From Chthoniobacterales bacterium (GTDB taxonomy: Bacteria > Verrucomicrobiota > Verrucomicrobiia > Chthoniobacterales > Terrimicrobiaceae): DNA of 55,243 nucleotides. The notes below the pieces were generated by a model that ran no database searches, was not told where the DNA came from, and saw nothing but the letters and a program-made list of their open reading frames with translations. A program made the translations under genes and the position numbers. Shown piece after piece: positions 1 through 55,243 of the stretch (its first letter is position 1; each line of letters opens with the position of its first letter). The stretch covers positions 1 through 55,243 of the forward strand of contig JACSRU010000117.1 of assembly GCA_014879575.1 (NCBI GenBank), in the 5' to 3' direction.

Positions 1-342
1 GGAGCAGACATGTTCTCTGTGTTCAAAACCTGCTTTACTGCCTTGGGTTTCTTCATAAGACATAAGAGTGATTTTGCGCGTTTCCTGAAAATCCTTAATA
101 GTTTTACTATTTATGTCTTTGATTTTTATCGTAAGCGAATAATCAGCAACATAGCGTGAGCCCCTTTTATCGAATTGAAGCATCTGATAGGGGATCAGGG
201 CTATCACGTCAACAATATTTCCTGTGTCTCGCCTAAAGCACAATGCATCCATTGCCAATGTTGAAATTTGCGATTGTGCCAATAAGGGAGTATTGAGAGC
301 CAGAGTGACAATTAAAACGATAGCAAAGAATAATTTGTTCAT
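1..342 (-). CDS. Secreted protein, GWxTD-like N-terminus (partial)
   Basis: This reading frame is open from an ATG at 342 to the left window edge, giving 114 residues without a stop. It starts with a clear signal peptide (KLFFAIVLIVTLAL, then an A-Q cleavage site). The following stretch, with IALIPYQMLQF and an alternating hydrophobic beta pattern, resembles the N-terminal region of GWxTD-domain proteins of Bacteroidota, Chlorobi and Ignavibacteria; the GWxTD motif itself would lie beyond the window. The start is 2 bases after the mnmA stop, so the two genes are probably co-transcribed. Base composition is much more AT-rich than the rest of the window, matching mnmA and not the main genome. 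The family call is from pattern memory and only moderately sure. Confidence 0.6.
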   Translation of the reverse strand, partial: MNKLFFAIVLIVTLALNTPLLAQSQISTLAMDALCFRRDTGNIVDVIALIPYQMLQFDKRGSRYVADYSLTIKIKDINSKTIKDFQETRKITLMSYEETQGSKAGFEHREHVCS

Positions 343-344
343 AA

Positions 345-1295
345 TCATAGGGATGTGATTTGGAGATTATCTGTCCATTGTGTAATGATGCCGCCGCCTA
401 CTACATCGTTTCCTTCATACATCACGACCGATTGACCCGGTGTAATCGCTTTGCGTGGCTCATAAAACTCTATGTGTAATTTCTTATCTTCATCAACAAA
501 GCAAAGTGCCGGTGCGCCTTCATCTTTATAGCGTATTTTGACCATAAATTCTCGTTTCTCGCCTAATTCGGCATATTTTATCAAATTCACATTGTCAGCG
601 ATAAGCCCTTGATGTAATAATTTTTCGTCAGTGCCAACCTCGACGATATTCTGTTCAGCAAGTACATTCAGCACATATAAAGGTTCACTGTGTGCAATGC
701 CAAGACCGCGTCTTTGACCAACGGTATAAAAAGGATAACCGTGATGTGTGCCGATTTGCTTGCCATCCAACATTATTGCACCGTCAGCGACTTTCTCTTC
801 CAAATTAGGCACCATGTCCCGCAAAAAACGATTATAATCATTGTCGGGAATAAAACATATCTCATACGATTCCGGTTTTGATGCAATGCCCAAACCCAAA
901 CGACTTGCTTCTTCTCTTGAACGATTTTTTGAAAATCCCGATAATGGAAACATGGTACGAGCCAAAGAATCCTGACTCACTGCCCACAGAGCATACGTCT
1001 GATCTTTCGGATTATGTTCATCACGCGACAAGATATATCTACCCGTTATCTCATCACGTCGGATATTCGCATAATGCCCCGTTGCAATCCATTGTGCCCC
1101 CAATGAATCCGCTTTTCTGTCCATTTCGCCCCATTTTATCGTCTTATTGCATTGAACACAAGGATTCGGTGTATTGCCATCCAAATAGTCACGCACAAAG
1201 TAATCAATAACATTCTTCTTAAATACTTCTGAAAAATCAACAACATAATGCGGAATACCCAATTGCTGCGCTATACGACGCGCATCATGGACCTC
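345..1295 (-). CDS. mnmA: tRNA 2-thiouridylase MnmA, 5' end lost at joint
   Basis: MnmA thiolates U34 of Lys, Glu and Gln tRNAs using persulfide sulfur and ATP. About 315 residues are present, compared with about 360 normally. Visible landmarks are NPCVQCN with the first catalytic cysteine, the GHYA motif, SKDQTY-like KDQTYALW, ESYEICFIPDNDY with the second catalytic cysteine, and YTVGQRRGLG. The N-terminal PP-loop (SGGVDSS) is missing: recognisable MnmA sequence begins at the D-A-R-R-I-A segment near 1280, and further upstream the frame reads antisense through rho. The sequence style (NPCVQCN, PDNDYNRFLRD) fits Chlorobi/Ignavibacteria/Kapabacteria homologues. The gene is broken by what looks like an assembly joint rather than by a mutation. 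Confidence 0.9.
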   Translation of the reverse strand, partial: EVHDARRIAQQLGIPHYVVDFSEVFKKNVIDYFVRDYLDGNTPNPCVQCNKTIKWGEMDRKADSLGAQWIATGHYANIRRDEITGRYILSRDEHNPKDQTYALWAVSQDSLARTMFPLSGFSKNRSREEASRLGLGIASKPESYEICFIPDNDYNRFLRDMVPNLEEKVADGAIMLDGKQIGTHHGYPFYTVGQRRGLGIAHSEPLYVLNVLAEQNIVEVGTDEKLLHQGLIADNVNLIKYAELGEKREFMVKIRYKDEGAPALCFVDEDKKLHIEFYEPRKAITPGQSVVMYEGNDVVGGGIITQWTDNLQITSL

Positions 1296-1300
1296 ATGAC
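1279..1300. other. Probable chimeric assembly joint (mnmA/rho)
   Basis: Left of this point the minus strand encodes MnmA; right of it the plus strand encodes Rho. The bases in between can be read as the MnmA V-H-D-A-R-R segment on one strand and as the Rho R-I-M-D-L-M segment on the other, so a shared stretch of up to about 20 bases bridges two interrupted genes. Base composition changes sharply here. Two conserved genes both cut at a shared short word is the pattern of a false overlap in assembly. Real illegitimate recombination is possible but would have destroyed both mnmA and rho. Confidence 0.8.
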
Positions 1301-2063
1301 TCCAGTCGGAAAAGGTCAACGCGGACTCATTGTGGCTCCTCCCCGCACCGGGAAAACCACGCTCCTCCAGCACATCGCCGACGCTGTGGTGAAGAACCAC
1401 CCCGAGATGAAGCTCATCATCCTCCTCGTGGACGAACGTCCCGAGGAAGTCACTGAAATCCGACGGACCGTGCCCTCCGCAGAGCTCATGGCCAGTTCGA
1501 ATGATAGTGACATCAAGACCCACACCCGCATTGCCCAACTGGCCATCGAACGCGCCAAGCGCCTCGTCGAAATGGGCAAGGATGTCTTTGTCCTCATGGA
1601 TTCGCTCACCCGCATCGGCCGCGCATTTAACAACGCGCAGGGCGGCGGCGGACGCACCATGTCCGGCGGCGTGGATGCCCGCGCTTTGGAAATCCCCCGC
1701 AAACTTTTTGCGGCGGCACGGAATACCGAAGAAGCCGGTTCGCTCACCATCATGGCCACCGCGCTCATTGAGACGAACAGCCGCATGGACGAGCTGATTT
1801 TTCAGGAATTCAAAGGTACGGGAAACATGGAACTCGTTCTCGACCGCAAGATCAGCGACCAGCGGATCTATCCCGCCGTGGACATCTTTCTTTCGGGCAC
1901 CCGCCGGGAGGAACTGCTCATTTCCGAGATGGATTTGCACAAGATCAATGTGATCCGGCGCGGCCTCGCGGGCCACAAGCCAATCGAGGCGATCGAGCGG
2001 CTCCTCTTCTTCATCCGAAAATATCCGACCAACACCGAAATGCTTAAAGGCCTTCCCGGCTAA
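1280..2063 (+). CDS. rho: Transcription termination factor Rho (3' part)
   Basis: Rho is the hexameric RNA helicase that ends transcription. The roughly 260 residues here match the motor domain and correspond to about residues 160-419 of the E. coli protein. Seen are TRIMDLMTPVGKGQRGLIV, the Walker A loop APPRTGKTTLLQ, LLVDERPEEVTEIRR with the Walker B region, the Q/R loops in DSLTRIGRAFN and SGGVDARAL, and the normal end EMLKGLPG. The RNA-binding N-terminal domain is absent because the sequence left of about 1280 belongs to a different gene and probably a different organism. The upstream frame from 1248 is therefore not genuine Rho. The gene should be complete in the source genome. Confidence 0.93.
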
Positions 2064-2183
2064 GAGACCCCGTCTGCGAACGACCCGTGCGTCCCGACTT
2101 CGCATCTTGTCCGGAATAATGCCTCCTGGTTGCGGTCGTTTCCCCAATCCGCTTCCCCGCAATTTCGCTTCAGACTCCGCTTC

Positions 2184-2768
2184 ATGTCGTTCCGCTTCGT
2201 TCGCGAGTTTTTGAAGTCCCCCGGAACAGTGGGTGCCGTCTGGCCCTCCTCACCGGCCCTTGCCACCACGATGGTGCGCGCCGCGCGCGTGCAATCTGCG
2301 GACTTTGTGCTCGAAATCGGACCAGGCAACGGCGCCTTCACGGGGCCGATCCTCGAGAATCTCCGTCCGGAGGCCCGCTTTCTTGCCGTCGAAAAATGTC
2401 CTCTGCTGGCCGAAACGGTTTCAGAAAAATTCCCTGGGGCTCGGATTGTTGTCGGATGCGCCACCCAATTGACCGCCCATTTGAAAGATCAGGGCAATCC
2501 GGACTCCATCGTTTCGGGACTCCCCTGGGCGGCGTTCGGCGATTCCCTCCAGGATTCCATTCTCAAGCAAATCACATCCTCCCTCGCCGGCCACGGGGTC
2601 TTTGCAAGTTTTGCCTATTTCGGACCCCACCGCCTGCGGGCCGGTCGCGCCTTCCGTCGAAAACTGGACGCTCACTTCCGTGAGGTGGAAACGACTCCCG
2701 TGGTCTTTGCAAATCTTCCTCCCGCCTTTGTCTATTTCTGTACCAACACGATACAAGTTGACCGTTAG
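2184..2768 (+). CDS. Phospholipid N-methyltransferase-like protein
   Basis: This is a 194-residue class I SAM-dependent methyltransferase. It opens with FVREFLKSPGTVGAVWPSS, the typical N-terminus of bacterial phosphatidylethanolamine N-methyltransferases (PmtA type) and related rRNA-adenine-methylase-like enzymes. Motif I is VLEIGPGNGAFT. SGLPWAAF replaces the usual S-x-L-P-[WF] catalytic-loop motif, and the C-terminus carries the V-x-x-N-x-P-P-A-x-V-Y pattern. The ATG at 2184 is preferred over the upstream one at 2130 because homology begins at the MSFRFVREF segment. It lies 120 bases downstream of rho. The exact substrate (phosphatidylethanolamine or another lipid) is an inference from the family. 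Confidence 0.75.
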   Translation: MSFRFVREFLKSPGTVGAVWPSSPALATTMVRAARVQSADFVLEIGPGNGAFTGPILENLRPEARFLAVEKCPLLAETVSEKFPGARIVVGCATQLTAHLKDQGNPDSIVSGLPWAAFGDSLQDSILKQITSSLAGHGVFASFAYFGPHRLRAGRAFRRKLDAHFREVETTPVVFANLPPAFVYFCTNTIQVDR

Positions 2769-2847
2769 GAATGCCGGACCATTGTATGAACGATAAGGAT
2801 ATTTTCTTGCCCAGCAAGCCATCCCAATGCTAACTGGAGTTTCCATT

Positions 2848-3351
2848 ATGAACTTATCACATATCACCAGCCACTCATTGAAGCGCGTTCTCAGCCTTAC
2901 GGAACGGAAGGACGAACTCGTCCAGCTTGTGTCCGAGATCGAAACGGAAATCACAAAGCTCCTCTCCGGCTTTGTCGGTGCCGTTTCTCCAAAACAAGGC
3001 ACTCCCACCAAGGACACCCCCAGGAAGAAAACCCGCAAGGCCCGCAGGGGGAAATCGGGGAATTTGACGAGCAAGATTGTTGCCGTATTGGAGAATGCCG
3101 GCCCCGACGGCATGCGGGTCAAGGATATCGCCGCCGCCGTCGGCTCCCCTGCCCCCAATGTTTCCGTCTGGATCAGCACAACCGGCAAGAAATTCGTCGT
3201 GCGGGTGGAACCCGGGATTTATGCAATCAAGGGTGCGCAACCCGCCGCTGAAAAGCCCGCCACGACAACGAAAAAAACAACAAGAAAATCAAAAACCACC
3301 GACGGCAAGCGGTCGAACAAATTCAACCCCTCGAAGTCGAAGGGAATCTAA
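2848..3351 (+). CDS. Histone-H1-like winged-helix DNA-binding protein
   Basis: The protein has 167 residues in three parts. The N-terminal 45 residues form an acidic/hydrophobic helix with coiled-coil character (LTERKDELVQLVSEIETEI). A Lys/Arg/Thr-rich linker follows. Next is a winged-helix-like domain of about 60 residues (SKIVAVLENAGPDGMRVKDIAAAVG, then WISTTGKKFVVRVEPGIYAI). The last 30 residues are a Lys/Thr/Ser/Pro tail like eukaryotic H1 or bacterial HU-tail repeats. A nucleoid-associated or regulatory role is inferred, not shown. The ATG at 2848 is chosen because TGGAGT lies 7 bases upstream; an ATG at 2827 is also in frame. The DUF883 gene follows after 3 bases, so they probably form an operon. 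Confidence 0.65.
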   Translation: MNLSHITSHSLKRVLSLTERKDELVQLVSEIETEITKLLSGFVGAVSPKQGTPTKDTPRKKTRKARRGKSGNLTSKIVAVLENAGPDGMRVKDIAAAVGSPAPNVSVWISTTGKKFVVRVEPGIYAIKGAQPAAEKPATTTKKTTRKSKTTDGKRSNKFNPSKSKGI

Positions 3352-3354
3352 GCC

Positions 3355-3657
3355 ATGCCGATTTCTTTTCAAAGGGAACTCCAGATGGCGAGGGATATCG
3401 TGGAAAGTGCCCGTGAGTTGTTTTCCGCCACAGCCGATTCCGCCGAGGAGAAAGTCCGTCAGGCACGCCTGCGCCTTGGCTCGGCAGTTGACAGCAGCCG
3501 GGAAGTCATTGACAGAATTTCAAGTCGGACCTCATCCGCAGCAAAGGCGGCGGATGAACAACTCCGAGAACACCCTTATGTGCCGGTTCTGATTGCTGTC
3601 GGGTTGGGGGCATTGCTCGCAATCGTTCTGCTCAAAGGCAGACCACCAAGAGACTAG
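3355..3657 (+). CDS. DUF883 family membrane-anchored protein
   Basis: This 100-residue protein has a long amphipathic, Ala/Glu/Arg-rich helix (about residues 10-72), then the family-typical E-H-P-Y-x-x-x-L-I-A-x-G-L-G-A-L hinge, and one C-terminal transmembrane helix ending in a short basic tail (KGRPPRD). That layout is the ElaB/YqjD/YgaM (DUF883) family, whose E. coli members are tail-anchored inner-membrane proteins that bind ribosomes in stationary phase. Function here is only inferred from the family. It starts 3 bases after the stop of the H1-like gene, suggesting shared transcription with a DNA-binding partner, perhaps as part of a starvation response. Confidence 0.75.
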   Translation: MPISFQRELQMARDIVESARELFSATADSAEEKVRQARLRLGSAVDSSREVIDRISSRTSSAAKAADEQLREHPYVPVLIAVGLGALLAIVLLKGRPPRD

Positions 3658-3846
3658 TTCGCCGCCTGAGGATGACAGAAGGTTCGTATTTCGGCCTGCG
3701 CGGAGACTAAGCCGCACAGTCTTTTGCCATCCATCGTCAGAAGAATGGCTGGAGGGGGCACCGTGCAAGCCGGAAGAAATTCCCCGGTGACATCCGGTCT
3801 CTGCCGGTGCTTGCTTCACTGATTCCCGGCATGCTAGCAATGCGCC
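3658..3846. other. Intergenic gap before trpA
   Basis: This is 189 bases between the DUF883 gene and trpA. No tRNA, leader peptide with Trp codons, T-box or convincing terminator was seen. A promoter for trpA is expected here but no near-consensus pair stands out. Confidence 0.4.
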
Positions 3847-4659
3847 ATGCTCAATCGGATTGACTCCAAGTTTCAAGAACTCCGCGCCGCCGGGCGGACG
3901 GGATTCATTGTTTACATCACTTCCGGAGATCCCACTCCGGATCAAACCGTGCGTCTGGCATTGGCCATGGAATCCGTCGGGGTGGACATCCTGGAGTTGG
4001 GGATTCCGTTTTCGGACCCCTTGGCGGACGGAGCGACGATCCAGGCGGCAGCCGGGCGGGCAATCACGGGAGGCACCAATGTGGCCGCGGTCCTGGAAAT
4101 GATTCGTCAGATCCGGAGCGCATCCCAGATTCCCATCGTTCTCTTTACCTATCTCAATCCGATCTACATTTACGGGTATGAGCGCTTCCTTCGGGATGCC
4201 GTGGCGGCGGGTGCTGATGGCTTGCTGGTTTTGGATCTCCCGCCCGAAGAGATTGTCAAAAACTCGGAGTTTGTGGACAGCAAGGGTCTTCTTCCGATTC
4301 GCCTGATCGCCCCCACAACCCCGCCGGATCGCATGGAGCAAATTGCCCGTTCGGCGGAGGGGTTCATCTACTACGTTTCACGCGAAGGGGTCACTGGTGA
4401 GCAAACATCGCTTTCGCAAAGCATTTCCTCCCAAGTCGCCGAAATCCGCAAACACACCACCCTTCCGATCGCCGTGGGATTTGGCATCTCCACCCCGGAT
4501 CATGTCCGCGAAGTCGCCCCACAGGCGGATGCCGTCGTCGTCGGAAGCGCGATTGTGAGGAAGATTGCCGAGGCGGGAGACACTCCCGATCTCGCCGCCC
4601 GGATCTCCACCTTTGTCCGTCCGCTTGTGGATGCGGGGAAAAATTCGGCCAACGGATAA
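3847..4659 (+). CDS. trpA: Tryptophan synthase alpha chain
   Basis: TrpA cleaves indole-3-glycerol phosphate to indole and glyceraldehyde 3-phosphate and passes indole to TrpB. The 270-residue length is typical. The catalytic pair is visible: Glu50 in ILELGIPFSDP and Asp61 in LADG (E. coli Glu49 and Asp60). The loop-2 segment FSDPLADGATIQ, the FTYLNPIYIYG strand, the RLIAPTTPPDR segment and the phosphate-binding VGFGIST and VVGSAIV ends are also present. It stands alone, with no trpB or other trp gene beside it, so the pathway is dispersed or trpA has been separated from its operon. The znuC stop lies only 8 bases beyond, on the other strand. Confidence 0.96.
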   Translation: MLNRIDSKFQELRAAGRTGFIVYITSGDPTPDQTVRLALAMESVGVDILELGIPFSDPLADGATIQAAAGRAITGGTNVAAVLEMIRQIRSASQIPIVLFTYLNPIYIYGYERFLRDAVAAGADGLLVLDLPPEEIVKNSEFVDSKGLLPIRLIAPTTPPDRMEQIARSAEGFIYYVSREGVTGEQTSLSQSISSQVAEIRKHTTLPIAVGFGISTPDHVREVAPQADAVVVGSAIVRKIAEAGDTPDLAARISTFVRPLVDAGKNSANG

Positions 4660-4667
4660 GCGAAAAA

Positions 4668-5471
4668 TTACGGCCGGCCGTTCGACGGGGCATTTTCCTC
4701 CGCCTTCTGAAAGGAAATATCCAATCCGAATGCGTGTCGAAAGTCCGGATTGTCCAATACCTCCCGGGGTGACCCGACGCAAACCACGCGGCGGTTGAGG
4801 AAAACGATGCGGTCGGAGACCTGGGCGATCCCCGCCAGGTCGTGCGAAACCATCAGAACCGACAAATCAAACTGGTGGCGGAGTTCCGATACGATCCGGT
4901 AGAATAGTTCGCGGCCGGGCAAATCAATCCCCGACACCGGTTCATCGAGAAGCAGAAGATTGGGAAGCGGCGTCAGGGAGAGCGCCAGCAGGACCCGTTG
5001 GAGTTCCCCCCCGGAGAGCCGCCCCAGCCTGCGATCCAAAAGATCCTCCGCCTTCACGCTCGCCAATGCCGCCCGGGCCACTTGCCGCACACCGGGTCTG
5101 CCTCCGAGTGCCACGGGGAATCGGGTGAGCGACGTGGCAAAAAGATCGCTGACGCTAAACGGAGAGAAACGGTCGAAGTCCAGGGACTGCGGCACGTAGC
5201 CGATCACTGGCGACTCTTCGCGATCCGGCCCGAAAACCGGATGAAAGTGAATGCGGCCCGCATGGGGCACCTCTCCAAGCAGGGCACGGAGGAGTGTGGA
5301 TTTTCCCGCGCCATTTGGTCCGACAATCGTGGTCAGCTCCCCGCAATGCAGATGCAGGGAGACGTCCTCGATGATCGGATGCCGATCGAGTGTGACACTG
5401 ATCCTGTCAATGTGTGTGCAGCACTCCCCGCACTGGTGAGGGGCAATTCCTTTATGGTGATCGGAAGACAC
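4668..5471 (-). CDS. znuC: Zinc-type ABC transporter ATP-binding protein
   Basis: This is the ATPase subunit of a metal-uptake ABC transporter (MntB/ZnuC family), 267 residues from a GTG at 5471. Walker A is GPNGAGKST (Lys57), the Q-loop is in GYVPQSL, the signature is LSGGELQRV, Walker B is LLLLDEP, and the switch is MVSHDL. The GTG lies 4 bases after the znuA stop and is preferred because further upstream the frame runs antisense-like through znuA. The first 20 residues hold an unusual metal-ligand cluster: His5, His6, His12, Cys14, Cys17, Cys18 and His20. No permease gene follows; trpA on the other strand starts the next unit. Zinc rather than manganese is inferred from the partner protein. 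Confidence 0.85.
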   Translation of the reverse strand: MSSDHHKGIAPHQCGECCTHIDRISVTLDRHPIIEDVSLHLHCGELTTIVGPNGAGKSTLLRALLGEVPHAGRIHFHPVFGPDREESPVIGYVPQSLDFDRFSPFSVSDLFATSLTRFPVALGGRPGVRQVARAALASVKAEDLLDRRLGRLSGGELQRVLLALSLTPLPNLLLLDEPVSGIDLPGRELFYRIVSELRHQFDLSVLMVSHDLAGIAQVSDRIVFLNRRVVCVGSPREVLDNPDFRHAFGLDISFQKAEENAPSNGRP

Positions 5472-5475
5472 GGGC

Positions 5476-6390
5476 CTACTCAGACAGAGCCTTGCGGAGC
5501 ACGTCGAGATTTTTCCGCATGGCGACGAGGTAGGCATCGCGGGCGGCGGAGGGTTCGCGCGGACCCGTGACAACGGGATCCAGGAGGCTCACGACCACAC
5601 CGGTTTCGCGCTCAATGACCCTGGCACTCTTCGCGGGATATTGCGGTTCGGCAAAGAGAGCGGGCACCTTCCGCTGCCGGACGAGGTCAATGGTTTCGGC
5701 CATCTCCCTGGCTGTGGACTCCGAGCCCGGCTCCCGCTCGATCACCCCGACGATATTTAAGCCGAACTCCTGGGCAAAATAGGGAAAGGCTTCATGGAAC
5801 GTGATGATGTCGCGGTTTTTCACCCCATCCAACGCCGCATGCATGTCGGCCCGGAGGGCCTCCAACTTTTTCACATAGGCGTCGGCATTTTTCCTGTAAT
5901 GTTCGGCCCGCGCGGGATCGGCCGCCTCCAGCTCTCTTGCGATATTTTTCACCTGCTGGATCGCGCCGGAGAGACCGACCCAGACATGCGGATTATCACC
6001 GGAAATCTGCGGGATTCCCTTTCCGGCCTCAATGATCCTGAGTACGGGGGACTGCTTCACGGCTTTGTCAACGAACGTCTCCATACCGGCTCCGTTCGTC
6101 ACAAGGATGTCGGCCCCCGCCAGTTTTTTCATGTCACCTGCCGTAAGCGCGTAATCATGCAGGCACCCGACAAAGGGTTCCGTGAGACAGGTGACCTTCA
6201 CGCCCGGAGTGTCGCCAACCACGTTCAGCGCACTCACATACATCGGATAAAACGAGGCAAGAATTTCCAGCGACTGCGCGCCTGTCGGGAAAAAACCCAG
6301 GAGAAAAATCGCGCAGAGGCTCCTTGCGCTCTTCCAACTCCGCCCCGATCTTCCGTCTCCTCTTCCCGAAACAGAAGCGATCCGGTCCAA
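5476..6390 (-). CDS. znuA: Zinc-type ABC transporter substrate-binding protein
   Basis: This is a periplasmic cluster A-I metal-binding protein. Counting from a TTG at 6390, the 304 residues place metal ligands at His78 (CLHDYAL), His135 (NPHVWVG), His199 (ITFHEAFPYF) and Asp271 (LLDPV). A three-histidine site is the zinc pattern rather than the manganese one. The signal peptide is a basic n-region, LCAIFLLGFF and a T-G-A-Q-S end. The frame stays open to an ATG at 6546, but ATGs at 6546 and 6510 lie inside the operator or the -10 box, so they are unlikely starts. TTG 6390 has AAGGGAGG 4 bases upstream and gives a normal signal peptide; ATG 6495 is the alternative. A long His-rich loop is absent. 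Confidence 0.85.
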   Translation of the reverse strand: MDRIASVSGRGDGRSGRSWKSARSLCAIFLLGFFPTGAQSLEILASFYPMYVSALNVVGDTPGVKVTCLTEPFVGCLHDYALTAGDMKKLAGADILVTNGAGMETFVDKAVKQSPVLRIIEAGKGIPQISGDNPHVWVGLSGAIQQVKNIARELEAADPARAEHYRKNADAYVKKLEALRADMHAALDGVKNRDIITFHEAFPYFAQEFGLNIVGVIEREPGSESTAREMAETIDLVRQRKVPALFAEPQYPAKSARVIERETGVVVSLLDPVVTGPREPSAARDAYLVAMRKNLDVLRKALSE

Positions 6391-6508
6391 ACAGCCTCCC
6401 TTGAGAGGATTCCCGCCCTGAAGCAATGCCGGGAACCCATTGAGCAACCACGCTCCGCACATGTGACGGCAGAAGGATTTTCGAAAGAATCTCATAAAAT
6501 ACCCGGGC

Positions 6509-6537
6509 ATTATCCTTTGAGTCTTAATAAGAGTCAA
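6509..6537 (-). promoter_or_regulatory. znuAC promoter with Fur/Zur-type operator
   Basis: On the minus strand TTGACT (6532-6537) and GATAAT (6509-6514) are separated by 17 bases, a near-consensus sigma-70 promoter. Positions 6517-6537 form a 21-base palindrome of half-sites TTGAnTCTTA and TAAGAnTCAA around a central base; only positions 5, 11 and 17 break the symmetry. Size, AT-rich centre and placement over the -35 box and spacer fit a Fur-superfamily operator, most likely Zur given the downstream zinc transporter. Repression by blocking RNA polymerase in metal-replete cells is inferred. Confidence 0.75.
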
Positions 6538-6612
6538 AAATTTCAATCCGGGATCATGTTGTTCCTCCTGCCTGGCTCCTGCGAATCCCGCGCTCCGGGA
6601 GCAACGAGCGCC

Positions 6613-6644
6613 TCCAAGTGGCAGAGATCACTCTGCCAAGGAGC
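6613..6644 (-). terminator. Hairpin after the prepilin-like gene
   Basis: TGGCAGAG and CTCTGCCA form a perfect 8-base stem (6619-6638) around the loop ATCA, flanked by CTCC and GGAG that can extend it. It follows the prepilin-like stop at 6695 and precedes the znuA promoter. There is no T-run on the minus strand, so it may act as an mRNA 3'-end stabiliser or need Rho. A second dyad (GCGCTC/GAGCGC, 6590-6611) lies next to it. Confidence 0.45.
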
Positions 6645-6694
6645 CGACTTTCACAAGCTGCCCCCCGTCCCTTCCCCGCGAAAGGAACACCCAC

Positions 6695-7402
6695 TCAGCG
6701 GGCGATTGAGGGATTCCAACGATTGATGTGATTGTCCGGATTGAAAATTTCCTCCAGCGCATGCACGGCCACGTGACCATCCGCAAAAAGGTAGTTCGAT
6801 TTTTTGGAATGGCGCTCTGCGTCAACCACCTGTCGGGCGGCACTCTTCCCGGACCATTGATGGCACATAAAGTGGTCGGCATATGGGATCGGACGCGTCT
6901 CGGCAAGCAGTGTGGTTTTTGAGGGATGCGGCACCTGGAGCAAGCGACGCCAGGTCGCGGGACTGCCCTCGTAGTCATCCCCATCCGGTGTCAGCTCGTA
7001 AAAGACATTCAAGCCATAGCTGAACAGGCTGGGATCCGTCGCCGGGTCGGCCGGACAGCGAAAATACCGGTTGAACACGAGTTTCCATTCTTCAGGGGTT
7101 GTCGCAGAGGGGGCACCGAGATACGGGGCGACGGAGGCCGACCATCCCGACTCACGATGAGCTCCCGCACTGTGAAAACTGCGCGGAAATTCCCCCTCAT
7201 GATCCTGCGCATACAATTGAAAGCCCATGCCGATTGCCTTGAGCTTGCCCACGCAGGCGACAGCACGCGTCTGCTCCCGGGCCCGGTTCCAGCCCGGAAC
7301 CACCAGGGACGCCAGAATGGCGACGATGGCCGATACGGACAAAATTTCCGCCATGGTGAAAGCCCGCGCGTCAGTGCGCGGTGAGCGACGCGGATTATCC
7401 AT
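6695..7402 (-). CDS. Prepilin-type protein with H-X9-DG motif
   Basis: The protein has 235 residues from the ATG at 7402. After a short basic leader it carries a type IV prepilin-like signal, R-A-F-T-M-A-E-I-L, with Glu at +5 and a following hydrophobic helix (VSAIVAILASLVVPGW). The residue before the cleavage point is Ala where Gly is usual. Near the C-terminus, His plus nine residues plus Asp-Gly (HSKKSNYLFADG) is the H-X9-DG signature found in large pseudopilin-like families of Verrucomicrobiota, Planctomycetota and Lentisphaerota. Role and export route are unknown; many paralogues per genome are usual. Its ATG overlaps the PEP-CTERM stop (ATGGATAA), so translation of the pair is probably coupled. 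Confidence 0.8.
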   Translation of the reverse strand: MDNPRRSPRTDARAFTMAEILSVSAIVAILASLVVPGWNRAREQTRAVACVGKLKAIGMGFQLYAQDHEGEFPRSFHSAGAHRESGWSASVAPYLGAPSATTPEEWKLVFNRYFRCPADPATDPSLFSYGLNVFYELTPDGDDYEGSPATWRRLLQVPHPSKTTLLAETRPIPYADHFMCHQWSGKSAARQVVDAERHSKKSNYLFADGHVAVHALEEIFNPDNHINRWNPSIAR

Positions 7403-8210
7403 GATGCGGGCCCCGGGACGATCTTCCACGGATGGCAACCACCGCGAGGAGGCCCGCGCCAAGCAACGCGAGGCTGGAAGGCTCGGGGATAACCGTCCAC
7501 GAATAATTCACCGTGGCGGCTGTAAAGTTGGTATCCTTGGTGGCGGCGAGGGCCGCAGCATCGTATTGGGCATAACCTGTCCCGCCCGTAAAGACTTCGT
7601 TCGCGATGAACACCTCGAATGTCGCCGTGTAGGTTCCGGCAAGCTCCGTGGAGGGCAGCGTAAAGTAGCTATGCCACATCGAACCATTCCAGAGCACCTG
7701 GGAGCCGACGCTCGAGAAGATCTGATCCCACCGGTTTTGGGAATTCACGTAGTTGTAGGATTCCATTGACGAGGACGAGACGGAAGTCAGCTTGATACCA
7801 AGCGATTTTCCGGTCGGCAGGTTCGCCTGTCCCATCATTGGCATCGCCATGAACGTGAAACCATACTGGTTGTTGAAGCGGTCTCCATTGCCGGCGTTGG
7901 CAAGGGGGGTTCCTCCAACTCCCACCGGGGAGCCGATATCATTCCGCCAGCCGGCCGTATCGGCAAACCAACTCCCCGGACTCCACTCCTCCAGGGTGGA
8001 GAGGATTGGCGTGGCGCCCGGATTAAAGCTGATCGAGAGCGTGCCGGTCGTCGGATTCATGTTGTCGTCCGCGTTCGTGATTGTGACCATCGGCATTTTC
8101 ATTCCGCCCTGATCGTCAGGACCGGGGACGGCCGAAATCTGTCCGGCTTGTGTGGAAACTGCGCCCAGCCACATGGCTGCGGCAACAAAGAGAGAAAGTG
8201 ATTTTTTCAT
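7395..8210 (-). CDS. PEP-CTERM sorting-domain protein
   Basis: This is a 271-residue exported protein. The ATG at 8210 starts a good signal peptide (MKKSLSLFVAAAMWLGAVSTQAG). The C-terminus is a textbook PEP-CTERM anchor: V-I-P-E-P-S, a transmembrane stretch (SLALLGAGLLAVVAI) and an Arg-rich tail (RGRSSRG). Such proteins are processed by exosortase and usually placed at the cell surface or in the exopolysaccharide matrix. The body (about residues 25-235) is beta-rich and Gly/Thr/Ser-rich with no recognised enzyme motif. No exosortase gene is in the window. The longer frame to 8297 lacks support, because the signal peptide fixes the start. Confidence 0.82.
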   Translation of the reverse strand: MKKSLSLFVAAAMWLGAVSTQAGQISAVPGPDDQGGMKMPMVTITNADDNMNPTTGTLSISFNPGATPILSTLEEWSPGSWFADTAGWRNDIGSPVGVGGTPLANAGNGDRFNNQYGFTFMAMPMMGQANLPTGKSLGIKLTSVSSSSMESYNYVNSQNRWDQIFSSVGSQVLWNGSMWHSYFTLPSTELAGTYTATFEVFIANEVFTGGTGYAQYDAAALAATKDTNFTAATVNYSWTVIPEPSSLALLGAGLLAVVAIRGRSSRGPHHG

Positions 8211-8280
8211 AGAGTGTATTCGATTGGCTTCATGCGCTGAAGAGACCCCGGGCGTTGCCGGGTTGGTGGGATGTCCCCTC

Positions 8281-8323
8281 GGAGATTCCCGAAGCACGGT
8301 CCGAAATTCGGACAGGAATCTCC
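8281..8323. promoter_or_regulatory. Nested palindrome upstream of PEP-CTERM gene
   Basis: GGAGATTCC (8281-8289) and GGAATCTCC (8315-8323) are perfect inverted repeats. Inside them GTCCGAA and TTCGGAC (8299-8313) form a second perfect 7-base dyad around one A. The element sits 70 bases before the PEP-CTERM start and 74 bases after the CxxC-protein stop. It has no T-run in either direction, so an operator or leader-RNA structure is as likely as a terminator. Confidence 0.5.
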
Positions 8324-8396
8324 GCGCGATGGCGTGAGGCCGGAACTCAGGATCCGGCTTGGAGAATATCCAGGAGCGGAATGCCCCTGCGATGTG

Positions 8397-8780
8397 TTAG
8401 GCCGCTATGGGAACCGGCGCGGGAGGTGGCAGGGACCGCGTGGCGGCCACCACATCAATACCAGGCGGATAAGAAAAATCGGCTCGCCCCGGTCGGGGAG
8501 CCTCCGCCTTGGCACAACCAAAAAATTTGTCAAATTTCATGTCCGACGTGAGCGTCGCCGGCAAACGCGATTCCTTTTCCTTGGCGGACTCGATTTTCCG
8601 GCACATTTTGCACGGCGCCTTCCCGCTGAACGTCTTTTCCAGCGCCACAACCAACGGGGTGTCCTTCGAGTATTTGATCACCATGCCCGTCCAGGCCACC
8701 GTCTGCAGGACAGCCCAATGCCCGCCAGCAATGGAAAACATTGCCAGAAAAAGCAGCGGATATCCGGTCAGTCGAAACAT
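8397..8780 (-). CDS. Small membrane protein with CKMC motif
   Basis: This 127-residue protein has an N-terminal transmembrane or signal-anchor segment (YPLLFLAMFSIAGGHWAVLQ). The middle region, FSGKAPCKMCRKIESAKEKE, contains a CxxC pair followed by a charged helix. A second Cys (FFGCAK) lies at about residue 88. The C-terminus is Pro/Ala-rich. I recall similar short proteins with P-C-x-M-C-x-x-I as conserved hypotheticals in Verrucomicrobiota, but know no function. A metal- or redox-binding role is a guess from the CxxC. It follows rng in the same direction after a 70-base gap. Confidence 0.6.
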   Translation of the reverse strand: MFRLTGYPLLFLAMFSIAGGHWAVLQTVAWTGMVIKYSKDTPLVVALEKTFSGKAPCKMCRKIESAKEKESRLPATLTSDMKFDKFFGCAKAEAPRPGRADFSYPPGIDVVAATRSLPPPAPVPIAA

Positions 8781-8850
8781 CGGGAAAAATCCATGCCGAT
8801 TTTCATGCGCCTCGTCAACACTTCTCAGAAAGTATTTCGCGGCCGTCGGA

Positions 8851-10431
8851 TCACGGCTTCAATTCCTCGCCGGTCAGGGCGTTTGTGATGAGAAATTTTT
8901 CCTGGTGAAACGTGGGGTCGGCGCGGAAGGAAAGCCGTCCGGCATATCGCCGCTCAATTTCGATGAGGTGGTCTTCGTCCGCCGTCCGCAGTCGGTTAAG
9001 GAGATCGGGATGCACGGTGATTTTGATTTCGTGAATCGTATCCTGATGCTTGCGCATGACCGAGTGGAGGACGCGCTGGAGCTCGACGCTCATGGTCATC
9101 GGGCTCTTGATGTGTCCCTTCCCATGACAATGCGGACACGGCACAAAGACGGCACTCGAGAGGCTCTCGTTGGCGCGCTGCCGGGTCATTTCCATCAATC
9201 CAAGCTGCGAGATCGGCAGGACATGCGTGCGGGCCTTGTCGCGCTTGAGATGTTCCCTGATGCGCTGATAAACCGCCTGCTGGTCCTTGCGGCTCTTCAT
9301 GTCGATGAAATCCGCGACAATCAATCCCCCGATATTGCGCAGGCGCAACTGGCGGGCAATTTCATCCGCCGCCTCCAGATTGGTCTGAAGAAGCGTTTTT
9401 TCCATGTCCCGAACACCCTTGTTGCGCCCGGTGTTGACATCCACGGCGATCATCGCCTCCGTCTCGTCAATGACAATATAGCCCCCGCAGGGCAGCCAGA
9501 CCTGACGGTGGAATGCCGCGTCGATCTGGGCCTGCACGCCAAAACAATCGAAAATCGGCTGGGCCCCGCTGTAGTGTTGGATGGATTTTTTGGCGCGTTT
9601 GGAAACCTGTCCGACGAGGCCCTGCATGCGTTCCGCGGCCTTGGCATCGTCCACGATCACGGCATCCACCTCGTCGGTGAGAAAATCCCGCACCGTGCGG
9701 TCAATGAGATCGGGCTCCTCAAACAGGCAGGCGGGCGCTTTTTTCTCCTCGAGTCCGGTCTGGATCGAGGCCCATTGTTCGAGAAGAATACTCAGATCCC
9801 GAACAAAATACCTCGCCCGCTGGCCGGCACCGACCGTGCGCATGATCACTCCCATGCCTTCCGGCACCTCGAGTTCGCGAAGAATCTTGCGGAGGCGTTC
9901 CCGTTCCTTCGGATCGTCGATCTTGCGCGAAATGCCGAACTGGTCGTTAAACGGCATCAGAACTAGGTACCTGCCGGCCAAGCTGATGTCCGTCGTGATG
10001 CGGGGCCCCTTGTTGCTAATGGGACCTTTTTTGACCTGGACAAGAATGTCCGATCCCACGGGATAGATATTCGGAACGTCCTTGTGCGTAATGCGCGGCG
10101 CCTTTTTCTTCTTGCCCTCCCCTCCCCGGTTGATGGTTTCGATCCCGCTGTCGAGGGCCGCCGGGATGGCGTCCCAAAACTGAAGAAACGCATTTTTCTC
10201 AAAGCCGATGTCCACAAACATCGCCTTGATGCCGGATTCAATGTTCCGAACGCGCCCCTTGTAGATGCCGCCGACAATATTGCGGTCGGTTTCCCGCTCG
10301 ATCGTATATTCCTCGAGCCGGTTGTTCTCGAGGAGTGCCACCCGTTTCTCGAGGCGCTCGCAGCTCACGATCAGCTTGATCCCCGTCGATTTTTTCCGGA
10401 GTCCCAAAATTCTTTTTACGGTGTCTATCAT
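8851..10431 (-). CDS. rng: Ribonuclease E/G family protein
   Basis: This is an endoribonuclease of the RNase G/E family, acting on rRNA precursors and mRNA decay, 526 residues from the ATG at 10431. In order: a small N-terminal segment, an S1 RNA-binding domain (about residues 50-170, from IYKGRVRNIESGIKAMFVDIG), the RNase H-like and DNase I-like catalytic region with AVDVNTGRN and IVADFIDM carrying the metal-binding aspartates, and the zinc-link CPHCHGKGH. There is no long C-terminal degradosome scaffold, so it is of RNase G size. It is the last gene of the mreB-mreC-mreD-mrdA train; rng also follows mreBCD in E. coli, so the linkage is old. Confidence 0.93.
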   Translation of the reverse strand: MIDTVKRILGLRKKSTGIKLIVSCERLEKRVALLENNRLEEYTIERETDRNIVGGIYKGRVRNIESGIKAMFVDIGFEKNAFLQFWDAIPAALDSGIETINRGGEGKKKKAPRITHKDVPNIYPVGSDILVQVKKGPISNKGPRITTDISLAGRYLVLMPFNDQFGISRKIDDPKERERLRKILRELEVPEGMGVIMRTVGAGQRARYFVRDLSILLEQWASIQTGLEEKKAPACLFEEPDLIDRTVRDFLTDEVDAVIVDDAKAAERMQGLVGQVSKRAKKSIQHYSGAQPIFDCFGVQAQIDAAFHRQVWLPCGGYIVIDETEAMIAVDVNTGRNKGVRDMEKTLLQTNLEAADEIARQLRLRNIGGLIVADFIDMKSRKDQQAVYQRIREHLKRDKARTHVLPISQLGLMEMTRQRANESLSSAVFVPCPHCHGKGHIKSPMTMSVELQRVLHSVMRKHQDTIHEIKITVHPDLLNRLRTADEDHLIEIERRYAGRLSFRADPTFHQEKFLITNALTGEELKP

Positions 10432-10480
10432 TTGAAGGTTTTCTGTTATTGGCGTGCCGGGCGCGCCATGATGAGGTTGT

Positions 10481-12700
10481 TCACCGGCGGTTTTGCGGAG
10501 GAGGTTTCTGCGAACGGTTTCCCCCGTCGCTTTTCTCCTTTTTTCCACCGAGGAAATTGAAAAATTTCTGGAGGGCATTTGGTTTGCGCTCCTGATTTTT
10601 GACGCGACCGCGCTCATCGGCCTCCTGGCGGACGTTTGGCTGGGCGGCGGGTTGGATTTCCTGGGCTGTCGCGGTGGCATCCGATGCGCTCCCGACCTCT
10701 CCGTCGTCACCCACGGTGGTTGCCGCCGGGATCTCGCGTCCAAAATCAATGCTCTCCACGAAAAGAAAATTGCCCTTGGCCGGTTCCAGAGCGGCCAATT
10801 GGGGAGTCTCTCCGCCATTTTCCATATTCAGGATATCTTCGAGAATTTTTGCCGCAATTGGCGCGGAGACTCCGCCGCCGGACTTGGCACCCTGGACAAA
10901 TGTCACCACCACATATCTCGGATTTTCATATGGAGCGAAAGAGATGAACCAGGTGTGATTATCCTTCACTCCGGAGCGAGTGAACTGCGCCGTGCCTGTC
11001 TTTCCCGCCACTTCGAAGTCCTTGATTCTCGCGCGTCCGGCCGTTCCGCCGCCTTCATTCACCACCTTCCACATCCCGCGGCGCACCTTTTCCACCTGTT
11101 CGGCGGTGAGTCCGGCATCGGTGAGCAGGTTGCTCCGGACGCGGGCCGGAGTCTGCGCGACGACCGTCCCGTCCTGGGCCAGAATTCGATCAACCAGACG
11201 GGGATAGTAAACGGTGCCGCCATTTGCAACCGCCGCAGCGACCATTGCCATCTGCAGCGGCGTGGCAAGCACATCGCCCTGTCCAATGGACGTATTGGCG
11301 GTAAGCCCGGAGGTCCACCGGGCCCGGGGGTTGATGCTCGCCAGCCATTCCTTGCCGGGCAAAACCCCGGGCGCCTCACCGGAAAGTGGAATGCCGGACT
11401 TTTGCCCCAGCCCAAGCTGGTGGCCGACCTCATCAATCTGCTCGATGCTGGCCGCATTTCCATATTGGTAGAAAAAGGCATTGCAGGAATACTTGATCGC
11501 GTCCGAGAGCCCGAGAGTCCCATGAGAACCGCCCTTGTCGGCGATCCAGCATTTCATGTATTTGTCGCCGTAGGTCACCCCCCCCGAACAGGTAAATGTT
11601 CGCCCGCCAACCCCGGCCTTGAGTCCGGCAAGCGCAATGGGAATTTTGTAGGTCGAACCGGGCGCATAGGCACTGATCGCCCGGTTGAGAAGCGGATTCG
11701 TCTCGTCGTTGATCAGATCTTTCCAATCCAGTGACGGAATGGAGGGGATGAAGACATTGGGATCGTAGGAAGGCACCGAGGCCATCGCCAAAATGTCGCC
11801 ATTCTGGGGATTCACGACGACCGCCGCCCCACGACCCACCGAACGAAGCGCCTCCTCGGCGAAAAACTGAATTCTGGCATCAATCGTCAGGAACACGTTA
11901 TTTCCCTGCACCGGCTCCTTGCGATTGACCTCCCCCTCGATCACTCCCTTGACATTGCGCTGGAGAATTCTGGCGCCGGGCTGGCCTTTGAGATAATCGT
12001 TCAGATACAACTCGATCTGCGCCTTGCCCTCCATGTCGGGTTCATAGAAATTGAAGTTCTTCAAGTCCGCGAGTTTGTTGAGGTCGTTCGGCATTCCGAC
12101 GTAGCCAAGAAGATGCGCGGCAAGGGAACCGTAAACATACCAGCGCACCGGCTTGACCGCCACGTTCACGCCCGGCAACCCAAGGTTTTTTTCCGAGAAG
12201 ATGGCCATCTGATCAAATTCCAGATCCTGCCTGTAGCTGTAAGGCACTTCCTGGTTGGTGCGGTAGTGGATCTGGAGGGCGTTCGCGTTGTAGTCCTCGG
12301 CGACACCCAATTCCTCCAACCGGGGAATGACCTCCTCGGAAACAATCTTCACAACATCCGCCTCCTTCAAATCCCGCGGCATGTTATGCACGCGTCCCCG
12401 ATAGCTGAGCATCGGCAGGGATCCCCGGGATTCCCGGTAGGCCCGGACCATGTCAGGCAGGTAGAAATCCACCTCGAAACTCGCGCGATTCTCAACCAAT
12501 TTGATTCCGTTTCTGTCCAGGATCTCCCCCCGCACCGCCGGAATTCTGACCGAGACCTGTGAGCGGTTGCCGATGCGCGCCGTGTATTCCGCGCCCCGAG
12601 CGATCTGGACATACCAAAGCCGAAAGATCAGGCTCGCGAAACCCAGGAGCATGATCAGGCCAAGGAACAGGATGCGGAGGGTGGCGCGGGAACGTCTCAT
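10481..12700 (-). CDS. mrdA: Penicillin-binding protein 2
   Basis: This is the transpeptidase of the elongation (Rod) complex. It has 739 residues: a cytoplasmic N-terminus with one transmembrane helix (ILFLGLIMLLGFASLIF), a dimerisation/pedestal domain (VRGEILDRNG onward), and the transpeptidase domain with Ser349-T-Y-K352, Ser405-C-N407 and Lys567-T-G-T570. The last 100 residues are a Pro/Arg/Lys-rich extension not needed for the fold (RVKNQERKPNALQKF and beyond), longer than in E. coli PBP2. It overlaps mreD by 4 bases, so translation is coupled. Its glycosyltransferase partner RodA is encoded apart, at 29148. Confidence 0.95.
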   Translation of the reverse strand: MRRSRATLRILFLGLIMLLGFASLIFRLWYVQIARGAEYTARIGNRSQVSVRIPAVRGEILDRNGIKLVENRASFEVDFYLPDMVRAYRESRGSLPMLSYRGRVHNMPRDLKEADVVKIVSEEVIPRLEELGVAEDYNANALQIHYRTNQEVPYSYRQDLEFDQMAIFSEKNLGLPGVNVAVKPVRWYVYGSLAAHLLGYVGMPNDLNKLADLKNFNFYEPDMEGKAQIELYLNDYLKGQPGARILQRNVKGVIEGEVNRKEPVQGNNVFLTIDARIQFFAEEALRSVGRGAAVVVNPQNGDILAMASVPSYDPNVFIPSIPSLDWKDLINDETNPLLNRAISAYAPGSTYKIPIALAGLKAGVGGRTFTCSGGVTYGDKYMKCWIADKGGSHGTLGLSDAIKYSCNAFFYQYGNAASIEQIDEVGHQLGLGQKSGIPLSGEAPGVLPGKEWLASINPRARWTSGLTANTSIGQGDVLATPLQMAMVAAAVANGGTVYYPRLVDRILAQDGTVVAQTPARVRSNLLTDAGLTAEQVEKVRRGMWKVVNEGGGTAGRARIKDFEVAGKTGTAQFTRSGVKDNHTWFISFAPYENPRYVVVTFVQGAKSGGGVSAPIAAKILEDILNMENGGETPQLAALEPAKGNFLFVESIDFGREIPAATTVGDDGEVGSASDATATAQEIQPAAQPNVRQEADERGRVKNQERKPNALQKFFNFLGGKKEKSDGGNRSQKPPPQNRR

Positions 12701-13248
12701 GTCCTATAGGTCCGCGTGCGCCACGGCTTCTCGGGAATCAGGGTGGCGAATGGTCTGACAATGACGTGAAGCAGCGGGGCAAAGAGTCCGGCCAGCAGGC
12801 CCGGCGCAAAAATCCTCCAGAGGACTGCGGGGTCGAAGAAAAAACTCTCCCGTCGCAGGGAAATCATCGCGAACTGCATCAGCAAATACGAAGAGGTGCA
12901 AACGATGCTCAGCGGAATCACCGGCCACCAGCGACCACGCAAATAGGAAACCCGAACCCCGTTGGCCATGCATCCGAAAATCACGAAAAAAACAATAGAA
13001 CAGCCCAAGGCGATTTCAACCTGCCCCGCCACGATGTGGAGATACATGAGATCGGAAAGGAATCCGGTGAAGGCGGCCACCACGAGCATCGCGGGAAAGG
13101 GAAGCACCATCGCAGCGTAGCAAAAAATCATTGGCACAAACACCAAACGGGCTCCCTGCAACACATGAATGCCGGGCAGACTCTGCTGGAGCAGAAAGGC
13201 GACAAAGACCCCGAGACAGGTGGCGAGCGCACCGATGACCGGTTTCAT
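12697..13248 (-). CDS. mreD: Rod-shape protein MreD-like
   Basis: This 183-residue polytopic membrane protein has five or six hydrophobic helices (such as VIGALATCLGVFVAFLLQQ and AMLVVAAFTGFLSDLMYL). MreD is poorly conserved, so the call rests on size, hydropathy and its position between mreC and mrdA with 4-base overlaps on both sides. The family acts in the Rod complex with MreB, MreC, RodA and PBP2. Confidence 0.85.
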   Translation of the reverse strand: MKPVIGALATCLGVFVAFLLQQSLPGIHVLQGARLVFVPMIFCYAAMVLPFPAMLVVAAFTGFLSDLMYLHIVAGQVEIALGCSIVFFVIFGCMANGVRVSYLRGRWWPVIPLSIVCTSSYLLMQFAMISLRRESFFFDPAVLWRIFAPGLLAGLFAPLLHVIVRPFATLIPEKPWRTRTYRT

Positions 13249-14054
13249 TTCGCCCCCACGACAACGAACACATCCTCGGTCTGCGAGATGTCCACGGCCG
13301 GCTCCACGAGCGCCTGACCGTCCAGGGGACGTGTTCGAAATTCCTTGATCGTGCCGATCAGGATGCCCGACGGAAAAACCCCGTTGCTGATTCCGGCTGT
13401 GTAAACTTTTTGTCCTGGTTCCAGGGTCGCATTTTTCGTGAGGAAATTCAGTTGCAGGGTTCCCATCGAGCCGCTTTCCTGCACGCGCATTCCCGAAATA
13501 ATCCCCTGTTCGCGGGTGCCCTCGACCTTGGCGGCCACCCGGCAGGTTTCATCCGTAATCAGGACGACAATCGCCTCATTCTTGGAGACGGTTGTCGTCT
13601 TGCCCACCAGTCCGACATCCGTCAGCACAGGCTGGTCGGCTTCGATCCCATCCTCAAAGCCGCGATTGATTTTCACGGTGTTCCACCAGGTGGAGGCATC
13701 GCGGGCGATCACCCGGGCGGCGAGCAGACGGAAGACCGAACGCTCGCGATATTCCAGAGCAAGCCGCAGCCGGTTGTTCTCGGTCTCCAGTTCACGCAGA
13801 AGGTTGTTGGTGGTCAAAAGCACCCGGTTGACTTCGACCAGCTTCCGGTTGTCCGCCTCGACCTCATCGAGGGTTTTGAGTCCCTGACCCATCGAGCCGA
13901 TTTGTTCCTGCACCACCGTCCCGGTCCGCAGGAACGGGGCAAGGAAGGAGAGGAAACTTCCCTGCAGCGACTGTTGCGACGGCGTGGGGAGCACCGAAAG
14001 ATAGACGGCCAGCACAATCACGGCCAGCAGGAGAGCAATGGAAAGTTTCTTCAT
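13245..14054 (-). CDS. mreC: Rod-shape protein MreC
   Basis: The 269-residue protein has a short cytoplasmic start, one transmembrane helix (LSIALLLAVIVLAVYLSVL), a coiled coil at about residues 60-105 (LVEVNRVLLTTNNLLRELETENNRLRLAL), and the two beta-barrel domains typical of MreC. These contain VIARDASTWWNTVKINRG and GLVGKTTTVSKNEAIVVLITD. MreC links cytoplasmic MreB filaments to PBP2 in the periplasm. It starts 30 bases after mreB and overlaps mreD by 4 bases. Confidence 0.95.
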   Translation of the reverse strand: MKKLSIALLLAVIVLAVYLSVLPTPSQQSLQGSFLSFLAPFLRTGTVVQEQIGSMGQGLKTLDEVEADNRKLVEVNRVLLTTNNLLRELETENNRLRLALEYRERSVFRLLAARVIARDASTWWNTVKINRGFEDGIEADQPVLTDVGLVGKTTTVSKNEAIVVLITDETCRVAAKVEGTREQGIISGMRVQESGSMGTLQLNFLTKNATLEPGQKVYTAGISNGVFPSGILIGTIKEFRTRPLDGQALVEPAVDISQTEDVFVVVGAK

Positions 14055-14084
14055 GCAGGGGTCCGGGGCGGAAGCCCCGCGCCA

Positions 14085-15119
14085 TTACGGATGCGGACGC
14101 TCGGAGGAAACCGCCCGGAGGAATTTGATTTCCGACAGGGCGCGTCCGGTCCCCTCTGCCACGGCACTGAGGGGATCTTCGGCCACATGCACGGGCAGTC
14201 CGGTTTCCTCGGCAAGCAGTTTGTCCAATCCCCGCAGGAGAGCGCCCCCGCCGGCAAGCACAAGCCCGCGATCCACCAAATCGGCGGAGAGTTCGGGAGG
14301 ACATCTTTCCAGGGTGATGCGGACGGAGTCCACGATGGTTGAGAGGGGTTCCAAAAGTGCCTCGCGCACCTCCTGTGAGGAAATGGAAATCGTCTTCGGA
14401 AGTCCGGCCACCAGGTCGCGCCCCTTGACCTCCATGGTCACTTCCTTCTCCAGCTTGTAGGCGGAACCAATTTTGATTTTGATTTCCTCGGAGGTGCGTT
14501 CGCCGATCATGAGATTGTAGGCGCGCTTCATATAATTTGCGATCGCCTCGTCGAGTTCATCGCCGGCCACGCGCACGCTCCGGCTGAAGACGATGCCGCT
14601 CAGCGAAATGAGGGCAACTTCCGTGGTGCCCCCGCCGATGTCGATAATCATGTTGCCTGCGGCGTCCTGAACCGGAAGGCCGACCCCGATCGCGGCCGCC
14701 ATCGGCTCTTCGATCAGATACACCTCCCGCGCACCGGCGTGGGTGGCGGATTCCTTCACCGCCCGTTTCTCCACTTCGGTGATTCCGCTGGGCACCGCAA
14801 TGACCACGCGCGGACGAACCATGCGGCGGCGATTGTGAACCTTGCTGATAAAATGCCGGAGCATCGCCTGCGTGATTTCGAAGTCGGCAATCACGCCATC
14901 CTTGAGAGGGCGGATCGCCACGATGTTGCCGGGGGTGCGGCCGAGCATGCGCTTGGCCTCGTCCCCGACGGCGAGCACCCGGGTGGTGCCCTGTTGAACG
15001 GCTACGACAGACGGCTCGCGCAGCACAATCCCGTGGTCTTTGACATACACGAGCGTGTTTGCGGTCCCCAGGTCGATGCCTATGTCGTTGGAAAAAAATC
15101 CCAGTAGGTTGTCAAACAT
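14085..15119 (-). CDS. mreB: Rod-shape actin homologue MreB
   Basis: The 344 residues are a full-length MreB. Phosphate-1 loop [14 protein letters not shown], phosphate-2 loop [15 protein letters not shown], the [16 protein letters not shown] connecting segment and the adenosine loop [15 protein letters not shown] are all present. The ATG at 15119 begins [14 protein letters not shown]; the upstream open frame to 15293 has no family counterpart. It heads a five-gene train (mreB, mreC, mreD, mrdA, rng). It lies 183 bases after leuB, so it probably has its own promoter, though no near-consensus pair was found. Confidence 0.97.
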
Positions 15120-15302
15120 CAGATATGGATTCGAATGAAGGTAAAGTGTTGATTTGGAAGCAGAGTTCCCGCTCCGCCCCCGTCGCCAAGCGGCGGGCAG
15201 GACTGCCAGAGGGATCAAATTGGTTTTCCAAAGCCCCTGCGTCAAGGCTATCCTTGCCAATCTTCCGGATTTTTTCCCGCGGGGGGGCGGCAAGGCAGGG
15301 GA
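15120..15302. other. Intergenic gap before mreB
   Basis: These 183 bases lie between the leuB stop and mreB. A short dyad (CAAGG/CCTTG at about 15241-15260) and TTGACG on the minus strand are visible, but no matching -10 box. No gene or RNA was recognised. Confidence 0.4.
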
Positions 15303-16415
<1,113 letters not shown>

Positions 16416-16537
16416 CTAAGCCGGAGCCCATCGCGGAAGCAAGCCTGATGGAGCCCGAACAGATCCGACGGGCAGCAAAAAAATCCTCAAGAAAGGTCTT
16501 TACGGTCCTTCCGCCGTTGCAAACAGTGACGGCTCCC

Positions 16538-18058
16538 ATGAGTGAAAAACAAAAGTGCGCAATCTCCCCGCAGCGGGCGGAGGACTTCCCGGAGTGGTAT
16601 CAACAGATCATCCGCGCGGCGGATTTGGCTGAAAATTCCGAGGTGCGCGGTTGCATGGTTATCAAGCCGTGGGGCTACGCACTCTGGGAAAGAATGCAGG
16701 CGGAACTGGACCGGATGTTCAAGGAAACCGGACACAGGAACGCGTATTTCCCGCTTTTCATTCCCCTCAGCTATCTGGAAAAGGAAGCCGCCCATGTCGA
16801 GGGCTTCGCGAAGGAATGCGCGGTCGTCACCCATCACCGTTTGGAAGCGAAGGACGGCAAGCTGGTTCCGTCCGGGGAGCTCACCGAGCCGCTGGTGGTG
16901 CGTCCGACATCGGAGACGATCATCGGTGCCGCCTACGCGCGCTGGGTGAAGTCCTGGCGCGACCTGCCAATCCTCCTCAACCAGTGGGCGAATGTGGTCC
17001 GTTGGGAAATGCGTCCCCGGCTCTTTTTGCGGACGGCGGAATTTCTCTGGCAGGAGGGGCACACCGCGCATGAGACGCGGGAGGAAGCGGAGATCGAGAC
17101 AATGAAAATGCTGCGGGTGTATGAGACCTTCGCCCGCGATTTTCTCGCGCTTCCGGTGCTCACCGGGGAGAAGAGCGAGAGCGAGCGCTTCCCCGGTGCG
17201 CTTCGCACGTATTGCATCGAGGCCATGGTCCAGGATCGGAAAGCCATCCAGGCCGGCACTTCGCACTTCCTCGGACAGAATTTTTCCAAAGCGGCAGGCA
17301 TCCAGTTCCAGGGCCGCGACGGGAGCCTCCAGCATGCCTGGACGACAAGCTGGGGAGTCAGCACGCGACTCATCGGCACTCTGATCATGGCGCATTCGGA
17401 CGACGACGGTCTCATGATGCCGCCGCGCATCGCGCACACGCATGTGGTCATCCTCCCGATCACGCCCAAGGAGGACTCCAAAGCCGCCGTCCTGGAGGCC
17501 GCCGAGAGCCTCGCGCAGGCCATCCGCGCCACGACATTCCACGGGAGCGCGGTTTCCGTAGAGGTGGACACCCGCGACCTCGGTGGCGGAGTCAAAAGCT
17601 GGGAGTATATCAAGAAGGGGGTTCCCATCCGCCTGGAAATCGGTCCGCGCGATCTGGCGCAGGGCACGGCCGCACTCTCGCGCCGGGATCATCCCCACAA
17701 GGACAAGGAATTCCTGCCGGTCGCGGACATCCCGTCGCGGATCGCGGGCATTCTGGACGAAATCCAATCCGCACTCCTCGCCCGCGCCACGTCGTTCCGC
17801 GACACGCATCTCCGCCGCCTGGACACGAAGGAGGAATTTTACGCGTTCTTTACTCCCGCGAATGCGGAAAAACCCGAGGCTCATGGCGGGTTTGCGTTGA
17901 CCCACTGGAACGGCAGTGCCGCCGTCGAGGAACAGGTGAAAAACGACCTGAAGGTGACGATTCGTTGCATTCCCTTTGAGGGTTCCGCGGAGCCGGGGGT
18001 TTGTCCGTTCTCGGGAGAGCCCAGCCAACAACGGGTCGTCTGGGCAAAATCTTATTGA
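16538..18058 (+). CDS. proS: Prolyl-tRNA synthetase, archaeal/eukaryal type
   Basis: This class II enzyme charges tRNA-Pro. The 506 residues start at the ATG at 16538 (MSEKQKCAISPQ). Visible are motif 2 region RPTSETIIG with NQWANVVRWEMRPRLFLRTAEFLWQEGHT, the proline-site TSWGVSTRLIG, the motif 3 area DDDGLMMPPRIA, an anticodon-binding domain (THVVILPI onward), and the short C-terminal domain ending in the A-K-S-Y tail. TSWGVSTRLIG and the C-terminal Tyr mark the archaeal/eukaryal-like class, without the INS editing insertion of the long bacterial form. The open frame continues upstream to 16307 but is antisense to leuB. Its end overlaps the RND gene end by 7 bases. Confidence 0.96.
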   Translation: MSEKQKCAISPQRAEDFPEWYQQIIRAADLAENSEVRGCMVIKPWGYALWERMQAELDRMFKETGHRNAYFPLFIPLSYLEKEAAHVEGFAKECAVVTHHRLEAKDGKLVPSGELTEPLVVRPTSETIIGAAYARWVKSWRDLPILLNQWANVVRWEMRPRLFLRTAEFLWQEGHTAHETREEAEIETMKMLRVYETFARDFLALPVLTGEKSESERFPGALRTYCIEAMVQDRKAIQAGTSHFLGQNFSKAAGIQFQGRDGSLQHAWTTSWGVSTRLIGTLIMAHSDDDGLMMPPRIAHTHVVILPITPKEDSKAAVLEAAESLAQAIRATTFHGSAVSVEVDTRDLGGGVKSWEYIKKGVPIRLEIGPRDLAQGTAALSRRDHPHKDKEFLPVADIPSRIAGILDEIQSALLARATSFRDTHLRRLDTKEEFYAFFTPANAEKPEAHGGFALTHWNGSAAVEEQVKNDLKVTIRCIPFEGSAEPGVCPFSGEPSQQRVVWAKSY

Positions 18059-20496
18059 GGGGGGCTCGCCCCCGCCCCACGTCGCAGGAACAATCCGGGG
18101 CGCAGACACAGGGGCGCGAGAAAGAGAAAGCTCGCCACAAGGCACCAGGCCACCCCGGTCGCGCAAACAACACCCAGTCCGTTGAGTGCCGGATTCCGCG
18201 CCAGTGTCAATGCGCCGAATCCGGTGATTGTTGTCAGCGCGCTGATGAGCACCGGCTTCATCACGGCGGGCAGGTTGGCCGAGACATCGCCTTCTTCCCG
18301 CATGGCAAGAATCAGGTGGACACCGTAATCCACCCCGACGGCCAGGATCAACGGGAAGGCGAGCACGTTGAGGATGTTGAGCGAATGTCCCAAGAACTTC
18401 AAGGTGGCGACGGTTCCGCCCAGGGCCAGCAGAAGGGTCGCCACATGCAGGACGAGAATCCGGAGATTCCGGTAAGTAAATAGCAACGTCAACAAAATGA
18501 CTCCCACCACGGCACCGCCAAAGACCAGCAGTTCGCGAGTGGCCCAGGGGACCATGTCATTAAGCATCTGAGTCCATCCCGTAATCAGGGCCTCCGGCAG
18601 GGCGTCGAGAATTGCGCGTTCCAATTCCTGTCTCGCCGCAAAATTTGCGGCTTCCGGCAGCCGCACATAATAAACCACGTCACCGGTCGTTGGCGCCAGC
18701 ACGCGGTCGAGCGCGAACCACCACGGGGAAAGCGGAGGCAGTTGCTCACTCAGTGGACTCCGCGATTGCAGGTGCCGGAACAGTTGGGTCGCGGGGTCCA
18801 GGGAACCCGCACGGAGACCCGTCCCGCAGGTGACGTCATTCACCACTGTTTCGAGACCGTCCCAATCCAGGGATTGGAGACGCGCCAGATTCCTGGACAG
18901 TTGTTCGGGATCCGGAACGAGCGCGGAGGGCGTCGAATACTTTTCGATCAGGCCGCGATTTTTGAGCTCTTCCAGTTTGGCGTCCAGGGTCCGCAGGGAG
19001 GAGGGGCCAGCCGAGCCCGGCACAATGATCATCACCGGCTCGAAGGTTGCGGGGAAAAGTTCCATGATCCTTGCAAGTGCCTTCGCTGCGGGAATCTGCT
19101 TCGGCTCCAGGGAATGGGTGGAGGTGTCGAATCGCAGACTCCTCCAGGGCAGGACCGCCAGGAGAAAAGCACCGGCGAGCAGGAGGCTCCCCAGCCGGAA
19201 TGTCCACCCGGAATGGAGAATGCGAAGACACAGCGCCAGCACCGGGTCGCCGGATCGCATGGGAATTTCCCGCTCAAACAATGGCATGAAAAAAATCATC
19301 CCCAGCGCGCCCGCCAGAACTCCGATCGCGATCAGGATGCCGAGTTGGGCGAAGCCGGCGGAGCCGCTGAAGACAAGCGAGGCAAAACCCAGGCTGGTCG
19401 TGATTCCCACCCAGAATATTCCCGGCAGACCGTGCCTTGTGGAGTCCGCAATCGCCTTTTCGCGCGTCAGCCCCATCGCCCTCGCGCGGACATAGCGTTG
19501 GTAGAGCAACAGGCTGAAATCATCCCCCAGGCCCACAAGAATCGAACAAAACCCCATCGCCACAACATTCATCCTGTCGAAAATCATGGACCCGCATGCT
19601 AGCGCGATCAGGCAGCTCCAGGCCAGAATGAGCACCGACCCCACAAGAGGGACAAGGGACCGGAAGGAAAACCAGAAGAGCAGCGTGACGACAGCGATCG
19701 ACACCAGCCCCGTCACCGCAATGTCGCGGTGCATGGACCGGGAAATCTCATCCACATAGGCGGAACGCCCGGTGACAAAAATCCGCGGCGCCCCGGGGCG
19801 TCCGGAAAATTCCCCCACAAAAGCCCGCACCTTCCCCATCAGGTTCCGGCAATCTTCGGCGGAAAGATCCGGCAGGTCGGCAATCACCGGAAGGATCCGC
19901 GCGCGTCCATCCGGCGTGATCAAATCAAATTGTTCATTGATGGAAAGTTGCCTGGAGAGTTTTTCCGCAACCGGGGCGATCAATCCGGTGGGATCATTCT
20001 GGAGTTCGATCCGTGCGAGCGGAGAGCCCGCCAGGGCCTTGGCTACGAGATTTTTCAGGCGGCTCCGGAGGACATTCGGGTCCAGCTTTTCGACCGTTGT
20101 GTCGAACTCCGTCTCCTCCTGTCCGAGAATCAACGGTGACGCGAGGGCCGGGAGGGTCTCGCGACCCTTCTGGGATTCCACAGGGGGGGCATCCAGCATT
20201 CTGAGCACCCACGGCTGTCGGCCGAGGGCCTCCACAAATTCCTCGGTGATTTCCGGATCCCCTCCCACGGGCGTCTCCACAAGAAAGGCCAGCTCCCTCG
20301 CGGAATTAAACCGCGCGTTGTAAATCTTCAACCCCTGCACGGAGGCCTCGTCGGATGGCAGGAGATTGAGAATTTCGGAGTCAAAGGCCTGCCGACTCTG
20401 AAAAAGAATTGTCGCGATGACCGCGAGAAGGATCGCCGCGGCAATCAGCGCACCCGGACGCCGGACAGCAAGGGAGGCAAGGCGGGCGGCAAACAT
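18052..20496 (-). CDS. MMPL/RND-family exporter
   Basis: This is an 814-residue inner-membrane transporter with the duplicated RND plan. Helix 1 (ALIAAAILLAVIATILF) is followed by a large periplasmic domain (about residues 35-230), then five helices including LVGLGDDFSLLLYQRY with the acidic residues of the proton path. A second half repeats this, with AVGVDYGVHLILAMREEG. The overall pattern, including F-D-S-E-I-L-N-L-L-P near the start, fits the MMPL/HpnN group that moves lipids or hopanoids. No hopanoid gene is nearby, so the substrate is open. It converges on proS with a 7-base overlap. Confidence 0.87.
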   Translation of the reverse strand: MFAARLASLAVRRPGALIAAAILLAVIATILFQSRQAFDSEILNLLPSDEASVQGLKIYNARFNSARELAFLVETPVGGDPEITEEFVEALGRQPWVLRMLDAPPVESQKGRETLPALASPLILGQEETEFDTTVEKLDPNVLRSRLKNLVAKALAGSPLARIELQNDPTGLIAPVAEKLSRQLSINEQFDLITPDGRARILPVIADLPDLSAEDCRNLMGKVRAFVGEFSGRPGAPRIFVTGRSAYVDEISRSMHRDIAVTGLVSIAVVTLLFWFSFRSLVPLVGSVLILAWSCLIALACGSMIFDRMNVVAMGFCSILVGLGDDFSLLLYQRYVRARAMGLTREKAIADSTRHGLPGIFWVGITTSLGFASLVFSGSAGFAQLGILIAIGVLAGALGMIFFMPLFEREIPMRSGDPVLALCLRILHSGWTFRLGSLLLAGAFLLAVLPWRSLRFDTSTHSLEPKQIPAAKALARIMELFPATFEPVMIIVPGSAGPSSLRTLDAKLEELKNRGLIEKYSTPSALVPDPEQLSRNLARLQSLDWDGLETVVNDVTCGTGLRAGSLDPATQLFRHLQSRSPLSEQLPPLSPWWFALDRVLAPTTGDVVYYVRLPEAANFAARQELERAILDALPEALITGWTQMLNDMVPWATRELLVFGGAVVGVILLTLLFTYRNLRILVLHVATLLLALGGTVATLKFLGHSLNILNVLAFPLILAVGVDYGVHLILAMREEGDVSANLPAVMKPVLISALTTITGFGALTLARNPALNGLGVVCATGVAWCLVASFLFLAPLCLRPGLFLRRGAGASPPQ

Positions 20497-20511
20497 CGCG
20501 CTGGCAGCAGG

Positions 20512-21618
20512 CTAGACATTGAAACGAAACTCAATCACGTCGCCATCCTGGACAACATATTCCTTGCCTTCGAGGCGCAGCTTGCCCGCTTCCCGGGCCT
20601 TGGCTTCCGAACCGAGAGCCATCAGGTCGTCGAAGGCGATGATCTGGGCGGCGATGAATCCGCGCTCGAAATCACTGTGGATGACGCCGGCGGCCGCAGG
20701 GGCCTTGTCGCCTGCGCGGATCGTCCACGCCCGGGTTTCCTTCGGCCCGGTGGTCAGGTAGGTCCGCAGCCCGAGCAGATGATACGCCGCCCGAATGAGC
20801 TGACTCACTCCGCTATCGGCCACGCCAAGACCGGCCAAAAATTCCCGGGCCTCCTCGGGCGGCAGATCCGCCAGCTCGCTCTCAATCTGGGCACTGATGA
20901 TGACGGCCTCGCTGCCGAGGTGGGCGGACGCATATTCGCGCACCGCCTGAACGTATCCCGCCGCCGATGAGCCGCCTGCCAGATCGTTCTCTCCGACATT
21001 GCAGGCGAAAAGTGTCGGCTTCGAGGAGAGAAGGAAAAATCCCTTGAGCAGGATTTTTTCCTCGGGGGTGAGTTCGGCCGTCAACGCGGGGCGCCCGGCG
21101 TCGAGATGGGGCAAAAGTTTTTCGGCGAGCGCCATCTCGGCCTTGGCGTCCTTGTCCCCGGCGCGGGCTCCCTTCTGCGAGCGTTCGATCCGCTTTTTTA
21201 CGGAGGCCAGGTCGGCAAGGATGAGTTCCGTATTGATGATCTCGATGTCGCGAATCGGATCCACCGAACCGGTCACGTGGTGGATGTCCTCGCTCTCGAA
21301 ACATCGCACCACCTGAATGATCGCATCCACTTCGCGGATGTGGCTCAGGAATTGGTTTCCCAGCCCCTCCCCCTCGCTGGCACCGGCCACCAGGCCCGCA
21401 ATATCGACGAACTCGATGGCCGCCGGAAGAATTTTTTCCGACTTGGAAATGACCGCCAGCTTGTCCAGCCGGTCATCCGGCACGCTGACGATTCCGACAT
21501 TCGGTTCGATGGTGCAAAAGGGAAAGTTCGCCGCCTGCGCCTTGCGGGTGCGGGTGACGGCATTGAAGAGTGTGGACTTGCCGACATTGGGCAGCCCGAC
21601 GATTCCGGCTCTGAGCAT
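20512..21618 (-). CDS. ychF: Ribosome-associated ATPase YchF/OLA1
   Basis: This 368-residue TRAFAC protein has G1 GLPNVGKSTLFN, the NFPFCTIEPNVG switch region, G3 DIAGLVAGAS, a helical insertion (about residues 125-195) and a C-terminal TGS domain (TYLTTGPKETRAWTIRAG through YVVQDGDVIEFRFNV). The F-C-N-V-G-E-N-D G4 variant (NVGE in place of NKxD) explains the ATP preference of this family. It binds ribosomes and modulates stress responses. It starts 96 bases after the AraC gene stop and ends 15 bases before the RND gene start, so it may be co-transcribed with the latter. Confidence 0.96.
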   Translation of the reverse strand: MLRAGIVGLPNVGKSTLFNAVTRTRKAQAANFPFCTIEPNVGIVSVPDDRLDKLAVISKSEKILPAAIEFVDIAGLVAGASEGEGLGNQFLSHIREVDAIIQVVRCFESEDIHHVTGSVDPIRDIEIINTELILADLASVKKRIERSQKGARAGDKDAKAEMALAEKLLPHLDAGRPALTAELTPEEKILLKGFFLLSSKPTLFACNVGENDLAGGSSAAGYVQAVREYASAHLGSEAVIISAQIESELADLPPEEAREFLAGLGVADSGVSQLIRAAYHLLGLRTYLTTGPKETRAWTIRAGDKAPAAAGVIHSDFERGFIAAQIIAFDDLMALGSEAKAREAGKLRLEGKEYVVQDGDVIEFRFNV

Positions 21619-21714
21619 AGGCGGCAGAACCTACATCGCCGGAACGCGGGCAGGAAGGAAGAAAATCCGATGGGGCAACATTAACTGCGGAGGGAAGTGG
21701 TGGAACATCACCTG

Positions 21715-22521
21715 TCACTCGCGCCGGTGCATTCGATAAGCCAGTGGAGAGAGACCGGTTTTTTGTTTGAACTGGCGGCTGAAAAAATACACGTCGGCAT
21801 ACCCGAGGTGATCGGCGATCTCGGTGACGCTCATGGCGGTTTCGCGGAGGAAATGCCGGGCGCGGTCCAGGCGGGAACGAATGAGAAATTCTTTGGGACT
21901 CTGGCCCGTAATCCGGCGGAAGACCCGGCTGAAATGGCCCATCCCGAGTCCGGCCTGCTTTGCGAGATCCGTCACGGTTGGCAGATCCGAAGCGTCTGAT
22001 GCGAGGCGCGCCGTGAGTTCCGCGATCCGGCGTTCGTGCCGGGAAGGAATCCGCTCCGGCGACCGCTCATCAAGACTGGGACATTTCAACACGTCGGCGA
22101 GCACCCCCTTGAGAAGTGCTGCGGCGGTCGCCGGATCGCCTGCTGCGAGTTGCACAATTCGGCGCGTCACGGCGTCCCAATACCCCACATCCGTCAAATC
22201 AAAGAATTCCGGCCAGTCCGCAAAAATCCTGCCCGGCACCCGCCTCCCTCCCCGCAGCACGTCAAAGTGCAGATACACAATGCCCAACGGCGCGGAGTCG
22301 TCCTGCCCGGCGTCGTAGATCCCCCCCGGACGCATCAGCGCGCAGAAACCTGGCCGGAGGGCGAATTCCCGTGTCCGTGTGCGCATCCACCCACGTCCCC
22401 GCCAGACAAACCAAAGCTCGAGATCGCGCAGCATCAGGGAATTTTCCCGCGTGCGCGTCCATCCGACACCGCAGGGGATCCGCCCGCAGGGGGCGTTGAG
22501 TTGGAGATCCAGGGAAATCAT
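21715..22521 (-). CDS. AraC-family transcriptional regulator
   Basis: The protein has 268 residues from the ATG at 22521. It has an N-terminal cupin-like sensing domain (about residues 1-130; GWTRTRENSLMLRDLELWFVWRGRGWM is the typical opening) and a C-terminal double helix-turn-helix domain (VTDLAKQAGLGMGHFSRVFRRITGQSPKEFL and MSVTEIADHLGYADVYFFSRQFKQKTGLSP). The ligand is unknown. It diverges from the FAD oxidoreductase with 79 bases between starts, so it probably controls that gene and itself. The upstream frame extension overlaps the oxidoreductase and is not genuine. Confidence 0.9.
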   Translation of the reverse strand: MISLDLQLNAPCGRIPCGVGWTRTRENSLMLRDLELWFVWRGRGWMRTRTREFALRPGFCALMRPGGIYDAGQDDSAPLGIVYLHFDVLRGGRRVPGRIFADWPEFFDLTDVGYWDAVTRRIVQLAAGDPATAAALLKGVLADVLKCPSLDERSPERIPSRHERRIAELTARLASDASDLPTVTDLAKQAGLGMGHFSRVFRRITGQSPKEFLIRSRLDRARHFLRETAMSVTEIADHLGYADVYFFSRQFKQKTGLSPLAYRMHRRE

Positions 22522-22600
22522 AAAAACACAAAAGAATGTTTTCTGAATCCATTCCTGACAGCAAGGGGAATCCGTAAGGTGTTGATTAAAGACAAACCTC
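22522..22600. promoter_or_regulatory. Divergent control region, AraC gene / FAD oxidoreductase
   Basis: These 79 AT-richer bases separate two divergent starts and must hold both promoters and the regulator's site. GAATCC and GGAATCC form an imperfect direct repeat, a spacing style used by AraC proteins, but no site can be assigned with confidence. Confidence 0.5.
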
Positions 22601-24418
22601 ATGAATTCCTCTCCTGTTCCCGGAAATTCCCTCGCCGTCCACTCCCTGGAGGCCGATTTTGTCGTGGTCGGCGGCGGCATGGCCGGGGTCTGCGCGGCAC
22701 TGGCGGCCGCGCGCAACGGCTGCCGCACGGTGTTGGTGCAGGACCGCTCTGTTCTTGGCGGCAATGCCTCCAGCGAGATCAAAATGCACATCGTCGGGGC
22801 GGACTGTCATGGCTCGCGTCCCGGTGCGCGGGAATCGGGAATCATTGAGGAATTGCGTCTCGAGGATGCCGTGCGCAATGCGACCCGCTGCTATCCCCAA
22901 TGGGATCTTCTGCTCTACGAAAAAGTGAAGGCCGAGTCGCTGATCACGCTTCTGCTGGACACCACATTCCTGAGTTGCACGCAGGATGCGGAGACCGCCG
23001 CGATCCGCGGCGTCACGGTGCTGCGCAATTCCACGGATGATGTCTTTGAAATCCAGGCCGCCTTTTTCGCCGATTGCTCCGGAGACAGCCGGTTGGGAGC
23101 GGAGGCCGGAGCGGATTTCCGCATGGGTCGGGAGGGGGCGACAGAATACGGAGAGTCGCTGGCCCCCGAGCAGGCCGACCGCCAGACGCTTGGCAGTTCG
23201 ATCCTCCTCACCGGCAAGTGCCACGACACTCCGCAGCCTTTCCCCAGCCCATCTTGGGCGCGAAATTTCACGAAGGCTGATTTGAATCACCGCCCGATCC
23301 ACAGCTACGAATACGGCTACTGGTGGTTCGAGTGGGGTGGCCAGCTCGACACGATCAAGGACAACGAGGCGATCCGACACGAACTCCTGCGCATCGCTCT
23401 GGGCATCTGGGACTACGTGAAAAATTCCGGCAACCATCCGGATTCCGCGAATTGGACACTCGACTGGGTCGGCGCGATTCCCGGCAAGCGTGAGTCACGC
23501 CGCCTGCTGGGTCCGCATGTGCTCACGCAGTCCGACGTCCAGGCGGGTCGTCTTTTTCCGGATGCCGTCGCTTATGGCGGCTGGGCAATCGATCTCCATC
23601 CGCCCTCCGGCGTGGATGCCCGCGACGAACCGCCCTTCACGCCAACCCACCTCGCCCAGCTTTACACGATTCCGCTACGCTCCCTTGTTTCGCGCAATGT
23701 GCCGAACCTGCTCTTCGCCGGACGCAACCTGAGTGCTTCCCACGTGGCCTTTGCCAGCACCCGGGTGATGGCCACATGCGCCGCAGCCGGACAGGCCGTC
23801 GGAACCGCTGTCGCGATCGCCAGGGACAATGCCGCCACGCTGTCCGAACTCACCACAGGACCGCTGCTTGAGCGCCTCCAGCAAACCCTGATCAAAGACG
23901 ACGCCTTCCTCCCAACGCGGAGGAACACCGATCCCGCCGATCTGGCCCGTTCAGCCCGCACGATCACCGCATCGTCCGAATGCAACGACAGCCCGGCTTC
24001 CGCAGTGCTGGACGGCATCACGCGCTCGCTCGCCTTTGATCGGCTCGGTCCATGGGCCGACCACCAGACCCACCGTTGGGAATCCCTGGAACTCCCCGCG
24101 TGGATCGCCCTCGCCCTTCCGGAAGGCGCGCAGGTGCGGGAAATCCACCTCACTTTCGACACGGGTTTCGAGCGCGAGTTGATCCTCTCGGCCAGCGACC
24201 ACCTGACAAAGAGCGTGATCCGCGGACCCCAGCCGGAAACTGTCAAGCACTACCGCATCCTGCTCGACGACCAAGTCGTCGTGGAGGAAACGGAAAACTT
24301 CCTTCGCAAGCGGAGACATCGCCTGACGGCGGCAACGGCGGCGAAAACCCTTCGTATCGAGATCCTCGCCACTCACGGCTTCGCCACAGCCCGCCTCTTT
24401 GAAGTGCGCGTCTATTGA
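22601..24418 (+). CDS. FAD-dependent oxidoreductase with C-terminal beta domain
   Basis: This is a 605-residue member of the FAD_oxidored family. The N-terminal Rossmann motif is FVVVGGGMAGVCAALAAARNG, followed by LVQDRSVLGGNASSEIKMHI, then FFADCSGDSRLGAEAGADFRMG. A second FAD-contact region, LLFAGRNLSASHVAFASTRVMATCAAAGQAVGTA, is at about residues 370-405. The last 150 residues (from ITASSECNDSPASAVLDG) look like a discoidin-type carbohydrate-binding beta-sandwich. There is no signal peptide, so it is cytoplasmic. Such proteins are common near sugar or glycoside catabolic genes in Verrucomicrobiota and Planctomycetota; the substrate is unknown. It is divergent from and probably regulated by the AraC protein. 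Confidence 0.88.
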   Translation: MNSSPVPGNSLAVHSLEADFVVVGGGMAGVCAALAAARNGCRTVLVQDRSVLGGNASSEIKMHIVGADCHGSRPGARESGIIEELRLEDAVRNATRCYPQWDLLLYEKVKAESLITLLLDTTFLSCTQDAETAAIRGVTVLRNSTDDVFEIQAAFFADCSGDSRLGAEAGADFRMGREGATEYGESLAPEQADRQTLGSSILLTGKCHDTPQPFPSPSWARNFTKADLNHRPIHSYEYGYWWFEWGGQLDTIKDNEAIRHELLRIALGIWDYVKNSGNHPDSANWTLDWVGAIPGKRESRRLLGPHVLTQSDVQAGRLFPDAVAYGGWAIDLHPPSGVDARDEPPFTPTHLAQLYTIPLRSLVSRNVPNLLFAGRNLSASHVAFASTRVMATCAAAGQAVGTAVAIARDNAATLSELTTGPLLERLQQTLIKDDAFLPTRRNTDPADLARSARTITASSECNDSPASAVLDGITRSLAFDRLGPWADHQTHRWESLELPAWIALALPEGAQVREIHLTFDTGFERELILSASDHLTKSVIRGPQPETVKHYRILLDDQVVVEETENFLRKRRHRLTAATAAKTLRIEILATHGFATARLFEVRVY

Positions 24419-24626
24419 CGCCGAACCCCCGGTCCTGACGACCTTCAGGCTCAGAGTGATCGTCCGGATTGGGGTTTGCTGCACTTCCCATAATAAACTT
24501 GCGTGGGCTGAAATCTTGCGGCTAAAAAGGCGCATGGGACCGAGCGGACACTGACTCCGGAAACGGGAATCCGCTCCTCCCTCATCGCGCAAATGAAACC
24601 CGCCATCGGAGTCTCCGAAGAGTAGC
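24419..24626. other. Intergenic gap before Nif3-like gene
   Basis: These 208 bases contain a possible promoter (TTGGGG, 16 bases, TAATAA around 24470-24500) and a small perfect dyad CGGAG/CTCCG at 24609-24619 just before the next start. No RNA gene was recognised. Confidence 0.4.
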
Positions 24627-25379
24627 ATGCACCTGAACGAAGTGGTCGCGTATTTGAATGAATTGCTGGGGATTCCCCGGATGCTTGACTATCCGAACGC
24701 CCTCAATGGTCTTCAGGTCGGAAATTCCGGCGACCTGTCCCGAATCGGGGCGGCTGTTGATGCCTGCGAGGCGGTGGTGGCTGAGGCAGCCGCCGCAGAG
24801 GTGGATCTCCTGTTGGTCCACCACGGACTCTTCTGGGGAGGGCTGGCTCCTCTCACCGGTGCCGCGTATCGAAAAACACGCATGATTCTCGATGCCGACA
24901 TGGCCGTCTATAGCGCACATCTCCCACTGGATGCGCATCCGGAAATCGGAAACAACGCACTCCTCGCGGAAGCTCTGGGACTTGAGGACGGGGAACCGTT
25001 CTTTCCGGCATTCGGCCAGCCAATCGGGTGGAAATTCGAAACGGAGATCAACCGGGAGGTTCTCCGGAATCTGATTGAGAAAGCTGTGGGGGGCAACGTC
25101 CACCTTGCGCCCGGCGGCCCTGTCCTTGCGCGCCGCATTGGCATCGTGACAGGCGGAGCCGGCGGCGACCTCGCCAAGGTCGCCCAGGAGGACATTGACA
25201 CCCTGATCACCGGAGAGGGTCCCCACGCGTCCTACACGGCTGCGGAGGAACTGGGGATCAACCTCTTTTACGCGGGCCACTATGCGACCGAGACATTCGG
25301 CGTCAAGGCTCTCACCGCACGGCTCTCGGAAAAGTTTGGCCTGCCCTGGCAGTTCATCGACCACCCGACCGGACTTTGA
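24627..25379 (+). CDS. Nif3-like dinuclear metal centre protein
   Basis: This 250-residue member of the Nif3/YbgI family forms hexameric toroids with two metals per active site. The conserved start YLNELLGIPRMLDYPNALNGLQVG, the metal ligands in LLLVHHGLFWG, the AHLPLDAHPEIGNNA segment, ITGEGPHASYTAAEE, and the last ligands in NLFYAGHYATETFGV are all present. It lacks the middle PII-like insertion of the longer members. Its biochemical role (often labelled GTP cyclohydrolase type 2 by similarity) is not settled. The next gene starts 8 bases after its stop. Confidence 0.93.
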   Translation: MHLNEVVAYLNELLGIPRMLDYPNALNGLQVGNSGDLSRIGAAVDACEAVVAEAAAAEVDLLLVHHGLFWGGLAPLTGAAYRKTRMILDADMAVYSAHLPLDAHPEIGNNALLAEALGLEDGEPFFPAFGQPIGWKFETEINREVLRNLIEKAVGGNVHLAPGGPVLARRIGIVTGGAGGDLAKVAQEDIDTLITGEGPHASYTAAEELGINLFYAGHYATETFGVKALTARLSEKFGLPWQFIDHPTGL

Positions 25380-25387
25380 TTTTTCCC

Positions 25388-25897
25388 ATGACCAACGACC
25401 CGATCCGACTGGAGGAAATCCATCGCAAGGCCACCCTTAACTACGAAGGAGGCTGTCGGGAGGCGGCGGCACTTGTGCCTGGGGAGGACATCGCATTTCT
25501 CGCCTCCCTCGGCGTTTCCGCTCAGGTGCTCCTCGATTATGCGGAGGACTTCGTGCGCTCGGGCGAACCCGACTGCGCGACATTCGTGCGCGTCGTGGAA
25601 ATCCGCCGGGACTATTTTCGATCGGTGCAAAAAGGGCTCCCCTCCCCCGAGGTCGTCCCCGAGTCCGCCCTCCCACTGCGCAAGGACGAATGGGAAGGCA
25701 TTCCCTGGTTGCCGCGAATCACCCGGAAAGCCACCTGCTTCCTCCAGGGAACGCTGTGCAACGAGGTCATGTATGGGTGCAGCGGGGACCGGGGATTTCT
25801 CCAGAAGCACAAACTCTCGCTCCCCGGGTTCCTCGAAACGATCAGAGACTCCGGACGGGATTCCCAAAAAATTCTCCAATACGTGCGCGGAGCCTGA
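25388..25897 (+). CDS. DUF5069-like protein
   Basis: This protein has 169 residues from the ATG at 25388. The C-terminal half, WLPRITRKATCFLQGTLCNEVMYGCSGDRGFL and onward, resembles DUF5069 proteins of Verrucomicrobiota and Planctomycetota, with L-P-R, Y-G-C and G-D-R landmarks. The N-terminal half (about residues 1-85; E-D-I-A-F-L-A-S-L-G-V, then D-F-V-R-S-G-E-P-D) is an alpha-helical region I do not recognise. Cysteines at five positions have no obvious metal pattern. It follows the Nif3-like gene closely and probably shares its mRNA. Function unknown. Confidence 0.65.
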   Translation: MTNDPIRLEEIHRKATLNYEGGCREAAALVPGEDIAFLASLGVSAQVLLDYAEDFVRSGEPDCATFVRVVEIRRDYFRSVQKGLPSPEVVPESALPLRKDEWEGIPWLPRITRKATCFLQGTLCNEVMYGCSGDRGFLQKHKLSLPGFLETIRDSGRDSQKILQYVRGA

Positions 25898-26027
25898 TCA
25901 GGGCTTGCGGCGATGAGTTTTCGCACCTCGTTCCGGTTGGCTTCCGGCGTGCCAGCCGTCTCAAAATGCCATTCCAGAAAATGATTTCTTGCGCGGCAGG
26001 GTGGCCTCCCGTTCAATGTCCGGCCCC

Positions 26028-26756
26028 ATGATCAGACACGATAAGCGCACGCCGGAAGACATCCGGAAAATCGAGATGCAACCCGACATCGCCCCGCACG
26101 CACAAGGCTCGGTCCTCATCGCCTTCGGGAACACCCGCGTCATTTGCGCGGCCATGATCGAGGAATCCGTCCCCCGCTGGATGAAGGAACAGAACGTCTC
26201 CGGCGGATGGCTCACGGCCGAATACTCGATGCTCCCCTATTCCACCCTGGGCCGCAAACCCCGTGATTCGACACGCGGAAAGCCGGATGGTCGCGGCACG
26301 GAAATCCAGCGGCTTGTGGGACGCTCCCTGCGGGCCGTGGTGGATCTGGAAAAACTGGGCCCCCGCACGCTCTGGGTGGATTGCGATGTTCTCCAGGCGG
26401 ATGGCGGCACGCGGACCGCCGCGATTACGGGAGCGGCGGTTGCGATCGAGCTTGCGTGTCGCGCGCTCGTGGAACGGGGGAAACTGGCCGCCCTTCCCAT
26501 CAAAAACCGCGTCGCCGCAGTCAGCGTGGGAATTGTCAAGGGGGACATCCTCGTGGACCTCGACTATCTCGAGGACAAGGACGCCGAGGTGGACATGAAT
26601 GTTGTCATGACGGACAAAGGCGACTTCGTGGAGGTTCAGGGCTCCGGCGAGGAAACGGTCTTCAGTCCCTCCCAACTCACAGGCATGCTCGCCGCCGCAA
26701 AAGGCGGTATTGCCAAACTTCTTGAAATTCAGAAAGCTGCACTCTCCATCGCATGA
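26028..26756 (+). CDS. rph: Ribonuclease PH
   Basis: RNase PH is the phosphorolytic 3' exoribonuclease that trims tRNA precursors. The 242 residues contain [43 protein letters not shown], the RNA-binding [20 protein letters not shown], the [19 protein letters not shown] phosphate-site region and [20 protein letters not shown]. The start is chosen at 26028 ([13 protein letters not shown]), which matches the family's M-R-x-D-x-R start; the in-frame ATGs at 26016 and 25989 are less likely. It overlaps gmd by 4 bases. Confidence 0.95.
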
Positions 26757-27739
26757 AAAAAGCCCTTATTACCGGAATCACCGGCCAGGACGGTTCCTAT
26801 CTGGCGGATCTCCTCCTCGCGAAAGGTTACGAAGTCCACGGCATCATTCGCCGCGCCAGCACGTTCAATACCAGTCGTATTGACCACCTCTACCAGGATC
26901 CCCATGTCAACGGGATCCGCCTGTTTCTCCACTACGGCGACCTCTCGGACTCGGTGAACCTCGTCAAGTTGATCTATGATCTGAAGCCCGATGAGATCTA
27001 CCACCTCGCGGCCCAGAGCCATGTGCGCGTGAGTTTCGACATCCCGGAATACACGTCCGACGTCACCGGCGTCGGTGCCATTCGGATCCTCGAAGCCATG
27101 CGGGAATCCGGCGTCAAATCCCGCTTCTACCAGGCTTCGAGCAGCGAAATGTTTGGAAAAGTCCAAGCCGTGCCGCAGACCGAGACGACTCCGTTCTGGC
27201 CCAGAAGCCCGTATGGTTGCGCCAAGGTTTTTGCCTACTGGGCCACCGTCAACTATCGCGAAAGCTATGGCATGCATGCCTCGAATGGCATCCTCTTCAA
27301 CCATGAAAGCCCGCGACGCGGCGAGACCTTCGTGACGCGGAAGATCACCCGCGCGGTGGCGGCCATCAAGACCGGTCGTCAGAAGGATCTCTACCTCGGC
27401 AACCTGGATGCCAAACGCGATTGGGGATACGCGCCGGAATACGTCGAGGGAATGTGGCAGATGGTCCAACAGGACGCTTCCGACGACTTTGTGCTCGCGA
27501 CGAACGAAACCCACACCGTCCGTGAATTCGTGGAGGAAGCCTTTCGCCATGTGGACTTGGATTGGAAGGAATTCGTCAAATACGACGCCCGCTACGAACG
27601 CCCGGCCGAGGTGGACCTCCTCGTGGGCAATCCCGCCAAGGCCAAAAAGCTTCTCGGCTGGGAACCCCGCACGAAATTCCGTGATCTCGTGCGGATCATG
27701 GTGGATGCCGACCTGGAACTCCTCAAATCGAAGGCTTGA
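26753..27739 (+). CDS. gmd: GDP-mannose 4,6-dehydratase
   Basis: Gmd converts GDP-mannose to GDP-4-keto-6-deoxymannose, the precursor of GDP-fucose, GDP-rhamnose and GDP-perosamine. The extended SDR fold is clear: NADP-binding [27 protein letters not shown], the catalytic ASSSEMFG (Ser130, Glu132) and Tyr154-x3-Lys158 in [12 protein letters not shown], then [19 protein letters not shown]. The length of 328 is slightly short of the 345-370 norm. It is joined to rph by a 4-base overlap; no GDP-sugar partner gene (fcl, manB/C) is adjacent. The product probably feeds surface polysaccharide made elsewhere. Confidence 0.95.
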
Positions 27740-27777
27740 CTCAACAGTCCCAACCGATAGTTTGTCCAACTCTCATT

Positions 27778-28044
27778 ATGTCTAGAAAGTGCAGCATCAC
27801 AGGAGCCAAACCCGTCCGCGGATCAAAAATCCACCGCCGGGGTCTGGCTAAAAAGAAGGGCGGCATCGGCATGCACGTCACAGCCGTCACGCCACGCCTC
27901 TTCCAACCGAATTTGAAAACCAAACGCGTTTGGGTGCCCGAACTCAAAAAGTTCGTCACCGTGAAAGCCACCGCGCGGGCGTTCAAGACGCTCTCGAAAA
28001 ATGGCGCCTACAAGACCCTCTCCGCAGCGGGTCTCGTCAAATAA
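27778..28044 (+). CDS. rpmB: Large ribosomal subunit protein bL28
   Basis: bL28 is a small basic protein of the 50S subunit near the E site. The 88 residues begin MSRKCSITGAKPVRGSKI; the typical VTPRLFQPNLKTKRVWVP and the KTLSKNGAYKTL end are present. Only one Cys is found near the start, so it is the zinc-free form. The ATG at 27778 is the family start. It lies 38 bases after gmd and 45 bases before the 66-residue gene. Confidence 0.97.
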   Translation: MSRKCSITGAKPVRGSKIHRRGLAKKKGGIGMHVTAVTPRLFQPNLKTKRVWVPELKKFVTVKATARAFKTLSKNGAYKTLSAAGLVK

Positions 28045-28089
28045 GTTCTCCCAACCAACAGAACAAACCCAAACCAGAAAACCAAAACC

Positions 28090-28290
28090 ATGGCCTTCAG
28101 CGTCCAGAGCAAAAAATCCGGTAAAACCTATTTCCTCCATCGGCGGCTCCAGAAGCTGAAGGGTGGCCGGGAAGTGACCCTCTACTACTTTGCCGGAGTC
28201 GCCGGCGAAGGGGCCATTGATGCGCTCCCTGCCGGTTACATTGTTTCGGAGAACGAGCGCACCGGGCTTCCCCTTCTCAAGAAGGGTTGA
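28090..28290 (+). CDS. Small conserved protein downstream of rpmB
   Basis: This 66-residue cytoplasmic protein has a predicted beta-rich fold: YFLHRRLQKLKGGREVTLYYFAG, then DALPAGYIVSENERTGLPLLKK. I recall the same pattern (Y-x-L-H, then G-G-x-x-x-x-x-Y-Y-F, then A-L-P-x-G-Y-x-V-x-E-N-x-R-T-G-L-P) in unannotated short proteins of several bacterial phyla. It has no known function. Co-transcription with rpmB and the terminator right after suggest that the two form one unit. The basic charge is compatible with nucleic-acid binding, which is only a guess. Confidence 0.75.
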   Translation: MAFSVQSKKSGKTYFLHRRLQKLKGGREVTLYYFAGVAGEGAIDALPAGYIVSENERTGLPLLKKG

Positions 28291-28329
28291 TTCCGTAGCG
28301 CGCAAATCCTTCAGGATGACGGGTGACAA

Positions 28330-28357
28330 CACTCCTCGCCGGAGGTAGTGGTTTTTT
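28330..28357 (+). terminator. Rho-independent terminator after rpmB unit
   Basis: CACTCCTC (28330-28337) pairs with GAGG-T-AGTG (28342-28350, one bulged T) around the loop GCCG, followed by G and six T residues (28352-28357). It ends the rpmB / 66-residue unit. It sits directly against the ATG of the next gene at 28360, and the stem contains the only GGAGG upstream of that gene. Confidence 0.7.
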
Positions 28358-28359
28358 CC

Positions 28360-29148
28360 ATGCCGTTGCTCGAAGTCAAGAATCTCAAAACCTGGTTTCC
28401 TGTCCACGGCGGGTTGATGCGCCGCAAAATCGGCGACATCAAGGCGGTCAATGACGTTTCCTTCACTGTCGAACCAGGACAGACAGTCGGATTGGTCGGA
28501 GAGAGCGGAAGCGGAAAAACCACCGTCGGGCGGACGATTCTCAAGCTGACCCCGGCGACTTCCGGGAGCGTCCATTTTAACGGACGCGAAATCCTTTCGC
28601 TCAGTGAACGGGAGTTTCGTCCGCTCCGTCGGGAAATGCAGATGATTTTCCAGGATCCCTTCGGCTCGCTCAACCCCCGCTTCAGCGTTGCGGAGATCAT
28701 TGCAGAGGCTTTGGAAATTCATTTTCCGAAAAAATCGCGTGCCGACCGGCGGGATCGGGTGGCGGAGTTGCTGCGCCTGGTGGGGCTGCAACCGGAGATG
28801 ATGCGCCGCTACCCGCATGAGTTCAGCGGCGGACAGAGGCAGAGAATCGGCATCGCCCGGGCTCTGGCCGTGGAGCCTCGCTTCATTGTTTGTGACGAGC
28901 CGGTCAGCGCCCTGGATGTCAGCGTGCAGGCCCAAATCGTCAACCTGCTTCAGGATCTCCAGGAACAATTCGGAATCGCCTACCTTTTTATTGCCCATGA
29001 CCTTGCCGTCGTGGAACACATCAGCGACCACGTGCTGGTCATGCACTGCGGAAAAATCGTGGAATCCGCCAGTGCGGATGCGATCTACAACAACCCGCAG
29101 GCGGAATACACCAAAACCCTCCTATCGGCGGCTCCCCAACTTGCCTGA
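28360..29148 (+). CDS. OppF/DppF-type ABC transporter ATP-binding protein
   Basis: This is a 262-residue ATPase of the oligopeptide/dipeptide (or nickel) importer group. The start, [16 protein letters not shown] followed by a long loop, is typical of OppF. Walker A is GESGSGKTT, the Q-loop is in [13 protein letters not shown], the signature is [15 protein letters not shown], Walker B is FIVCDEP, and [10 protein letters not shown] is the D-loop. It lacks the OppF C-terminal zinc/Cys tail. No permease or binding protein is adjacent, so it is an orphan subunit. The ATG at 28360 fits the family; GTG 28348 would fall inside the terminator stem. It overlaps rodA by 1 base. Confidence 0.9.
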
Positions 29149-30248
29149 TGCACCCGATCCTTCGAAATCTTCTGCGACTGAACTGGCTCCTGTTTCTGCT
29201 GATGATGGCGTTGCTCGTCTATGGGCTCTACGCGATTTACAGCGCGACCTGGATGCGGGACACCAACTTCTGGTTCCCGCAAATGATCTGGATCCTGATC
29301 TGCCTGCCCATGTTTTTTGTTGTCTCGCTCGTGGACTACCGCTGGGTGCGATACGGGGCGATCCCACTCTACGTGCTTAGCATGCTCTTCCTGGTGGCCA
29401 CGATGTTGTTCGGCGAGAAGCGCTATGGCGCCAGAAGCTGGCTGGCCTTCGGCCCGATGAACTTCCAGCCCTCCCAGTTGGCCATCATCGCCGGGATCCT
29501 GACCCTCGCGATCTTTCTCCAGGGTTATCGAAACATGCCGGCCTTTGTCAGAATCCTATGTTGCGGTCTCATTGTCGGCGCGCCATGGATCCTTATCCTT
29601 ATCCAGCCGGATCTGGGATCCTGCATCGTCTGGGTGCCTGTCCTGCTGGGGATGATGTTCATTGGAGGCATTCCAAAACGGTGGCTCATTTCCATGCTTC
29701 TCGTCGGCGTGGCCATCATTCCCGTGGTCGTGCAGTTTGGACTTAAACCCTATCAATACTCCCGCATCACCACCTTCCTGCACCCCGATCTCGACCCCCA
29801 GGGCGACGGATGGAACATCACGCAATCGCTCATCGCCATCGGCTCGGGAGGGTTTTCCGGGAAGGGATTCAAGGCACCGAACACCCAGCTGGAACTCGGC
29901 TTCCTCCCCTCGACAATCGTTCACAACGACTTCATCTTTTCCGTGCTTGGCGAACAACACGGGTTCATCGGCGGCATCGCGCTCCTCGGGGCTTTTGCCT
30001 TGCTCTGTGTTTTGATTTTGCAGGTGGCGCTGGAAGCCGGCGACGATCTCGGACGCCTGCTTGCCGTGGGGATTGCCATGCTGATCTTCACCCATATCTT
30101 CATGAACATTGGCATGACGATTTCCGTGACGCCAATCACCGGACTCCCTCTCCCCCTGATCAGCTATGGAGGATCCTTCGTAATGATCACGCTGTTCGGA
30201 TTCGGACTCCTCCAAAGCATCTGGATCCATCGGCGATCCGCGCGGTAG
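29148..30248 (+). CDS. rodA: Peptidoglycan glycosyltransferase RodA
   Basis: RodA is the SEDS-family glycan polymerase of the Rod complex. The 366 residues form about ten transmembrane helices. Landmarks are GARSWLAFGPMNFQPSQLA, IQPDLGSCIVWVPV (with the functional Asp), the periplasmic QGDGWNITQSLIAIGSGGFSGKGF loop, FLPSTIVHNDFIFSVLGEQHGF and GLPLPLISYGGS. The spelling F-L-P-S-T-I-V-H-N-D is a variant of the usual F-L-P-E-x-x-T-D-F. It works with PBP2 encoded at 10481-12700 but is not in the mre operon. Confidence 0.95.
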   Translation: MHPILRNLLRLNWLLFLLMMALLVYGLYAIYSATWMRDTNFWFPQMIWILICLPMFFVVSLVDYRWVRYGAIPLYVLSMLFLVATMLFGEKRYGARSWLAFGPMNFQPSQLAIIAGILTLAIFLQGYRNMPAFVRILCCGLIVGAPWILILIQPDLGSCIVWVPVLLGMMFIGGIPKRWLISMLLVGVAIIPVVVQFGLKPYQYSRITTFLHPDLDPQGDGWNITQSLIAIGSGGFSGKGFKAPNTQLELGFLPSTIVHNDFIFSVLGEQHGFIGGIALLGAFALLCVLILQVALEAGDDLGRLLAVGIAMLIFTHIFMNIGMTISVTPITGLPLPLISYGGSFVMITLFGFGLLQSIWIHRRSAR

Positions 30249-30375
30249 GTTGCCAAAGAGTGAAAGGGGAGAGCAGGGGCCACACCACTCCTTTGCGAGC
30301 GGAGACCAACACCGCATTCCCTTCGCCGCGTCGTTGACGGGTGCCGATTGGGCGGATAGGGTGTCCGTTCGCCTG
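30249..30375. other. Intergenic gap before LptF/G permease gene
   Basis: These 127 bases hold TTGACG and, 15 bases later, GATAGG, a weak promoter candidate (about 30336-30362). No gene is seen. Confidence 0.35.
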
Positions 30376-31503
30376 ATGACGATTCTTGACCGCTACATTC
30401 TCAAAAAATTTGCGACGCCGTTTCTGTATTGTTTCCTGGGATTCATCGGGATCTGGTTTATTTTTGATTTGAGCGACAACCTGCCGGATTTCATTCAGGG
30501 CAAGGCGAGTTTTGAGATGTTGGTCGAGTATTACGCATCGCAGATCCCGCAACTCGTGGTGGTGTGCCTTCCGATCGGGTTGCTCCTGGGGCTGTTGTAT
30601 TCGTTGACAGCCATGTCGCGGTCGAACGAGATCATTTCGATGTTGGGAGCCGGGCTGAGTGTTGTACGGATCCTCATTCCCCTGATTGTCGTCGGGGTGT
30701 TCCTCTCCGTCGTGACGGCCATTTTCAATTTTTCGGGGGCTCCGCATGCTGCGGCGGCGAAAAAACAAATGGTCCGGGACATCAAGCGGGGGGAGAAGCG
30801 GACAGAGGCGGTCTTCGGACACCTTTTCCGAAATCGTGAGGCCCAGCGCACATGGTTTATGCGGCGCATCAACATCCAACGCGGGAAAATCGGGGACATC
30901 CAGATTCTTCAGCAAAATGCGGACGGAGACATCCTGCAGCAATGGTATGCGCGGGAGGCCAACTACCAGCCGGAACAGAAGCGCTGGGTTCTCTCGAATG
31001 CCCGCTATGTGGAGCTGTCCCCCGAAGGCGACATCACGAAATCGGAATTAAAGGACACGTTGATCATTGACGGATGGAATGAGACGCCCTGGCGGATTCT
31101 GAGTTCCGTAATGAACCCCGAGTATCTCGCGGTTCCGGAACTGCGGGACTACCTCACCTACAACAGCGATTTCCCCGAAAAGCGACTGGCGGCCTATCGC
31201 ACGCATCTCCACTACCGGTGGGCGCTCTCCCTGTTCTGCCTGGTGGTGGTTTTCCTGGCGGCACCGATGGGAATCGTCTATTCGCGACGGGGCATCCTGG
31301 GAGGAGTCGCCCTGGCGATTGGCTTGTTCTTTTCCATGGTTTTTATGAGCAGTCTGTTCATCGCTCTCGGGAAGGGACAACGGATTTCCCCATTCGTTGC
31401 GGCCTGGGGACCGGTCATTTTCTTCTTCGCGATCGGGCTTGTTCTCGTCTGGTTCCGCTCGACGAACCGCGATCTGCCGAAGCTGAGAATTCCAGGATTC
31501 TGA
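30376..31503 (+). CDS. LptF/LptG family LPS export permease
   Basis: This 375-residue protein fits the YjgP/YjgQ permeases that pull lipopolysaccharide out of the inner membrane. It has an N-terminal TM cluster (ILDRYILKKFATPFLYCFLGFIGIWFIFDL and ASQIPQLVVVCLPIGLLLGLLYSL), a periplasmic beta-jellyroll domain (about residues 130-270), and three C-terminal helices with GIVYSRRGILGGVALAIGL. The opening L-D-R-Y-I-L-K matches both subunits, so LptF versus LptG is undecided; a partner gene should exist elsewhere. The ATPase LptB is at 41220-41984. The ATG at 30376 matches the family start. Confidence 0.9.
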   Translation: MTILDRYILKKFATPFLYCFLGFIGIWFIFDLSDNLPDFIQGKASFEMLVEYYASQIPQLVVVCLPIGLLLGLLYSLTAMSRSNEIISMLGAGLSVVRILIPLIVVGVFLSVVTAIFNFSGAPHAAAAKKQMVRDIKRGEKRTEAVFGHLFRNREAQRTWFMRRINIQRGKIGDIQILQQNADGDILQQWYAREANYQPEQKRWVLSNARYVELSPEGDITKSELKDTLIIDGWNETPWRILSSVMNPEYLAVPELRDYLTYNSDFPEKRLAAYRTHLHYRWALSLFCLVVVFLAAPMGIVYSRRGILGGVALAIGLFFSMVFMSSLFIALGKGQRISPFVAAWGPVIFFFAIGLVLVWFRSTNRDLPKLRIPGF

Positions 31504-31505
31504 TC

Positions 31506-32003
31506 ATGCAAGCCGATTGGGAAATCAAATCACGGGCGCATGCGTGCGCGAGGACGGGGGTGGAATTTCAACCGGGGGAGGTTTTCTATACGCTCCTGAT
31601 CCGCGAGGGAGACGGATTCCGCCGGGAGGATCTTTCGGAAGAGGCCTGGGCGACGCGCAACGAAAACATCCAGCCGTTTTCGTTTTGGCGTTCGAAGTAT
31701 GAGCCTCCCACGCCCCCGCGCCCCGAGGCACTACCCCGCGATGACGCGGAAAGTCTCCTCCGCAGGCTGGTTGCAGAAAATGACCCGGCATATGCAAATG
31801 TGCGCTACATCCTGGCGTTGATGCTCGAGCGGAAACGGATTCTTCGCCCGGAGGCCAGCCAGGACGAGGACATGCTCGTTTACGAACATGTGGCGAGCGG
31901 AGAGACAATCGTCCTGGCCAATCCGCATCTGAGTTTCGAGCAAATTCCCGCCGTTCAGAGGGAGGTCAGTGCCCTGCTTGCCCCCGACTCCGCCGTCGGG
32001 TGA
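31506..32003 (+). CDS. Conserved hypothetical protein
   Basis: This 165-residue soluble protein starts 2 bases after the permease stop. Early in the protein, C-A-R-T-G-V-E-F-Q-P-G-E-V-F-Y-T-L-L resembles a small treble-clef-like or beta-barrel opening seen in unannotated Planctomycetota and Verrucomicrobiota proteins. REDLSEEAW follows. The middle, PEALPRDDAESLLRRLVAENDPAYANVRYILALMLERKRIL, is strongly helical, and the end (LVYEHVASGETIVLANP) is beta. No catalytic motif is recognised. Tight spacing to the permease suggests co-expression. Function unknown. Confidence 0.65.
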   Translation: MQADWEIKSRAHACARTGVEFQPGEVFYTLLIREGDGFRREDLSEEAWATRNENIQPFSFWRSKYEPPTPPRPEALPRDDAESLLRRLVAENDPAYANVRYILALMLERKRILRPEASQDEDMLVYEHVASGETIVLANPHLSFEQIPAVQREVSALLAPDSAVG

Positions 32004-32040
32004 AGACCCACGGCAAGAGACGGACAGAAGGAGGCCAGCC

Positions 32041-33018
32041 ATGAAGCCCCAGTTGTTTCTTGCCCCCATGGCGGGTGTCACGAACACCGTTTTTCGCCGC
32101 CTGTGCAAGGGTTTGGGTGCCGATGTCCTCACGACGGAATTTGTCTCTGCCGAAGGAATCCTGCATCGGAATGAACGCACCAGACGCTATCTGGAATTCC
32201 ACGCGGAGGAGCGCCCGATCGGCGTCCAGTTGTTTGGTGCAAACCCACGGGCTCTCGCCGAGGCGGCCCGGGCGGTCATTGACTGGGTGGCACCGGATTT
32301 TCTTGATCTGAACTTTGGGTGTCCGGTCAACAAGGTGGTGTGCAAGAATGGGGGGTCGTCCCTGCTGCGGGATTGCGGATTGCTGGCGGGAGTGGCGGGT
32401 GCCGTCGTCAAGGCCGCCGCACCGGTGGCGGTCACGGCAAAAATCCGCATCGGATGGGACGCCCGCTCGATCAACGCGGTCGAGGTTGCGCACATTCTCG
32501 AAGCCGAAGGCATCAGCCGGCTCGCAGTCCACGGCCGCACGAAGGAACAGGGCTATTCCGGAACGGCAGACTGGTCGGTCATCGCGAAGGTTGCCGATGC
32601 CATTTCCATTCCGGTGATCGGGAACGGAGATATTTCCGATGCCCAGACCGCGCTCCGGCGTCTGGGGGAAACCGGAGTGGCCGGACTGATGATCGGGCGA
32701 GCGGCCATGAACCATCCCTGGCTCTTCACGGAAATCCGGAACGCCCTCGCAGGAAGCCCCTCCCCCGCCGTCCCCACGCCACGCGAACAATGGGATTTCA
32801 TCCTCCGGCATTGCTCAAAGGAAATTGCATGGTGGGGCGGCCGGGAATTGCTCGCGATGAAGGCCATGCGGGCGCGACTCATGGCCTACACTCGCGGAAT
32901 GCCCGGTGGCCCGCGCCTGCGCGAAAAACTTCAAAAGGTGGAGTCTCTCGATCAGGTGCGGGAAATTGCATCGGCGGCGCAAGCCCCGTCTGCCGCCACC
33001 GATCCGGCATCGTTTTGA
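32041..33018 (+). CDS. dus: tRNA-dihydrouridine synthase
   Basis: This FMN enzyme reduces uridines in tRNA to dihydrouridine. The 325 residues begin MKPQLFLAPMAGVTNTVFRRL. The FMN/tRNA motifs are GVQLFGANP, the catalytic Cys94 in DLNFGCPVNKVV, VTAKIRIGWD, LAVHGRTKEQGYSG and the phosphate-binding IPVIGNGDI plus GVAGLMIGRAAMNHPW. It is of the DusB-like bacterial type. The ATG at 32041 is the family start; upstream ATGs lie inside the preceding gene. It follows the hypothetical gene after 37 bases. Confidence 0.95.
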   Translation: MKPQLFLAPMAGVTNTVFRRLCKGLGADVLTTEFVSAEGILHRNERTRRYLEFHAEERPIGVQLFGANPRALAEAARAVIDWVAPDFLDLNFGCPVNKVVCKNGGSSLLRDCGLLAGVAGAVVKAAAPVAVTAKIRIGWDARSINAVEVAHILEAEGISRLAVHGRTKEQGYSGTADWSVIAKVADAISIPVIGNGDISDAQTALRRLGETGVAGLMIGRAAMNHPWLFTEIRNALAGSPSPAVPTPREQWDFILRHCSKEIAWWGGRELLAMKAMRARLMAYTRGMPGGPRLREKLQKVESLDQVREIASAAQAPSAATDPASF

Positions 33019-33071
33019 GAGAAACATTTTGCGCTTCCCCTCCCGTTTCCCGCTGGTAGGGTGCGGGGGTA

Positions 33072-33458
33072 ATGGTCACGAAGCTCCTCCACACCCGTTA
33101 CCGGGTCACTGACTTGGAAAAAACCATCTCCTTCTACAAAGATGTGCTTGGGCTCGAGGAGGTGCGGAGAAGCACCAGCGGGCGGGGATCCCAACTGGTC
33201 TTTCTGAAGGCACCCCAAAGCGAGGAATTGATCGAGATTTGCAAGTTTGACGAGAGTGGCCCCGTGCAGGTTGGCCCCGACCTGACGCATCTGGCCTTTG
33301 AAGTTGATGACATGGAGGCTTTTGCCGCACATGCCGCCCGGTTCGGATATCCGCTCAGCGACGGCCCTCACCGGGCATCCAACGGATCGGTCATCGCCTT
33401 CATTGATGCCCCCGAGGGCTATGAAATCGAACTCATCCAGCCGACAGGGAGGAAATAA
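33072..33458 (+). CDS. VOC-superfamily (glyoxalase-like) protein
   Basis: This 128-residue protein has the paired beta-alpha-beta-beta-beta modules of the vicinal oxygen chelate fold. Lactoylglutathione-lyase landmarks are LLHTRYRVTDLEKTISFYKDVLGLEEV, the LTHLAFEVDD central motif and FIDAPEGYEIELIQ. Metal ligand positions His7, Glu (about 57), His (about 75) and Glu (about 122) look conserved. A glyoxalase I role (detoxifying methylglyoxal) is likely but not proven. Its stop overlaps the start of the BrnT-like gene by one base (TAATG). Confidence 0.85.
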   Translation: MVTKLLHTRYRVTDLEKTISFYKDVLGLEEVRRSTSGRGSQLVFLKAPQSEELIEICKFDESGPVQVGPDLTHLAFEVDDMEAFAAHAARFGYPLSDGPHRASNGSVIAFIDAPEGYEIELIQPTGRK

Positions 33459-33739
33459 TGGAATTCGAATGGACAGAGAATTCGTTTGCCTCGAAGGAAA
33501 TCCCCTCCAAGGAAATTGAGGAAACCTTCGAGGATCCGTTCAGCATCCGCCTCATGCCGGAATTTGATGCCGCCGGTGGACGCGAGGCCCGATATTTCAT
33601 TTTGGGGCGGGCGGTTTCAAACCGGGCGCTCTTCTCGGTTTTCTGGACGGATGGGAAGCGGTATCGCGTGGTTTTTTCGCGAGTGATGTCGCCCGAGGAA
33701 GAGGCCTTCTACGAGAGGAAAAACTTGGAGGCCAACTGA
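33458..33739 (+). CDS. BrnT-like toxin
   Basis: This 93-residue protein follows the BrnT (RelE-like ribonuclease toxin) plan. It has an F-E-W start, an E-E-T-F-E-D-P-F segment, R-Y-F-I-L-G-R-A-V-S-N-R-A-L-F-S-V-F-W-T (compare the BrnT I-G-x-S-x-x-G-R-x-L-x-V-x-x-x) and RVVFSRVMSPEEEAFYERK at the end. It lacks the family's N-terminal N-x-x-K-H-G helix, so catalysis may be weakened or changed. The next gene encodes a plausible antitoxin, starting 1 base after its stop. The toxin-first order is normal for BrnTA. The call rests on pattern similarity; a HigB/RelE-like relative is possible. Confidence 0.65.
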   Translation: MEFEWTENSFASKEIPSKEIEETFEDPFSIRLMPEFDAAGGREARYFILGRAVSNRALFSVFWTDGKRYRVVFSRVMSPEEEAFYERKNLEAN

Positions 33740-33740
33740 C

Positions 33741-34007
33741 ATGCGTGTTTTGACAAAATGGAAGGATCTTCCGGTATTCGCCAGCGAGCGGGAGGAGGTG
33801 GAGTTCTGGGAGCAAACCACGCTCGATCCGCGGCTGATGAATGGTTCGATCGTGAAGACCGACAACCGGGATTCGACAACGATCACCCTGCGCATCGATC
33901 CCCGGATGCTTGCCCGGATCAAACGTCTCGCCCGCTCGCGCTACCTGAACTATCAAAGCATGATCAAGCAGTGGCTCAGTGAACGAATGGAAAAAGAAAC
34001 GCAGTAG
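33741..34007 (+). CDS. BrnA/CopG-like antitoxin
   Basis: This 88-residue protein has the antitoxin-typical F-A-S-E-R-E-E-V-E-F-W-E-Q segment at about residues 13-25. A ribbon-helix-helix-like C-terminus follows: TITLRIDPRMLARIKRLARSRYLNYQSMIKQWLSERM, where the first part is the DNA-contacting strand. It pairs with the BrnT-like protein; the complex probably represses its own genes. No operator was identified upstream of 33458, so the pair may be driven from the VOC-gene promoter. A terminator-like hairpin follows. Confidence 0.72.
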   Translation: MRVLTKWKDLPVFASEREEVEFWEQTTLDPRLMNGSIVKTDNRDSTTITLRIDPRMLARIKRLARSRYLNYQSMIKQWLSERMEKETQ

Positions 34008-34010
34008 TCC

Positions 34011-34030
34011 CGCCCTTCGGCACAAGGGCG
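34011..34030 (+). terminator. Hairpin after the toxin-antitoxin pair
   Basis: CGCCCTT and AAGGGCG form a perfect 7-base stem around the loop CGGCAC, 4 bases after the antitoxin stop. What follows is A/G-rich with no T-run, so classical intrinsic termination is not certain. The converging 1333-residue gene ends at 34076. Confidence 0.5.
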
Positions 34031-34075
34031 AAAGGGATGTCACACAGGCGGGGCACTGGTGGCCTGCGCAAAATT

Positions 34076-37000
34076 TCAAGACAGAGGCGGAGGAGCAACT
34101 GGCGACTTCTTCGTCCCACCCCGGAAGCATCCGCCCGTGCTGAATCTCACCCAGGCCAGACGCAACCACCGGAGCAATGAGGCCGACAGCCAGAGTGCCC
34201 ACACGAGCATCAACAGACGAAACCACCAGATCGAAACGGAAACGCATCCCGGCTGGGGCAGGAGATCGGCACTCCGCGCCTGATACCATTTCAGTGCGGA
34301 AGGAGTGGAATCATTGCCCAAAATAAACATTTCCGGATTTCCCAGAAGCCCCTCGGCGACCACCGCCACGAAGACGCCGAGGGCAATCACTGTCAGCCCA
34401 ATGAGAGCGATCTGCAAAAGATTGAATGCCAGGTTGGGAAGGCGAATGCAGGATTCGCTCCCTCGCCAGGAGAGAGCGAAAAGCCAGCCCACAACAAGCA
34501 ATGCCGCAGGAAGCGGGACCTGGGTCAATCCAATCCCGAGCAACATCCACTCAACGGTGCTCAAAGGCGACGACGGGAGTCGTCCCAACAACCAGGCGGC
34601 GACGAGCGAACACGCCAGCACGGTCCAAAATCGCACTGCGGGCCCGCGCAGGGGCCCCCCGGTCCAGAGAACCCATCGACTTTCGGGCATGTTGAGAACT
34701 GTGTTAATGTTCGCACTGTCAACGGGCAACTTGACCTCTTCGACCTGCGAACGCATCCCCATCGGCAGATTGATTTTCCATTCGACCTGGACAGCCTGCT
34801 CGCCAGGCCGCAGGGAAACGATCAACTGCCGGGAATCCATCCGCGCCGGAATGGTGGCTCCGTTGACTTTCAAACCGGAGACCTCCGCATCCGTGGGAAG
34901 AGTGATGGAAAAATCCTCACCCAGGCTGCACCGCAGCACCAAGTCCAAAACCGATGTCCGTTGTCGCATTCCCGGCGTCACCTTATGAGTCACCTTTTCC
35001 ACCGTGACCGTGGCACCCGGGATCGCCTCCGGACGGCTGATGGCCAGTTTCACCCCCTCACCCGGCCAGGGGTGCCAGACAGGAACCAGATCGGGATTCC
35101 TCGGTTCGAAAACCGGTGGGAGTCCTGTCAGCGAGACATTCCAAACCGGTGAAGCGACCAGGCGCCAGATTTCCACCCAGGAATCCTCGACCGTCGTCCC
35201 CAGGGAGAGCATGGCGGATGGCGTCAATTCGCTCTCCCATTGGGTGCTCTCCTGTTGGGCACCAAGACGGACCTCGATGGCTCCCTCCTTGATCTGTGCA
35301 TTGGAGGTGAGCACATTTTCCCCCTCCAGGAGCGGAATGCGCAGTGCGATCGCCTTCCCGCCGGGGGAAAGGCGGCGCACCGTCGTCCGCACCTGCCAGA
35401 CAAGACCGAGCTCGATCCGCCGCTCGACGGATGCCAGCGTTGAAAAGTCCTGGCGGTCGTAGGTGGCTTCCCCTGGTGTCGTTTTGACATTTTTTGTAAA
35501 GAGAACCTGTTGATCGGGCACCCCCGTGGCGGACACCCCGTTCACCGTCCACTCGGGGGCATCAATCACCACTGACCGGGGCTTGAGAAGAAACATCCAC
35601 TCCCACTCCGCAACCTCCGGCAGGAGGCCGGTAACCCGAACCTGATGGACCCCCTGGGGCACGGGAATCCAAAGGAATCCCCCATCGCGCCTTAACGCAG
35701 AGGCCGGCTTGCCGTCGAGCTGAACCGAGACCGGCGACCAGGCGGGCAGGCGACCGGGCAGTGGCACGGCCACAGGGATCGCCGCCTGGATCTCCACATC
35801 CATTTCCAGACGATTCCCGGCAAGTCGCAACGTGGTCCGGGAAATGGCCGCGGCGTTGGGATAGGCATCGGAGGTTTCCGTAAGCCGGTCGCGGAGAGTG
35901 TTGAGCATTTTCTCATCGGGCATTTGCGCGTTTGCCGATGGAAGAAAAGCCAGGGCAAGCGCAATCGGCACACCTGCGGCAACCCGTGGGGAGCGGGCTC
36001 CACGCAAAAGCAACCCGGCAAGCCCGAGAACCAAAACCACACGCAAAACCGAAAGCACCCGCCCCATGCCAATCGAAATCATCACTGGACGAATGACCTG
36101 CGAGGCGGCCACGGGGCCGTTCCAACCGAACGAGACGTTCTGCCACGACCAGTCCGGAACCCCGGGGCCCGTCTGGATGCGGGCTTTCGTATCATACGTA
36201 AGATTGCTCTTGTATTGCTGCGGCGCAGACGCTGCCGCTGAAACCATCGTGCGCTGTTTAAGCGTTTTCGGGACGGCTTCCGCTTCCGCATTCATGGCCT
36301 CCCTCACGGGCTCACTCGCGGGCGCGCTCTCAAAATCCCCCAGTGTGACCGGATGGGAAGGCCTTTCCAATTGCGGATAGATGGCCTGCTGAATCTGGCG
36401 GGAGGCAAATGGCACAACGAGGAAAACAAAGGCCGCGATGACGAGCCACTTCGCAGCGAGAAGAATGCGTTGCCCCCACCCCTTGTGAACCACGCGCAGG
36501 AGGGCCAGAGGGATGAGCAATCCCAGCCAGACGAATCTCGGCGCCCCCGGCTCATGGTAAGCCAGACCAAAGGCAACAAAGGCCAGGGCGGCCAAGCGCC
36601 AACCCCAGAGCTTTCCCACGGCCAGCGAAAAAATCAAAAGCAGGAAAAGATCGAGAAGCGACCAGGCCGTCAGCCAATCCCCATTCACCCAGTCGGAGCC
36701 AAACAAGGCGAACAGCCGCCACCCGGGAGGCAGGTTCAAGGTCACGCGCAGAGAATCGGCATCCGTCTGCCATCCGCTCGCAGAGAGGGTTCCGGCGCGC
36801 TCCATGCGTCCGTTTGCTTCGAGATTGAGTGTCCGCGAGCGAATTTCAACCCCCGGGGCGCCGGTGAGGGGATTGCGTGTGATCAACTGTCCGGCCCCTT
36901 GACTCCTCACGGATCCCAGATCCTGGCCCCTCGTGACATCAAGCCTCCAGATTTCCTGCTTCCCGCCCGTCAGCCGGTCACGAAAGGTGAAGGCCTTGCC

Positions 37001-38077
37001 ATTTTCATCAAGCCACCATTCCCGGGAGATATCCAGACCGGCCGGTTTTTGAAATCCCATCCCGCGCATGCGTTCCTCCATGCGGAAGGGCGTTGCCGTA
37101 TCCCAGCGAAAGACCGGAAGGGCCCGCCACTGCTCCGGGAAGGCGATCTGCGAGACATCCACCGAGGGACTGCCAAGAATTTCAACCAGACGAAAATCCG
37201 GGCGGGAACGAAAGGCAATGAGCGCCTCTGGTGCGACGGGCTTCTGGGAGGAGGCAAACTGAAATTCCTTCGGATTGTCGAGGCGGAAGGCCGTGTATTT
37301 CACCGTCCATTTCCCGGGACGCACCTGTGCCTTCATCCGCCCGCTTTCATCCACTGCCACCGGGATCGGCCCCTCGAGGGCCACAAGTTTCCACCCCTCG
37401 GGCAGCACGGCACCCAGGGACTCCTCCCGGTTTTTCCCGGAAACAATCAACTCGACCTCGCCATGAAGCCAGAGGGGGATGCCGTCCTCAAGTTCAGCGA
37501 AAAGTTTGACGGAAAGAAAGTCCTTGTCTGCCTCCCCGCTGACAGCACTCTGCACGAGCCAGAGTTGCCCGTCCGAATCCCAATGCGGATTCTCGACAGG
37601 CTTCCCCTCAAGCGTCAGGGAAACCATTCCGAGGGAATCGGGCAGGGAAATTTTCTGGGGGATCGTTTTCCATTCCAACTCGCCCTGGATCTGGTGGGTG
37701 CCTGCCGTCAACTTCACCGCAGGATGTCCGTTCCGTTCGACCACGGGCAACGCCGCAGCCCCCGCCTTCACCTGATGCGGCCAGAAGTCCCCGCCCCCGG
37801 GAAGAGGAACCCAGGATTCGTTGAAGACCGTCACCGAAAAGTCAAACCGGGCACCGGTGGGTGCCACATCGAGGACCAATCGCGACGGCCAGAGACAGAG
37901 CGGCTTATCCGCGGCATCGTAGGGAGTCGGGCAGGTCCGGTGATCCTGGCCCCAGAGGGCCCATCCCTCCCAGACTCGCAACGGCTCGGGAATGCGGGGA
38001 TCCGCAACGGGAGCGGCCACGCCAACTCCACAGGCCGCGAAAAAAATCAGATGAAAAATCAGGGAGGGCTGTTTCAT
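34076..38077 (-). CDS. Large (1333 aa) membrane protein, unknown function
   Basis: This very long protein has a signal peptide (residues 1-21, IFHLIFFAACGVGVAA) and the opening D-P-R-I-P-E-P-L-R-V-W-E-G-W-A-L-W-G. A beta-rich periplasmic region spans about 25-470. Four membrane segments follow: 474-493, 496-508, 514-530 and 540-558. A linker and helix (677-692) come next, then a second hydrophobic stretch (700-718) that looks like an internal signal. A second beta-rich region (720-1145) is followed by four C-terminal helices (1150-1166, 1176-1202, 1217-1245, 1284-1310). I recall unannotated proteins with this I-P-x-P-L start but know no function. It starts 17 bases after ptsI and probably shares its operon. 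Confidence 0.8.
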   Translation of the reverse strand: MKQPSLIFHLIFFAACGVGVAAPVADPRIPEPLRVWEGWALWGQDHRTCPTPYDAADKPLCLWPSRLVLDVAPTGARFDFSVTVFNESWVPLPGGGDFWPHQVKAGAAALPVVERNGHPAVKLTAGTHQIQGELEWKTIPQKISLPDSLGMVSLTLEGKPVENPHWDSDGQLWLVQSAVSGEADKDFLSVKLFAELEDGIPLWLHGEVELIVSGKNREESLGAVLPEGWKLVALEGPIPVAVDESGRMKAQVRPGKWTVKYTAFRLDNPKEFQFASSQKPVAPEALIAFRSRPDFRLVEILGSPSVDVSQIAFPEQWRALPVFRWDTATPFRMEERMRGMGFQKPAGLDISREWWLDENGKAFTFRDRLTGGKQEIWRLDVTRGQDLGSVRSQGAGQLITRNPLTGAPGVEIRSRTLNLEANGRMERAGTLSASGWQTDADSLRVTLNLPPGWRLFALFGSDWVNGDWLTAWSLLDLFLLLIFSLAVGKLWGWRLAALAFVAFGLAYHEPGAPRFVWLGLLIPLALLRVVHKGWGQRILLAAKWLVIAAFVFLVVPFASRQIQQAIYPQLERPSHPVTLGDFESAPASEPVREAMNAEAEAVPKTLKQRTMVSAAASAPQQYKSNLTYDTKARIQTGPGVPDWSWQNVSFGWNGPVAASQVIRPVMISIGMGRVLSVLRVVLVLGLAGLLLRGARSPRVAAGVPIALALAFLPSANAQMPDEKMLNTLRDRLTETSDAYPNAAAISRTTLRLAGNRLEMDVEIQAAIPVAVPLPGRLPAWSPVSVQLDGKPASALRRDGGFLWIPVPQGVHQVRVTGLLPEVAEWEWMFLLKPRSVVIDAPEWTVNGVSATGVPDQQVLFTKNVKTTPGEATYDRQDFSTLASVERRIELGLVWQVRTTVRRLSPGGKAIALRIPLLEGENVLTSNAQIKEGAIEVRLGAQQESTQWESELTPSAMLSLGTTVEDSWVEIWRLVASPVWNVSLTGLPPVFEPRNPDLVPVWHPWPGEGVKLAISRPEAIPGATVTVEKVTHKVTPGMRQRTSVLDLVLRCSLGEDFSITLPTDAEVSGLKVNGATIPARMDSRQLIVSLRPGEQAVQVEWKINLPMGMRSQVEEVKLPVDSANINTVLNMPESRWVLWTGGPLRGPAVRFWTVLACSLVAAWLLGRLPSSPLSTVEWMLLGIGLTQVPLPAALLVVGWLFALSWRGSESCIRLPNLAFNLLQIALIGLTVIALGVFVAVVAEGLLGNPEMFILGNDSTPSALKWYQARSADLLPQPGCVSVSIWWFRLLMLVWALWLSASLLRWLRLAWVRFSTGGCFRGGTKKSPVAPPPLS

Positions 38078-38094
38078 GGGAAAATCTCTTGAAG

Positions 38095-39864
38095 TTAATC
38101 CGCAATCTCCGCATAGCGTTCACGCGCCTGAGCGAGGCTCAACTGCGCAATCGCCGTCGAATCCTCCATGGCAAGGGCTGTGCGCACCATTTCCTCGCAC
38201 CGGGAGATTTCGAGGGATTGGATGGCTTTTTTCACGCGCGGAACGACAACGCTTGTCACACTCAGCTTGTCCACACCCAGGCCAAGAAGCAGGGGCGTGA
38301 GCAGCACATCCCCCGCCATCTCTCCGCAAACTCCAACCCAAATCCCGTTCGCATGCGCCGCATCAACGGCCATCTTGATCATCCGCAGAATCGCCGGATG
38401 TGTTGGATTGTAAAGGTGGGCAATCCGGTCGTTCACGCGGTCAACGGCAAACGTGTATTGGATCAAATCGTTGGTTCCAATGCTGAAGAAGGCGACTTCC
38501 CGGGCCAGATGGTCGGCCGTCAGAACGGCGCTGGGAATTTCAATCATGACACCCACTTCGATGTAAGGATGGAACGGCACCCCCCTGGTGGCCAACTCGG
38601 CCTTGCTCTCCTCGAGAAGGGCATTCGCCTGGCGGAGTTCCTCCAACCCGGAAATCATCGGATACATGATTTTCACATCCCCAAAGGTGGCCGCACGAAG
38701 GATGGCACGGAGCTGGGTCTTGAAAATCTCGGGATTTTGCAGGCAGAAGCGGATGGCCCGGCACCCAAGGAAGGGATTTTGCTCCTCGGGCAGGTGGAGG
38801 CTCTGGGTCGTTTTGTCGCCCCCGATATCCAGCGTTCGGATGATCACGCCGTGAGGCTGCGACCTTTCCGCCGCGAGGCGATAGTGTTCGAATTGCTCGT
38901 CCTCATCGGGTGGTTCGGCACGGTTCAAATAGAGAAATTCCGTCCGGTAGAGACCGATCCCCTCGGCACCATTCGCGGAAACACCCTCGAGTTCCTCGGG
39001 AAGATCAACATTCGCAGAGAGAACGATGTGCCGTCCATCCAGGGTGGTTGATTTGGTTTCGCGGATCAACTCGAGCTTTTCGACAACCTCCTCCTTGGCG
39101 GATTCGATCCTGCCGTATTCGGCGAGCGTTTCCGGAGAGGGATTCAGAATCAGTGTGCCGGTATAGCCATCGAGCAGAACATCATCTCCACTGATGAGCT
39201 GCCGACAAATCCCATGAAGCCCGACAATCGCGGGAATTTCCAGCGAGCGGGCCATAATGGCCGTATGGGAGGTCTTGCTGCCAATCTCTGTGGCAAATCC
39301 CATGACGAACTCCCGATTGAGTTGTGCCGTGTTCGAAGGGGAGAGGTTGTGGGCGACAATGATATGCTGCCGATCATGCGAGGCCATGCCCCCGGTGGCC
39401 TTGCCGAGCAGGTGGCGAATCACCCGGCGCGTCACGTCCTCGATGTCCACCACCCGCTCACGCAAAAAGGGATCGTCGATCTGCGCAAGAGTCCGGCAGT
39501 ATTTCTCCGCCACCTGATGGAAGATATACTCGACGTTCGATCGCTCGCGCTCGAGATTGCGCAACACCTCGTCAATCAACGTCCGATCCTCGACCACGAG
39601 AAGGTGGGCATCGAAGATGCTCGCATCGTTGGAGCCGATGGCGCGGGCAATTCGTTGCTGGGTGTCGAGCAATTCCGCCCGTGTGGCGATCAGGGCGGAC
39701 TCGAAGCGCGCGATCTCCCCCGGGAGTTCCTGGGGCTCAATCTTCCGGAGGGTGATTTCCTCATCCTCCTCCCACTGGACCACGACGGCGCAATGGGCAA
39801 TGCCGGGCGCCACGGGAATGCCCGTGAATCGTTGCTCGTTTCCGGCGGTCTTTGGAGCCTCCAT
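38095..39864 (-). CDS. ptsI: PTS enzyme I (PEP-protein phosphotransferase)
   Basis: EI autophosphorylates from phosphoenolpyruvate and phosphorylates HPr. The 589 residues are full length. Visible are the N-terminal FTGIPVAPGIAHC, the HPr-binding helical domain, the phosphorylated His200 in GSKTSHTAIMARSLEIPA, then EGIGLYRTEFLYLNR, KIMYPMISGLEELRQ, GVMIEIPSA, FFSIGTNDLIQYTFAVDR and GVCGEMAGD with the PEP-site Cys. It lies 47 bases downstream of ptsH. No EIIA, EIIB or EIIC gene is in the window, so a regulatory role is as likely as sugar uptake. Confidence 0.96.
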   Translation of the reverse strand: MEAPKTAGNEQRFTGIPVAPGIAHCAVVVQWEEDEEITLRKIEPQELPGEIARFESALIATRAELLDTQQRIARAIGSNDASIFDAHLLVVEDRTLIDEVLRNLERERSNVEYIFHQVAEKYCRTLAQIDDPFLRERVVDIEDVTRRVIRHLLGKATGGMASHDRQHIIVAHNLSPSNTAQLNREFVMGFATEIGSKTSHTAIMARSLEIPAIVGLHGICRQLISGDDVLLDGYTGTLILNPSPETLAEYGRIESAKEEVVEKLELIRETKSTTLDGRHIVLSANVDLPEELEGVSANGAEGIGLYRTEFLYLNRAEPPDEDEQFEHYRLAAERSQPHGVIIRTLDIGGDKTTQSLHLPEEQNPFLGCRAIRFCLQNPEIFKTQLRAILRAATFGDVKIMYPMISGLEELRQANALLEESKAELATRGVPFHPYIEVGVMIEIPSAVLTADHLAREVAFFSIGTNDLIQYTFAVDRVNDRIAHLYNPTHPAILRMIKMAVDAAHANGIWVGVCGEMAGDVLLTPLLLGLGVDKLSVTSVVVPRVKKAIQSLEISRCEEMVRTALAMEDSTAIAQLSLAQARERYAEIAD

Positions 39865-39911
39865 GACGGAGGAATCCCTAGCAAAAAAAATCCGCCAAGT
39901 AAACCCCTCAA

Positions 39912-40220
39912 CTACTCTTCACCAAAACGGCTTTCGACCAGATTTTTGATTTCTGCAACGGCCTTGTCCGCATCGATCCCTTCCGCGATCACCTGGAGGC
40001 GGGATCCCTTCCCGGCCGCCAGCATCATGAGTCCCATGATGCTTTTTCCATTCACGCGCTCACCGTCCTTCTCGACCCAGACTTCCGACCGGTAACGGCT
40101 TGAAATTTTGACGAACATCGCAGCGGGTCGGGCATGCAGCCCGTTCCGGTTGTCGATCACAACCTCCCCCGTGCAACGCTGCACAGCCTCATTCTGTTTT
40201 TTTTTGGAGAGTATTCCCAT
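39912..40220 (-). CDS. ptsH: Phosphocarrier protein HPr
   Basis: The 102 residues contain the catalytic His29 in NRNGLHARPAA and the regulatory Ser60 in NGKSIMGLMMLAAG. A 15-residue basic start (MGILSKKKQNEAVQR) precedes the usual HPr fold, which is an uncommon extension. Both phosphorylation sites are kept, so it can be charged by EI on His29 and by HprK on Ser60. Its start overlaps the hprK stop by one base. Confidence 0.95.
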   Translation of the reverse strand: MGILSKKKQNEAVQRCTGEVVIDNRNGLHARPAAMFVKISSRYRSEVWVEKDGERVNGKSIMGLMMLAAGKGSRLQVIAEGIDADKAVAEIKNLVESRFGEE

Positions 40221-41197
40221 TAACGGCTCCGGCGTTCGCTGATCATATGCAGCAATTTTTGGTTGAATTCAACTGCGCTGTTTTCCCCCATGTCTTTGAG
40301 TTTTTGGTTCATGACCGCGACTTCCACGAGACGCGCCAGATCGCGGCCGGTTTTCACCGGCACCGTCACATGCGGCACCTTGATCCCAAGAATTTCGTAG
40401 TGTTCCCTGTCCAGCCCGATCCTATCCACTTCCTCAAGCTCATGCCAATCTTTCAATGTGACAACAAAATCCAGTCGTTTTTCGGTCCGGACGGCCCCGA
40501 CTCCAAACATGGAGGCGATATTGATGATCCCAATCCCGCGCACCTCCATGTGATGGCGCGCGAAGCTGTCGTTCGCTCCCACCAAATCACGGCCTTCAAC
40601 GGAACGAAAGTGTGTGATATCGTCACTGACAAGGCTGTATCCGCGCTCGATCAGGCCAAGGACGCATTCGCTTTTTCCAATGCCGCTTGCGCCACGGATC
40701 AAGGTTCCGACGCCCAGGATGTCCACCATGCTGCCGTGTTCGGAACAATGCGGGGAAAAATCGAGCTCGAGCAGGATCGTTGCCGCGTTGATGAATTTCA
40801 TCGTAATCATGCTCGTCCGGAAGACCGGCATCTCGAATTCTGCGGCAGCCGCAAGGAGGGCCTCCGGCACCGGCGCGTTCCTGGCCACCACGAGGCAGGG
40901 CATGTTTTTGGAAAATAGCGCACGCAGGCGATCGCGGAGGATCGTTGCCTTCAGGCTCTTCAAATAGCTCAACTCGGCGGCTCCGAGCACCTGAATCCGC
41001 TTCACGGCAAAATAGTTGAAAAATCCACAGAGGGCCAATCCCGGGCGGTTGATGGTGGGTTCACGAATCAGGCGATTCAGTCCCCGGGAAGCCCCCTCGA
41101 GCCGGAGGCCCAACTTCTCGGCATGGTTCGCATAAAAATGGCCGACCGTGATATGGGGCACACGATCCGGTCTTTTTTTTGAAGCGGTTGGAGGCAT
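40220..41197 (-). CDS. hprK: HPr kinase/phosphorylase
   Basis: HprK phosphorylates HPr on serine with ATP or pyrophosphate and also removes the phosphate. The 325 residues comprise an N-terminal domain (about 1-135) and the kinase domain with P-loop GASGIGKSE (Lys175), the SDD-containing strand LVSDDI, the family signature HHMEVRGIGIINIASMFG, and a C-terminal helix ending in MGENSAVEFNQKLLHMI. It is full length. It sits between lptB (22 bases upstream) and ptsH, so sensing of cell energy state is placed within the LPS-transport operon. Confidence 0.96.
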   Translation of the reverse strand: MPPTASKKRPDRVPHITVGHFYANHAEKLGLRLEGASRGLNRLIREPTINRPGLALCGFFNYFAVKRIQVLGAAELSYLKSLKATILRDRLRALFSKNMPCLVVARNAPVPEALLAAAAEFEMPVFRTSMITMKFINAATILLELDFSPHCSEHGSMVDILGVGTLIRGASGIGKSECVLGLIERGYSLVSDDITHFRSVEGRDLVGANDSFARHHMEVRGIGIINIASMFGVGAVRTEKRLDFVVTLKDWHELEEVDRIGLDREHYEILGIKVPHVTVPVKTGRDLARLVEVAVMNQKLKDMGENSAVEFNQKLLHMISERRSR

Positions 41198-41219
41198 CTG
41201 AGGTTCGGAGGAGCCCGGG

Positions 41220-41984
41220 TTACATGGTGAAGGATTCGCCGAGATAAAGTTTTCGGCTGATCGGGTCGTTCAGGAGGAAGTCCTTGTTTCCCTGGCTCTC
41301 CACCCGGCCTTCATAGATGAGATAGGCCCGATCCACGATATTGAGGGTTTCGCGGACATTGTGGTCGGTAATCAGGATGGCCAACCCCTGTTCGCGAAGA
41401 TCCTGGACGATCTGCTGCACATCATGAACAGCGATGGGATCCACTCCGCTGAACGGTTCGTCGAGCATCAGGAGCGAGGGATTGGTCACCAGGGAGCGGG
41501 CGATCGTCAGGCGGCGCTTTTCCCCACCGGAAAGGGTCAGCGCCTGATTTTTGGCGATATGGTCAATGCCGAATCTTGTCAGCAACTCCTCGCAGCGGCT
41601 TTTTCTCTCAGCCTTCGTGGCTTTGGTTGTCTCCAGAATGGCCAGGATATTTTCCTCGACGGTCAGCTTTCGGAAAATGGATTCCTCCTGGGGAAGATAC
41701 CCCATGCCATGCCGGGCCCGCTTATACATCGGCATGTCGGTCACATCGGCTTCCCGAAAAAATACGCGTCCGCCATTGGGGCGGATGAGCCCCACAATCA
41801 TGTAGAACGTGGTGGTTTTCCCGGCACCGTTCGGTCCGAGAAGACCGACGATTTCGCCCCGTTTCACATTGATGTCCACCCCATTGACGACGGATCGGCC
41901 GGTGTAGATCTTCACGAGTCCGTCGGTGCGCAGAAGGGGGGCACCCTCCGGAACCGGTTTGCGGTCGGCAAGATCCCCACTCAT
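41220..41984 (-). CDS. lptB: LPS export ABC transporter ATPase LptB
   Basis: LptB powers extraction of lipopolysaccharide by LptFG. The 254 residues carry Walker A GPNGAGKTT, the LptB-typical GYLPQEESIFRKLTVEENILAILE, signature LSGGEKRRLTIARSL, Walker B LLMLDEPFSGVDPIAV and the switch ITDHNVRETL. It ends ISRKLYLGESFTM as in other LptB proteins. It overlaps lptA by 4 bases. A matching LptF/G permease is encoded at 30376-31503. Confidence 0.96.
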   Translation of the reverse strand: MSGDLADRKPVPEGAPLLRTDGLVKIYTGRSVVNGVDINVKRGEIVGLLGPNGAGKTTTFYMIVGLIRPNGGRVFFREADVTDMPMYKRARHGMGYLPQEESIFRKLTVEENILAILETTKATKAERKSRCEELLTRFGIDHIAKNQALTLSGGEKRRLTIARSLVTNPSLLMLDEPFSGVDPIAVHDVQQIVQDLREQGLAILITDHNVRETLNIVDRAYLIYEGRVESQGNKDFLLNDPISRKLYLGESFTM

Positions 41985-42565
41985 CGCCCCGCCCCAGTTT
42001 CGTTGGTTTCGGTGATCACCGTTTTGCTGGATCCAACAGTCTGGGATTTCCCATTTCGGTTGAGGATCATGATCGTGCCTTCTTCCGTCGCGACCTGGTT
42101 GTTTGGTCCCTGCTGGACCGAAGGCCAGACTTTGAGGGTCACCTCCCCGCTCGCTGGAACGTAGGTGGCCAATCCGGCCTTCCCAATCGCCTTCGTCGTC
42201 TGCCCGTTTTTCTCGGTGTTTTCCTGAATGATCACCACATTGCCAAAAGCCTCGGCGACTTCCATGCCCTTTCGGCTTTTGCTCAGGGTCACCTTCAGGC
42301 GGTCGCAGGTCAGGGTAAACTGGGGGTCGCGCACTTTGACGTTTCCGACGAACTCCGCGACGCTTGCCGCATTGTCAAAGGTGGCTTCCTTGTTCGCAGT
42401 GATTTCGGTTTTGGCATCGGCGGGGCGGTCTTTTCCAAGTCCCGCGAAGGCGCTTGTTGAAGTGGCCTCGGGTTTTCCTCCCCCGGTCATGGAGGGGGTC
42501 TGCTGCGCACTGGCCGTGCAGGCTCCCAAAATGAGGAGGGCAATGAGTGGATGGATCTTTGTCAT
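41981..42565 (-). CDS. lptA: LptA/OstA-like periplasmic LPS transport protein
   Basis: This 194-residue exported protein has a signal peptide (MTKIHPLIALLILGACTASAQ) and an OstA/LptA beta-jellyroll. The features are EITANKEATFDNAASVAEFVGNVKVRDPQFTLTCDRLKVTL, then GNVVIIQ and the A-T-Y-V-P segment. A possible lipobox-like G-A-C-T (residues 14-17) suggests it may be lipid-anchored, unlike E. coli LptA. Sequence conservation is low; the call also rests on its place between lptC and lptB, with 4-base overlaps on both sides. Confidence 0.87.
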   Translation of the reverse strand: MTKIHPLIALLILGACTASAQQTPSMTGGGKPEATSTSAFAGLGKDRPADAKTEITANKEATFDNAASVAEFVGNVKVRDPQFTLTCDRLKVTLSKSRKGMEVAEAFGNVVIIQENTEKNGQTTKAIGKAGLATYVPASGEVTLKVWPSVQQGPNNQVATEEGTIMILNRNGKSQTVGSSKTVITETNETGAGR

Positions 42566-43038
42566 TTTTCTAGGTCGGCGGTCTGGATGATCATTCGGAT
42601 TTTTCCGCGCATGGTGGCATGCCTTGTCTTCGTGTGAAATTCGACAGAATCCCCGGTAATCTCGAAGTCCTCCCTTCGGATAAGGGCCTGTCGGTCCCCG
42701 GTGAGGATTTTGGTGTCGAGATTTAAAATCGAGTGCGGAAGCTCGATATTTATCGTTTTTCCATCGTCATCGAAGGATTCGATCTTCATGTTTTCCATCT
42801 CCAAATGACTCTCGTCCAGCTTCGTGGCCAGTTCGGCCTCGATGGTCATGAGGAGTTTGCCCTCGTCGTTACGATGGGGGATTTTGATTCCCTTGACGGG
42901 AGTATTCAATGGAACCGGGACGTCGAACGCGTCTTTTTCGGCAGCCGGATTGTCCCCCTCCGCCGGTTTGGCGGGTTCTCCCTGCAGCGGCGATGCCGCG
43001 AGCAGGATCGGAAACAGAAAAAGGTTACACCAGCGCAT
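42562..43038 (-). CDS. lptC: LptC-like LPS transport protein
   Basis: This 158-residue protein starts at the ATG at 43038, with a signal peptide (MRWCNLFLFPILLAASPLQGEPA). An acidic linker leads to an OstA-like beta domain (KLLMTIEAELATKLDESHLEMENMKIESFDDDGKTINIELPHSILNLDTKILTGD). The pattern fits an LptC or a second LptA-like bridge subunit; the N-terminus looks cleavable rather than a permanent anchor. It overlaps the end of kdsA by 14 bases and lptA by 4. The frame extends to 43155 but that part is antisense-free kdsA overlap and unlikely to be used. Confidence 0.72.
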   Translation of the reverse strand: MRWCNLFLFPILLAASPLQGEPAKPAEGDNPAAEKDAFDVPVPLNTPVKGIKIPHRNDEGKLLMTIEAELATKLDESHLEMENMKIESFDDDGKTINIELPHSILNLDTKILTGDRQALIRREDFEITGDSVEFHTKTRHATMRGKIRMIIQTADLEK

Positions 43039-43846
43039 CGCGAAGCTTCCTGAGTTGATTGAGGAGCCGGGGCAAATCTCGAAGGGGGATTTGGTTCGGT
43101 CCATCAGAAAGGGCTTTTGCGGGATTTTCATGTGTCTCGATAAAGAGGCCGTCACACCCGGCAGCTACCGCAGCACGCGCCAGGATAGGAGCCAGCTCGC
43201 CGTCACCGCCGGTCGTCTCGCCTGCCCCTCCCGGACGTTGAACCGAATGGGTGGCGTCAAAAACGACCTGACAATTTAAACTCTGCATCCAATAAATGGA
43301 ACGCATGTCCGAGACAAGGTTATTATATCCGAATGTGGTTCCGCGTTCGGTGAAGAAGAACGACTTGCAACCAGCGACCTCGAGTTTTTTGGCGACGTTG
43401 GCCATGTCCCACGGTGCCAAAAACTGGCCTTTTTTGACATTGACGACGCGACCGGTCATTCCGGCGGCGACGATCAGATCGGTCTGACGGCAGAGGAAGG
43501 CCGGAATCTGGAGCACATCGATCCACTCTCCGGCAATTTCGGCCTCTTGAGGGGAATGCACATCGGTCGTTACCGGAAGGCCAAACTCCCCTCCGATTTC
43601 GCCGAGCAACTGGCAGCCTGCCTTCGCACCGATGCCCCGAAACGATTTTCCCGAGGAGCGGTTGGCCTTGTCGTAGGAGGCCTTGAAAACAAGCGAGGCA
43701 CCCTGGTCCTCGCAGATGGCCTTCAGCTTTTTGGCCATTCTACGGGTAAAGGTCGCCGACTCGATCACGCAGGGGCCCAAAATAAAAAGCAAGTCACGAC
43801 CTCCGAGTTTGTGGGGTCCTATTTTGACAATCGGTCTTTGCGGCAT
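43025..43846 (-). CDS. kdsA: Kdo-8-phosphate synthase
   Basis: KdsA condenses PEP with arabinose 5-phosphate to make Kdo-8-phosphate for the LPS inner core. The 273 residues include LLFILGPCVIESATF, LVFKASYDKANRSSGKSFRGIG, VTTDVHSPQEA, DVLQIPAFLCRQTDLIVAAG, VNVKKGQFLAPWDM, ERGTTFGYNNLVSDMRS and VFDATHSVQRPGG. The metal-dependent or metal-free class is not assigned. The start at 43846 has GGGAGG close by (only 2 bases away); ATG 43858 is the alternative. It begins the lptC-lptA-lptB-hprK-ptsH-ptsI train, 88 bases after the helicase gene. Confidence 0.95.
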   Translation of the reverse strand: MPQRPIVKIGPHKLGGRDLLFILGPCVIESATFTRRMAKKLKAICEDQGASLVFKASYDKANRSSGKSFRGIGAKAGCQLLGEIGGEFGLPVTTDVHSPQEAEIAGEWIDVLQIPAFLCRQTDLIVAAGMTGRVVNVKKGQFLAPWDMANVAKKLEVAGCKSFFFTERGTTFGYNNLVSDMRSIYWMQSLNCQVVFDATHSVQRPGGAGETTGGDGELAPILARAAVAAGCDGLFIETHENPAKALSDGPNQIPLRDLPRLLNQLRKLRDALV

Positions 43847-43934
43847 CGCCTCCCACATTACGCGCCGACTCCCGTTGCGCAAGCCTTCGCATCCGACACG
43901 ACACGCACGCGACATGACATGGGGCCGACAGGGG

Positions 43935-46262
43935 TCAGGTGGTGCCGCCCAGCAATTCCTCCCAATCCCCGCTGTTCAGGTTGGGTGTCTCCGCGTCAAG
44001 GAGTCCGGAAATGAGGGCGCGTTTCTTTTCCTGCATGGTGATCACGCGATGCTCGACGGTGTCGCGGGCGATGAGTTTGATCGAGGTGACGACATTTGTC
44101 TGCCCGATCCGGTGAGCCCGGTCGGTGGCCTGGGCCTCGACAGCGGGGTTCCACCAGGGATCGAAATGGATGACCGTATCGGCCGCCGTGAGATTGAGTC
44201 CGGTGCCACCGGCCTTGAGGCTGATCAGAAAAACCGGGATGTCGGGATCTGACTGAAATTTTTCAACGACCGCCGCGCGGTCCCCGGTCGTCCCATCGAG
44301 TCGGCAGAAAGCAAATCCGGCACCATCCAGCGCAGGGACGATGAGGTCGAGCATGGCGGTGAATTGGCTGAAGACAAGCACGCGGTGCCCGCCATCCACC
44401 GCCTCCCCCACCAGTTCGAGAAGAGCCTCCAATTTTGCGGAGGGCTCCGGGGATTCCCCACCGAGCAAGCGAAGATCGCAACAGGCCTGGCGCAGACGCA
44501 GCAGGGCTGTCAGCACACGCATTCGGGCGGCACCACCGGATTTGTTCATGGCGTCCACCTCGGCGCGCGCCGCAATTTGGAGGCGGGTATACACGGCCTT
44601 TTGTGCGGACGTGAGTTCGACTTCGACGATCTGCTCGATTTTTTCCGGCAGCTCGGGGAGCAGGTCAGATTTTTTGCGGCGGAGCATCCAGGGGCGCACC
44701 CGCCGGTTGAGGCGCTCCCAGAGCGCACCACGCTCCCCTTCGAGAAGGGGCTTCTCATAGCGTTCCTGAAAGTCCTTCCGGGTCCCGAGATAGCCGGGCA
44801 GCAAAAAGTCGAAGAGCGACCAAAGATCGCGCAGGGAATTTTCCAGCGGGGTTCCCGTCAGGATAAACCGGGCATCCGCCTGGAGCGCACCGGCCGCCCT
44901 GGCATTTTGACTGTCCGGATTTTTGATGTGTTGCGCCTCGTCGAGGACGACGGAAGCAAAGCGGTGGTCCTTGTAGCAGTCAACATCCCGCCGGAGCAGC
45001 GCGTAGCTCGTAATGACGAGATCCGAAACAGCAATCTCGCGGAAGAGGCTCTTGCGATCCGCCCCCTCGATGGCGAGAGTTTTTAGTCCGGGAACAAACT
45101 TCGCCGCCTCCCGACGCCAATTCCAGACCAGCGAGGAGGGACAGACGATCAGGTGCCGGCCCGGCAGCGATTCCATCATGGCCAGTGCCTGAATGGTCTT
45201 GCCGAGCCCCATCTCGTCGGCCAGCAAGCCGCCGGATTTGTTTTGCGCCAAATAAAGAAGCCATCCGCCGCCGTCGATTTGATACGGCCGAAGCCGGTCC
45301 CGCAAAGCGCCCGACTTCAGCCGGGCGGCGGGAGGGACGTTTTCCTTCCCGCCCGTCCACGCCGCCATGCAGGCTTCGAGAAACGCGCGCTGGCGGCCGG
45401 GGATACGGTAGATCCCGCGTTCCTGTCGGGGATCAATGTCGCGCAGCACCTCTTCAAAATCGGCGAGCAGACCCGCATCCGGCAGGGCCAGGCGCCCCTC
45501 CTTGAGACGAAGTTGCGGGGATCCGCTTTGCAGAAGCCGCTGGACGTCCTGATGCGAAAGCACGGCTTCATTGCCCGCGACAAAATGGACATGAAAATCC
45601 AGCCAGCCATCCGCCTTTTCCCTCAGGGCAAAACGCGGTTCCAGACGAACGATATCGCGGGTGACATGCTGAAACCGCTCCCCCTCGGTCACGGTCCAGG
45701 TTTTACGAAGCCGGGGAAGTTCCGACGCAAAAAATCGCGCAACCGCCCCCTCCCCCTTCAATGCGGCCTTTCCCCGGAAGTCTTCAAATCCGCTGGAAAT
45801 CAGCTCGCGGAGAGCGGTCGCCTCGGCTCCGTGGTTGGCAACGTCCGGACGGGAATACTCGAACGTGATCTCGGCGTCGAGATGGCGCAGAGATCCCTCC
45901 AGCGCGAGGCGGATCCGGGGCATTTCGGTGGTGACAGCTTTCTGCGACACGGAAACGGGAGCGGGTGCAGGCATCCTTTTCGAAATCGAGGGATGGAGGA
46001 CCTCCAGGCCCACGGCGACCGCATGGGCGCAGATGATCCCCCTCCCCCTGGAATCTCGACAGGGACAAAGATTCTCCACATCAATCGCATTGCGAATCTT
46101 CAATCCGGAAAGAAAAGTTTTCCCCTGGGAAACCACCTTCCCCTTCAACAAGGAGCCCGCATAAGTCGCCTCGGAAATCCGACCGGTCGCCTGCATCGCC
46201 CGGGCTTCCCGGAAGACCGGCCAGCCGCACATCGAAACAAGAAATTTTTCCGTTAATTCCAT
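43935..46262 (-). CDS. SNF2-family helicase with SWIM zinc finger
   Basis: This 775-residue protein has an N-terminal SWIM finger (Cys66-x-Cys68, then Cys78-x-His80) and a helicase-associated region (about 110-320). The SNF2 motor follows: motif I GLLADEMGLGKT (Lys355), motif II DEAQ (441-444), motif III LTGTPLEN, then the RecA-2 half with VLVFSQFTAMLD, LISLKAGGTGLNLTAAD and the arginine finger region DRAHRIGQ. Bacterial members (HepA/RapA-like) remodel protein-DNA complexes or RNA polymerase; the target here is unknown. It diverges from the O-antigen-ligase gene and lies just before kdsA. Confidence 0.92.
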   Translation of the reverse strand: MELTEKFLVSMCGWPVFREARAMQATGRISEATYAGSLLKGKVVSQGKTFLSGLKIRNAIDVENLCPCRDSRGRGIICAHAVAVGLEVLHPSISKRMPAPAPVSVSQKAVTTEMPRIRLALEGSLRHLDAEITFEYSRPDVANHGAEATALRELISSGFEDFRGKAALKGEGAVARFFASELPRLRKTWTVTEGERFQHVTRDIVRLEPRFALREKADGWLDFHVHFVAGNEAVLSHQDVQRLLQSGSPQLRLKEGRLALPDAGLLADFEEVLRDIDPRQERGIYRIPGRQRAFLEACMAAWTGGKENVPPAARLKSGALRDRLRPYQIDGGGWLLYLAQNKSGGLLADEMGLGKTIQALAMMESLPGRHLIVCPSSLVWNWRREAAKFVPGLKTLAIEGADRKSLFREIAVSDLVITSYALLRRDVDCYKDHRFASVVLDEAQHIKNPDSQNARAAGALQADARFILTGTPLENSLRDLWSLFDFLLPGYLGTRKDFQERYEKPLLEGERGALWERLNRRVRPWMLRRKKSDLLPELPEKIEQIVEVELTSAQKAVYTRLQIAARAEVDAMNKSGGAARMRVLTALLRLRQACCDLRLLGGESPEPSAKLEALLELVGEAVDGGHRVLVFSQFTAMLDLIVPALDGAGFAFCRLDGTTGDRAAVVEKFQSDPDIPVFLISLKAGGTGLNLTAADTVIHFDPWWNPAVEAQATDRAHRIGQTNVVTSIKLIARDTVEHRVITMQEKKRALISGLLDAETPNLNSGDWEELLGGTT

Positions 46263-46355
46263 TACTGGATTCCCTTTCTACCCGGAAAACAGTTTTTCGA
46301 CAGCGGATATTCGGAGTTGAGCAAGGGGGGGCTTGTCTTGCATTGTGCAAAAGAT

Positions 46356-48242
46356 ATGCGCGTTCTTGTTGCCGTCCTGCTTGCCTTGGCGATCATTGTG
46401 GCACAGCTTGTCTATGGGGGCTTGATGCGCACGGCCTTCAGCCTTCCCGCCTATGCCCTCATTGCACTGGCGGGAATCCTGGGGCTCTCGGCTGTCTTTT
46501 GGAAACGCTCAGTCCCTCCGCAACCCGGTGCCGTATGCGCGACCCTCGTGACGGCCGGATATTTTCTGTGGAGGGCACTGAACTCTCCCGGACAGGATCT
46601 GGCACTCTTTTATACTTTTCTCATAACGGCCTGCGGGGTGGTTTACTGCCTGTGCGCCTGTGTCGTGACTTCGCCCGTCTCGCGCTATGTTTTTGTCGCG
46701 CTGCTCGCCCTGGCGGCCCTCGGACAGGTCGTCGTTGCCGCCATTCAATTCTCCGAACCCGGCTATTACTGGCCACTGCCCTGGTTCAGCGAACAGATGC
46801 GAGCCTGGTATGCCAGGACGGACGGCACCGGCCTCAACCGTGGGCACGGAATTTTTCTCAACGGAAACCATCTGGCTTGGTTCCTGAACGGAACCGCCTT
46901 TCTGACCCTGGGCACCGCCTGCATCGGCAGGGCGGCGGTCTGGGTCAAAATCGTTCTGGCCTATGTGGCGGCCGTGTGTCTGGCCGGAACGCTCCTCACT
47001 CTCAGCCGGGGCGGACTGGTCGGGCTGGGAGCTGGAATGGCCGTCTTCCTGATCCTCAGCCTCACGGCCCTGGGAATCGGAGCCCGCGACAGACGGCTGG
47101 CAATCCTTCTGGTGACTCTGGCCATCCTGACAGCGGTGCTGGGAGGGGGATATTATTTGTTCTCCCAGAGCCTGACCGTCCAGGCGCGGGCCAGCAGAAT
47201 CCTGGAGGACACCTACCGCGTCAGCTTGTGGCCGGCGGCAGTCCGCCAGGCCCAGTTGGAACCCCTTCTGGGAACCGGCGCCGGATCCTTCACCCAGCTC
47301 TCCAGGAGGCTGCGGGATGACTCTTCCGAAGGTGACGACACCTTTGCCCATAATGACTGGGCACAAACAATGGCCGACTTCGGCTACCTGGGACTCGTCC
47401 TCATCACGGCGACCTTTTTCCTTAACGGAAAAACCGGTTTCCTGGGTTATGTGGACGCTCTCCAACAACGGATGGCCGTTGCCAGCAGACCCCAGAGCAA
47501 CTCGGCCGCCTTCGGCATTGGAGCCCTGAGTGCCATGACGGCTTTCGCCGCCCATTCCTTTTTTGATTTTAACATGCAAATCCCGGCCAATGCGCTTCTG
47601 GCCTCGGCCTGCGCCGGTTTCCTGGCAAATTCCGGAGTCGCGCCGTGGGGAGCTTCTGGCAAAAGGCGGGCCGTCCGCTGGTTGACCGGGGTGGCTTCCT
47701 GTGCCGGAGGGATTTTTCTTTTGGTGCTCCTTTTCCGGCATGCGGAGGTGGAAGCGAACTCCCTGCGCGCGGAAAATGCGTTGATCCAGGGTGACTACCC
47801 CCTTGCAGAAAAACTCGCGACCGATGCCTTGGCCGCCGCTCCCCGGCATGCCCGCCTTCGACGCATCCTGGGGGAAACGCTCCTCCAGGACGCCGCGACA
47901 TCCAAAAATCCGAGGGAGCAATTCGTGCTCTCCACCTACCACCTCCGCCGGGCAACCGAATTCGAGCCGGAAGAAAGATGGAACCAGCTGATGCTCGCCA
48001 TTTCCCTGAGCAGCCTGCGAAAACCCCAGGCGGCGGAAATCGCCCATATCGAGGCCATCCGTCTTGACCCCGGCAATCCTGCCGTCCACGAATACTACGC
48101 CCTGTTCCTTGAGGGCATCGGGAAAAATGCGGATGCCATCCGGACCTACGAAACCAGTCTCATCCTGCCCGGCGCAAAATTTTCCGGCGAACGGCTCAAG
48201 GCCCTCCGCCAACGGGAAAAATCCTCGCAAAAAACCCGCTAA
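46356..48242 (+). CDS. O-antigen ligase/polymerase with C-terminal TPRs
   Basis: The protein has 628 residues. About eleven transmembrane helices (to about residue 445) carry the Wzy/WaaL-type periplasmic loop with R-G-H-G-I-F-L-N-G-N-H-L-A-W-F, the L-T-L-S-R-G-G-L motif and F-A-H-N-D-W-A-Q. The rest (about 455-628) is helical with TPR-like repeats such as LIQGDYPLAEKLATDALAAAPRHARLRRILGE and IEAIRLDPGNPAVHEYYALFLEGIG. Ligase versus polymerase cannot be told from sequence; next to a Wzc/Wza-like pair, polymerase of an exopolysaccharide is likelier. The ATG at 46356 is preferred; a GTG/ATG frame to 46317 is open. A dyad TTGCA/TGCAA (46338-46350) precedes it. Confidence 0.85.
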   Translation: MRVLVAVLLALAIIVAQLVYGGLMRTAFSLPAYALIALAGILGLSAVFWKRSVPPQPGAVCATLVTAGYFLWRALNSPGQDLALFYTFLITACGVVYCLCACVVTSPVSRYVFVALLALAALGQVVVAAIQFSEPGYYWPLPWFSEQMRAWYARTDGTGLNRGHGIFLNGNHLAWFLNGTAFLTLGTACIGRAAVWVKIVLAYVAAVCLAGTLLTLSRGGLVGLGAGMAVFLILSLTALGIGARDRRLAILLVTLAILTAVLGGGYYLFSQSLTVQARASRILEDTYRVSLWPAAVRQAQLEPLLGTGAGSFTQLSRRLRDDSSEGDDTFAHNDWAQTMADFGYLGLVLITATFFLNGKTGFLGYVDALQQRMAVASRPQSNSAAFGIGALSAMTAFAAHSFFDFNMQIPANALLASACAGFLANSGVAPWGASGKRRAVRWLTGVASCAGGIFLLVLLFRHAEVEANSLRAENALIQGDYPLAEKLATDALAAAPRHARLRRILGETLLQDAATSKNPREQFVLSTYHLRRATEFEPEERWNQLMLAISLSSLRKPQAAEIAHIEAIRLDPGNPAVHEYYALFLEGIGKNADAIRTYETSLILPGAKFSGERLKALRQREKSSQKTR

Positions 48243-48314
48243 CCCCGCCACTTTTTTATGTGGTTTTGTGTTGTCAACCTCTGCATGAAAGATACAAGGA
48301 CAGACAACCGAATC

Positions 48315-49604
48315 ATGAAGATCCCGACCTTTCTCCAGACGCTCTCCGCAGCCATCCTGCTTCCAATCGCAACATCCGGCCTCTCGCTCGCCCAGCAAAA
48401 TCGCACTCGGCCCAGCTTTTTCCTGCCCCCCGGTCCTTCCGATTTTGCCACGGACATCGGGGAAGGACCGGGCGAAGCAGGCGAAGGCATGAACCCGATC
48501 GGAATTTTTGCAGCGAGTCCGTTCAAATACGTCTTCTCCGTCCGGGAAGGCTACGATGACAACCTCTTCACGACCCGCACCAACCAAAGCAAGAGTTTTT
48601 ATACCAACTGGGCGGCCGGTGTGGATTACGAGTTTGGCAGCCCGAGGCTCCAGTTGAATGCCAATCTCGGCGGCGGGGTCACCTACTACTACACCCGCCC
48701 GGGCGACAAGATCGATTTCAACGGCCAGTTCGCCGTTTCGGCGGTCTATCTCGCCACCCCCCGACTCACCCTGTCCCTTAACGCGACCGTCGCTTACCTG
48801 GCGCAACCGGATACCAGCCTGATCGGAACCTCCAACCGGGTGAATGGAGATTATATCTATACCAATTCCTCAATCGATGCCGCCTACCAGTGGACGGAAA
48901 AATTCTCGACGGTCACCGGCTATAGCGCCTACGCCAACTACTACCTGCAACAGGAGCTGAACGACACGCAGTCCTATTGGTCCTCGACCGTGAAGCAGTC
49001 CTTCCGCTGGCTCCTCCTTCCCAAAACAACCATCATCGCCGAGTATCGCGCCAATCCCATCGTCTATACCGGCGGGGCCGGCATGAACAGCTTTGGAAAT
49101 TTCGCCCTTCTTGGGTTCGACCAGATGTTCAATCCCCGCTTCAAGTGGACCGCCCGCCTCGGCGTCGAGCAACGTTTCAACCAGAATCCGGTGGACGGCA
49201 ATTCGACCTATTTCGGCCCCTACGGGGAAAGCAACCTCAGCTACCAGTTTGCCCCGGCCTCGACGCTGGCCTGGACCGCCCGCTACGGAACGGAACCCTC
49301 CGGTCTCAGCAATGTGACCCAACGCCAGACCTTCCGCACCGGCATTGCGGTCAATCACGCATTCACTTCGAGAATCTCCGGGAATGTCGGCTTCAACTTT
49401 GAGGTGGACTACTACGATCAATCCGGCGTCGTCGATCCGTTCTACGAAACCACCTTCGACCTCGGCGTGGGCTTGAACTATAGAATCAACCGCACGGTTT
49501 CTGTCAGCCTCGGCTACCAATACGTCCAAGTCATGGCCCCGGAGAATATTGCCTTCGAATATACCCGGAATATCGCCTTTGCGGGAATCAACCTCAATTT
49601 TTGA
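48315..49604 (+). CDS. Outer-membrane beta-barrel protein of EPS locus
   Basis: The 429 residues start with a signal peptide (MKIPTFLQTLSAAILLPIATSGLSLAQ). About 50 Pro/Gly-rich residues follow, then many amphipathic beta strands of alternating aromatic residues (FKYVFSVREGYDDNLFTT, LQLNANLGGGVTYYY). It ends in the Phe needed for BAM recognition (NLNF). The opening Y-D-D-N-L-F is the mark of EpsL/PEP-CTERM-locus barrels (outer-membrane exopolysaccharide proteins). It follows the polymerase after 72 bases and precedes the kinase after 125, so export or assembly of the polymer at the outer membrane is inferred. Confidence 0.85.
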   Translation: MKIPTFLQTLSAAILLPIATSGLSLAQQNRTRPSFFLPPGPSDFATDIGEGPGEAGEGMNPIGIFAASPFKYVFSVREGYDDNLFTTRTNQSKSFYTNWAAGVDYEFGSPRLQLNANLGGGVTYYYTRPGDKIDFNGQFAVSAVYLATPRLTLSLNATVAYLAQPDTSLIGTSNRVNGDYIYTNSSIDAAYQWTEKFSTVTGYSAYANYYLQQELNDTQSYWSSTVKQSFRWLLLPKTTIIAEYRANPIVYTGGAGMNSFGNFALLGFDQMFNPRFKWTARLGVEQRFNQNPVDGNSTYFGPYGESNLSYQFAPASTLAWTARYGTEPSGLSNVTQRQTFRTGIAVNHAFTSRISGNVGFNFEVDYYDQSGVVDPFYETTFDLGVGLNYRINRTVSVSLGYQYVQVMAPENIAFEYTRNIAFAGINLNF

Positions 49605-49729
49605 TTTGATCCCGTTGCAACCGGGTTGCAGCTTGTCGTCAGCAACCCCTTGCATGACGTTCCGTATGTGCTAGCTTGGACCCCGGGCTACGCCGCCAAA
49701 ACCTCCCAGACCATGCACCCTGCAATTTC
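49605..49729. other. Intergenic gap before Wzc-like kinase gene
   Basis: These 125 bases include a small dyad around TTGCAA (about 49613-49628) and a promoter candidate (TTGCAT, 16 bases, TAGCTT; about 49651-49678). Neither is strong. Confidence 0.4.
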
Positions 49730-51892
49730 ATGAGCAATACCGACAGCGGCGAACTAAAACTCCACTTCCTCGATTACTGGCGGGTCATCCGTGTCCGGCT
49801 TCCACTGATCCTTCTCGTCTTCCTTTTGGTGGTGCTCACCGCTGCCGTCGTGACCCACTTCATGCCGAAGGAGTATGCCTCGACGGTGACCATGCAGGTG
49901 AAGCAGAACGACACGCTCATGACGATCTTTCCCGGCCAGAATACCATGGGATTTGACCCGCGATTCCTGACCACCCAGTTCGAAATCATCCAGAGAAAGG
50001 AAATGCTCTATCCCGTGATTGATGCCCTGGGACTGGAGCAACGCTGGAGGGGTGCCTATGGTTTTACCAGCAAGGAACAGGTTTATTTCCGCCTGCGCAA
50101 CATGATTGACGTCCGGGAAATCCGGAATACCGAGCTCATCCAGATCGTCGTCATGAGCACCAACCGTGAGGAAGCGGCGGAAATTGCCAACCGGATTGCC
50201 GAAGAATACGAGAAAAAACGGATCCAGGACCAACAGGAGCTGATTTCGAGATCCCTCGCCCAATTGCAGGACGAGGTGGAAAAACAACGCAAAAAGGTGG
50301 AGGAACTCCGCAGCGAAGCCACCAGAATCCGAATAGAAAACAAAATTTCGGACTTCAACCCGGACACCCTCATGGATCCCAGGGATACCGCCAATGATGT
50401 TTACCAATCCGTCGAGCAACAGGTCAGCTCGGAGCGTCTCCGGGTTTCCGCTCTCCGCGCAAAGCATGATCAAATCAACAAGCTGACGGATGATCAGGTG
50501 ATGCGCAGCATCACGACCCTCGAAATCACGGATCCCACGATCTCGCAAATTTTGCCCCTGTTCCAGGAAGCCACGTCGGAAGAGGCAAGGCTCCTGCAAA
50601 GCGGTCTCGGAATCAACCACCCCACCGTAAAGGCACTTCGCGCCAAAATGGACGTCATGTCCGAGCAGCTCAAACAACAAATCAAGTCGCTGCGCTCCAG
50701 TTTGGAGGCAAATCTTGATATCGCGAACGCCTCGCTCAAGGAACTGGAAGCCCGCCTCGAGGAGGCCAAGGCCAATCAGCAAAACGCAAAGACGCGTTCC
50801 GCCAGCTATTACGACGCCAAGAACAACTACCTTCAGGCAAAAAATGTGCTCGAAGCCGCCATCATGCGCCTTTCGACTGAGACCATGAACCGCAAGATGC
50901 CGCAAAACCCGGCGACGATCTGGGAGCGCGCGGAACCGGCGAGTTTCCCCTCCCGTCCGAGGGTGATGCTGAACATTCTCCTCGGCGTGGGGGTCGGTCT
51001 CGTCTTTGGCGTTGGTCTGGCTTTCTTTATCGAATACCTCGATACCAGCGTGAAGACCATGGAGGATGTGGAAACCTTCCTCCAGGTTCCTGTTTTGGCA
51101 GTGATTCCGAAGGATATCAGCCTGCTCATTGATGATACGGATGACAACCCGGACGCGGAAGCCTACCGGATCATGCGTACGAATATTGAGTTCAACAGGA
51201 AGACTCCGGACGCCAACACCATCACGATCGTCAGCGGCGGTGCCGGCGAGGGCAAATCCACAACACTCATCAACCTCGCCTACACATTTGCCAAGGGTGG
51301 CTACACGACGCTCGTGGTGGACGCGGATTTGCGGCGTCCGTCACAACACCGGCTTTTTGAAATTGAAAATGCGGCCGGTCTGAGCGACTACCTGACAACC
51401 GAGCTTGATCTGGAAGAGGTCGTTCACCTGACAAAAATTGACAACCTTTACCTCATGACAAGCGGTCGCCTGCCGAGCGACGCCGTGGGCATTCTGAACT
51501 CCCAGCGGATGGTGGAACTGATCGAGGAGGTCAAAGGACGCTTTGACATCATCTTTTTTGACTCCCCGCCGATTCTTGGTGTCAGCGACGCATCAGTTCT
51601 CTCAAGCGCGATGGATCTCACGATCATCGTGGTCCAACACCGAAGATTCCCCCGCGCCATGCTTCAACGGGTCAAGCAGGCCGTCGGCAACGTGGGTGGA
51701 ACGATTCTCGGTGTGGTGCTCAACAACGTGGATATCCGCCACGATCAGCACTACGAATACTACACCAGTTATTACAATTACTACCACAAAACCGGGAAAA
51801 ACGACCGTCGCAAAGGAAGCAAAAAGAGAAAAACTCAAACAACAGTCGCGGCCTCACAGACGAAAAATGACACTGACGATGAAGTCTATTAA
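49730..51892 (+). CDS. Wzc-like polysaccharide copolymerase/tyrosine kinase
   Basis: The protein has 720 residues. The first membrane helix is about 23-43, a Wzz periplasmic domain with long coiled coils spans about 150-395, and the second helix is about 412-434. The cytoplasmic BY-kinase domain has Walker A GGAGEGKSTT (503-512), Walker A' LVVDADLRRP and Walker B IIFFDSPP. The C-terminus carries a tyrosine cluster (seven Tyr in 675-685) followed by a Lys/Arg tail. This is the autophosphorylation plan of Wzc/EpsB-type enzymes that set chain length. The ATG at 49730 fits the family; its end overlaps the Wza-like gene by 14 bases. The kinase-to-polymerase order suggests one EPS operon. Confidence 0.93.
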   Translation: MSNTDSGELKLHFLDYWRVIRVRLPLILLVFLLVVLTAAVVTHFMPKEYASTVTMQVKQNDTLMTIFPGQNTMGFDPRFLTTQFEIIQRKEMLYPVIDALGLEQRWRGAYGFTSKEQVYFRLRNMIDVREIRNTELIQIVVMSTNREEAAEIANRIAEEYEKKRIQDQQELISRSLAQLQDEVEKQRKKVEELRSEATRIRIENKISDFNPDTLMDPRDTANDVYQSVEQQVSSERLRVSALRAKHDQINKLTDDQVMRSITTLEITDPTISQILPLFQEATSEEARLLQSGLGINHPTVKALRAKMDVMSEQLKQQIKSLRSSLEANLDIANASLKELEARLEEAKANQQNAKTRSASYYDAKNNYLQAKNVLEAAIMRLSTETMNRKMPQNPATIWERAEPASFPSRPRVMLNILLGVGVGLVFGVGLAFFIEYLDTSVKTMEDVETFLQVPVLAVIPKDISLLIDDTDDNPDAEAYRIMRTNIEFNRKTPDANTITIVSGGAGEGKSTTLINLAYTFAKGGYTTLVVDADLRRPSQHRLFEIENAAGLSDYLTTELDLEEVVHLTKIDNLYLMTSGRLPSDAVGILNSQRMVELIEEVKGRFDIIFFDSPPILGVSDASVLSSAMDLTIIVVQHRRFPRAMLQRVKQAVGNVGGTILGVVLNNVDIRHDQHYEYYTSYYNYYHKTGKNDRRKGSKKRKTQTTVAASQTKNDTDDEVY

Positions 51893-52442
51893 ACCTTTCG
51901 TTCTGGGTTCTCTCTGCGCGGTGGCTCTCGCGGTTCCGGCGTTCGCCCAGGATGCCGTCCTGCGCCCGGGGGATCAGATTGAAATTCGTATTGGCGGGGT
52001 GCCCTCCGAAGACGTCGGCCAGGTCACCGGGATTTATACAGTGGATGGAGAGGGACACATCAACATGCCCCACATCGGGAAGGTTCAGGCCGCCGGCGCA
52101 ACGCAGGCCCAGCTCCAGGCCACCATCGAGTCAACCTACAAAAGCCAGCAGATTTTCACCAATCCCTCCATCACTCTGGCGGTGCCGACGGCTGCGCGCT
52201 TTGTGGATGTGGGGGGTGATGTGCGATCCCAGCAACGTGTCCCCTTCACGGCCGATCTCACCGTGCTCGGAGCGATCACGGCCGCAGGGGGATTCACCGA
52301 GTATGCGGATCAATCCAAGGTACGACTCCTGCGCGACGGCACGGTGACAGTCATCAACATCAAGGATGTCCGGAAGGATCCTTCAAAAGATCTGAAGCTC
52401 AAACCCGGAGACAAAATCCAGGTTCCGCAGAGTTGGTGGTAA
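51879..52442 (+). CDS. Short Wza-like polysaccharide export protein
   Basis: This 187-residue periplasmic protein has a signal peptide (MKSIKPFVLGSLCAVALAVPAFAQ), a Poly_export domain (VLRPGDQIEIRIGGVPSED through GKVQAAGATQAQLQATIESTY) and one SLBB-like domain (RFVDVGGDVRSQQRVPFTADLTVLGAITAAGGFTEYAD), ending in a short strand and W-W. It has no lipobox Cys and no C-terminal amphipathic helix, so it cannot form an outer-membrane pore like E. coli Wza. The barrel protein at 48315 may supply the pore. ATG 51867 is an alternative start. It overlaps the kinase gene by 14 bases and closes the EPS train. Confidence 0.87.
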   Translation: MKSIKPFVLGSLCAVALAVPAFAQDAVLRPGDQIEIRIGGVPSEDVGQVTGIYTVDGEGHINMPHIGKVQAAGATQAQLQATIESTYKSQQIFTNPSITLAVPTAARFVDVGGDVRSQQRVPFTADLTVLGAITAAGGFTEYADQSKVRLLRDGTVTVINIKDVRKDPSKDLKLKPGDKIQVPQSWW

Positions 52443-52452
52443 TCCGCCGTCT

Positions 52453-53223
52453 TCAGCAGGCGGGGCACAGGGGAACTGACCAGAGAGGCTGGGCGCCAGG
52501 AACGGATCTCCCCTCCGATTCGCTGGGTTGCGTTCCGTCCACATGGCATGCGCCAACGAGCGCGCCCCCTTTATCCACCCGGACAGCCCGCGCATGGACT
52601 TCGGCTTCCAGACGTCCGCCTCTCCGGACATGAACAATTCCCCGACAACGCACGATGCCAGTGAGATGTCCCCTCACCTCCAGATGCCCCGTCTCAACGG
52701 GAAGCGTGAATTTTGCCCGGGCATTTTTTTCGATGATAACCGTTGGGGCGGCGATTTGACAGACGCAGGACAGATTGGTGGAAAGATGAACCGCTCCCTC
52801 GGATTTTAGCACTCCGGTGATCCGCCCTTCAATATGAGCGGCTCCGCAAACAATCCACGAGCTGCTCAGGCTGCCGGAGCGGGCAATGAGAAGTTTCCCC
52901 CGCGTGTCGATCTGTCGTGAGGTTGGGGACGGGATGACGACATCACAGAGATCAATGGCGGCGTTGCAGGACGGACAAAGTGTGTTGCGGGCATGCGAGG
53001 ACACCTGATGGCTCGCTCCGCAGCGGTGACAGTTTATGCGGTGTCCTCCGTCCGGCTTCCTCGGTTTGACGGAGAGAACGAGCGGATTGCAGGAACCCGA
53101 CGGGTGAACCTCATAATAATCCCCGCAGGATTGGCAATATGTCGAAATCAACTGCGGGGGCTCGAATTGGGAAAACCCGCACCCCGGACATTGAAATCGC
53201 GCCTTCTGCGGAAGACGGGTCAT
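52453..53223 (-). CDS. Zinc-ribbon bactofilin-like protein
   Basis: The 256-residue protein starts with two treble-clef zinc ribbons, each two CxxC pairs: Cys12-Cys15 with Cys30-Cys33, and Cys65-Cys68 with Cys83-Cys86. From about residue 105 to 235 it shows the right-handed beta-helix repeats of a bactofilin (polymer-forming cytoskeletal) domain, with VIIEKNARAKFTLPVETGHLEVRGHLTGIVRCRG. It ends with a Pro/Ser/Cys-rich tail. Bactofilins polymerise and recruit envelope enzymes; the ribbons would add a nucleic-acid or protein contact. It begins 8 bases after the second bactofilin gene stop, so the two are one operon converging on the EPS train. Confidence 0.8.
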   Translation of the reverse strand: MTRLPQKARFQCPGCGFSQFEPPQLISTYCQSCGDYYEVHPSGSCNPLVLSVKPRKPDGGHRINCHRCGASHQVSSHARNTLCPSCNAAIDLCDVVIPSPTSRQIDTRGKLLIARSGSLSSSWIVCGAAHIEGRITGVLKSEGAVHLSTNLSCVCQIAAPTVIIEKNARAKFTLPVETGHLEVRGHLTGIVRCRGIVHVRRGGRLEAEVHARAVRVDKGGALVGACHVDGTQPSESEGRSVPGAQPLWSVPLCPAC

Positions 53224-53231
53224 GAGAAAAA

Positions 53232-53669
53232 TCAGGCGGAGACTTCAGCCGTCTTGCTCCGGGAGGATTCTGTCGTCGGTGTCACCGCACGGGAACTGGT
53301 GGCTGGTGCCTTGGCGGAGGTCACCTCGGACTTGCCAACGAAGGTCGCGCCTTCCTCGATCACAATCCGCATGGCCTTGAGATCCCCGTTCAGCTGGGAA
53401 CTCGCCTTGAGTTCGCAGCGCTCGGTCACAGAGATATTTCCATGAACCGTGCCATGAACGGTGACGGCCTTGGTCTTCACCTCGCCTTTGACCTGGGCGT
53501 TCTTGCCAAGTGTCAAAACTCCCTCGGAGATGATTTCCCCATCCAGCTTGCCGTCAAAAATCAATTCATTGTCAAATTTCAGCGTCCCGATGATTTCCAC
53601 GTCGTTGGCCAGGATGTTCTTCGCGGATGAGGGCTCTGCTACAAATGAAGTCAGGTTGTTCAAATTCAT
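53232..53669 (-). CDS. Bactofilin
   Basis: This 145-residue protein has a 20-residue N-terminal tail, a beta-helix bactofilin core (about residues 21-108; VEIIGTLKFDNELIFDGKLDGEIISEGVLTLGKNAQVKGEVKTKAVTVHG and on) and a Thr/Ser/Ala/Pro-rich C-terminal tail. This is the plan of BacM/CcmA proteins, which form filaments and organise cell shape or surface polysaccharide machinery. It is the first gene of a two-gene unit with the zinc-ribbon bactofilin. Confidence 0.92.
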   Translation of the reverse strand: MNLNNLTSFVAEPSSAKNILANDVEIIGTLKFDNELIFDGKLDGEIISEGVLTLGKNAQVKGEVKTKAVTVHGTVHGNISVTERCELKASSQLNGDLKAMRIVIEEGATFVGKSEVTSAKAPATSSRAVTPTTESSRSKTAEVSA

Positions 53670-53683
53670 ACTCGTGATTTGGC

Positions 53684-53711
53684 ATCATAGCACCCGGATA
53701 ACCAAGGTCAA
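53684..53711 (-). promoter_or_regulatory. Promoter of the bactofilin operon
   Basis: On the minus strand TTGACC (53706-53711) and TATGAT (53684-53689) are separated by 16 bases, close to the sigma-70 consensus. Transcription would begin near 53677, giving a leader of only about 8 bases before the ATG at 53669. Confidence 0.7.
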
Positions 53712-53822
53712 TCCCGATGCCCGTCCCCCCCGCTATTTTGTTTTTTGAACAACCACCCCAGTTCCGGGATGTGCGCCTCGCCCCTTCCTTTGCAATGGCA
53801 GGGCGACAGGACTCATGGTCTG

Positions 53823-53843
53823 ATCAGGGAAAAATCAGGGAAA
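53823..53843 (+). repeat. 11-base direct repeat before the ROK gene
   Basis: ATCAGGGAAA occurs at 53823-53832 and again at 53834-53843, one helical turn apart, 45 bases before the ROK kinase start. It may be a regulator site; nothing identifies the regulator. Confidence 0.5.
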
Positions 53844-53887
53844 GATTCTCGCCATTCCATCCCACCTGCCGTTAGTGTCACCGGCTT

Positions 53888-54916
53888 ATGAAAGACATCT
53901 TTATCGGCACCGACAGCGGTGCCACCACCTGCAAGACCGGCGCCGTTTATTCCGACGGCACCCCCGTTTCCCTCGATCTCGCCCAAAGCTCGACAAACAG
54001 CGAACTCGGAACCTCGGTCGTCATCGAAGGTTGGGTTGCGGGCGTTGAAAAATTTCTCGCGGAAAATCAAATGGTCTGGGATCAGGTGCGCGGGGTGGGC
54101 CTCGCTCTCCCGGGGCCTTATCGATCCTATGGAGTTCTGGATCACACGCCCAACCTGCCACCTTCCTTTGCAGGCTGGAAATTCCATGACGAGTATTCCG
54201 AGGCACTCGCCAAAAAGGCCGGACGGCCCATCCCTCTTGTCGCGGGGAACGACGCCAACTATGGCGGGGTTGCCGAGGCGGCACTGGCCCGCGGGGACAA
54301 AAAAGCCGGGGTCATCATGCTGGCGCCGGGCTCCGGACTGGGAGCCGCTTATGTCGATCAAAACGGCCTTCCGCTCGATGGAGACGCCTTCTGCGGGATG
54401 GAGGCCGGACACATGCCGGCTCCGCTTCAACTGCTCGGGCTTCCGGCTTTTACCTGTGGATGCGGGCGCACATGGGGGTGCTTCGAAGCCTATACGGCGA
54501 TCTCCGGTCTGCCTCAATTTCTCGACCACCTGTTGCCGAAATACCCCCATCACGACCTTGCCACATCGGATCTTCCCCCAAAGCAAAAAGCCCTCTCGCT
54601 CCGGGGACTTGCCCAAAAGGGCGATCCTCTCGCACTCGAAATATTTGACATCCAGGCCAAGGCCCTCGGAATCCATGTTGCGAACCTCTCCATTGCGCTG
54701 GATGCCACGTATGTCGTCATTGGCGGCGGTCTGATTGATCAACATTCCACCACCGAGGAATTCCGCGCCCGCTACCTTGGCGGAATCCGGGCGGCGGCCG
54801 AGCCGTGGCTCTACCCGCTCCAGCGCCAAACCATCCAAATCGTTCCCGCAAGTCTGGGGGAACTTTCCCAGGCCATCGGCGCGGCTCTCGTGGCTCTCAA
54901 CACCTCGCGGAAGTAG
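53888..54916 (+). CDS. ROK-family sugar kinase
   Basis: The 342 residues fit the ROK glucokinase/N-acetylhexosamine kinase family. Seen are the phosphate loop FIGTDSGATTCKTGAV, catalytic Asp122 in GNDANYGGVAEAALARG, the ATP loop MLAPGSGLGAAYV, and the zinc/signature site His175 (MEAGH) with CGCGRTWGCFE (Cys190, Cys192, Cys198). The sugar-contact motif E-x-G-H is present, favouring glucose, mannose or GlcNAc-type sugars. It is monocistronic, with its own upstream region and the tandem palindromic repeats directly downstream. Confidence 0.92.
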   Translation: MKDIFIGTDSGATTCKTGAVYSDGTPVSLDLAQSSTNSELGTSVVIEGWVAGVEKFLAENQMVWDQVRGVGLALPGPYRSYGVLDHTPNLPPSFAGWKFHDEYSEALAKKAGRPIPLVAGNDANYGGVAEAALARGDKKAGVIMLAPGSGLGAAYVDQNGLPLDGDAFCGMEAGHMPAPLQLLGLPAFTCGCGRTWGCFEAYTAISGLPQFLDHLLPKYPHHDLATSDLPPKQKALSLRGLAQKGDPLALEIFDIQAKALGIHVANLSIALDATYVVIGGGLIDQHSTTEEFRARYLGGIRAAAEPWLYPLQRQTIQIVPASLGELSQAIGAALVALNTSRK

Positions 54917-54958
54917 GAACGCCGATCCGAAACTTTGGCAGCCTGCCATGTTTGTCGC

Positions 54959-55025
54959 GGACCAGACGGAGCTGGTCCCTCCAGGGCAAAGCACCTCTTC
55001 TGGTGGGATGACCTCCGTGTCGTCC
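54959..55025. repeat. Palindromic tandem repeat, unit 1
   Basis: This 67-base unit has three parts. Hairpin A is GGACCAG, loop ACGGAG, CTGGTCC. A middle segment begins CTCCA and ends TGGTG. Hairpin B is GGATGAC, loop CTCCGT, GTCGTCC (one G-T pair). The loops of A and B are exact reverse complements. Unit 2 starts 101 bases later. Confidence 0.85.
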
Positions 55026-55059
55026 GCCTCGGGCCGCGCCTGCCTCACCAACCGCCAAC

Positions 55060-55127
55060 GGACCAGACGGAGCTGGTCCCTCCAAGGGCGAAGCCCCACT
55101 TCTGGAGGGATGACCTCCGTGTCGTCC
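55060..55127. repeat. Palindromic tandem repeat, unit 2
   Basis: This 68-base unit repeats unit 1 almost base for base in both hairpins. The middle is better formed: CTCCA and TGGAG pair around GGGC-GAA-GCCC, giving a three-stem element. A third copy begins at 55153 but loses similarity after GGACCAGACC. The spacers between copies are also related (both end in CAACCGCCA). Confidence 0.85.
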
Positions 55128-55243
55128 GCCTCGGTTTGCGACCAACCGCCACGGACCAGACCTGCCCCCAGGATACGCAGGGCCAATTCTGAGAACCAAC
55201 CATCCATCTGAATGACAGAGAATTAGGGCAACGAGCTGGACAA

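Follow-up and report, generated by a model that had tools for sequence, protein, structure and literature searches.

What are the tandem palindromes at the right-hand end of a 55,243-nt stretch of Chthoniobacterales DNA (the window), and does selection keep the loops of their hairpins complementary? The original prediction, made from the letters alone, described tandem palindromes with complementary hairpin loops. The window, which is contig C112 in a genome (G000) of 3.6 Mb and 178 contigs, does contain them as described: the array at 54959-55161 comprises two full units and a remnant, a unit being two 20-nt palindromes with a short spacer between them. It is intergenic and begins 43 bp after the stop codon of the neighbouring gene, while on its other side the contig ends 78 bases past position 55165, and the right flank of the array therefore cannot be judged. 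The palindrome pattern had 4 matches in the window versus 0.66 expected by chance, and 4 were reached in no shuffle. The parts of the array are:

54959..54982, minus strand: REP type 1 copy 1, GGAG-GGACCAG-CTCCGT-CTGGTCC, tag at 54979-54982
54983..55001, no strand: inner spacer of unit 1, between both tags
55002..55025, plus strand: REP type 2 copy 1, GGTG-GGATGAC-CTCCGT-GTCGTCC, mutated tag GGTG at 55002-55005
55026..55059, no strand: spacer between units 1 and 2, 34 bp
55060..55083, minus strand: REP type 1 copy 2, GGAG-GGACCAG-CTCCGT-CTGGTCC, tag at 55080-55083
55084..55103, no strand: inner spacer of unit 2, holding the GGGC-GAA-GCCC mini-stem
55104..55127, plus strand: REP type 2 copy 2, GGAG-GGATGAC-CTCCGT-GTCGTCC
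55128..55152, no strand: spacer before the truncated third unit
55153..55161, minus strand: third REP type 1, a remnant reading GGACCAGAC on the plus strand

On its own strand, each REP consists of the tag GGAG and a 20-nt palindrome with a 7-bp stem, the 6-nt loop CTCCGT, and the other side of the 7-bp stem, the consensus being GGACCAG-CTCCGT-CTGGTCC for type 1 and GGAYGAC-CTCCGT-GTCGTCC for type 2; tag and loop are common to both types. Hairpin A (54959-54978 and 55060-55079) is type 1 on the minus strand, and hairpin B (55006-55025 and 55108-55127), whose stem contains a T-G wobble, is type 2 on the plus strand. The GGAG tags of paired REPs face each other, and the pairs repeat head-to-tail every ~101 bp; the 101-base spacing first reported holds for hairpin A, but that of hairpin B is 102. 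The flanks first described as pairing are, as CTCC/GGAG, the tag at the foot of each hairpin, except that the B tag of unit 1 is GGTG. The mini-stem is real in unit 2 but only there, and the best stem over 21 units varies from 2 to 6 bp; the decayed third copy is a truncated hairpin A. The feature is a BIME, i.e., inverted REP pairs in tandem, and is ordinary in kind.

That the element is amplified and REP-like was borne out by the rest of the genome, in which a pattern for both types (≤3 mismatches) found 159 REP sites against 0 for the reversed control, a palindrome within the 20-50 nt of REPs and dispersed in high copy number. There were 86 matches to the unit, many of them at contig ends. 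Among 128 candidates from fetched stretches of the genome, GGAG was present in 116, at the tag position expected of REPs, and the loop CTCCGT in 113, with the stems GGACCAG/CTGGTCC in 56 and GGAYGAC/GTCGTCC in 54. Strand alternated in 68 of 74 neighbouring REP pairs, with gaps mostly of 43-45 and 57-59 bp, the inverted and often tandem pairing typical of BIMEs. In the listed REP-bearing contigs, at least 34 ends have a REP no more than 350 bp away, so the arrays are probably collapsed in the assembly and the true number of REPs is probably higher; the arrays account for breaks in the genome assembly at these repeats.

A RAYT transposase, sought as the partner of such repeats, is encoded on contig C72 (C72:4205-4696, 164 residues, HUH motif DHIH), with five REPs of the array's family upstream and one intact and one disrupted REP downstream. 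The product scored 87.6 bits against NCBIfam NF047646 (REP-associated tyrosine transposase; cut-off 80), and PDB 4er8, the E. coli TnpAREP, ranked first both by sequence and by predicted fold (pLDDT 88.6, TM 0.65), while Pfam Y1_Tnp had no match to it at E 0.01. The gene thus specifies an HUH-Y1 protein that passes the RAYT model and has cognate REPs on both sides. The flanking by the array's own repeats, the score above the cut-off and the fold nearest 4ER8 support the REP/RAYT assignment, and this RAYT is probably the spreader of the window's REP family. A second RAYT of this kind occurs at C40:9870-10310 (L191; 49% identity), with no GGAG REPs found flanking it. On contig C154 (16160-25855, L035) there is also a GTAG-tagged palindrome set, GTAG-RACGAAC-TTCCAA-GTTCGTY, with nine matches, all on that contig, surrounding a different and more distant Y1 gene that reads WQHDNWNRIIR.

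We consider it very likely that the array is a BIME of one REP family mobilised by the genome's RAYT, and we infer the cutting, the mobilisation and any effect on neighbouring genes from what is observed, namely copy number, alternation, tags, RAYT identity, RAYT-flanking REPs and a like architecture among relatives. The C72 RAYT, as an IS200/IS605-like HUH-Y1 single-strand nuclease, would recognise the folded REP hairpin and GGAG on single-stranded DNA and cut near the hairpin, probably at CT dinucleotides that the tag selects; REP pairs would in this way be mobilised and amplified, moving to new sites that are mainly intergenic. Tandem units could also be gained by recombination or slippage, with no part played by the RAYT. 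Counted against this explanation are the tag, GGAG rather than the canonical GT[AG]G, and the C40 RAYT without flanking REPs. It is highly improbable that the units are a passive satellite that grew through slippage or unequal recombination and was scattered by ordinary rearrangement, no enzyme being involved: the head-to-tail arrays, the partial terminal units and the lack of target-site evidence in three same-genus genomes compared would suit such an origin, but the units are spread over dozens of contigs with tag, loop and strand alternation conserved, and a RAYT is physically associated with REPs in this genome and in relatives. Gene order around one mid-contig array is not conserved in those three genomes, which therefore offer no empty site for comparison, and no insertion event was observed, a further point against mobilisation by the RAYT.

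The complementarity of the loops is a by-product of the inverted orientation, and on this point the original prediction, which proposed that both alternative folds, one long stem and two kissing hairpins, are conserved, was not supported. To the stronger reading, a bistable RNA or DNA switch whose two folds are both kept by selection, we give next to no credence. Either fold can be drawn, the long stem comes out as the minimum-energy structure (-38.4 versus -30.8 kcal/mol, unit 2 as RNA), and most pairs have complementary loops (0.938). However, across 92 distinct inverted pairs, pairing was 0.977 within hairpins, a figure that is partly by construction since the REP search demanded at least 6 of 7 pairs there, versus 0.648 between the long-stem arms, and for the 71 heterodimers the values were 0.978 and 0.573. 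In most pairs the two partners have unlike arms, and the long stem is thus not maintained; between type 1 and type 2, paired changes at stem positions 5 and 7 keep the hairpins and break the long stem. The high loop complementarity arises because the loop is common to both REPs, and two same-loop REPs in opposite orientation must have complementary loops; selection for kissing loops was not supported. In some relatives the partner loops are unlike, as at L086, where CGCTGT is paired with CTCCGT, and a long-loop variant of type 2 has lost the loop. Further evidence against a switch came from the unconserved mini-stem, the many unrelated places at which units are found, and Rfam, whose covariance models had no match to the array at E up to 1; that search likewise turned up no described structured RNA. 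Pairing of the CTCC of the loop with the GGAG tag was considered and rejected, as TCC in 55 of 90 loops (26 in within-loop shuffles) is, among related REPs, a sign of a conserved loop only.

Compatible with a RAYT-mobilised BIME, but in our view unlikely, is an additional role for this array as a co-opted transcription terminator or mRNA-stabilising hairpin array 3' of the upstream gene. Its closeness to the stop codon, its stable folding and the known influence of REPs on mRNA stability and termination (PMC6006769) all fit such a role, but the hairpins are without a T-run after them and copies occur in many contexts.

The long-loop form of type 2 carries a ~62-bp insert (TTGCTGGCCTRCGGCCACCC...CTCGCTTCGCTCGG) at a single point of the loop, CT^CYGT, between T2 and C3. 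There were 22 matches to the insert, among them C72:4763-4826 (L211), C12:32980-33041 and C51:52818-52879, and most of the 22 are at contig ends; in the 15 copies inspected the visible flank was always a recognisable type-2 half, imperfect in two. Other genomes of the order also hold pieces of the insert, there lacking REP arms. It could be a second small element targeting REP loops, or the variant could be a long-loop REP type.

The nearest named relatives of the C72 RAYT are from Verrucomicrobiota; more come from Kiritimatiellota, Lentisphaerota, Planctomycetota and a few further phyla, and as almost all are from metagenome bins, binning errors may lie behind some of the placements. Many of these RAYTs are flanked on either side by GGAG-tagged 20-nt palindromes that share the 7+6+7 layout. 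The type-2 REP (≤1 mismatch) was present in 45 of 210 genomes of the order and 14 of 45 genera (controls, 0), this genome being the richest in copies, and type 1 was found in this genome only among the loci examined. The 24-nt type-2 REP is nearly unchanged across the 14 genera, though REPs are usually described as species-specific. At L121, L127, L133, L134 and L147, REP pairs lie within the RAYT coding region with the frame apparently unbroken. Two loci, L136 and L151, from an Armatimonadetes bin and a Fuerstiella bin, have common GGAG-GGCGAGG-CTCCCG-CC... repeats, whose stem may contain two mismatches, reminiscent of the E. coli bulge.

The E. coli BIME-2 and its TnpAREP (4ER8) resemble this system in their tandem inverted REP pairs, 5' tetranucleotide tag, REP-flanked RAYT and HUH-Y1 fold. 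They differ in tag (GTAG versus GGAG), in having long bulged stems rather than short 7-bp stems and a conserved 6-nt loop, and at residues 99-101, which are W-E-H in E. coli TnpAREP and W-D-T (its residues 116-118) in the C72 RAYT. GGAG may have been mentioned in earlier REP literature, and we do not claim priority for the tag. Within the same phylum, the Opitutus terrae GTAG-17, -19 and -20 families are likewise tagged palindromes with dimers and high copy number, but with tags GTAG or GTGG, a distinction drawn from their published description (PMC3733652). TnpAREP subclass 2.4/RAYT group 4 also has REPs inside the RAYT frame, as in the GGAG-type L121, L133 and L147, but its described tags are GT[AG]G (PMC6006769). 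REP/BIME architecture, RAYT association and the abundance in Opitutus terrae were already known (PMC2817692, PMC3733652, PMC6006769, PMC8266576). The tag named in the literature is most often GTAG, alongside GT[AG]G and certain degenerate variants, and 'GGAG' is absent from the body text of the REP papers compared, PMC3733652 among them. Possibly new is the association of GGAG-tagged REPs with a clade of RAYTs reading W-D-[T/R].

This pairing of tag and enzyme emerged from loci fetched by RAYT similarity with a tagged palindrome no more than 330 bp away. RAYTs reading W-D-[T/R/other] had GGAG at 39 loci and GTAG at 2, whereas those reading F-D-H had GGAG at 1 and GTAG at 14, a contrast close to a single evolutionary one on the tree, so that its Fisher value is not independent evidence. 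The tree sets the W-D-[T/R] RAYTs (e.g., L081, L091, L117 and L124, with GGAG) apart from a sister clade of F-D-H RAYTs (L156, L159, L165, L170, L174, L176 and others, with GTAG). These positions align with residues 99-101 of E. coli TnpAREP, in which W94, Q95, E100, H101 and R104 have been discussed as tag-reading residues (PMC6006769). A simple code is weakened by the E. coli enzyme, with W at 99 yet a GTAG tag, and by the distant Y1 gene of this genome, which reads W-N-R beside GTAG-tagged palindromes; therefore, the tag is not decided by any one residue. The TnpAREP of Marinomonas has its cut site set by the tag, via A3-G4 (CT) or T2-G4 (CA) (PMC8266576), a rule that predicts that GGAG would keep CT cutting, with CC in place of CA should positions 2 and 4 be the ones used.

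As the contrast is close to one event on the tree, we put forward a switch of specificity only as a hypothesis, tentatively and as somewhat doubtful: Verrucomicrobiota and neighbouring phyla may have a GGAG class of REPs in which, with the change of the RAYT from F-D-H to W-D-[T/R], tag and enzyme switched specificity together. If so, the tag change would retain CT cutting and alter the alternative cut sites. GGAG versus GTAG is a natural contrast between two RAYT clades set apart by a few residues close to the known tag-binding site, and should those residues be causal, tag reading and cut-site choice by RAYTs would become testable by residue swaps in vitro.
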